Positions 1-32,248 of a stretch of DNA of 32,248 nt are shown piece after piece. Position 1 is the first letter of the stretch, and the number at the start of each line of letters is the position of its first letter. This stretch comes from Verrucomicrobiota bacterium. Its GTDB lineage: Bacteria; Verrucomicrobiota; Verrucomicrobiia; Limisphaerales; Fontisphaeraceae. A program made the translations under genes and the position numbers. The notes beneath the pieces were generated by a model. It saw only the letters and a program-made list of their open reading frames with translations, had not been told where the DNA came from and did not search any database. Location of the stretch: contig JBAXGN010000085.1 of the NCBI GenBank assembly GCA_037139415.1, positions 1 to 32,248 of the forward strand, read 5' to 3'.

Positions 1-640
1 GTGCATTTGCTCTGCGCCGCAGGCCGGGTGAGGGGTGGTTCCCCGCTGAGCCTCCGCAACCCTTAACGCGACGGCGGCAATTCCGCAATCCGCATTCCGC
101 ATTCCGCATTCCAAAACGGCGTCGCGGCCCCTTTGTCCCACCTTGCCGCCGTACTCCAAAAATGTCGGCGCGTGCATTTGCTCTGCGCCGCAGGCCGGGT
201 GAGGGGTGGTTCCCCGCTGAGCCTCCGCAACCCTTAACGCGACGGCGGCAATTCCGCAATCCGCATTCCGCATTCCGCATTCCAAAACGGCGTCGCGGCC
301 CCTTTGTCCCACCTTGCCGCCGTACTCCAAAAATGTCGGCGCGTACATTTGCTCTGCGCCGCAGGCCGGGTGAGGGGTGGTTCCCCGATCAGCCTCCGCA
401 ACCCTTAACGCGACGGCGGCAATTCCGCAATCCGCATTCCGCATTCCGCATTCCAAAACGGCGTCGCGGCCCCTTTGTCCCACCTTGCCGCCGTACTCCA
501 AAAATGTCGGCGCGTACATTTGCTCTGCGCCGCAGGCCGGGTGAGGGGTGGTTCCCCGATCAGCCTCCGCAACCCTTAACGCGACGGCGGCAATTCCGCA
601 ATCCGCAATCCGCAATCCGAATTCCGCATTCCAAAAATGG
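1..640. repeat. 171-bp tandem repeat array (about 3.7 copies, left end outside window)
   Basis: Four successive copies begin at 1, 172, 343 and 514, so the period is exactly 171 bp. The fourth copy breaks off near 640. Copies 1 and 2 share GCTGAGCC and GTGCATT where copies 3 and 4 have GATCAGCC and GTACATT, which suggests duplication of pairs or stepwise spread. Each unit contains a run of 7-bp degenerate repeats (AATCCGC, ATTCCGC) followed by a CCTTGCCGCCGTACTCC-type segment. A diverged single copy of that last part occurs again near 19075-19110. Because 171 is a multiple of 3, one frame stays open across the array, but it is low-complexity and arginine/proline rich, so I do not call it a gene. 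The array continues to the left of the window. Confidence 0.9.
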
Positions 641-718
641 GCGCGCTTTGGCCTGGCGGAGTGTTTTCCACTCTGAAAGGCGCTTGCCCTGACCGGCATA
701 TTCGCTACCTTACCGGAT

Positions 719-2278
719 ATGCAGTTGCGAATCCACCAGGGCTCCAGATGGCGCCAGGCAGTCAACGCTTCACCGGCGTTGCTGCTCTGGGTATTGCTGC
801 TGGCCATGGGCGGAACCACGGGGCGAGCGCAGGCCCAGGGGACGGATGCCGCTTTGGTGAATCAACCTTGGTTTGAGATCCGCTCCGCCGGTTTTTGGGC
901 GTATAGTTGCGGGCGCAGCCAGGAGGTGTTCAACCTCGTGGCCCGGTTGGAGCAATTCCGTTTTTGTTACGCGCAACTGGGCGGCACGCAAGCGGTCGCG
1001 GCGCCGCCGATCACAGTGTATGCGTTTCCCAACGATGCAAGTTATGTGCCGTTCAAGCCATTATACGACGGTCGCCCCGCCAATATCAGCGGTTGTTTCA
1101 TGCGGCGTCCAGAGGGGATCATGATTGCATTGAGCCTGAGTCGCACGGATGCGGGCACGCTGCAGACGATGTATCACGAGTACACGCATTTCCTATTGCG
1201 GAACAACCAGCGGTTCTGGCCAATGTGGCTGAAAGAGGGCATGGCGGATTTGTATTCCACGCTGGCGGTCAGCGGTGGAACGGTATCCATCGGCTTGCCG
1301 TCCGGCCCGCGCCTGTACACGCTGGCGCATCAGGAACTAATGCCGTTGCATCAGTTGCTGTCCGTGACCCATGAGTCGCCCGCGTATAATGAGCGGGATC
1401 AGCAGGGTATTTTTTACGCGCAGTCATGGTTGCTGGCGCATTACCTGGCGGTGGCGAACACGCCGCACCACGACCAGTTCCCGCAATACACGCGGCTGCT
1501 GCGCACCGGCATGGGGCCGGTACCGGCGTTCACCAGCGCATTCAAAACATCCCTGCCAGCCATGGAACGGGAGTTGCGCGGCTATCTTGCCCGCAGCAAG
1601 TTTGAGCCAGCCACGATCAGGACCTCGACCCAACTGGCAGCGCTACAAGCGGTGATCACCCGCAAGCTGACGCCTGGCGAGACGGCGTTCATGCTGGGGA
1701 AGCTGTTGCTGCAAACCGGGCGGGACAACGATGCCGGGCGTTATTTTGAGATGGCGAAACGGCTGCAACCCAACGCGCCCTACGGGTATGAAGGACTGGG
1801 GATGCTGGCGGGGGAGCGGGAAAATTCGCGCCTGGCGGTGCAGCAGTTGGAGCAGGCCGTGCAATTGGGCGCCAGGAATTATTCGGTGTATTACCAACTG
1901 GGTCACCACCGGTTGTTTCGCACAGAAGGGGCGGGCGGAACGTTCCAGCGTCTGCCGCCGGAACAGGCGCAGGAAATCCGCAGTTGCCTGGAGAAGTCCA
2001 TCCAGATGATGCCGTCGTTTGCCCGCTCGCAGTATTTCCTCGGTTTTTTGGAGTTAATCCAGGAGGACGACCTGGCAGCGGCGGAACGGCATCTGCAAGC
2101 CGCCATGCAACTGGAGCCGGACGTGAATGGGTACGCGCTGACGCTTGCCCAAGTTCAAATCGCGCGCCAACAATTCACGGCGGCGCGCGAATTATTGCAG
2201 GAACTGACGCGCACGGCCACGGATGATCATCACAAGACCAGGGCGGCGGCGCTGCTGGCCAAAATCGCGAAGGAATAG
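719..2278 (+). CDS. Exported peptidase-MA-like (DUF1570-type) zinc metalloprotease with TPR repeats
   Basis: 519 residues. The N-terminus has a basic stretch, a hydrophobic core (about residues 19-32) and an AQA-Q cleavage-like site near 38-40, so export is likely. Residues H153-E154-x-x-H157 form the HEXXH zinc motif, and E173 in a KEGMAD context is the likely third zinc ligand, as in gluzincins of the peptidase MA-like group. The second half (about 310-519) is helical and contains TPR-like repeats. It probably cleaves or scaffolds proteins in the periplasm; no substrate can be inferred. The downstream M36 protease gene starts 4 nt after this stop, so the two are probably co-transcribed. ATG 719 is chosen because it gives a plausible signal peptide; its ribosome binding site is weak. 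Confidence 0.8.
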   Translation: MQLRIHQGSRWRQAVNASPALLLWVLLLAMGGTTGRAQAQGTDAALVNQPWFEIRSAGFWAYSCGRSQEVFNLVARLEQFRFCYAQLGGTQAVAAPPITVYAFPNDASYVPFKPLYDGRPANISGCFMRRPEGIMIALSLSRTDAGTLQTMYHEYTHFLLRNNQRFWPMWLKEGMADLYSTLAVSGGTVSIGLPSGPRLYTLAHQELMPLHQLLSVTHESPAYNERDQQGIFYAQSWLLAHYLAVANTPHHDQFPQYTRLLRTGMGPVPAFTSAFKTSLPAMERELRGYLARSKFEPATIRTSTQLAALQAVITRKLTPGETAFMLGKLLLQTGRDNDAGRYFEMAKRLQPNAPYGYEGLGMLAGERENSRLAVQQLEQAVQLGARNYSVYYQLGHHRLFRTEGAGGTFQRLPPEQAQEIRSCLEKSIQMMPSFARSQYFLGFLELIQEDDLAAAERHLQAAMQLEPDVNGYALTLAQVQIARQQFTAARELLQELTRTATDDHHKTRAAALLAKIAKE

Positions 2279-2282
2279 CGCA

Positions 2283-5200
2283 TTGCGAAAGGTCTTTTGC
2301 ATTCTTAGTGTCCTGCTGATCGGGGTTTGGCCCTCGGTGGTTTTGGGTTTTCGCGCGCCCGAGCGTGAACCATTACCCAACTTGGACTCGCGTCCGCAAC
2401 CGAAGGGGGGAGCCGCGGGTGTTCCGGCGAACCAGGTCGCCGCAGTGGCCCGGTTGCAAGCCGCCGTTCCCGGTACGCGCGTGGATTTCGATCCGTTGCT
2501 CGGCACGCCCAGGTTTATCGCGGTGCCGCAAGGGTTCCTGAGCGGACCGGACGGGGTGGGGCGAGCCGTATCCAAGGCAGCCGCCGCGCCGTTCGACGTG
2601 AAGGACCCGCACCGGGCCACCAAGGCGTTTCTCCAGGAGCATTCCGCGTTGTTCGGTCATGGTCCGGAAGCTTTGAACAACGCCAAAATTCTGCGCGAGT
2701 ACACCACGCCACATAATCGGTTGCGGACGGTGGTCTGGCAGCAGCATCTCGATGGGGTACCCGTATTTGAAGCCGTGCTGGTATCGCATACGACGCATCA
2801 GAACGAACTGGCCGGCATCACGAGCCAATTCGTGCCGAACCTCGCCGGGGCGGCCAAAGGTGTCGCGGTGGATCGCGCCGCATTGCTGGCCAAACCGACG
2901 ATTACCGCCGCCCAAGCCGTGGCACTGGCGGCGGGAAGCCTGGGTGAAGATGTCGCATTGGAAGGAGTGGCCGCCTCCGGCAAGGCGGTAGCCAGTGGAG
3001 CGGAGCAACGTCAACAGTACCGCGCCCCGGGGTTGAATGGCGAAACGGAGGTCAAGTATGTGTGGCTGCCGTTGGATGCGAACACGGTGTGTTTGTGCTG
3101 GGAAGTCGTGCTGACCAGCCGGGCGCGCGGGGAAACGTTTCGCGTATTGGTGGACGCCCAGACCGGAGAGGTACGAGTACGCCACGGCCTCACGTCTTAT
3201 TATAGCGACGCGGCATTCCGGGTGTACACCAGTGACAGCCCCTCGCCCTTTTCTCCGGCGTATCCCGCCCCCACCACCAACCAACCGCCGTTGGTGGCGC
3301 GCGTGCTGGTGGTCACCAACGCGCTGAATACGAACAGTTCGCCCGCCGGCTGGATCAGCGATGGCGGCAATGAAACCCTGGGCAACAATGTGGACGCGCA
3401 TCTCGACCGCGACGGCAATGACCTGCCGGATTTGCCGCGCCCCCAGGGTTCGCCGGCGCGGGTGTTTGATTTCCCGCTGGACCTGGCGCAATCACCCACC
3501 AATTCCGGGGCGGCGGCGGTGGTGCAATTATTTTACTGGTGCAACTGGATGCACGATAAGTTGTACGAGCTGGGGTTCACCGAGGCGGCGGGCAATTTCC
3601 AGACCGACAATTTTGGCCGGGGCGGCCAGGGCAACGACGCCGTGCTGGCGGATGCGCAGGACGGCAGCGGCTTTAACAACGCCAATATGTCCGTGAACAC
3701 GGACGGCACGCCACCCCGAATGCAGATGTACCTGTTCAACGGGCCGACACCCAACCGGGATGGGGATCTGGACGCCGAAATTGTGCTGCATGAGTACACC
3801 CACGGATTGACGGGACGGCTGGTCGGCGGCGGGGTGGGGATCACCGCGTTGCAGTCCACCGGCATGGGCGAGGGCTGGTCAGATTTTTACGCATTATCCC
3901 TGTTGAGTGAGCCGGGGGATGATGTCAACGGGACGTATCCGGCGGGCGGTTATGCCACGTATTTGATGTTGGGGATGACTCAAAATTATTATTATGGCAT
4001 CCGGCGGTATCCGTACACCACCGACTTGGGAAAAAACCCGCTGACGTTTAAAGACATTGATCCCACCCAGGCCAGCCAGCATCCGGGGGTACCGCGCGGA
4101 CCGATCCCGGTGAACATTGCGAATGAGATCCATAATATGGGCGAGGTGTGGTGCGTGATGCTCTGGGAGGCGCGGGCCAACTTCATCCTCAAATACGGCC
4201 ACACCACCGGCAACCAGCGCATCCTGCAACTGGTAACTGACGGTCTGAAGCTCTCGCCCGCCAACCCCACCTACATTCAGGCACGCGATGCGATTCTGCT
4301 GGCAGATCGCATCAATAACGGGGGCACGGACCAGCGCGAGTTGTGGCAGGCATTCGCCAAGCGCGGCCTGGGGGTGGCGGCGACGGCTCCCAACACCACC
4401 ACCACGTCCGGGGTGGTGGAATCATACGAACCGCCGGATGACCTGGGCATCTCGCCCCAGACCGGATTCGTGATTTCCGGTGAAATGGGCGGACCGTTTA
4501 ACGTGACATCCCAAACGTATGGGTTATCTAATCGCAATGCCTCGACGGCCCTCACCTGGACGGCGAGTTGGAACGTGGATTGGTTGCAGATCGCACCCGC
4601 CAGCGGAACCTTGGCCCCCGGCCAGACCACCCAGATTGTGGCGACCTTGCACCCGATTGCATATCAAATGTCCCCGGGGGATTATTTTGCGACGCTCGCC
4701 ATCACCAACCAAACGTCCGGCTATTGGCACCAGCGCCAAAGCCAACTGCGGATTGGGCAGCCGGATTATTTCACCGAACTGTTTGTGAGCAACAAAGTGA
4801 ACGATCTGGCCTATCAATCGTTCTCGTTCATCCCCAATGGCTCCGCCAGTTTTTACCGGGTGTGCCGCGAACCGGCGACGGCGTATCCCACGGACCCGGC
4901 AGGCGGAACGGTGATGACCATCTACGATGACGACGCCCGGCAAATCACCCTTGGGGCCGGGCAGACGGTCGCGCTCTACAACCGGCGCACCAACGTGCTG
5001 TGGGTGGGCAGCAACGGGTATATCACCCTGAACACGGGTGATACGTCCTATGTCGGATCCATCTCCAATCACTTCCGGCTGCCGCGCATCTCGGCGTTGT
5101 TTGAAGACCTGAATCCCAGCTTGGGCGGCGCGATTTCTTATAAGCTGTTAAATGACCGGGTGGCGGTCACTTGGGATAACGTACCGAAGTGGAATACGCC

Positions 5201-7895
5201 GGGCAACACCAACCAGTTCCAAGTGGAACTATTCACCAACGGCGTCCTTCGCATCACGTACCTGCGGATGGACGCGAAGGATGGCTTGATGGGGCTTTCA
5301 GCGGGTACCGGTGTGCCTGCCAACTTCGGTGAAAGTGACCTGACCAGTTATCCCATTTGCGCCCAAGCCATGACCGTACAAGTACCGGCGAGCGCCACCG
5401 AGGGAGACGGCACTCTGGCTGGACAGGGGCAGGTGCGGATTTTTGCACCGCCCGTGGCCGATCTCGTGGTGTACCTGAATTCGAGCGACCTTGGTGAAAT
5501 TACCCTGCCCGCCACCGTGACGATTCCCGCCAGTCAAACCAACGCCCTGTTTGACATCACCATTGTGAACAACGGTCAGTTGGACGGCTCGCAAACCGTG
5601 TGGCTCACCGCCAGTGCCGCCGGTTATTACGACGCGGTAACCGCCATGGTGGTCCATGACCATGAAACAACCACCCTGCATCTGGACCTGCCCGCCACGG
5701 TTCGGGAGGGGGATGAGCCAGTCTCCGGACGTTTATGGCTGGATGCCCCGCCGGTCAAACCGGTCACTGTGAGTTTGACTTCGAGTGACCCCGCAACCCT
5801 TCAAACTCCGTCTGGCGTAGTGGTCCCCGCCGGGCAGACCAGCGCGGTATTCACGGTCTCCGCAGTGGATGACACTCTGCTGAATGGCACGCGCCTGGCC
5901 ACCGTGTCCGCGGGCGTCACCAACTGGATTCCGGCCACGGCGGTGGTGGCAATCCTGGATAATGAGCGCACCAATCTGGTGGTATTGGCACCCGCCCAGG
6001 CGCGCGAGGGCAATGGCACGCTGACCAACGCCGGGCAGGTGGTGTTTGGCGGCGTATTGACCAGCAATGTCACAGTGGGATTGAGTTCCAGCGATCTTGG
6101 CAAAGCCACCGTACCGGCCAGCATCACGGTCTTGGCAGGGCAATCCAACGCGTGGTTTAACCTCACCATCGTGGACAACACGATCCTGGATGGGCCGAAA
6201 ACCGTCACGCTCAACGCCAGCGCGGTCGGATTTGCGGCCGGGTCCGTTAGCTTCGTGGTCGCTGATAACGAATCGCCCCTGGCACCCGCCAACCCGAGCC
6301 CGCCGGATTACGGCACCAATGTGTCGCGCTTGGCCACCCTCGTCTGGGATAGCGGCGCCTTGCCGGGCGAACTGATTACCAACGCGGTCTATTGCGGTAC
6401 GAACCCATATCCGGGGGTGCCCGAATTCCTGGGATTCACCACGAACACCAGTTGGACCCTGCCCATGCTGGCGCCCGCGACCACCTATTATTGGAAGGTG
6501 ATCGGTCGTCTGGTGGGGCTGACCGAAGGGCCGGTGTGGCGCTTTACGACGCGCGGGTTGGGCCGGTTTGAGTGGAGCCCGGTCAGGGCCCCGCAATTTA
6601 CCAACACGCCGTTTACGGTAACGGTGACCGCCAAGGACGCGGATAACCTGGTGGTGACCAATTATGCGGGGAACGTGAGCCTTTCCGCCAAGGTCCAGCC
6701 TGCCACCGTGTTCCTGGATGATTTTGAGGACGCCAGCTTCGCCAGTTGGGTCAACGGCACCGGGGCCTACCTACGCGCCGTGACCAATGGCACTGCGGCC
6801 CACGGCACGAACAGCTTCACGCTCATTGGTGGCACCCAGACCACCATGGACGGCGTCACGCACACCCTCGCCAACCTGACGCCCACCCGCATTAATTTCT
6901 ACGTGCGGGCCAGTGAAACCAACAAGGCGGGCGGCTATTTCGTCGCCGGTTCAAGTGTCGGGCTGGTGGCGGCCTTCTTTGTCATGAACGAGGCGGGAAT
7001 CATGGGTATTTATGAAGATGTCAACGGGCTGCATGGGCGGCCGTATGTCGCGAATCGCTGGTACAAAATTTCGCTGGCATTGGATTGGAGCGCCAAACGG
7101 GTGGACTTTTATGTGGATGATATTTTGATTCATGCGCGGATTCCCTTCCGCAACACCGCGCTCGGGTCCCTGAACCTGATTTGGTTGAGCAACTACCACT
7201 ATACCCAGGCGTGGTGGGATGAGATTGAAATGCTGAAAGACGTCGCCAGCCCGGCGGTGACCATTACGCCCACGAACGCGCCCACCTTTTCCAACGGGTC
7301 CTGGACCGGCAACCTCGTGGTGATTTCGCCCGCCACGAACATTTGCCTGCGCGCCGATGACGGCCTGACGCATCTTGGCATCAGTAACCCGTTCGAGGTC
7401 CGCGCCCCCAGCCCACCGCAAATTGTCACGCCACCATCCGCCCAACTGGCGTTGCGGGGTGAGACGGCCCGTTTTCAAGTAAGCGCGAACGGAACCGCCC
7501 CGCTGGCGTACCAATGGTTCTTCAATACCAACCAGTTCCTGGCCAACACCTTGGATGGTGGCCTCACGTTGAGTAACCTGGGCCTGAGCCGCGCGGGTTA
7601 CTACCTGGTGGTGGTGACCAATGGAGGCGGCGCAGTGACCAGCCCGGCGGCTCCCCTCACTGTGCTGTATCGCCTGGATAAACCGCAGTTCCCAGCCGGT
7701 ACGACCGGCCTGCAATTGCCGATCCTCGCCGAACCCGGCTGGGCCTATTGGCTGGAAGCGAGCCCCAGCCTGAATACTGGAGCTTGGACGTACCTGACGG
7801 GCGTCACCAATACCAATGGCGTGCAATTTCTGCGCGATGCCACCGCCACGAACCGTTACCGATTCTATCGCCTGGGCACGGTGCCAGCACTGTAA
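2283..7895 (+). CDS. Secreted M36 (fungalysin-like) metalloprotease, multidomain, 1870 aa
   Basis: The frame is open from ATG 2223, but TTG 2283 is the better start. AAGGA at 2270-2274 sits 8 nt upstream, and translation from there opens directly with a signal peptide (MRKVFCILSVLLIGVWPSVV). The order is: propeptide of FTP/PepSY type (about residues 40-300); M36 catalytic domain with H503-E504-Y-T-H507-G and, downstream, E530 in GEGWSD as the third zinc ligand; a BACON/Ig-like segment (about 735-830); three Calx-beta-like repeats (about 1030-1330), each with an EG-xG near its start and ending in a V-x-D-N/H-E turn; a fibronectin III-like domain (about 1335-1425); a LamG-like concanavalin fold (about 1475-1655); an Ig domain (about 1705-1795); and a C-terminal tail ending in a FYRL motif common in large verrucomicrobial secreted proteins. 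Family fungalysins are about 600-650 residues, so about 1200 residues are added adhesive modules. It probably acts outside the cell on proteins or at the cell surface. Confidence 0.88.
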   Translation: MRKVFCILSVLLIGVWPSVVLGFRAPEREPLPNLDSRPQPKGGAAGVPANQVAAVARLQAAVPGTRVDFDPLLGTPRFIAVPQGFLSGPDGVGRAVSKAAAAPFDVKDPHRATKAFLQEHSALFGHGPEALNNAKILREYTTPHNRLRTVVWQQHLDGVPVFEAVLVSHTTHQNELAGITSQFVPNLAGAAKGVAVDRAALLAKPTITAAQAVALAAGSLGEDVALEGVAASGKAVASGAEQRQQYRAPGLNGETEVKYVWLPLDANTVCLCWEVVLTSRARGETFRVLVDAQTGEVRVRHGLTSYYSDAAFRVYTSDSPSPFSPAYPAPTTNQPPLVARVLVVTNALNTNSSPAGWISDGGNETLGNNVDAHLDRDGNDLPDLPRPQGSPARVFDFPLDLAQSPTNSGAAAVVQLFYWCNWMHDKLYELGFTEAAGNFQTDNFGRGGQGNDAVLADAQDGSGFNNANMSVNTDGTPPRMQMYLFNGPTPNRDGDLDAEIVLHEYTHGLTGRLVGGGVGITALQSTGMGEGWSDFYALSLLSEPGDDVNGTYPAGGYATYLMLGMTQNYYYGIRRYPYTTDLGKNPLTFKDIDPTQASQHPGVPRGPIPVNIANEIHNMGEVWCVMLWEARANFILKYGHTTGNQRILQLVTDGLKLSPANPTYIQARDAILLADRINNGGTDQRELWQAFAKRGLGVAATAPNTTTTSGVVESYEPPDDLGISPQTGFVISGEMGGPFNVTSQTYGLSNRNASTALTWTASWNVDWLQIAPASGTLAPGQTTQIVATLHPIAYQMSPGDYFATLAITNQTSGYWHQRQSQLRIGQPDYFTELFVSNKVNDLAYQSFSFIPNGSASFYRVCREPATAYPTDPAGGTVMTIYDDDARQITLGAGQTVALYNRRTNVLWVGSNGYITLNTGDTSYVGSISNHFRLPRISALFEDLNPSLGGAISYKLLNDRVAVTWDNVPKWNTPGNTNQFQVELFTNGVLRITYLRMDAKDGLMGLSAGTGVPANFGESDLTSYPICAQAMTVQVPASATEGDGTLAGQGQVRIFAPPVADLVVYLNSSDLGEITLPATVTIPASQTNALFDITIVNNGQLDGSQTVWLTASAAGYYDAVTAMVVHDHETTTLHLDLPATVREGDEPVSGRLWLDAPPVKPVTVSLTSSDPATLQTPSGVVVPAGQTSAVFTVSAVDDTLLNGTRLATVSAGVTNWIPATAVVAILDNERTNLVVLAPAQAREGNGTLTNAGQVVFGGVLTSNVTVGLSSSDLGKATVPASITVLAGQSNAWFNLTIVDNTILDGPKTVTLNASAVGFAAGSVSFVVADNESPLAPANPSPPDYGTNVSRLATLVWDSGALPGELITNAVYCGTNPYPGVPEFLGFTTNTSWTLPMLAPATTYYWKVIGRLVGLTEGPVWRFTTRGLGRFEWSPVRAPQFTNTPFTVTVTAKDADNLVVTNYAGNVSLSAKVQPATVFLDDFEDASFASWVNGTGAYLRAVTNGTAAHGTNSFTLIGGTQTTMDGVTHTLANLTPTRINFYVRASETNKAGGYFVAGSSVGLVAAFFVMNEAGIMGIYEDVNGLHGRPYVANRWYKISLALDWSAKRVDFYVDDILIHARIPFRNTALGSLNLIWLSNYHYTQAWWDEIEMLKDVASPAVTITPTNAPTFSNGSWTGNLVVISPATNICLRADDGLTHLGISNPFEVRAPSPPQIVTPPSAQLALRGETARFQVSANGTAPLAYQWFFNTNQFLANTLDGGLTLSNLGLSRAGYYLVVVTNGGGAVTSPAAPLTVLYRLDKPQFPAGTTGLQLPILAEPGWAYWLEASPSLNTGAWTYLTGVTNTNGVQFLRDATATNRYRFYRLGTVPAL

Positions 7896-7922
7896 AGAAA
7901 CGCCGCTTAGGTTGACGCCAAA

Positions 7923-8032
7923 GGAGCGCGGGCCTCCGGCCCGCGTGGCTTTGACTGCTTTAGCCGCACACAGCGAGGAGTGAATCACCGGAGCTACTCC
8001 CGCGCCCCCAGCGGACCGGAGGTCCGCGCTCC
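7923..8032. repeat. REPIN-like element with inverted GC-rich ends
   Basis: About 110 bp bounded by GGAGCGCGG at the left and its reverse complement CCGCGCTCC at the right. Each end is itself a small GC hairpin (GCGGGCCTCCGGCCCGC on the left, GCGGACCGGAGGTCCGC on the right). A second element with the same ends but a different middle lies at 10102-10214. Paired inverted short palindromes around a variable spacer are the layout of REP doublets (REPINs/BIMEs). It sits just after the M36 gene. Confidence 0.7.
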
Positions 8033-8320
8033 ATACGGTTGAATATTGCGAGTGGATTGGGAGACCTCAGGCACCTACCCTTTCACGGGTGGCACCGCCT
8101 AAAGGCGTGATTTTCACGCATGACGCGTGAAAATTTTCACACATACATAAACAGGGCCATGAAGAGACGCCGGATGAATAAAATTTTCTATCAGCTTGGA
8201 CTAATTTGGCGCTGGATGGCTAGTTGGCATTCATTTTGCTGTGTAAAACTCGGCTGAGCGGAAACGGGTAGTGAAGAACGAGTCCGCCAGGAAGAAACCG
8301 AAACGTAACATTTTAACAAT
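8033..8320. promoter_or_regulatory. Intergenic region with nested palindromes (8107-8140) upstream of prepilin-like gene
   Basis: No gene is seen here. The stretch 8107-8140 carries GTGATTTTCAC followed by the perfect 14-bp palindrome GTGAAAATTTTCAC (8127-8140). It also carries an overlapping hairpin, TTTTCACGC/GCGTGAAAA (8111-8119 and 8125-8133), followed by TTTT. The palindromes could be a repressor/activator operator for the gene at 8321, or the hairpin could be a weak terminator for the M36 transcript about 215 bp upstream. I cannot choose between these from sequence alone. The rest of the interval shows nothing clear. Confidence 0.4.
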
Positions 8321-9064
8321 ATGAAAAACATGAAAAAAGCCAAATTCGGGGCCTTCACTCTAATCGAGTTGTTGGTCGTAATCGCCATCATCGCCATTCT
8401 GGCCGGGCTGCTCCTGCCCGCGCTGGCCAAGGCCAAAGCCAAAGCACAACGCATCAACTGCGTCAACAACCTGAAGCAGATTGGTTTGGGCTTCCGTATG
8501 TGGTCCAACGACAACCAGGATAAATTCCCCTGGAAGGTCAATGCGGTGGATGGCGGTGGTGTAGTTGGTAATAATTTACCTTTTACCGATAGAAATACCA
8601 ATGTACTGGTCCAATATTACGTTGCCCGCAACGAAATCGGTTCCCCCAAAGTATTATTTTGCCCGAGCGACCCGGCGGGAGCTGTGAATGCCGACTGGAA
8701 TAATTGGAATCCGCTCAACCCTGGTGGGATGACCCCAACTGGTTCAAATGGCACCAGCTATGCCATCTGCAGAGAGTCCAACGAAACGTATCCGCAAGTT
8801 CCGCTGGTGAGTGACCGCAACTTGAATCGGAGGTATTGGGACGGCTATAACTCCGGGGCTAACCAATTCCAAGCCGTTCCCGCCACGTCCAATCTCTGGA
8901 GTTCGACGACGCATAGTTTTGCCGGTAACATGGGTTTGTCTGACGGCAGCGTGCAGCAGCTCTCCGGTTCCAATCTCCGTAAACAATTGCTTTCCTGCTG
9001 GGCTTACGGCGGTGGCCCAATTGCCAACAACGTAGCTTTAGGTATTTACGTCTCCAAGCCCTGA
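8321..9064 (+). CDS. Prepilin-like protein, N-terminal methylation domain, H-X9-DG type
   Basis: 247 residues. The N-terminus has a short basic leader followed by [16 protein letters not shown] (residues 12-27), the type IV prepilin cleavage/methylation signal. Glu16 is at the +5 position and the -1 residue is Ala11 instead of the usual Gly. The C-terminal half carries H198-x9-D208-G209, the signature of the large H-X9-DG protein family abundant in Verrucomicrobiota and Planctomycetota. These are pseudopilin-like surface or type II secretion-related proteins of unclear role. It is a tandem paralogue of the next gene. ATG 8321 gives [12 protein letters not shown] 8330 is also possible, and neither has a clear ribosome binding site. 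A strong terminator follows the stop. Confidence 0.88.
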
Positions 9065-9086
9065 TTAGTTCCATATCGTTTTTCAA

Positions 9087-9117
9087 AAGGGCACCCTTCG
9101 GGGTGCCCTTTTTTATT
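9087..9117 (+). terminator. Rho-independent terminator after prepilin-like gene
   Basis: A perfect 10-bp stem AAGGGCACCC/GGGTGCCCTT with a TTCG tetraloop (9087-9110) is followed by TTTTATTT. It lies 22 nt after the stop of the gene ending at 9064. Confidence 0.93.
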
Positions 9118-9225
9118 TAACGGGCAACCCTTGGATGGCAAATATCCCCCCAGACAAAGAAATCGAAAAATGGTATTGCTAATCTGGTGCAGCAACCTAT
9201 TGTCATGGCATAGCAACTATTGCAC

Positions 9226-9948
9226 ATGAAAACACATAATCGCCGATTTTGGGTTGGTTTTACGTTGATTGAGCTTTTGGTGGTGATCGCTATTATCGCC
9301 ATTCTGGCCGGACTCTTGTTGCCGGCGCTGGCGAAGGCCAAAGCCAAGGCGCAACGTATTGCTTGCACCAGCAATCTCAAACAAGTCAGTTTGGGTTATA
9401 AAATGTGGGCGAATGACAATGATGGCAAGCTGCCGTGGGCGGTCGCCTATGCCGACGGCGGCACCAAGAACGATCCCAACTGGAACCAAAGTTATCGCCA
9501 CTTTAACGTGGCCAGTAATGAAATTTCTTCGCCGAAAGTGCTCGCCTGTCCATCGGATAGAAGTGTGATCGTCACATCCTCTTGGTTGACTTTTCTTAAC
9601 ACAAATTTATCGTATGCTTTGGGATTAGACGCCATTGTGCCGACGGAGCCCCCCGAAAGTCGAGTTAACGCGCTTTTCCTTGCTGATCGGAACATCGCCC
9701 TGAACGGAGTGAACATCGTCAATTTACCCACGGGGCCCGCCTGTGGAACATGGGGTGTGCCCAATATCGTCAAAGTGGACACCAATAACATTACCAAGTA
9801 CGCATGGGGCACCGATATTCACCAAAATGCCGGGAATCTTGGGATGCTGGATGGCAGCGTCCAGCAGGTAAACGACCAGAAGTTGCGGATAGCGTTCCTT
9901 ACCTCGGGTGATGTCGGGAATACGTATTGCACCAAGATGCCTTGGTGA
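9226..9948 (+). CDS. Prepilin-like protein, N-terminal methylation domain, H-X9-DG type (paralogue)
   Basis: 240 residues from ATG 9226; a TTG two codons upstream (9220) is less likely. The leader [11 protein letters not shown] ends in the canonical Gly11 and is followed by [18 protein letters not shown], so a type IV prepilin peptidase should cut between Gly11 and Phe12. H199-x9-D209-G210 is present near the C-terminus. Residues 12-60 are nearly identical to the previous gene (both have [12 protein letters not shown] then NLKQ), while the middle is diverged, indicating tandem duplication followed by divergence of the exposed domain. It has its own terminator, so it is probably transcribed separately. 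Likely a surface pseudopilin; function not known. Confidence 0.88.
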
Positions 9949-9975
9949 TGGCGTTTTAGGGTTTTGTCATTCTTG

Positions 9976-10004
9976 AAAAGCGTCCCGTGCGGGACGCTTT
10001 TTTG
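9976..10004 (+). terminator. Rho-independent terminator after second prepilin-like gene
   Basis: An 11-bp stem AAAAGCGTCCC/GGGACGCTTTT (9976-9986 and 9991-10001) with loop GTGC is followed by further Ts. It begins 28 nt after the stop at 9948. Confidence 0.92.
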
Positions 10005-10101
10005 TTGCCCGAGGTTTCTTCGTTTTCTTCGGGAGCAAGCGAGGCGGACTTGGCGACAGATCCGTTTGGAGCCTCCAGTAGCTTTCCGCCGCCGTCGCCA
10101 A

Positions 10102-10214
10102 GGAGCGCGGATCTCCGGTCCGCAAGGGGGCGCGGTAAGAGTGTTGGTTATTCCGCCAGCGATGAAGCGCAGCAGACGTGATTTAAAGACTGGCGGACCG
10201 GAGGTCCGCGCTCC
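10102..10214. repeat. REPIN-like element (second copy of end pair)
   Basis: About 113 bp with the same inverted ends as 7923-8032: GGAGCGCGG at the left and GCGGACCGGAGGTCCGCGCTCC-type sequence at the right. The middle differs, so only the palindromic ends are conserved. It fills much of the interval 10005-10232 between the terminator and the convergent epimerase gene. Nothing else is recognised in that interval. Confidence 0.7.
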
Positions 10215-10232
10215 ATTGTGACCTGCGGAAGG

Positions 10233-11222
10233 TCACAGTGCGGTGCGCCGCACAATTTCTTCGAGGGAAATGTATGGTGCGAATCCGGTGACCTGCTTGA
10301 GTTTGGCAATGGCCGGTTTTCGCCGGCGCATATCCTCAAATCCCGGCGCATACGCCTGGTCATAGGGGATCAGCTCGAGCTTGGACACGGAACCAAGCAC
10401 GTGAATCACCAAACGGGCCAAATCCTGAAGGGAAGTCTCTTCGGTGCCGCCCACATTGAAAACTTCGCCGACCGCCGCCGGGCAGTTCATCAATCGAACC
10501 AAGGATTCCACCGTATCCTGCACATAACAAAAGCAGCGGGTTTGCCGACCATCGCCATAGACTTGAAGCGGTTTGCCCGCCTTGGCGGCGGCGATAAACC
10601 GGGGCAACACCATGCCATAACGCCCGGTCTGGCGCGGGCCCACGGTGTTGAACAGCCGGGCGACGACCACCGGCAACTGCCGCTCCCGCCAGAACGCGAG
10701 CGCCAGGAATTCATCCATCAGTTTGGAGCATGCATAGCTCCAGCGGGTCAACGATGGCGGGCCAATGACCAGGTCGTCCCCTTCCGCAAAGGATTCCCGG
10801 GTGCTTTTGCCGTACACTTCCGAGGTGGAGGCCAGTAGCAGCGGTGTCCGCGCGCCACTGGCGGCCTCGAGGATGGCCTCGGTTTCCAACAGGTTGGTGT
10901 GGATGGTGCGAATCGGTTCGCGCACCACCAATTCCACCCCCACGGCCGCCGCCAAGTGATAGATACACCGCGCGTTCCGCGCCAGGGATTTCAGTTGCGG
11001 ACACTTTGAAACCTTGCTGACGATGATTTCCAATCTGGGATGGCGGCGCACGGATTTGAGATTACCCAGGCGACCAGTGGATAAATCGTCAATTACCACC
11101 ACGCGATGTCCATCTGCCAGCAAACGTTCCACCAAGTGCGAGCCGATGAACCCAGCGCCGCCAGTCACCAGAATTGCGGAGTGCGGAGTGCGGATTGCGG
11201 ATTGGCGCAGTTCAGTTTTCAC
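10233..11222 (-). CDS. NAD-dependent sugar epimerase/dehydratase (extended SDR)
   Basis: 329 residues from GTG 11222. G21-x-x-G24-x-x-G27 in a [10 protein letters not shown] context is the NAD-binding Rossmann loop. S132-T-S with Y163-x-x-x-K167 (YACSK) forms the catalytic triad of extended short-chain dehydrogenases. The closest recognisable group is UDP-glucose 4-epimerase/UDP-glucuronate decarboxylase-like enzymes acting on nucleotide sugars in the cytoplasm; the exact substrate cannot be told. An upstream TTG at 11261 lies inside the terminator hairpin of the preceding gene, so GTG 11222 is preferred. Oddity: residues about 7-17 are encoded by a copy of the genome's 7-bp repeat (11172-11207), directly in front of the first Rossmann strand. 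Confidence 0.85.
11172..11207. repeat. Heptad repeat (ATTCCGC/AATCCGC type) inside epimerase 5' end
   Basis: On the minus strand this stretch reads as successive 7-bp units of the form AATCCGC, AATCCGC, ACTCCGC, ACTCCGC. It is the same degenerate heptad family seen between genes at 80-112, 18845-18917, 19030-19070, 25171-25200 and 31878-31930. Here it is read through as codons. Confidence 0.75.
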
Positions 11223-11258
11223 GATGAACAATCTGAAAAGATAACACACGCTAACTGG

Positions 11259-11300
11259 CAAAAAAATGGCAGGTGAAAAATGGGGGATATTTTACCTGCC
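11259..11300 (-). terminator. Rho-independent terminator downstream of carB C-terminal half
   Basis: On the minus strand, GGCAGGTAAAA (11300-11290) pairs with TTTTCACCTGCC (11279-11268) with one bulged base, and a run of seven Ts follows. It lies about 120 nt after the stop of the carB-like gene and upstream of the preferred epimerase start. Between it and the stop (11340-11408) is a degenerate heptad block of GATTCGG/GTTCGGG units. Confidence 0.75.
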
Positions 11301-11420
11301 ATGTTTCTGCCTGAATTTGGATTCCCAATCTTTGTTTTCCAGCCTCCCTGTGATCCTGATTCGGAGTTCGGGATTCGGCCTTCTTTCGGGATTCGGATTT
11401 CGGCCATTGGATTTTTGTGA

Positions 11421-13223
11421 TCAGGCTTTCACCGGGTAATACTCCTGCACCGTTTTCGTTTGGTAACCAGAACGTTTCAGGGCGGCAATGCCGAGCACCG
11501 CGGCCCGCGCCCCGCTAAGCGTGGTCATAATCGGGGTATTGGTGTAAACGGCGGTGGTGCGGATTTTGATTTCGTCGGCGCGCGGTGACTGGCCCGCAGG
11601 GGTGTTGATGACCAGGTTGATCTCGCGGTTTTTCAGGAGGTCCAGCGAGTTTGGACGGCCTTCGCCAAGTTTAAAAATGCGCCGCACTTTGAGCCCAGCA
11701 CGTTCCAGCACGGTAGCCGTGCCGCCGGTGGCGACGAGTTCAAAACCCAAGTCGGCAAATTGTTTGGCGACCACCGGCACATCCTTTTTATCCGCGTCGC
11801 TGACGCTGATAAAGACGCGTCCGGTGGTGGGTAACGCGGCACCGGCAGCCATTTGAGATTTGGCATAGGCAATGCCCAAATCGGCATCCAGCCCCATGCA
11901 TTCGCCGGTCGAGCGCATTTCCGGGGAGAGTAAAATATCTTGGCCGTGAAACCGGTTGAAGGGGAAGACCGATTCCTTGACCGCCCAGTATTTCGGCCAG
12001 ATTTCCTCGGTGAAACCCAGTTCCTTCAAGCTCATGCCCGTCATCACTTTGGCAGCCAGCTTGGCGAGCGGACGCCCGATGGCTTTGCTCACAAACGGCA
12101 CCGTTCGCGAAGCGCGCGGGTTGACTTCCAGCACATAGACCGTCTCGCCCTTGACGGCGTATTGCACGTTCATGAGCCCGGAGACTTTGAGTTCGCGGGT
12201 CATGGCGTGCGTGTATTCGCGGATGGTCTGGATGACCTTGTCCGAGAGCGTGTGCGGCGGCAACACCATGGCCGCATCGCCGGAATGCACCCCGGCAAAT
12301 TCGATGTGTTCCAGGATGCCGCCAATGACGATCGTGCCTTGGGTGGGATCGGAATAATTGCCCACATCCGCGATGCAATCCACGTCCACTTCGGTGGCGT
12401 CCTCCAGGAATTTATCCACCAGCACCGGACGTTCTGGCGACGCTTCGACGGCGAACCGCATGTAGTGGGTGAGTTCGGCGTCGGAGTAAACAATCTGCAT
12501 CGCACGCCCACCCAGCACGAAGGAGGGCCGCACCAGAATGGGGTACCCCAGTTTCCTGGCCGCGACCAGCGCCTCGGCTTCATTGGTGGCGAGGCCGTTG
12601 GGCGGTTGCGGGATGTTCAATTTGGTGAGCATCGCCGCGAACAGCTTGCGGTCTTCCGCCATTTCAATGCTCTGGGGGGAGGTCCCGATGATGTTGACGC
12701 CGTTCTTTTGCAGGCCGAGCGCCAGGTTCAGCGGGGTCTGCCCGCCAAACTGGGCGATGGCACCCCAACACTTTTCCCGCTCATAAATGTGCAGCACGTC
12801 TTCCAGCGTGAGCGGCTCAAAGAACAGTTTGTCGCTGGTGTCGTAATCGGTGGACACGGTCTCGGGATTCGAGTTGACCATGAGGGTCTCGATGCCGATC
12901 TCCTTAAGCGCGAATGCCGCGTGAACACAGCAGTAATCAAACTCAATGCCCTGGCCAATGCGGTTGGGGCCACCGCCCAGGATCATCACCTTCTTCTTAT
13001 CGTCCGGCTTGGCCTCGTCATCGCCGCGATCATAGGTGGAGTAATAATAAGGCGTATAGGCCTCGAATTCAGCGGCGCAGGTGTCCACCAGGCGATAACT
13101 GGGGATCAACCCAAGTTGTTTGCGCAAGGCGCGGACTTGATCTTCGGTCTGGCCCGTTAAATGGGCAATCTGCCGGTCGGAGAATCCGAGCGACTTGGCT
13201 TTGGCTAACAATTCGGTATTCAT
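11421..13223 (-). CDS. carB: Carbamoyl-phosphate synthase large subunit, C-terminal half (split CarB)
   Basis: 600 residues that match the C-terminal half of CarB from the oligomerisation domain onward. Features in order: RVDTCAAEF-like segment (about 45-55); GGGPNRIGQGIEFDY (about 83-97); PETVSTDYDTSD; FGGQTPL; the second ATP-grasp domain with RPSFVLGGRAM and EVNPRASRTVPFVSKA; and the MGS-like allosteric domain (about 460-600) with GTATVL and INTP. This half makes carbamoyl phosphate from carbamate and ATP for pyrimidine and arginine synthesis. Full-length CarB is about 1070 residues, and the first ATP-grasp half is missing here. An in-frame TAA lies one codon before the ATG, and the DNA upstream encodes an unrelated gene on the other strand. 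The protein is therefore genuinely separate, as in the split CarB of Aquifex and Methanocaldococcus. The other half must be encoded elsewhere if the enzyme is functional. Confidence 0.93.
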   Translation of the reverse strand: MNTELLAKAKSLGFSDRQIAHLTGQTEDQVRALRKQLGLIPSYRLVDTCAAEFEAYTPYYYSTYDRGDDEAKPDDKKKVMILGGGPNRIGQGIEFDYCCVHAAFALKEIGIETLMVNSNPETVSTDYDTSDKLFFEPLTLEDVLHIYEREKCWGAIAQFGGQTPLNLALGLQKNGVNIIGTSPQSIEMAEDRKLFAAMLTKLNIPQPPNGLATNEAEALVAARKLGYPILVRPSFVLGGRAMQIVYSDAELTHYMRFAVEASPERPVLVDKFLEDATEVDVDCIADVGNYSDPTQGTIVIGGILEHIEFAGVHSGDAAMVLPPHTLSDKVIQTIREYTHAMTRELKVSGLMNVQYAVKGETVYVLEVNPRASRTVPFVSKAIGRPLAKLAAKVMTGMSLKELGFTEEIWPKYWAVKESVFPFNRFHGQDILLSPEMRSTGECMGLDADLGIAYAKSQMAAGAALPTTGRVFISVSDADKKDVPVVAKQFADLGFELVATGGTATVLERAGLKVRRIFKLGEGRPNSLDLLKNREINLVINTPAGQSPRADEIKIRTTAVYTNTPIMTTLSGARAAVLGIAALKRSGYQTKTVQEYYPVKA

Positions 13224-13367
13224 CGGTTAATGGCCCGTCAAAATTCGTCAGAAGTAAGCCGCCTTGCGGCCCGCTTGTCGAGCCAAAGATGTTACGAAAA
13301 ACCGAAGACCGAAAACCGAAAGCAAAGAACGCTTTTCCTGATCCACGATTGGTGGTATGTAATCGCC

Positions 13368-15449
13368 ATGCGCAATTTCATTCATGGGTGCCTGCTGGGA
13401 TGCCTGCTGGTTTGTGTCAACCGCGTGACGTCTGCCGCAGAAACGGCGAATGGCTTGATCGGCCATTGGCGGTTTGAGGGATGCGACGGCAAAACGGTAA
13501 AGGACCTTTCTTCCCGCAGTAACACGGGGCTCATCGAGGCGGGGGAACTGCGACCGGAAAAGGGTGCGACGTCGCTGGAACTGGACGGTTTGGGTGCCCA
13601 CGTGTTGATCCAGGAAACCACGCCCTTTCAACTGGCCAATGCCCTCACAGCCACCCTCTGGTTCAAAGCCAGTGAACTGCGCAATAACATGGTCTTGTTT
13701 GGGGTGCCACATACCAATGACGGTTGGACCACCCCCATGTTCGGCATGTACTTCTCGGATGGGCGGGTGGTGTACGGCATGGCACCGGATCGCGGCGTCA
13801 AAGTATTGGTGGAGACACCGACGGAAGTGCCGACCGACACGTGGACATTTTTAGCGGCCACGTACGATGGCGCAGCGGTGCGGTTGTATCTGAACGGCAC
13901 CCTCTGCGGCGAATCGCCCCGCACCGGCAAAGTGATGCGGAACGGGCAGCCGCTGATTCTCGGCAAGGGTATGGGTTCGGCCAAACCTTCGTTCAAAGGG
14001 CGGTTGGGCGAGGTGCGTTTGTACGCCCGCAGCCTGGGAGCGGAAGAAGTACGGGCGCTGTATGACCAAACCAAATCCGGGTTTGACCTCACCGGACCGG
14101 TACGCCGGACTTCCGCAGACGGCACGGTCCTGGTGGAAACGCATGGAAACAGCCCGGAGAGCCTCAAGCCCTGGCGAAAAAACCCAACCCGCCTGCTGGA
14201 ATTACTGGCGGGTTACACCCCGAGGAGCGAAGGCGTCAAGCTCGATGCCTACGGTGGCTGGCTGGAGCGGCCAAAAGAAAAGGCCACCGGCTTCTTTTAC
14301 GTGAAGAAAATCGCGGGCCGGCAGTGGTTGATTGATCCCGATGGCAGCCGGTTTTTTCACATTGCCATGAACACCACGCGCGAGCCCAAGGAGGCGCGAG
14401 CCAATTTTGGATCGCCTGAACAATGGGCGGAAAGCGTGACCACCCAATTGCGCACAAACGGCTTTAACGGACTCGGTAATGGCAGTTCCACCAACCTGCA
14501 AAAAGTCAAAGCCCCGCTAGTCTGGGTGCGGCGCAAGGATTTCATGTTCGCTTTTGCCCGTGAGAAAAAACTCACCGAGCCGGCGGCTGGCACCCAGGGG
14601 TTCATCAACCGTTGTATGCCAGTGTTTCATCCCGAGTTCGAGCCATTCTGCGAGAAGTTTGGCCGCGACCTGGCCGATACCGCCAATGACCCGACCTTGC
14701 TCGGAATCATGACCGATAACGAAGTGCAATGTCCCGTGAATCTCCTGGATCGGTTTCTGGCTCTCGACCCGGCCAATCCGGATTTCAAGCCGAACCGTGA
14801 AGCGGCGACAGCGTGGCTGGCCGCCCGCAAAGGCCACGGCAACACGAATAACATTTCGCAGCGGGATCGCTATGAATTCATCGCCTTTGCCTTCGAGCGC
14901 TATTATCGAATCGTGGCCAAAAACATCCGCCACTATGATCCCAACCATCTTTACCTGGGATCACGGATCAATTATCACGAAGGCCAGTTTGACAACCCCT
15001 GGTTCTGGAAAGCGCTGGCACCCTATCACGATGTGGTCTCGGTGAATTATTACAGTTACTGGGGACCGGTGCCGTCGCAATTTGCCAACTGGGAAACCTG
15101 GGGCGGCAAACCCATCCTGATTACGGAATGGTATGCCAAGGCCATGGATGTGCCGGGACTGGCCAACACCCATGGAGCCGGCTGGCTCGTGCGCACCCAG
15201 GAGGATCGCGCCCGCTATTATCAGCAATTTGCCCTCAACGCATTCGAGCAAAAAAACATTGTCGGCTGGCATTGGTTTAAATACCTGGATGACCCGAAGG
15301 AATCCGTGGCCTTGGATGCGGCCGGCGGCGCCAACAAAGGCATGTTTGATCTTCAGGGACGGCCCTATCTGCCGCTCCTGAATCGTGCCCGGGCCATCCA
15401 CCGCGAAGCGTATCCGCTCATCGAATTCTTCGACACGAGAAACCGATAA
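13368..15449 (+). CDS. Secreted LamG-domain glycoside hydrolase (beta-agarase-like, clan GH-A)
   Basis: 693 residues from ATG 13368, which opens with a signal peptide (MRNFIHGCLLGCLLVCVN, cleavage near TSA-AE). The frame is open further upstream but that part looks non-coding. Residues about 30-235 form a LamG/concanavalin-like domain (GHWRFEG at the start, GRLGEVRLYARSL at the end), which usually binds carbohydrate. Residues about 280-690 resemble agarase-like TIM-barrel hydrolases: FYVKKIAGRQWLIDPDG, then E452 in TDNEVQ as probable acid/base and E587 in LITEWY as probable nucleophile, then GWHWFKY. It probably attacks an algal or plant polysaccharide outside the cytoplasm. The exact GH family (GH50/GH86-like) cannot be fixed by eye. 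It converges with the transpeptidase gene, 34 nt apart. Confidence 0.8.
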   Translation: MRNFIHGCLLGCLLVCVNRVTSAAETANGLIGHWRFEGCDGKTVKDLSSRSNTGLIEAGELRPEKGATSLELDGLGAHVLIQETTPFQLANALTATLWFKASELRNNMVLFGVPHTNDGWTTPMFGMYFSDGRVVYGMAPDRGVKVLVETPTEVPTDTWTFLAATYDGAAVRLYLNGTLCGESPRTGKVMRNGQPLILGKGMGSAKPSFKGRLGEVRLYARSLGAEEVRALYDQTKSGFDLTGPVRRTSADGTVLVETHGNSPESLKPWRKNPTRLLELLAGYTPRSEGVKLDAYGGWLERPKEKATGFFYVKKIAGRQWLIDPDGSRFFHIAMNTTREPKEARANFGSPEQWAESVTTQLRTNGFNGLGNGSSTNLQKVKAPLVWVRRKDFMFAFAREKKLTEPAAGTQGFINRCMPVFHPEFEPFCEKFGRDLADTANDPTLLGIMTDNEVQCPVNLLDRFLALDPANPDFKPNREAATAWLAARKGHGNTNNISQRDRYEFIAFAFERYYRIVAKNIRHYDPNHLYLGSRINYHEGQFDNPWFWKALAPYHDVVSVNYYSYWGPVPSQFANWETWGGKPILITEWYAKAMDVPGLANTHGAGWLVRTQEDRARYYQQFALNAFEQKNIVGWHWFKYLDDPKESVALDAAGGANKGMFDLQGRPYLPLLNRARAIHREAYPLIEFFDTRNR

Positions 15450-15483
15450 AAGCAGCAGTTTGGTCCGTCTCCTTGCTCGACGG

Positions 15484-16086
15484 CTACGCGAGGCAGGCCA
15501 GGGGTTCGGTGGTAATCCAGACCAGCGTGCCACAGTGCAGCCGTTCGTACAGTGGCAGTAAATCCTCGGCGGCAACATGGATGCAGCCGCAGGATTGCGG
15601 GCGGCCCAGCGTCAATTCGTCACCGTACCCGTGGATGTAAATATAGCGGGCGTGCGTATCCACCCGGTCGCCACGGTTAAACCCCGGTTCCAGTCCCTCC
15701 AGCCAAAGGATACGATGAACAATCGCCGCTCCGGCCAGTCCGCGCCAGGTAAAGCCCACCGGCACGCGGCTGCGAAAGACCGTGCCCATGGGCCAACCGC
15801 CACCGATTTTTTCAGCGATTCGGTGCAGGCCCAGCGGGGTTTGATTGGAACCCGATTGCTGGCCAACACCAAAGCGGGAGGTGGAAATGGTAAAGGTTTG
15901 CTTGCGAATGTACCCGCCATGGCCAACGTGGCTGGGATCCATTTTCTCCAGGAGCATCATTCGCTGTTCCAACACGCTGACCGCGAGCACCCGAGGCGTG
16001 GGGACAACCCCAAGGCGCCGGCACGCCAGGGAAAAAGCCGCCCAAGGTTGGGGAATAACCTGACGGGAGACAGGCGGGAAGGCCAT
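15484..16086 (-). CDS. L,D-transpeptidase (YkuD family)
   Basis: 200 residues. The YkuD core runs from about residue 33 (VLAVSVLEQRMMLLE) to the end: STSRFGVG, NQTPLG, then I151-H152-G153 and the active-site block S165-C166-G167-C168-I169-H170. The catalytic nucleophile should be Cys168. In most family members the block reads S-H-G-C, so Cys166 replaces a conserved His. These enzymes form 3-3 cross-links in peptidoglycan or attach proteins to it. No clear signal peptide is seen, so export is uncertain or the true start differs. Its ATG follows the accD stop by 7 nt, so it is the last gene of a four-gene run. Confidence 0.85.
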   Translation of the reverse strand: MAFPPVSRQVIPQPWAAFSLACRRLGVVPTPRVLAVSVLEQRMMLLEKMDPSHVGHGGYIRKQTFTISTSRFGVGQQSGSNQTPLGLHRIAEKIGGGWPMGTVFRSRVPVGFTWRGLAGAAIVHRILWLEGLEPGFNRGDRVDTHARYIYIHGYGDELTLGRPQSCGCIHVAAEDLLPLYERLHCGTLVWITTEPLACLA

Positions 16087-16093
16087 CGCGGGA

Positions 16094-17047
16094 TTAGCCC
16101 AAGGCGGCCAACTTGCGCTGGCCCTCGGTGAGGTACATCAGGTAATCCAGCAATCGCGTCTTCATTTCGGGGCGCGGCACGATGGCGTCAATCAAGCCGT
16201 GATCGAGCAGGAACTCAGCCGTTTGGAAACCGGGCGGCAACTCCGCCTGGGTGGTATCGCGGATGACCCGTGGTCCGGCAAAGCCCACCATGGCACCGGG
16301 TTCGGCGATGATCAGGTCGCCCAGACTGGCGTAGCTGGCCATCACCCCCGCATACGTGGGGTGGGTCAGGACGCTGACATAGGGCAGGCGCGCTTTGGCA
16401 TGGTACGCCAGGGCCCCGCTGGTTTTGGCCATCTGCATCAGACTGAACATGCCTTCGTACATGCGCGCGCCGCCGCTGGTGGAAATAATGATGAGCGGCA
16501 ACCCTTTGTCCGTGGCGGCCTCGATCAGCCGGGTGAGTTTTTCGCCCACCACCGAGCCCATTGAACCGCCCAGAAAATTAAAATCCATCACGCCCAACGC
16601 CACGCGAAAACTGCCCATGCGTCCAATGCCGGTAATCACGGCGTCCTTAAGCCCGGAGGATTGCGTGTTGCTGATGAGCTTGGAGGCGTACGACGAAGCC
16701 CCGGTGAATTGCAGGATGTCCACGCTGGTCATCTCGGCGTCCATTTCTTCAAAGGAGCAGGTTTCCACCAGCGAATGAATGCGTTCGCGGGAACCGATGG
16801 GGAAATGATAAGAGCATTTGGGGCAAACCTTCAGGTTATTATCCAGCTCTTTGTCGTAAATCAGGGTCTCACACTTGGGGCATTTGGTCCAAAGCCCTTC
16901 CGGAATGTCGCGTTTGCGGGACTTGCCCGAAGAAAGCTTGGGCTTTTTGATGAACGAGGTTTCCGTGGCGGGCGGCGGCGGCGGCGTCACCGCCGGTTCC
17001 ACTGAGTTGGTCCCGTTCGTTTTCTTGGTCAAAGTTGTTGTGCCCAT
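16094..17047 (-). CDS. accD: Acetyl-CoA carboxylase carboxyltransferase subunit beta
   Basis: 317 residues from ATG 17047 (E. coli AccD has 304). A Pro/Thr-rich leader (about 1-45) is followed by a zinc ribbon with C56-x2-C59 and C75-x2-C78, then the crotonase-fold carboxyltransferase domain with IISTSGGARMYEG and the SVLTHPTYAGV-type segment. With AccA it transfers carboxylate from biotin to acetyl-CoA, making malonyl-CoA for fatty acid synthesis. AccA is not in the window. The frame is open further upstream but would run into comF; 17047 is 23 nt after the comF stop, which supports this start. Confidence 0.94.
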   Translation of the reverse strand: MGTTTLTKKTNGTNSVEPAVTPPPPPATETSFIKKPKLSSGKSRKRDIPEGLWTKCPKCETLIYDKELDNNLKVCPKCSYHFPIGSRERIHSLVETCSFEEMDAEMTSVDILQFTGASSYASKLISNTQSSGLKDAVITGIGRMGSFRVALGVMDFNFLGGSMGSVVGEKLTRLIEAATDKGLPLIIISTSGGARMYEGMFSLMQMAKTSGALAYHAKARLPYVSVLTHPTYAGVMASYASLGDLIIAEPGAMVGFAGPRVIRDTTQAELPPGFQTAEFLLDHGLIDAIVPRPEMKTRLLDYLMYLTEGQRKLAALG

Positions 17048-17070
17048 AACGTCGTCATTGTTTAGCAAAC

Positions 17071-17808
17071 TTAAGTGCCGCGCGCAAGCGTCCAAACGCC
17101 CACGGTACTGGCGCCACCCTGCAACAGGATTCGGGCGCACTCATTCGTGGTCGCCCCGGTGGTCATGACATCATCAAACAGCAACACCCGTTCCCCGGTC
17201 AACCGAACTCCGCGTTTCAACCCGAAGGCGTTGCGCACATTGGCGGTCCGTTCTTCCCGCGTCAACTGGGTCTGCGTGCGGGTGTGATGCAAGCGCCGCA
17301 GCAACCGGGTGTTCATCCGAATACCCGTCAAACGGCACAGTTCGCGGCCCAGCCGCTCAGCCTGGTTGAATTCCCGCTCGGCCAACTTGACGCGATGCAA
17401 CGGCACTGGCGCCAGGCAATCCCATGCGCCCGGATCAAACCCGGCGGGTATGCCCGCCTGCAGCAACCCGGCAAAAAACGGTTCAAACCACAAGGCCCGC
17501 TGATACTTGTACCGGTGCAGCGCCTCGCGCACCGGCCCCTCAAAGACGACGGCGGAGCGCGCCGAAACGAAGTATCGCTTCTCTTCCTGGCAGACTCCGC
17601 AAACAAACGCCGCGGTGATGGCCCCCGGGTAAGGGCGTCCGCAACACTCGCACCAGGGTGGCTGCACGGGGCGCGCGCCCGCCCGGCAGCCGGCACAAAC
17701 ATAGCCTTCCGCCGCAGTGGCCCGGGTCAACCCGCATAACTGACACACCTGAGGATAGAAAAATCCCAGGCCTGCTTCAAGCGGCCTTTTTAAAGCCTCC
17801 CAGATCAT
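17071..17808 (-). CDS. comF: ComF family phosphoribosyltransferase-like protein
   Basis: 245 residues. The N-terminal double zinc finger has C22-x2-C25, C38-x2-C41, C53-x2-C56 and C70-x2-C73. The phosphoribosyltransferase part has the PRPP-binding loop VLLFDDVMTTGAT (about 208-220). ComF supports DNA uptake in competent bacteria, and relatives are linked to nucleotide salvage (gntX). Its start overlaps the end of the CPBP gene by 32 nt, indicating cotranscription. Confidence 0.9.
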   Translation of the reverse strand: MIWEALKRPLEAGLGFFYPQVCQLCGLTRATAAEGYVCAGCRAGARPVQPPWCECCGRPYPGAITAAFVCGVCQEEKRYFVSARSAVVFEGPVREALHRYKYQRALWFEPFFAGLLQAGIPAGFDPGAWDCLAPVPLHRVKLAEREFNQAERLGRELCRLTGIRMNTRLLRRLHHTRTQTQLTREERTANVRNAFGLKRGVRLTGERVLLFDDVMTTGATTNECARILLQGGASTVGVWTLARGT

Positions 17809-18685
17809 GGCGGAAACGTTTTAACACGATGGGAAAGCAAACTGCCAGCACGAATAGCAACACCCATCCGTCAATCAGCCGGTTACTGCCCCAGAACCAG
17901 GTGTTGGTGTTGGGGATTGGGCTGGTCATGAAGCCGTAGGTTTTCAACCAGAATATCCATCCACCATGCAGGCCAATGGACGCATACAACGCCCCGGTGC
18001 GTTCGTACGCCAGCGCCAGCAATAGGCCAACGAGTGTCATATTGATGAATCCGGGCACCACACGCTGCCACTCAAAAAAACCCGAAGTCATCTGCGGCAG
18101 CAACCACAATCCGGAATACCAGTACACTTCGCCGGTGGCCTGCATGGGCGCGAAGAAATGTACTATGCCATACACGGCACTGCTAAGCACCAGTGCCCAG
18201 CGCCAGTCAAACGCGCGTTTGAATCCACCATAGATGCTTCCGCGAAACACCAGTTCCTCGATGAGTCCCACCACCAGTGCAGCCGAGGCGGCGTTTAGAA
18301 AGTGCCGGAAAAACTGGCCGGGCGTATGGTTCATGTCCGGGGTGCAGGCCCCGCCCGCCAGGCAGAGCACCGCCGCCAACGCCACCGAAACGAAGCCCAG
18401 TAGAAAACCATCCGTCCAATCCCGCCACCATCCCGGGCGCGTCCCCAAACCAACATCGTTACGGGTTTGCGCGCCCAAGGTTTTGAGAAAGGGCCATAAT
18501 CCCACCACCGCCAAAAAGGTGAAACAGCGCGTCATATACCGGTGCAGCGGGAATTCCGCCAACTTGTGCAGCCATTCAAATTTGGCGCCACTCCATTGGA
18601 CCAATGCATAAACTTGCGGGGCCAGCAACGCGCCACCCGCAAAGACAAACAGCATATACAGCATCAAAGCCCGCAAAGACCGCAT
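17777..18685 (-). CDS. CPBP family intramembrane metalloprotease
   Basis: 302 residues from ATG 18685, with about seven to eight hydrophobic segments. The CPBP (Abi/Rce1) motifs are present: E143-E144-x3-R (EELVFRG), a His in YGIVHF (H176) and a His in GLHGGW (H240). These are membrane-embedded proteases with roles ranging from prenyl-protein processing to bacteriocin immunity; the substrate here is unknown. The same frame opens at TTG 18724 and GTG 18700. ATG 18685 is preferred because GGTGA lies just upstream, but the start is uncertain. It is the first gene of the run CPBP-comF-accD-transpeptidase. Confidence 0.82.
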   Translation of the reverse strand: MRSLRALMLYMLFVFAGGALLAPQVYALVQWSGAKFEWLHKLAEFPLHRYMTRCFTFLAVVGLWPFLKTLGAQTRNDVGLGTRPGWWRDWTDGFLLGFVSVALAAVLCLAGGACTPDMNHTPGQFFRHFLNAASAALVVGLIEELVFRGSIYGGFKRAFDWRWALVLSSAVYGIVHFFAPMQATGEVYWYSGLWLLPQMTSGFFEWQRVVPGFINMTLVGLLLALAYERTGALYASIGLHGGWIFWLKTYGFMTSPIPNTNTWFWGSNRLIDGWVLLFVLAVCFPIVLKRFRHDLGGFKKAA

Positions 18686-18724
18686 GACAGGGTTATTCAC
18701 CAAACCGCCCGGAAAGGAAATCAA

Positions 18725-19110
18725 ATTTTAAACAACCGCAAACGTAGGTGACGAGACTCAAACATGACAGCGCGGGAAATTTTGGAGTGCGGTGGCAGAA
18801 TCCGGGGGTAACAGGGGCGGATGACGACACCGCTTTGGATTTCAACGCCATTCCGCAATCCGAATTCCGCAATCCGAATTCGAGGGTTCCGCATTCCGAA
18901 ATCCGCATTCCGAATTCAAAATGGGCTGGTTTTCATCCGTGCCATCCGAGTTATCCGTGGTAAAATAACGGAGAATAAACCACCGATAAACACCGATGGA
19001 CACAGAGAAGACCATACACCGGCCCGTTATTCCGCATTCCGCATTCCGCATTCCGAAATCCGCAATCGAGGGTTCCGCCTTGCCGCCGCACTCCAAAAAA
19101 TGGGCGCTCT
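18725..19110. repeat. Intergenic repeat cluster (heptads and ATCCGTG-type repeats)
   Basis: No gene is seen. Degenerate 7-bp units (ATTCCGC, AATCCGA, ATTCGAG) fill 18845-18917 and 19030-19070. Between them lies a block with ATCCGTG/ATCCGAG/ATCCGTGG units followed by ACCGATAAACACCGATGG (about 18936-19005). The last part (19075-19110) is a diverged fragment of the 171-bp unit at 1-640. The remaining 19111-19327 holds the upstream region of the next gene. Confidence 0.8.
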
Positions 19111-19327
19111 TTGAACCTATGAACCCATGAACCTGGAAGTGGTGGTACGGAACCACAGACCCTGCCTACCTCGTATTATTCGTAACGCACCAACGCGCGG
19201 GCGGCGCATGTTTTTCCATATATTCAGCCGCCGAGCTTGCCCGCCGTCCCTGCGCAATGTTACGTTAGCCGACATGACGACGGTAACATCAAAATATCAT
19301 CCGAAGCGCGTTCCGGGTAAGGACGAT

Positions 19328-20359
19328 ATGACAGCAGAAAGGCGCTGGCGGCCGGTGTTGTGGCTGGCGTTGTGGCTGCCTGTTTTTGGGGGGCTCTTCT
19401 GGACTGGTGGCAGTTCCGCGCTGGGGCAAACCAGCCTGGAAAGCTTGCCGGCTCAAATTCGCCAGACGCTGGTTAGCAAACTGGAAGGAGCCCGATTGGT
19501 GGATGCGATGCTGACCAATGAAAATGGGCATCAGATCTATGAACTGGAAGTACGGCAGAAGGGTTTATTGCGCAATGTAACCATTGGCGCGGATGGTGAC
19601 CTGCTGGCCCGACAGGTGTTTCTGGATGAATTGCCTGCCGCCGTGCGAACGACCTTAAAACGGGAAACCGTCGGGAAATCGGTCTCAGAAATCTATTGGA
19701 TCAATGAAGAGGGAGCGCCCGCCTATTATACTGAATTCCCTGACAAACAACAAAAACGCGCCTTGAACATTGCCCCGGACGGCTGGCTAAATTCCCGCCA
19801 GATGTTCTGGACCGAGACGCCAGTCGAAGTACAAAACGGTATCCGTGATAAAATGGTGGGCATCATGATTCAGTCCATTGACTTGGCAGAAGACAACGAT
19901 GGCAAAACCTATGAAGTGCTGGAGCGCAACCATGGTCGGGAACACCTGTGGATTTTTGAACCAACCGGGGAACTGGTGGCAGAACCCGTGAGCCAGAAAT
20001 CAGTGCCGCCCGCCGCATTGCAGGTGTTGACAAAAAAAGCGGACGGAGGCCGCCAAGTACGGATCCTGAAATTCAAGCACGCGGATAAAATGCTGTATGA
20101 AATGACTTGGGTGCGCGGGGAAGAGCGATATACCTGTGCCGTGGATGCGGATGGCCAGGTGGTGAGCGACGAAATGCCATTAAGCGCCCTGCCGGAAGTG
20201 GTGCGCAAAACCGTCGCAGAGAAAACCAATGGCCGCTACCTGGTGCGCATCGAGAAACAACCGCCCGGTGATGGCGGTGGATATGAGGTCACGACTCGGC
20301 AGCAGGGCAAGACGGAAACGTTACTGTTCCCGCCGGATGGCCGCCTCCCAAAAGAGTAA
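19328..20359 (+). CDS. Exported protein of five tandem PepSY-like repeats
   Basis: 343 residues from ATG 19328, preceded by AAGGA at 19319-19323; ATG 19274 in the same frame is an alternative. A signal peptide covers about residues 1-34 (WRPVLWLALWLPVFGGLFW, then ALG-Q). The rest is five repeats of about 62 residues starting near 37, 99, 161, 223 and 284. Each opens with an L/T-P-x-x-V/I-R helix, continues through a strand pair containing a YE or YY motif, and closes with a DG-x-L turn. This matches PepSY-like (BLIP-like) domains, which often bind or inhibit proteins in the periplasm. No catalytic motif is present. The family-level match is by pattern only. Confidence 0.72.
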   Translation: MTAERRWRPVLWLALWLPVFGGLFWTGGSSALGQTSLESLPAQIRQTLVSKLEGARLVDAMLTNENGHQIYELEVRQKGLLRNVTIGADGDLLARQVFLDELPAAVRTTLKRETVGKSVSEIYWINEEGAPAYYTEFPDKQQKRALNIAPDGWLNSRQMFWTETPVEVQNGIRDKMVGIMIQSIDLAEDNDGKTYEVLERNHGREHLWIFEPTGELVAEPVSQKSVPPAALQVLTKKADGGRQVRILKFKHADKMLYEMTWVRGEERYTCAVDADGQVVSDEMPLSALPEVVRKTVAEKTNGRYLVRIEKQPPGDGGGYEVTTRQQGKTETLLFPPDGRLPKE

Positions 20360-20363
20360 CCGG

Positions 20364-21137
20364 CTACCGGATGGCCGTGCCCACACCCAGCCAGATCAGG
20401 CCGAATTTGAACGTCGCCCAAGGCAAAAACAGACAGGCAAATGCCGCCATAAACCGGCAATTACTTAACTTGGACAAGCCCGCCGCCAGCACGGCAATAT
20501 ACCAGAGCGTCATCACATTGCACGCGGCCAGGGTCAGATGCACTTTATTCGTCGGATCAATTTGCGGCACGAACAAGATCGGTCCGGCGGAGGCCAGCAA
20601 GGTGCCTTTACCCACCACCAGCAAAGCGCCCAACACGGCGCCCAACACGCCAATCATCCCGGCCAGGCTGCACACCTCCAACGTTTTCATGTACGGAAAA
20701 TCCGCCTTGAAAATGAACCGGCCCGCCAGCCACACAAACAACGCCACCACGAATGGCCACGCCACCCCAGCCGTGACCGCGCTGACCGAGCCGATACTTT
20801 TCAACACCATCGGCGAAGAAAACTTCTCAACCGTCGCCCGCACCTGCGCTTTTTGCGCCTCGGGCATGTCTTTCAGGCTTTTCTCGATCGCCTGTTCTTG
20901 TTGTTCGCGAATCTGGCGAAGAATGCTTTCCTGGGAAAAGATCAGGAACACCGACAACACCGTCGCGAGGATGCTCAGGGCGATGGGAACCATCCAGTTT
21001 GCCAGGCAGGGCGGGCTGTTTTTGACCTCTTCAAACACCGCCCCCGGCGCGGCAAGGATATTGAATAGACGCGCGCCCAACGAGGTGGCCGGTGGCGGAG
21101 TGGGCGCGGGATTTTCCGCAGGCGGAATATTTTCCAT
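20364..21137 (-). CDS. Yip1 family membrane protein
   Basis: 257 residues. A Pro-rich cytoplasmic N-terminus (NPAPTPPPA) leads into RLFNILAAPGAVFEEVKNSP, the typical opening of the Yip1 domain, and then about five transmembrane segments with a charged helical loop (about residues 70-105, EQQEQAIEKSLKDMPEAQKAQ). Bacterial Yip1 proteins are membrane proteins of unknown function. It converges with the PepSY-like gene, with 4 nt between stops. ATG 21137 is the start. Confidence 0.78.
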   Translation of the reverse strand: MENIPPAENPAPTPPPATSLGARLFNILAAPGAVFEEVKNSPPCLANWMVPIALSILATVLSVFLIFSQESILRQIREQQEQAIEKSLKDMPEAQKAQVRATVEKFSSPMVLKSIGSVSAVTAGVAWPFVVALFVWLAGRFIFKADFPYMKTLEVCSLAGMIGVLGAVLGALLVVGKGTLLASAGPILFVPQIDPTNKVHLTLAACNVMTLWYIAVLAAGLSKLSNCRFMAAFACLFLPWATFKFGLIWLGVGTAIR

Positions 21138-21236
21138 AAATGTTCGATTAAACGGTTAACGCCAGTTACAGGTGGTAGGGTGGCCTCCCTGCCCGGCGCA
21201 AGTCAAGCTTGGAGGCGGGTTATTCCAATGAGCTTT

Positions 21237-21374
21237 CAAGCTGAGACTAAGGCGCGCAGGATTTTGGGCGGCTGGCGAGACGCGAGCGAGGCGCATACCC
21301 GTCCCGACCTGTCGGGATAACGAGCGAGCAACGAAGCCAGCAGCTCAAAAGACCAGCGAATTAGTCTCAGCTTG
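21237..21374. repeat. MITE-like element with 14-bp perfect terminal inverted repeats
   Basis: CAAGCTGAGACTAA (21237-21250) and its exact reverse complement TTAGTCTCAGCTTG (21361-21374) bound 138 bp. Inside, GCTGGC pairs with GCCAGC, and the centre has the hairpin CCCGAC-CT-GTCGGG (21303-21316), so the whole element is an imperfect palindrome. It contains no ORF. This fits a non-autonomous inverted-repeat element or structured intergenic repeat. It occupies much of the gap 21138-21388, where nothing else is recognised. Confidence 0.65.
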
Positions 21375-21388
21375 ATAGCGATTTGGAA

Positions 21389-22528
21389 TTAGTTTGAAGA
21401 TTTTGGGGCGTCCGCTGGCCGGTTGCCGGCTAAAGTCGGCAGGCTGCGCGAGGGGAAAAAACGGTCGCGCAAGTACAACATGGGCCACTCCACCAGCGCC
21501 GCCATAAAAATCCCGCCCCCGATTGCCGCGCAGAAATAGACCACCAGATAAGCGGGGTAATTGTCGGTCAGCCCCAGCCATTTCAAAATGATCCGGTTCA
21601 GCCCATGGCCGGCGATCATGTGCCAGAGATAAATGGAATACGAGCGCGCCCCAATGAACGCCAGCCCCCGGTTCCACCAGCTAGCGCCCAAGCCCAGCCC
21701 CATCATGCCCACCAGCAAACTGCCGCTGCCCCACGAAAAGACCGCCAGCCCCAAGGTTTGAATGTAAAACGAGTCTTCCTGCGGCAGCCAGAAAGCCGGG
21801 GCAAGCAGCACCCCGCCGGCCAGGATCAGCCGCCGGGCATGGCGGCGCGCAAATTCCATGAACGCCGCCGGATACTCATGATAGTAATACGATAGCACGA
21901 CCCCGAAAAACAGGCTGTCCATGCGCACGTGGGATTGGAACATCACCGTGGTCATGTTAAACTCCGCAAAGGTCACGGTGACCAGGCGCACCACCAGGCA
22001 GGTGACGACCAGCGCCAGATACACCCAGGGCACCAGCGAGAAGATCCGCTCCCGGTGGCGGCAGTACCGCTCACAGACAATCAGCAACAGCGGCAGGAAC
22101 ACGTAAAAATGCTCCTCGACCGCCAACGACCATGAGTGCGCAAAGATCCCGTCATAATACGACTGAATAAACAACAACTCGCCCGCCACCAGCTTCCAAC
22201 GCACCGGCTGCCCCTGAAAATAACTGACCACCACCACCACAAAAATCAGCAGCCAGAAGGAGGGATAGATTTTGAAACCGCGCCGAATAAAAAACCGTTT
22301 GAAAGAGATCTGCCCGTATTTCTTGTGTTCCGAAAACAACAGGCTGGAAATTAAAAAACCACTCAGCACAAAAAACAAATCCACCCCGATCCAGCCGCCA
22401 CATTGCAGCATGGAGGCGAACGCATGTCCACTGGCGCTTTGTTGTTCAGAGCATAGATGCAGGTGGCGCAGCATGACCAGCAGGACGGCTGCCAACCGTA
22501 AAATATCTATGGGAATGGACCGGTTCAT
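21389..22528 (-). CDS. Acyltransferase 3 family membrane protein (OafA/YrhL-like)
   Basis: 379 residues with about ten hydrophobic segments. The start IPIDILRLAAVLLVMLRHLHL carries the R21-H22 pair of acyltransferase 3 enzymes, followed by GVDLFFVLSGFLI and RRGFKIYPSFW, all typical of the family. These integral membrane proteins O-acylate surface sugars or lipids. It is last in a same-strand run with two glycosyltransferases (gaps 37 and 33 nt), so it probably decorates the polysaccharide they build. Confidence 0.9.
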   Translation of the reverse strand: MNRSIPIDILRLAAVLLVMLRHLHLCSEQQSASGHAFASMLQCGGWIGVDLFFVLSGFLISSLLFSEHKKYGQISFKRFFIRRGFKIYPSFWLLIFVVVVVSYFQGQPVRWKLVAGELLFIQSYYDGIFAHSWSLAVEEHFYVFLPLLLIVCERYCRHRERIFSLVPWVYLALVVTCLVVRLVTVTFAEFNMTTVMFQSHVRMDSLFFGVVLSYYYHEYPAAFMEFARRHARRLILAGGVLLAPAFWLPQEDSFYIQTLGLAVFSWGSGSLLVGMMGLGLGASWWNRGLAFIGARSYSIYLWHMIAGHGLNRIILKWLGLTDNYPAYLVVYFCAAIGGGIFMAALVEWPMLYLRDRFFPSRSLPTLAGNRPADAPKSSN

Positions 22529-22565
22529 GCGTGATTGGCCTTGGGCTGCTTGTTCAACATCCAGT

Positions 22566-23723
22566 TTATCCCGGTGCGACCCCGCGTTTGCGCTCCACTA
22601 ACTCGCGATAAATTTCCAAATGTCGTTGGGCGACGGTTTTCGGGTGATACCGTTGGTGGGCTTCCGCCAGTCCTTGCTGTGCCAGCCGGGCGGCCAGCGC
22701 GGGATCGTTGAGCAGCCGCTCCACTGCCTGAAGCATGCTCCCACCGTCATGCGGGTTGCATAAGAGCCCCGTCTGGCCATCCGCCACCAGGTCCGGCACC
22801 CCGCCCACGTTGGCGGCGACCAACGGGATGCCCGCCGCCTGGGCTTCCAGCACCACCATGGGACAGTTATCTTCCAGGGAGGAAAGGACGAGCGCGGAAG
22901 CCCGCTGATAGAATTGCCACACGCTTTCCCGCGGAATCGCCCCGGCATACTCGCACCAGGGGTTGGTCTTGACCAAGTCCAGAAACTCGCGCGCATAGGC
23001 GTCCTGCGGATCATGGGACCCCACAAACACCAGCCGAAAGGGTCGCCGGGCGGCCAGCGGCTGCAAGGCGCGAATCAAGGAATTCTGGTTTTTCAGGGGG
23101 CAAATGGTGCTCACGCAAAGGACGACCGGCACCGGCTCCGGCCGCCGGGGCAGGCCAAACAGCGCGGCATCCACCGCATTGGGGATCAACCAAGTGCGTG
23201 GAGTCAGGGCTTGGACCAGGCTCTCCGTGTAACGGCTGATGCAAACTACCCCATCGGTGCGCGGCAGCACAAACGCTTCCAGCCGCGCCGCCGCCCATTG
23301 GTAACTCAGCCACGACGCCTGGTTGCCCGCGGCAATTTTCCGCATGTTGCCGTGAATGGTCAGGACGTTGGGAAACCGGGAAAACACGGCGCTGATCGCA
23401 CTATCGCGTTCCGTGCCCTGACCGTGGACAATTTCCGGCTGCAGTTCCGCCAGTTTTTTGCGGGTGGCCCGCACACACCCCTGATAGGCCGTTCGCAGCC
23501 AGCCGAATTGCGGCACCACCACGCTGTGAAACCAGATGTTGCCGGCCAGTTTGGCCGGCGACGCCATGGGGCGTTTCGTGCAGGAAACCACATGCACTTC
23601 CGCCTCCGGAATCAGGGCGAATCCGTTCAAAAGATACGTCACGGCCGATCCAAAGTAGGGGGTCGGTTTGGCGTATTCACAAAACATTTCCCGATTGTCA
23701 ATCGTCAGGATGGCGACGCGCAT
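22566..23723 (-). CDS. Glycosyltransferase family 4 protein
   Basis: 385 residues. The C-terminal GT-B half holds the GT4 signature: SLEDNCPMVVLEAQAAG with Glu residues spaced as E-x7-E, then PLVAANVGGVPDLV, and a C-terminal helix with AEAHQRYHP. The N-terminal half starts MRVAILTIDN and has a NVLTIHGN segment. It should transfer a sugar from a nucleotide donor to a glycan or lipid acceptor at the cytoplasmic face. Start ATG 23723 has no clear ribosome binding site. It is the middle gene of the polysaccharide operon. Confidence 0.88.
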   Translation of the reverse strand: MRVAILTIDNREMFCEYAKPTPYFGSAVTYLLNGFALIPEAEVHVVSCTKRPMASPAKLAGNIWFHSVVVPQFGWLRTAYQGCVRATRKKLAELQPEIVHGQGTERDSAISAVFSRFPNVLTIHGNMRKIAAGNQASWLSYQWAAARLEAFVLPRTDGVVCISRYTESLVQALTPRTWLIPNAVDAALFGLPRRPEPVPVVLCVSTICPLKNQNSLIRALQPLAARRPFRLVFVGSHDPQDAYAREFLDLVKTNPWCEYAGAIPRESVWQFYQRASALVLSSLEDNCPMVVLEAQAAGIPLVAANVGGVPDLVADGQTGLLCNPHDGGSMLQAVERLLNDPALAARLAQQGLAEAHQRYHPKTVAQRHLEIYRELVERKRGVAPG

Positions 23724-23756
23724 AGTCGTTGATTAAAATTTAAGTCACGCCGGGGT

Positions 23757-24992
23757 TCAAGTCACATTCTGCAGCGCGGCGCGCATCCGTTCCACATACC
23801 GCGCCACCTCATGATGTTGCAGGAACCAGGCCCGCAACCCCAGCCCGGACTCCGTTTGCAGCAGCGCCCGGATCGCCGCCGCCACCTGTGCCGGCGCCTG
23901 CGGCTCCGCCAAGCCGGGATAGCCTGCCGGAAACAAATCGGGAATGCCACGCCAGCGCGTGGTGGCGGCGGGCACACCAAAGGCCATCGCCTCCGCGAGC
24001 ACCAGGCCAAAACTCTCCGATTCATAGTACGTTGGGAAACAAAAAACGTCCGCTTCCAAAAACAACCGTCGCTTCGTCTCGCCCTGCACGAACCCCGCAT
24101 ACGTGACCACGCCCTTCAAGTCGGCTTGCTGACAGCGCAGGTCGAACTCGGCGCGTTCCGATTCCCGCCAGAATTTTCCCGCCACCGTCAGGCACACGCG
24201 CAGGGGGGAGTTTTCGGCGGCCAACTCCTGCCGGAGCCTGGCCACGGCCTCCAGCGTGTCAAAAAGCCCTTTGGTGCGGGTGCAGAGCGCCAGGAACAGG
24301 AGCTGCACCGTTTCCGGATCGCCGCCCGCCGCCTGCCGTTCTGCGGCACCGAGCGTTTCCTGCCGCAGTAATTTTGCGCGCGCCGCGAACCGGGCGCGCC
24401 GGCGAAGTTCAATCTGCGCCACAAAATTGGCAGCCGGGTCAGGAATGCCACACGTGACAATCGTCTCCGCGCGGGCCGCCAACACCTTCAGGCCCAAGTC
24501 GTTGGCCCGGCTCTGAATGATGCTTAAATCGGCCCCGCCAAGCAACCGTTGGCTGATCCAGCGCTCCCATGGATAAGCCCGGTTTTCCAGCCAGTCTCCC
24601 AACCCGGCGGCATGCCAGTGAAGAATCAGCCGGGCATAAAACGGGCGGCACAGCGCCATCACCAGCCAGTCCCGATACAAGGCCTGCCGCCCGGGCGGGG
24701 CGGGCACATAGTAAAAATGCCGCACATGATGGCGAAAGCGGCAGCCAATGGCTTCCAGACAATACCGTAGCAACCGGGGAACTTTGGCCCAAGCCCGCTG
24801 GCCGATGTCGTCCAAATCCCGGGAAAGCCGGGCATCCACATGATAGCACGCGATGGCGGGTTCCTCATGGGTTGAGGCGTGTGCCGCCGGTCGCCGCCGC
24901 TGGTCCCCCCCCAAGTGTTCAAGCAACAACTCCACCATGTAACTCTGCCCATGGTGTGGCGGCGGCTTATGTGCAAATACCAGTAACTTCAC
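23757..24992 (-). CDS. Glycosyltransferase family 4 protein
   Basis: 411 residues from GTG 24992, with AAGAAG a few bases upstream. N-terminal MKLLVFAHKPPPHHGQS shows the glycine/His-rich donor-domain loop of GT-B enzymes. The C-terminal half has ESFGLVLAEAMAFGVP (E-x7-E type) and RGIPDLF. Likely a hexosyltransferase in surface polysaccharide or glycolipid synthesis; donor and acceptor unknown. First gene of the run GT4-GT4-acyltransferase. Confidence 0.87.
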   Translation of the reverse strand: MKLLVFAHKPPPHHGQSYMVELLLEHLGGDQRRRPAAHASTHEEPAIACYHVDARLSRDLDDIGQRAWAKVPRLLRYCLEAIGCRFRHHVRHFYYVPAPPGRQALYRDWLVMALCRPFYARLILHWHAAGLGDWLENRAYPWERWISQRLLGGADLSIIQSRANDLGLKVLAARAETIVTCGIPDPAANFVAQIELRRRARFAARAKLLRQETLGAAERQAAGGDPETVQLLFLALCTRTKGLFDTLEAVARLRQELAAENSPLRVCLTVAGKFWRESERAEFDLRCQQADLKGVVTYAGFVQGETKRRLFLEADVFCFPTYYESESFGLVLAEAMAFGVPAATTRWRGIPDLFPAGYPGLAEPQAPAQVAAAIRALLQTESGLGLRAWFLQHHEVARYVERMRAALQNVT

Positions 24993-25067
24993 TGCTTCTT
25001 GCCCAACATAATGAATACAGCCCGGCGCAAGTCAAGCCACACACAGTGGATTTTCCAGAAACTCATA

Positions 25068-25250
25068 ACTGGTCACTTCAGCCTTATCCTGTTCATCCTG
25101 TTCATCCTGTCTCCAGTTTGCCATGTCCGGCCCCCATTTTTCGTCTTCATTTTTCTGCAAAATCAGTTTCATTCCGCAATCCGCAATCCGCAATCCGCAT
25201 TTGTTTATCTGCCATGTCCGGCCCCCATTTTTCTGTAAACATCGGTTCCG
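25068..25250. repeat. Composite intergenic repeat module, copy A
   Basis: In order: ACTGGTCACTTCAGCC; three TCATCCTGT-type units; CCATGTCCGGCCCCCATT; TTCTGCAAAATCAG; heptads (ATTCCGC, AATCCGC); and a second CCATGTCCGGCCCCCATT. Modules with the same parts in similar order lie at 27107-27370 and 31684-32000. The gap 24993-25360 has no gene. The rest of it may hold the promoter of the next gene, including an imperfect inverted repeat GCAAACGCAC/GTGTTTGC near 25297-25323. Confidence 0.8.
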
Positions 25251-25360
25251 CAGCCGCTGATCACCCATTAGATTTATTGGCCAATGTTTAGGCCGTGCAA
25301 ACGCACACCGAAAATGTGTTTGCTGCGCATCGGTCCCCAATGTAATCTTCCTTCTGTGTC

Positions 25361-25789
25361 ATGTTAGCTAAGCGCACATCATTCAATCCCAAGCGCCGCA
25401 TCGCCAGCGCTCCGGTCCAGGCGGACCTGGATCGCTTAGCGGACAAGGTGCACTATGGAGGAAATCCGGAGCACAAGCGGAATCCCGGTGACTTTGGGCT
25501 AACGCCGCCGGCGAGTCCCCGTCGCAACAAGACGCTCTGTGACGGAGTAGGGGTTTTTAGCCGTGCGCTGGCGCTGGAGTTGCTGCGAGATGGAATTCGC
25601 TGCGGCCTCGTAAGCGAATGGGATGGCACCGGGTTTCCGCAGAATGTATGGTCCGTATCGACGAACGGCATCCCGTTGGAGGCGCAGTTGGAGAACGCAG
25701 CCAACGGTACTTACCACGGCTACCCGATGCCGGAGGATGACGCATTTCGCGAGATTGTGATTTCCAAATGGGGGGCAACCCATGAGTGA
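25361..25789 (+). CDS. Conserved hypothetical protein, partner of ImmA/IrrE-like gene
   Basis: 142 residues, soluble, no signal peptide. The conserved-looking core is KVHYGGNPEHKRNPGDFGL followed by TPPASPR and KTLCD (about residues 30-66), and the C-terminal half has a FPQNVWSV strand, EAQLEN and YHGYPM. I recognise this as a recurring bacterial family of unknown function, not as a named domain. Its stop overlaps the next gene's start (ATGAGTGA at 25782-25789), so the two are translationally coupled and probably act together. ATG 25361 has no obvious ribosome binding site. Confidence 0.75.
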   Translation: MLAKRTSFNPKRRIASAPVQADLDRLADKVHYGGNPEHKRNPGDFGLTPPASPRRNKTLCDGVGVFSRALALELLRDGIRCGLVSEWDGTGFPQNVWSVSTNGIPLEAQLENAANGTYHGYPMPEDDAFREIVISKWGATHE

Positions 25790-27104
25790 CAAATTGCGCC
25801 TTGAGTTCGATTGGCTCAGCCTGGACGTAGGAAGCGAGATCGACCGGGCATTCGCCGCTTCCTTGGGCGTGGCCGTGGGCGAGGAGTACCTTACGCGGAA
25901 CGATGATTTGGCGGGCAGGACGGTGCGCAACCAGATTCGGAGCTGCGCTTGGCACCTTGCGGCCTGGCTCGCAGCGAACTGGTGGCGGCTGCGGTGGGAA
26001 CCTGAAATACCGGTGTGGTGGAAGGATGCCGACTGGCGCATGGCCCATAGCATGGGTAGCGCCGGGGGCGGATTTGTGTGGCCGAACGCGGTCTTTGCCA
26101 GTGACGGTGGCTCGCTAGAAATTGCCATGCGGCCCAAGAGCAAGAGCGTTCCCTATGAGCCCATCCGCTACCTCAACCATGTCCATGCCCGTATTGATGC
26201 CGCGGAATTTGAGCAGCGTATAGATGAGTTCATGGAAGGCGTGCTGTCGCGACTCGATTCGCTGGGTGTAAGGGATAAGAGGCTGGCTCAGTTGTGGAAG
26301 GAAATTTTGGCTGAGCGGCACGATCCGGATGCTTACGAGCGCCGCAAACTCGAAGCGATGGCGGGTTATGATCCCGACGAGGCACCTGATGAATTGCTAA
26401 AGCAACTTCTGGAAGACAAGGAGCAACTCGGCAAACGTGCGCTCGAAGAGGTGGCCACCGAGGCACGGCATGCGACTGGCGACGCTTTGCAGCCGATCCG
26501 GGAGCTTGGCAGATCGCGCAAGCCTAAAACAGGCGGTTTTTGCGTTTCCTTGCCAGATCTGGATAAATCAGTGTTGGCTCAAGTTGATGGCGACCGGCCT
26601 TGGCAGAGGGGGAACAAACTCGCACGCCTCGTGAGGCACGCGTGGGGCTTTGCCAAGAAGCCGATGAAGAACAAAACATTAGCAGACCTCTTGGCCACCA
26701 AACCTGCCATATTTACAGATGGGGCCACTGTGGGAACGCAAATGCCCTTTGGTTTGCGAACGGATGGAAATGCGGCGTGCCATATCTACTTTGATCGTCC
26801 GACCACTACCACCCGGCGCTTTGCCGCCAGCCGGTTGATTGGAGACCACCTCTATTTTGCCAGTCAAGAAAGACTCCTCCCGGCCACTCGTGCCAAGACC
26901 TCGCGCCAAAAATTTCAACGGGCATTTGCCCAGGAGTTTTTGTGCCCCGTCGATGCGCTATTGGAGAAAATCCAAACGACGCAGCCAGATGAATACGACA
27001 TAACTGAGGCCGCAGATCACTTTCATGTGTCGCCTCTGATGATTCGAACAACCCTGGTTAACAAAGGGGAACTGGAGCGCGAGGCGCTTGCGTGGAGGGA
27101 CTGA
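25782..27104 (+). CDS. ImmA/IrrE-like protein lacking the HEXXH motif
   Basis: 440 residues. The C-terminal third follows the ImmA/IrrE layout: R345-R346-F347 before a helix, then FQRAFAQEFLCPVDALL (about 378-395, compare FAAELLMP in IrrE), then ITEAADHFHVSPLMIRTTLVNKG, the winged/HTH-like end. Where IrrE has HELGH, this protein has R351-L352-I-G354-D355, so both zinc His and the catalytic Glu are absent. The N-terminal two thirds are unassigned: a Trp-rich part (about 55-90) and a charged helical part (about 150-240). ImmA/IrrE proteases cleave repressors. This one may be a non-catalytic sensor or regulator, possibly a toxin-antitoxin or stress pair with the upstream gene. The domain assignment is inference from motif order. 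Confidence 0.65.
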   Translation: MSDKLRLEFDWLSLDVGSEIDRAFAASLGVAVGEEYLTRNDDLAGRTVRNQIRSCAWHLAAWLAANWWRLRWEPEIPVWWKDADWRMAHSMGSAGGGFVWPNAVFASDGGSLEIAMRPKSKSVPYEPIRYLNHVHARIDAAEFEQRIDEFMEGVLSRLDSLGVRDKRLAQLWKEILAERHDPDAYERRKLEAMAGYDPDEAPDELLKQLLEDKEQLGKRALEEVATEARHATGDALQPIRELGRSRKPKTGGFCVSLPDLDKSVLAQVDGDRPWQRGNKLARLVRHAWGFAKKPMKNKTLADLLATKPAIFTDGATVGTQMPFGLRTDGNAACHIYFDRPTTTTRRFAASRLIGDHLYFASQERLLPATRAKTSRQKFQRAFAQEFLCPVDALLEKIQTTQPDEYDITEAADHFHVSPLMIRTTLVNKGELEREALAWRD

Positions 27105-27106
27105 TC

Positions 27107-27370
27107 GGTCACTGATAACTGGTCCCCTCAGCCTTGCCCCGTCCATCCTGTCCATCCTGTCCATTAGTCCCATGCGTCCCATTCCTCCCATTTTTCGTCT
27201 TCATTTTTATGCCAGTTAATCTTTTTGCCATGTCCGGTTCCCCCGTTTGTCTTCCCGTCCCATTTTCTGGCCTTATCCTATCCATCCTGTTCATCCTGTC
27301 TCCAATTTGCCATGTCCGATTCCCCTATTTTTCTGCAAAACCAGCTTCCTCCATCATTCCAAAATCTTTT
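27107..27370. repeat. Composite intergenic repeat module, copy B
   Basis: It begins 2 nt after the stop of the preceding gene with GGTCACTGATAACTGGTC, then CAGCCTTGCCCC, GTCCATCCTGTCC units, CCCATTTTTCGTCTTC, two CCATGTCCG-type segments and TTTCTGCAAAACCAG. Same components as 25068-25250 and 31684-32000. The gap 27105-27429 contains no gene. Confidence 0.8.
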
Positions 27371-27429
27371 CCCATTATCCCGCTCGACAAATGCTTGTGA
27401 AATGGTAAATCTCAATCCATAATTATCCA

Positions 27430-27726
27430 GTGCAAACAGTTGTGGAACAAAACTATCGCATATCAGGGCATGAATCTTTTCCGTGCCGTTATGCGTGGCT
27501 GCCTAAAGCAGTGCAGGGCGTGAGCTATGACAATCTCGTATTGCTCCGCAATGTGGTGTGCCGCTGTAACGTCAATATAAGCAAGGTTTACCATTTTGAA
27601 TGGCACAACTATTCCATACTGGTGATCGAAGCAATCCGGCTGAACAACTTTACTCTATCGGGCGACTCGATTGACGTCGCTCTATTCAGAACACAGCAAG
27701 AACGTGATAACGCTTTGGCTGCTTGA
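27430..27726 (+). pseudogene. Short DUF4007-like remnant upstream of PAPS reductase-like gene
   Basis: 98 residues from GTG 27430. ISGHESFPCRYAWLPKAV (about 11-28) resembles the N-terminal motif of DUF4007 proteins (SGHE-x-F-x-R-x-x-WL-K), which are normally about 300 residues and are often encoded beside PAPS-reductase-like genes. After about residue 40 the match is lost and the sequence stops soon after, so most of the domain is missing. The TGA overlaps the TTG start of the next gene by 4 nt (TTGA), so the reading frame may still serve translational coupling. It could instead be a real small gene of another family. Confidence 0.5.
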
Positions 27727-28529
27727 AAACACCGCGTCATATTCTGTGCATGTCGGGCGGCAAAGACAGTACCGCACTGGCCCTTTACATGCGCGACCGC
27801 GTGCCGCAGATGGAATACGTTTTTTGTGACACGGATAAGGAACTGACCGAGACCTATGATTATCTGAATCGGGTCGAGGCTTTTCTTGGCAAGAAAATTA
27901 TACGTTTGAATGCTAAGGCTGGTTTTGATCACTGGCTTGAGGTGTTTGGTGGGTACCTGCCATCACCCAACATGCGCTGGTGTACCAAACTCCTTAAACT
28001 CAAACCGTTTGAGGATTATGTTGGCGAGGAAACGGTCATCAGCTACGTCGGCATCCGATCTGATGAAGACCGATTAGGCTACATCAGTACCAAACCGAAC
28101 ATCAAAGCGGTGTTTCCGTTTAAGGATGACGGCATTGATTACGCGGGAGTAATGAAAATTTTGCAGGATAGCGGTATTGGCATGCCGCCGTACTTGAAAT
28201 GGGGTCGGACGCATTCCGGTTGTTTCTTCTGTTTCTTCCAGCGCCCCATCGAATGGGTTCGTCTGCTTGAAAATCATCCCGAGCAGTTTGAAGCGGCGAT
28301 GAAATATGAAAAAGTCAGTGATGATCCAGGCAAGACGTTTACCTGGAACGAGGGCATGCCATTAAGCGAACTGCGAAAGCCAGAAAACATCACTGCCATT
28401 AAACGTCGTTTTGGTGAGTTTGAGGAACGGCGAAAAGCCAACCGAGGTAACAAAAAGCTCGTCGAGGTATTGGCTGGTATGGAGCAGGATGATGATGGAC
28501 CAAAAGCTTGCCTGATTTGCCAACTGTAG
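27723..28529 (+). CDS. PAPS reductase / DndC-like PP-loop protein with cysteine motifs
   Basis: 268 residues from TTG 27723. S11-G-G-K-D-S16 is the PP-loop that binds and activates with ATP in the PAPS reductase/adenine nucleotide alpha hydrolase superfamily. R85-W-C87-T-x-x-L-K follows as in PAPS reductase-like proteins. C87, the pair C167-x2-C170 (HSGCFFC) and the C-terminal C263-x2-C266 could hold an iron-sulfur cluster, as reported for DndC, the sulfur-transfer ATPase of DNA phosphorothioation. It is unlikely to be an assimilatory CysH, because no sulfate-assimilation genes are near and the neighbours are HNH nucleases. The start overlaps the preceding short frame. Role in nucleic-acid sulfur modification or defence is inference. 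Confidence 0.8.
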   Translation: MKTPRHILCMSGGKDSTALALYMRDRVPQMEYVFCDTDKELTETYDYLNRVEAFLGKKIIRLNAKAGFDHWLEVFGGYLPSPNMRWCTKLLKLKPFEDYVGEETVISYVGIRSDEDRLGYISTKPNIKAVFPFKDDGIDYAGVMKILQDSGIGMPPYLKWGRTHSGCFFCFFQRPIEWVRLLENHPEQFEAAMKYEKVSDDPGKTFTWNEGMPLSELRKPENITAIKRRFGEFEERRKANRGNKKLVEVLAGMEQDDDGPKACLICQL

Positions 28530-28565
28530 CCGTGCTGTTAACAAGTTGAAGATTACAATAGTATC

Positions 28566-29507
28566 ATGAAATCCTCAAATGATATGGATTTTTTAGCCCT
28601 GAAATGGCTGGGAAAATTATCGCAATTAAGGACGGCAATCGGGGGCGAGCTTTGTAAAGGAAAGGCGCCACATAAGCCATTATTACTGCTCTCTTTGTTC
28701 GATATGGCTGAGGCAGGTATGGTGACCAGCCGCATGCTGACGCGCACACCAGAACTTGTTTTAAGATTCAAAACTTATGGCGCGCTGGTGACAGAACGCT
28801 GGCCGACCAAGCTCGATATGCGCATGCCGTTCTATTATCTCAAAACCCAGCAATTCTGGCAGCCGTTTACTTCACAACAGACGCCGGCAGCATCACCGGA
28901 AACATGCACACTGTGCGAAATGGACCAGGAATTCTTTACACTTCTCTCTGACCCGGTTTTTCGGGAAAAGGCGCGGTTGCTTTTGCTGTTCACTTACTTT
29001 GAACGCAAAGAAAGGCTGGCACTGCTTGAAAGCATGGGGCTGGCAACAAGGAATCTGGATACAATTGAATGGCAGATGGAAACCATTACCAAGGAGGCGG
29101 CGCAAGCAGCCAAACGCAAGGGCAGGAGTGCACGCTTTAAAGTGCAGGTTGTATCCACATATCAATTTACCTGTGCGCTAACTGGATTTCGCTGTTTGAC
29201 GGGGGAAGGAGCAGTGGTTGTTGATGCCGCACATATCGAACAATGGGCACGCTCACAAAATGATGAACTCACCAATGGACTCGCGTTGTGCAAGAACGCC
29301 CATTGGATGTTTGATGAGGGCCTCTGGTCTGTTGGCGGCGATGGCAGAATTATTGTCGCCAGGGAACGTTTTTCTGAATCCGGACCGCAAGACTTAAAAT
29401 TGGCGACCTATCACGGGCGAAGGTTGTGTTTTGCTGAGGGAGTGAAGTTACGGCCCAACATGGAAGCGCTAGAGCAGCATCGACATCATCACGGTTTTGC
29501 TTTATAA
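28566..29507 (+). CDS. HNH endonuclease with N-terminal sulfur-binding-domain-like region
   Basis: 313 residues. The C-terminal nuclease has C203-x-LTG, then D220-A-A-H223, N237 in LTNGLALC, and H246 in HWMFDEGL, an HNH_2-type core. The N-terminal part (about 14-105) has GKAPHKPLLLLSLFD (32-46) and ends in MPFYYLKTQQFWQP, resembling the sulfur-binding domain of phosphorothioate-dependent type IV restriction enzymes such as ScoMcrA. If correct, it would cut DNA carrying phosphorothioate or similar modification. A helical linker (about 120-190) joins the two. The sequence reads AT-rich: the 60 bases from 28561 contain 20 G/C by hand count. Start ATG 28566; ATG 28584 is also possible. Confidence 0.78.
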   Translation: MKSSNDMDFLALKWLGKLSQLRTAIGGELCKGKAPHKPLLLLSLFDMAEAGMVTSRMLTRTPELVLRFKTYGALVTERWPTKLDMRMPFYYLKTQQFWQPFTSQQTPAASPETCTLCEMDQEFFTLLSDPVFREKARLLLLFTYFERKERLALLESMGLATRNLDTIEWQMETITKEAAQAAKRKGRSARFKVQVVSTYQFTCALTGFRCLTGEGAVVVDAAHIEQWARSQNDELTNGLALCKNAHWMFDEGLWSVGGDGRIIVARERFSESGPQDLKLATYHGRRLCFAEGVKLRPNMEALEQHRHHHGFAL

Positions 29508-29516
29508 ACGCGCCAT

Positions 29517-31181
29517 ATGGATCTGGACAGTCTCCATTATCCAGAAAAGACACACTATCTGGGACAGGTGTTTTCGGACACCACCAACTCTTATAAGTTG
29601 GTGTGGTTTCTGGCTACTCTGTCCTTGCTTGAGCGGCGGCGGACAGATGAACTGACGATGGCTGATATACTTTCCGAAATGGCAATTGTCGCTTGGCATC
29701 CGGTGTGCCTTTTCCGTCTCTCGCTAGGAAGGCAGGATAAGTTGCAAGAGGTCATTTTGGACTTGCAGCGCGAACACAACTTGGACGCAACCGATGAGGC
29801 CTCAGCTATTCGATTTGTGCTTGGCGAACCCTCAACCTGCAAAGCAAAACTGGCCCAATTTAAACGTTATGTTCCGACGCGATTTTTAACCCCATGGTTT
29901 GCTGAGGAGCTGCGTCCAATACCAGATGCTCGGCGCGGGCGTCAGATAAACCACCTTGCAAAGAACAGTCAGAAATCCCTTATCTCCAGCCCGTATTGGA
30001 TTGACGGAGAGAGCATCCGATTCAACCAATCGTGGCTGCATTTTCTGACCGAAAATATGGGGGTTGTGCGTGCTTTTGCGGAACATCATTTTGCGCGCTA
30101 CTTGCAAACGCGTAATCCCAATGTGCCAGGCGTGATCAATAAACTTCATGCGCCAATTAATCGGCAGCTTACCGACGCACGTAAATTCTGGTGTTCAATC
30201 CGTGCGCAATTCAATCAAAGAGGCCAAAGCCGGGGTTTTAGAGACATTTATTCAGACCAGCCATTGGGAGACAGATTTACCATTGATCATTTTCTGCCCT
30301 GGAGTTTTGTGGTTCATGATTTGCTGTGGAATCTGACCCCCGTGGAGCAATCCACCAATTCCGCAAAAAGTGACAGGGTTCCTGATCTTGATACGTATCT
30401 TCCGCGACTGGCCAACCTCCACTATGAAGCCATAAAAACCGGCAAGAAAAATCCAAAGATACTCGAAGATTACACGGATTGTTTTCGGATCAGTCTCGAA
30501 CAATTGGCCACATTGAGTTCAAGCCAGATGGAGGCAAAGTTTTGTGAAGTCATCACCCCACAGGCGCAGATTGCCATGAATCAGGGATTTCAATCCGGTT
30601 GGAAGCTGGCTTCCAGAATGATTCCGTTGGTGATTTCCAGTGATACCAATCCAAACGCTGGCAATCCCGAGATTGAAATTTTACCGATGTTTGAAGGCCG
30701 TCATTTAAAGTCTGATTGCTTGCCATTCTACTCGCTCAAAGTCGCCGCAAGTGGATTTTTGGCTGGAGATGCGCCCAACCCGGAAGGCTATGTGGACGTT
30801 GCAAAATATGGTTTTACAAAGCGAATAAGTCCAGGGATGTTTGTTACGCAGGTCGTGGGTAAATCCATGGAACCAACCATTAAAGACGGGGCGTATTGCG
30901 TTTTTTGCAAAGAAGTTGGCGGAACAAACCAACGCCGGATTCTTTTGGTCGCAAAGCATGATTACACGGATCCAGAAACAGGGGACAACTATACGGTAAA
31001 GCGGTATCAAAGTCGTAAAATTGCCAATGAGGATGGTTGGCAACATGACAGCATTGAACTTGTGCCAGACAATCCAGACAGAAAAAAATTTCCCATCCTC
31101 CGATTTACACAAACCGACGAAGAAAATCTGCGTCCTATCGCAGAATTTGTCGCCGTGCTTAAACCAGCACCTAATAGTTGA
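29517..31181 (+). CDS. HNH-type nuclease fused to LexA/S24-like protease domain
   Basis: 554 residues. N-terminal about 1-200 is unassigned and helical. The middle holds a HNH-like core: R253-F-T-I-D257-H258-F-L-P-W, then W271-N272-L, then N281-x-x-K284-S-D-R-x-P, as in HNH_4-type nucleases. The C-terminal about 395-550 resembles S24/LexA peptidases: LPFYSLKVAASGF, then G448-K-S450-M-E-P with Ser450 as probable nucleophile, and Y-T-V-K495-R as probable catalytic Lys. No LexA-like DNA-binding domain is present. The S24 part may cut its own chain after a damage or phage signal, possibly releasing the nuclease; this is inference. It starts 9 nt after the previous stop and is followed 11 nt later by the HIT gene. 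Confidence 0.7.
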   Translation: MDLDSLHYPEKTHYLGQVFSDTTNSYKLVWFLATLSLLERRRTDELTMADILSEMAIVAWHPVCLFRLSLGRQDKLQEVILDLQREHNLDATDEASAIRFVLGEPSTCKAKLAQFKRYVPTRFLTPWFAEELRPIPDARRGRQINHLAKNSQKSLISSPYWIDGESIRFNQSWLHFLTENMGVVRAFAEHHFARYLQTRNPNVPGVINKLHAPINRQLTDARKFWCSIRAQFNQRGQSRGFRDIYSDQPLGDRFTIDHFLPWSFVVHDLLWNLTPVEQSTNSAKSDRVPDLDTYLPRLANLHYEAIKTGKKNPKILEDYTDCFRISLEQLATLSSSQMEAKFCEVITPQAQIAMNQGFQSGWKLASRMIPLVISSDTNPNAGNPEIEILPMFEGRHLKSDCLPFYSLKVAASGFLAGDAPNPEGYVDVAKYGFTKRISPGMFVTQVVGKSMEPTIKDGAYCVFCKEVGGTNQRRILLVAKHDYTDPETGDNYTVKRYQSRKIANEDGWQHDSIELVPDNPDRKKFPILRFTQTDEENLRPIAEFVAVLKPAPNS

Positions 31182-31192
31182 TGGATTAATTT

Positions 31193-31570
31193 ATGCAGGC
31201 AGCCTGTCCATTTTGCCAGCCGGGGAACAGTGATATTGCTCTGCAAAATCAATTCTGCTACGCCCGATATGATCGCTATCCAGTCGGCAAGGGGCATTTG
31301 TTAATCATTCCCTTCCGGCATGTGGCCAACTTTTTTGAACTAACGGATGCCGAACGCACAGCCGCATTTGAATTAGTGTGGCAGGCCCGTACAAAATTGG
31401 TTTCAGAACTCCATCCGGATGGTTTCAACGTTGGTGTGAATGTAGGTGCGACTGCCGGACAAACGGTCATGCATGTACACATTCATCTTATCCCGCGCTA
31501 TCAGGGCGACATGGAACGCCCCGAAGGCGGGGTTCGGGGCGTAATCCCTGAGAAACGAATTTACCGATAA
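31193..31570 (+). CDS. HIT family hydrolase
   Basis: 125 residues. C5-P-F-C8 opens the protein and H94-V-H96-I-H98 is the histidine triad, with H96 the expected nucleophile. GFNVGVNVGATAGQTV precedes it as in Fhit/HINT-type proteins. HIT proteins hydrolyse nucleotide phosphoramidates or dinucleoside polyphosphates. It is the last gene of the 27430-31570 cassette and closely follows the HNH-S24 gene, so it may process a nucleotide by-product or signal of that system; this is inference. It could also be an ordinary housekeeping HIT protein. Confidence 0.9.
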   Translation: MQAACPFCQPGNSDIALQNQFCYARYDRYPVGKGHLLIIPFRHVANFFELTDAERTAAFELVWQARTKLVSELHPDGFNVGVNVGATAGQTVMHVHIHLIPRYQGDMERPEGGVRGVIPEKRIYR

Positions 31571-31597
31571 TCGCTGCCGTGCTGGCGCCGCGCCGGG

Positions 31598-31683
31598 TCA
31601 GTTAATTTGACGGGCCACTTTCTTTTTGAACTCGGCGGGCGCGAGCTTGCCAGTGGCCAGTTTTGCCAGGGCGCAGCCCTCTT
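31598..31683 (-). pseudogene. Possible 3' remnant of a minus-strand gene
   Basis: Read on the minus strand, this stretch gives a protein-like tail, ALAKLATGKLAPAEFKKK followed by VARQIN and a TGA stop at 31598-31600. It runs straight into the composite repeat module at 31684, as if the repeat had cut the gene. The peptide is too short to name. Confidence 0.3.
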
Positions 31684-32000
31684 CACTGATAACTGATAAC
31701 TGGTCACTGACAACTGGTCCTCTCAGCCTTGCCCCGTCCATCCTGTCCATCCTGTCCATTAGTCCCATTCCTCCCATTTTTTCGTCTTCATTTTTCTACC
31801 AGCCAATTTTTTTGCCATGTCCGGCCCCCATTTTTCTGCAAAATCAGCTCCTTCTGCCTTTGTTTCGTTGCTTAATCATTCCGCATTCCGCAATCCGCAT
31901 TCCGAAATCGAGTGTTCCGCAATCCGCATTTGTTTATCTGCCATGTCCGGCCCCCATTTTTCTGCCGGCCAATCTTTCTGCAAAATCAGTTCTCCCTCCG
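31684..32000. repeat. Composite intergenic repeat module, copy C
   Basis: Starts with CACTGATAACTGATAACTGG and GGTCACTGACAACTGG, then CAGCCTTGCCCC, GTCCATCCTGTCC units, CCCATTCCTCCCATTTTT, CCATGTCCGGCCCCCATT, TTTCTGCAAAATCAG, heptads (31878-31930), and a second CCATGTCCGG unit. Same parts as 25068-25250 and 27107-27370. The interval 31571-32145 has no intact gene. Confidence 0.8.
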
Positions 32001-32145
32001 AATTTATTCCCTCCCGGAGGCAACCACCTTTCCTGATTTCATGTCACGCTCTCGCCCGTGGGTCATCACGGACCGCGCGTTTGCGGTCTGCCAGACACCG
32101 TGTGTCGCGACCCGCATGACTGAAAAACTATAACGCTAGAATACT

Positions 32146-32248
32146 ATGAAAGATCAGGATACCCGCGACCGTTTTGTCCAACTCCGCGCCCAAGGCTGGA
32201 GCTTCAACCGCATTGCCACCGAACTCGACGTCTGCAAAAACACCTTGC
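32146..32248 (+). CDS. Helix-turn-helix protein, N-terminal fragment (runs off window)
   Basis: ATG 32146 opens 34 codons that continue past the end of the window. RDRFVQLRAQGWSFNRIATE followed by LDVCKNTL has the spacing of a Hin/homeodomain-like helix-turn-helix as found at the N-terminus of transposases, terminase small subunits and small verrucomicrobial hypothetical proteins. AT-rich TATAAC and TAGAAT lie just upstream (about 32129-32140). The product cannot be named from this much. Confidence 0.55.
   Translation, partial: MKDQDTRDRFVQLRAQGWSFNRIATELDVCKNTL

Follow-up and report, generated by a model that had tools for sequence, protein, structure and literature searches.

Five genes that bring together a sulfurtransferase, two HNH nucleases and a HIT hydrolase raise the question of whether their host carries a new system for marking DNA with sulfur or something else. 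An earlier note on the window (the whole stretch of 32,248 nucleotides analysed here) had read them as a defence cassette linked to DNA phosphorothioation (PT). The link to PT holds by way of the sulfurtransferase SspD, a remnant of SspB and an endonuclease with a sulfur-binding domain (SBD-HNH), but a working PT-writing cassette is not supported by the state of the writer genes described below. We consider it probable, at roughly 60%, that the block represents the remains of an SspB-SspC-SspD operon that has lost its writer and has been reused to house nuclease genes, of type IV and of other kinds. It looks like an old PT system turned to another kind of defence, rather than like a new sulfur-marking system.

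The five frames run in the same direction on the plus strand with short gaps or overlaps, as had been described. The block is AT-rich, with a G+C content per kb of 0.467-0.503 in 27001-32000 versus 0.562-0.626 in 23001-27000, and it is bracketed by two 77-nt repeat copies of 95% identity (27107-27183 on the left and 31702-31778 on the right, plus strand). Both properties had been claimed before, and they support the character of an acquired island. Partial copies of the repeat are dispersed across the genome. Another contig of this assembly, C313, shares the left flank together with the leader (27157-27472, plus strand; 84% over 331 columns, L102 4235-3910) and the right flank, in which the right repeat copy lies (31586-31838, plus strand; 81% over 275 columns, L102 318-44). 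At 27382-27472 the two leaders are identical in 86 of 91 nt, a match that reaches the first ~14 codons of sspB; beyond the leader, the flanks of the window are part of the dispersed repeat. The same leader is followed in C313 by other nuclease genes, one of which encodes a methyltransferase-HNH-S24 protein. PT writers and other nucleases may, to judge by this locus, take each other's place at a single site.

The second gene, sspD (27723-28529), overlaps the end of the first by 4 nt and encodes an intact PAPS-reductase/PP-loop sulfurtransferase of the Ssp type. The PADLOC profile of SspD is matched from position 1 to 276 of 277 and thus in full length (E 1.5e-111, 370.6 bits), and Pfam assigns PAPS_reduct. 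The earlier description as a DndC-like PP-loop protein is therefore correct for the superfamily but not for the type: a DndC identity was ruled out by the weak score (E 1.9e-05, 46 residues). Nor does the protein group with CysH or a tRNA enzyme, an affiliation that the earlier note had named as a possible refutation, since its SspD score lies far above any CysH or TrmU model. The reported absence of Dnd partners agrees with our search as far as it went; TIGR03183 (DndC) had no match in the genome, with a control that matched in 5 of 14 genomes, none above the cut-off. By sequence, PDB entry 21fy, 'PptA' (E 2.4e-5), is the sole solved relative of SspD below an E of 0.5. SspD of the window has an identity of 90% with its counterpart in the intact operon L021, and its dN against L021-L028 amounts to 0.06-0.10 with silent sites near saturation, so that this comparison gives no date for the loss of SspB and SspC. 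No decay or relaxed selection was seen in SspD, the pairwise dN being about as among intact loci. SspD may thus still work in something, which counts against our reading of the block.

The ancestral layout SspB-SspC-SspD is intact in 10 of 10 operons of the same class, with SspC detected by profile, and in close relatives SspBCD is followed by SspFGH. ORF1 of the window (27430-27726) consists of an N-terminal remnant of SspB and ~64 further residues. The DUF4007-like remnant noticed earlier is indeed present, with a similarity to SspB/DUF4007 that covers only ~31 residues (residues 9-39 for DUF4007/SspB; SspB similarity at 27448-27540). A genome search for further SspB gave an alignment confined to residues 7-37; a genome search with Pfam DUF4007 was empty, and its control also matched nowhere. 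SspB is cut at residues ~34-37 in the window, at residue 32 in locus L101 and, judged by leader DNA, at residue ~14 in C313. SspC was found neither in the window nor in the genome by a search without a positive control of its own, the SspA profile had no match in 24001-32248, and SspFGH was not seen downstream of SspD in the window. A pairwise match (E 0.48), collinear over 57 of 64 residues, had suggested a remnant of the central part of SspC in residues 35-98 of ORF1. This candidate is unproven: 93 of 500 shuffles equalled or exceeded the best pairwise score of the ORF1 tail against 10 SspC proteins, and a profile of 56 SspC proteins did not match the tail whereas it matched shuffled tails. 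Nicking by SspB is reported to be essential for PT formation (PMC8092258). With SspB cut to ~31 residues and SspC not found, PT writing of the Ssp type is, as far as gene content can tell, very probably dead in this host.

The third gene (28566-29507) encodes a protein of 313 aa, and its earlier assignment as an HNH nuclease with an SBD-like N-terminus was confirmed by profile comparisons. An HNH_2 catalytic domain (Pfam PF13391, residues 203-256; 29172-29333) is accompanied by the SBD motif HKP..LL/PF-L-W, the domain core (HKPLLLL ... MPFYYL ... FW) being located at 28662-28871 (residues 33-102 aligned to SBDHga1, PDB 8h0l). NCBIfam NF045808, 'PT-DNA_restrict', covers residues 33-306 with 82 bits, below its cut-off of 180, and is matched by all 15 aligned family members at E <= 0.001. 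The family profile finds the solved sulfur-binding domain 8h0l with E 2.3e-15, compared with only 0.023 for the single sequence. Residues H223, N237 and H246, which we take to be the catalytic HNH residues, are invariant in 15 sequences. The SBD motif is as described in PMC7461809. We predict that SBD-HNH is a PT-dependent type IV endonuclease, which would restrict PT-marked invaders and be harmless to a PT-free host. In genome G260 an intact SspBCD shares its contig with an SBD-HNH relative of 43% identity at a distance of ~14 kb; relatives at E < 1e-20 are present in 4 of 13 SspD-bearing genomes of the class, that of the window included; and PMC10853773 reports wHTH(SBD)+SAD+HNH genes for many Dnd loci. 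SBD-HNH genes thus do not require the loss of PT, a point against our reading of the block. No SBD-HNH relatives were found in viral contigs.

The fourth gene (29517-31181) was correctly recognised as an HNH-S24 fusion. It combines a Cas9-type HNH motif (Pfam PF13395, HNH_4, residues 253-289; 30273-30383), in which D257 and H258 are invariant among 10 aligned sequences, with a LexA/UmuD-like tail (Pfam PF00717, Peptidase_S24, residues 413-527; 30753-31097). In an alignment of 24 S24 domains the Ser and the Lys are kept throughout (G-K-S-M and V-K-R-Y in the window). LexA and UmuD self-cleave with RecA on a DNA-damage signal, and we assume that HNH-S24 could cut DNA and would toggle its nuclease on or off through a similar self-cleavage of the tail on such a signal. 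The scissile site is of the Ala-Gly or Cys-Gly type in 22 of the 24 domains; the window has Ala-Ser (KVAASGF) at the aligned place and another Ala-Gly a few residues further. Self-cleavage of this particular tail is uncertain, given Ser in place of the usual scissile Gly. An AlphaFold2 model built from the 10-sequence alignment has a mean pLDDT of 52.6, with residues 362-554 below 50, and Foldseek gave 0 matches of this low-confidence model to the PDB at E <= 0.001. Viral contigs contain two weak matches to HNH-S24, in the S24 part only. The tail opens a link between DNA damage and a restriction nuclease to direct testing.

The last gene (31193-31570) codes for the HIT hydrolase that had been proposed (Pfam PF01230, E 2.8e-21, 76.4 bits), with the His triad HVHIH and a conserved C-terminal stretch GGVR..IP.K..Y; its family profile matches solved HIT enzymes. 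HIT follows directly after HNH in 6 of 7 HNH-bearing genomes of the class, and the contig of the seventh stops ~140 nt past the HNH frame. No description of this pair was found in the open-licence literature, including the main texts of PT and BREX surveys, and we regard HIT together with an HNH that may or may not carry S24 as a two-gene module that recurs where SspC is broken. The pair stands amid ssp wreckage in four of the five distinct Verrucomicrobial loci with visible context, namely the window, L023, L141 and L101, a recurrence in damaged operons that, like the gene identities and the loss of SspB and SspC, is established at the sequence level. L023 carries HNH-S24, HIT and an intact SspD; residues 135-326 of SspC are kept, a 154-aa gene and the pair take the place of the rest, SspF was not found and SspG is present from residue 260 onwards. 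L141 has HNH-S24 and HIT, SspC residues 1-629 and an SspD with an internal gap, and in L101 HNH and HIT lie beside the N-terminal SspB remnant. The co-occurrence expected in the earlier note thus holds for parts of the block, seen once each in these three loci, and fails for the five-gene set, which was present in no other locus examined. At L144 the pair adjoins separate umuD-like and umuC genes with no ssp gene seen, an arrangement that is the unfused counterpart of HNH-S24. In the stretches covered of L101, L124 (only 3.4 kb) and L144, no SspD was found; two pair loci without a usable SspD show that the pair does not need it.

Within the class, all 3 SspD-bearing loci that carry the pair have a broken or missing SspC, whereas SspC is intact in all 10 that lack the pair (Fisher, 1/286). 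Across phyla, with no correction for relatedness, 7 of 14 ssp loci with HNH have a broken SspC versus 1 of 61 without. This comparison counted 75 of 109 scanned loci: ten were dropped for lack of ssp context (L101, L118, L120, L124, L142, L144, L217, L219, L220 and L222, among which L101 does have an SspB remnant and L220 SspA), other exclusions had an SspB coverage < 0.5, and the window, L023 and L218 were added manually. Plasmid stretches extend no further than 9 kb from the match, and a number of cyanobacterial SspC genes are just divided into two parts.

The HNH family might alternatively serve Ssp systems as an accessory subunit for restriction or regulation, kept here after decay of the core. 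This would agree with HNH-family genes at 9 of 80 SspD loci and with plasmids, on which 6 of 13 regions (read from 17 matching records) have SspB, SspC or SspD near HNH and one has SspA alone. However, no ssp gene is present at another 6 of the 13 (two of which reach the record edge or have only a short HNH match) or at L144, and HNH is associated with broken SspC; this alternative appears possible but doubtful. We consider it unlikely that the pair, as a selfish, homing-type or exchangeable insert, settles in ssp operons and breaks sspB or sspC on arrival, with the ssp leader as a cargo slot. The wreckage around the pair, the cuts near the start of SspB, the excess of broken SspC across phyla and the cyanobacterial relatives, which are also placed between sspC and sspD, fit such an insert, but the break points in sspC are unlike (residue 326 in L023, 629 in L141), SspC is covered in full at 7 of the 14 HNH-bearing loci, and the flanks past the leader belong to the dispersed repeat.

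Similarly unlikely is a phylum-wide reading, according to which defence effectors (HNH, methyltransferase-HNH, Schlafen-type helicase, AlwI-type and helicase restriction proteins) share a LexA/UmuD-like tail whose self-cleavage couples them to DNA damage, and the HNH-S24/HIT branch settles in PT operons and disables them. If true, a PT-writing locus would have become one that attacks DNA, PT-marked DNA included, with the abandoned ssp leader as a cargo slot. Among 27 loci, ssp remnants beside other S24-tail proteins were found in L101 only (tblastn, E 1e-4, a scan for which the leader DNA of C313 is too short), so S24 tails as such have no general tie to ssp. Phosphorothioate nucleotides are substrates of some HIT enzymes. 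A working sulfur system independent of SspB and SspC, in which SspD sulfurates DNA or nucleotides and SBD-HNH, HNH-S24 and HIT act on the product, would suit the intact, conserved SspD and its company with the pair in the window and L023 (52-53% identity for the pair proteins versus 88% for SspD, as in repeated assembly), but it is very improbable in view of the broken or undetected SspD at the other pair loci, the reported need for SspB nicking and the absence of the five-gene set from the other loci examined.

We therefore return to the remnant of an SspB-SspC-SspD operon, a PT operon caught after loss of its writer with sulfurtransferase and leader still kept. In this proposal sspB has been reduced to its first 30-odd codons, sspC has been lost and sspD alone is intact, and the emptied operon keeps its own leader and now holds the SBD-HNH, HNH-S24 and HIT genes. 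Ssp-type PT marks would no longer be written by the host, HIT might remove a nucleotidyl product or adduct that the pair generates, and SspD would be a relic or a co-opted gene. SspFGH is reported to be toxic in the absence of PT (PMC8092258). The SspFGH of L141, intact as far as the sequence reaches with SspC and SspD broken, sits badly with that toxicity and counts against our proposal.

Compared with known systems, the window shares with Dnd a sulfurtransferase of the same superfamily but differs by its weak DndC score and by the lack of a detectable DndC in the genome. With SspABCD-SspFGH (PMC8092258) it has in common a full-length SspD and the start of SspB, whereas SspB and SspC as such are missing, SspFGH was not seen and other nucleases occupy the site. 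The SBD-HNH protein resembles EcoWI and SprMcrA-type enzymes (PMC7461809) in its SBD motif and HNH_2 domain, but it scores below the cut-off of NF045808 and is situated in a hollowed-out ssp operon. LexA/UmuD-type S24 proteins and the tail of HNH-S24 have Ser and Lys in common; in the window, however, the domain is the C-terminal part of an HNH nuclease and has an Ala-Ser site. The HIT protein, finally, has the HVHIH triad of FHIT, HINT and Ap4A phosphorylase and is set apart from them by its GGVR..IP.K..Y stretch and its close pairing with HNH.

The locus is a decayed Ssp operon in which a type IV enzyme and a recurrent module of nuclease and HIT protein have taken up residence. The five same-strand frames described in the earlier note are present at positions 27430-31570, separated by a 4-nt overlap and then by 36, 9 and 11 nt. 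The lower G+C content of the block (47-50% versus 56-63% immediately upstream) was borne out, as were the bracketing repeats, a 77-nt element flanking the block on both sides. A new DNA phosphorothioation (PT)-writing defence system is not supported, SspB being reduced to a remnant and SspC having no match in the genome, though we judge the locus to be real and informative. Directly upstream of the block (25361-27104) lie two overlapping genes of 142 and 440 aa; the latter weakly matches an IrrE-type peptidase (E 0.016) and PADLOC RmrA (E 0.0012).

The PP-loop protein of frame 2, formerly considered DndC-like, is SspD: the PADLOC SspD profile is covered completely at E 1.5e-111, compared to 1.9e-05 for DndC. 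A scan of genome contigs yielded 206 SspD relatives, and among the 80 kept the eight nearest full-length ones share 83-90% identity with it; their genomes are labelled Verrucomicrobia, Nitrospira/Nitrospirales, Acidobacteria and, in one case, Bacteroidetes. Relatives with enough flank show the order SspB (~317 aa), SspC (~1153 aa), SspD (269 aa) and a restriction module, often SspF-SspG-SspH. In the window, SspB (frame 1) stops after ~31 aligned residues, and the remainder of that frame received no assignment. With proteins of an intact sister operon (L021) as queries, this remnant was the only SspB match in the genome, and the SspC search, run without its own positive control, gave no match; DndC was not found in the genome. 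IscS can stand in for SspA according to a section of PMC8092258, which also describes SspB nicking as essential for PT formation. Given this requirement, the remnant SspB and the lack of an SspC match, the window locus is very probably unable to write Ssp-type PT.

Frame 3 as a single sequence matched NCBIfam NF045808 over residues 33-306 with 82 bits (cut-off 180) and, weakly, the solved sulfur-binding domain (SBD) 8h0l at E 0.023. A profile of 15 relatives, picked from 20 sequences (the window and 19 others), reached 8h0l at E 2.3e-15 across 123 profile positions; all 15 members match NF045808, and the SBD motif described in PMC7461809 is present. The earlier reading of a sulfur-binding-domain HNH nuclease is thus supported, and by homology frame 3 is an SBD-HNH enzyme. 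Matches of some kind occur in 81 of 384 genomes of the class, many covering the HNH half only; 21, counted by hand and including the window's own, are better than E 1e-46. In one genome (G260) a relative and an intact SspBCD operon lie ~14 kb apart, so the presence of an SBD-HNH gene need not mean PT loss.

The identities of frames 4 and 5 as an HNH-S24 fusion and a HIT hydrolase held by homology. The HNH part belongs to a ~375-aa family with a Cas9-type HNH motif, present in seven of the 384 class genomes (at least 49% identity over at least 345 residues), two of which (G449 and G542) belong to one genus. HIT is the next gene in six of the seven; the remaining genome (G473) has a contig end ~140 nt past the HNH frame, and its HNH match is interrupted by stops. 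Fusions to S24 are found in the window, L023 and L141, tail-less forms in L101 and L144/L124. Two cyanobacterial family members (L076, L079) have an extra N-terminal stretch that looks helix-turn-helix-like by eye.

An SspD match at E < 1e-30 was obtained in 13 of the 384 class genomes. Ten of these loci lack the pair of frames 4 and 5 and have intact SspB, SspC (1100-1153 aa) and SspD, with no HNH, HIT or SBD-HNH gene in stretches of 13-17 kb, whereas SspC is broken or missing in all three with the pair (Fisher p = 1/286 by hand, 3 versus 10 loci). The L023 contig opens within SspC (residues 135-326), followed by a 154-aa gene, HNH-S24, HIT, intact SspD, SspG from residue 260 and SspH. In L141, SspB and SspC 1-629 are followed by HNH-S24, HIT, the SspC end, SspD without residues ~29-189, a ParB-like gene, SspF, SspG and the retrieved part of SspH. 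Over the sequence retrieved, SspFGH reads intact there, next to damaged SspC and SspD; unrestrained SspFGH is described in part of PMC8092258 as toxic to cells without PT. In L101 SspB is down to its N-terminus, followed by HNH, HIT and the C-terminal end of a protein found with SspD at other loci; L144 has no ssp genes, and its pair adjoins separate umuD-like and umuC genes. Since the pair also occurs with a broken SspD (L141) and with none found (L101, L144), it does not, on this gene content, depend on SspD.

Across phyla, the HNH family occurs in nine of the 80 SspD loci kept from 206 relatives. It matched 17 plasmid records, of which 13 regions were read: SspB, SspC or SspD lies near HNH in six (Hymenobacter, Synechocystis, Annamia, Cyanobacterium, Leptolyngbya, Geminocystis), SspA alone in one and no ssp gene in six. 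On the Synechocystis sp. PCC 6803 plasmid pSYSM_M (L119), SspB is accompanied by an SspC of reduced length (HMM coverage 0.49), an HNH-family gene and SspA; SspD is absent within 9 kb, and a LAGLIDADG gene lies on the opposite strand. Among 75 loci (related rows counted separately), a broken SspC was recorded in 7 of the 14 with HNH versus 1 of the 61 without.

Relatives of the window's S24 tail were scanned with Pfam, and in 15 proteins, the window's counted, the tail follows a further domain that could be identified: HNH_4 (1), methyltransferase plus HNH_4 (3), AlwI endonuclease (1), HNH_2 (1), Schlafen-g3 helicase (4), Methylase_S (1), ResIII or Helicase_C helicases (3) and DEAD/MZB helicase (1). 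One of the three ResIII/Helicase_C proteins begins with a HIT domain; this single 1233-aa chain (L147, 5611-9312) unites HIT, helicase and S24, which supports a HIT-S24 link. Read by eye, all 24 aligned S24 domains retain Ser and Lys, and 22 have an Ala-Gly or Cys-Gly site; the exceptions are Ala-Ser in the window and Pro-Gly in the free UmuD-like protein of L144. Many mutually unrelated defence-type proteins of the same phylum share a related C-terminal S24 tail; they are found in L102, L103, L104, L106, L109, L110, L112, L116, L145 and L147-L151 (in L149 with an S24 score under Pfam's cut-off). No ssp remnants were detected around the other S24-tail proteins. In 3 of 16 stretches (L108, L109, L116), S24-tail genes have SBD-HNH-like genes nearby; in L116 one of the latter follows an HNH_2-S24 gene after 9 nt.

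The window's left flank and right flank (31586-31838) match those of a second contig of the assembly (C313) at 81-84%, with their relative orientation preserved. The gene content between them differs, C313 having a 371-aa gene, for which the search gave no assignment, and a methyltransferase-HNH-S24 gene. The end of the left match (27382-27472; 86 of 91 nt identical) extends ~14 codons into the start of the sspB remnant, beyond which C313 diverges; one ssp leader therefore precedes two different gene sets. Full-length flank matches in the genome are confined to the window and C313; shorter pieces are dispersed (54 and 55 matches, self included). C313 may represent a second cassette, or it may stem from another strain that entered the assembly. 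Both cassettes bracketed by these flanks (window 27157-27472 and 31586-31838; L102 on C313) hold an HNH-S24 type protein.

The sequence presents an intact SspD whose partners SspB and SspC have been lost, next to SBD-HNH, HNH-S24 and HIT proteins assigned by homology. It also shows the pair recurring where ssp loci are damaged, and a common leader ahead of different cargo. In the mechanism that we propose, PT writing would be dead in the window locus and PT-marked invading DNA would be cut, while the S24 tail may confer damage control and HIT would presumably clear a nucleotidyl product.

A 2026 BREX survey (PMC12839542) treats SspB, SspC and SspD, in the part concerned, as related to components of type 4 BREX. 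The terms 'S24' and 'LexA' are absent from the main texts of PMC12839542 and PMC10853773, and the portions covered of PMC3488263 and PMC7159879 contain nothing on S24 tails. Rakesh et al. 2024 (PMC10853773) report, in the relevant section, that the Dnd locus carries wHTH+SAD+HNH genes in 698 taxa, which argues against taking every such neighbour as a sign of PT loss. A passage of Lutz et al. 2020 (PMC7461809) puts the share of predicted PT-dependent enzymes with a possible link to a dnd cluster at <3.6% and suggests mutated clusters among the explanations; the window would fit as an example of this explanation.
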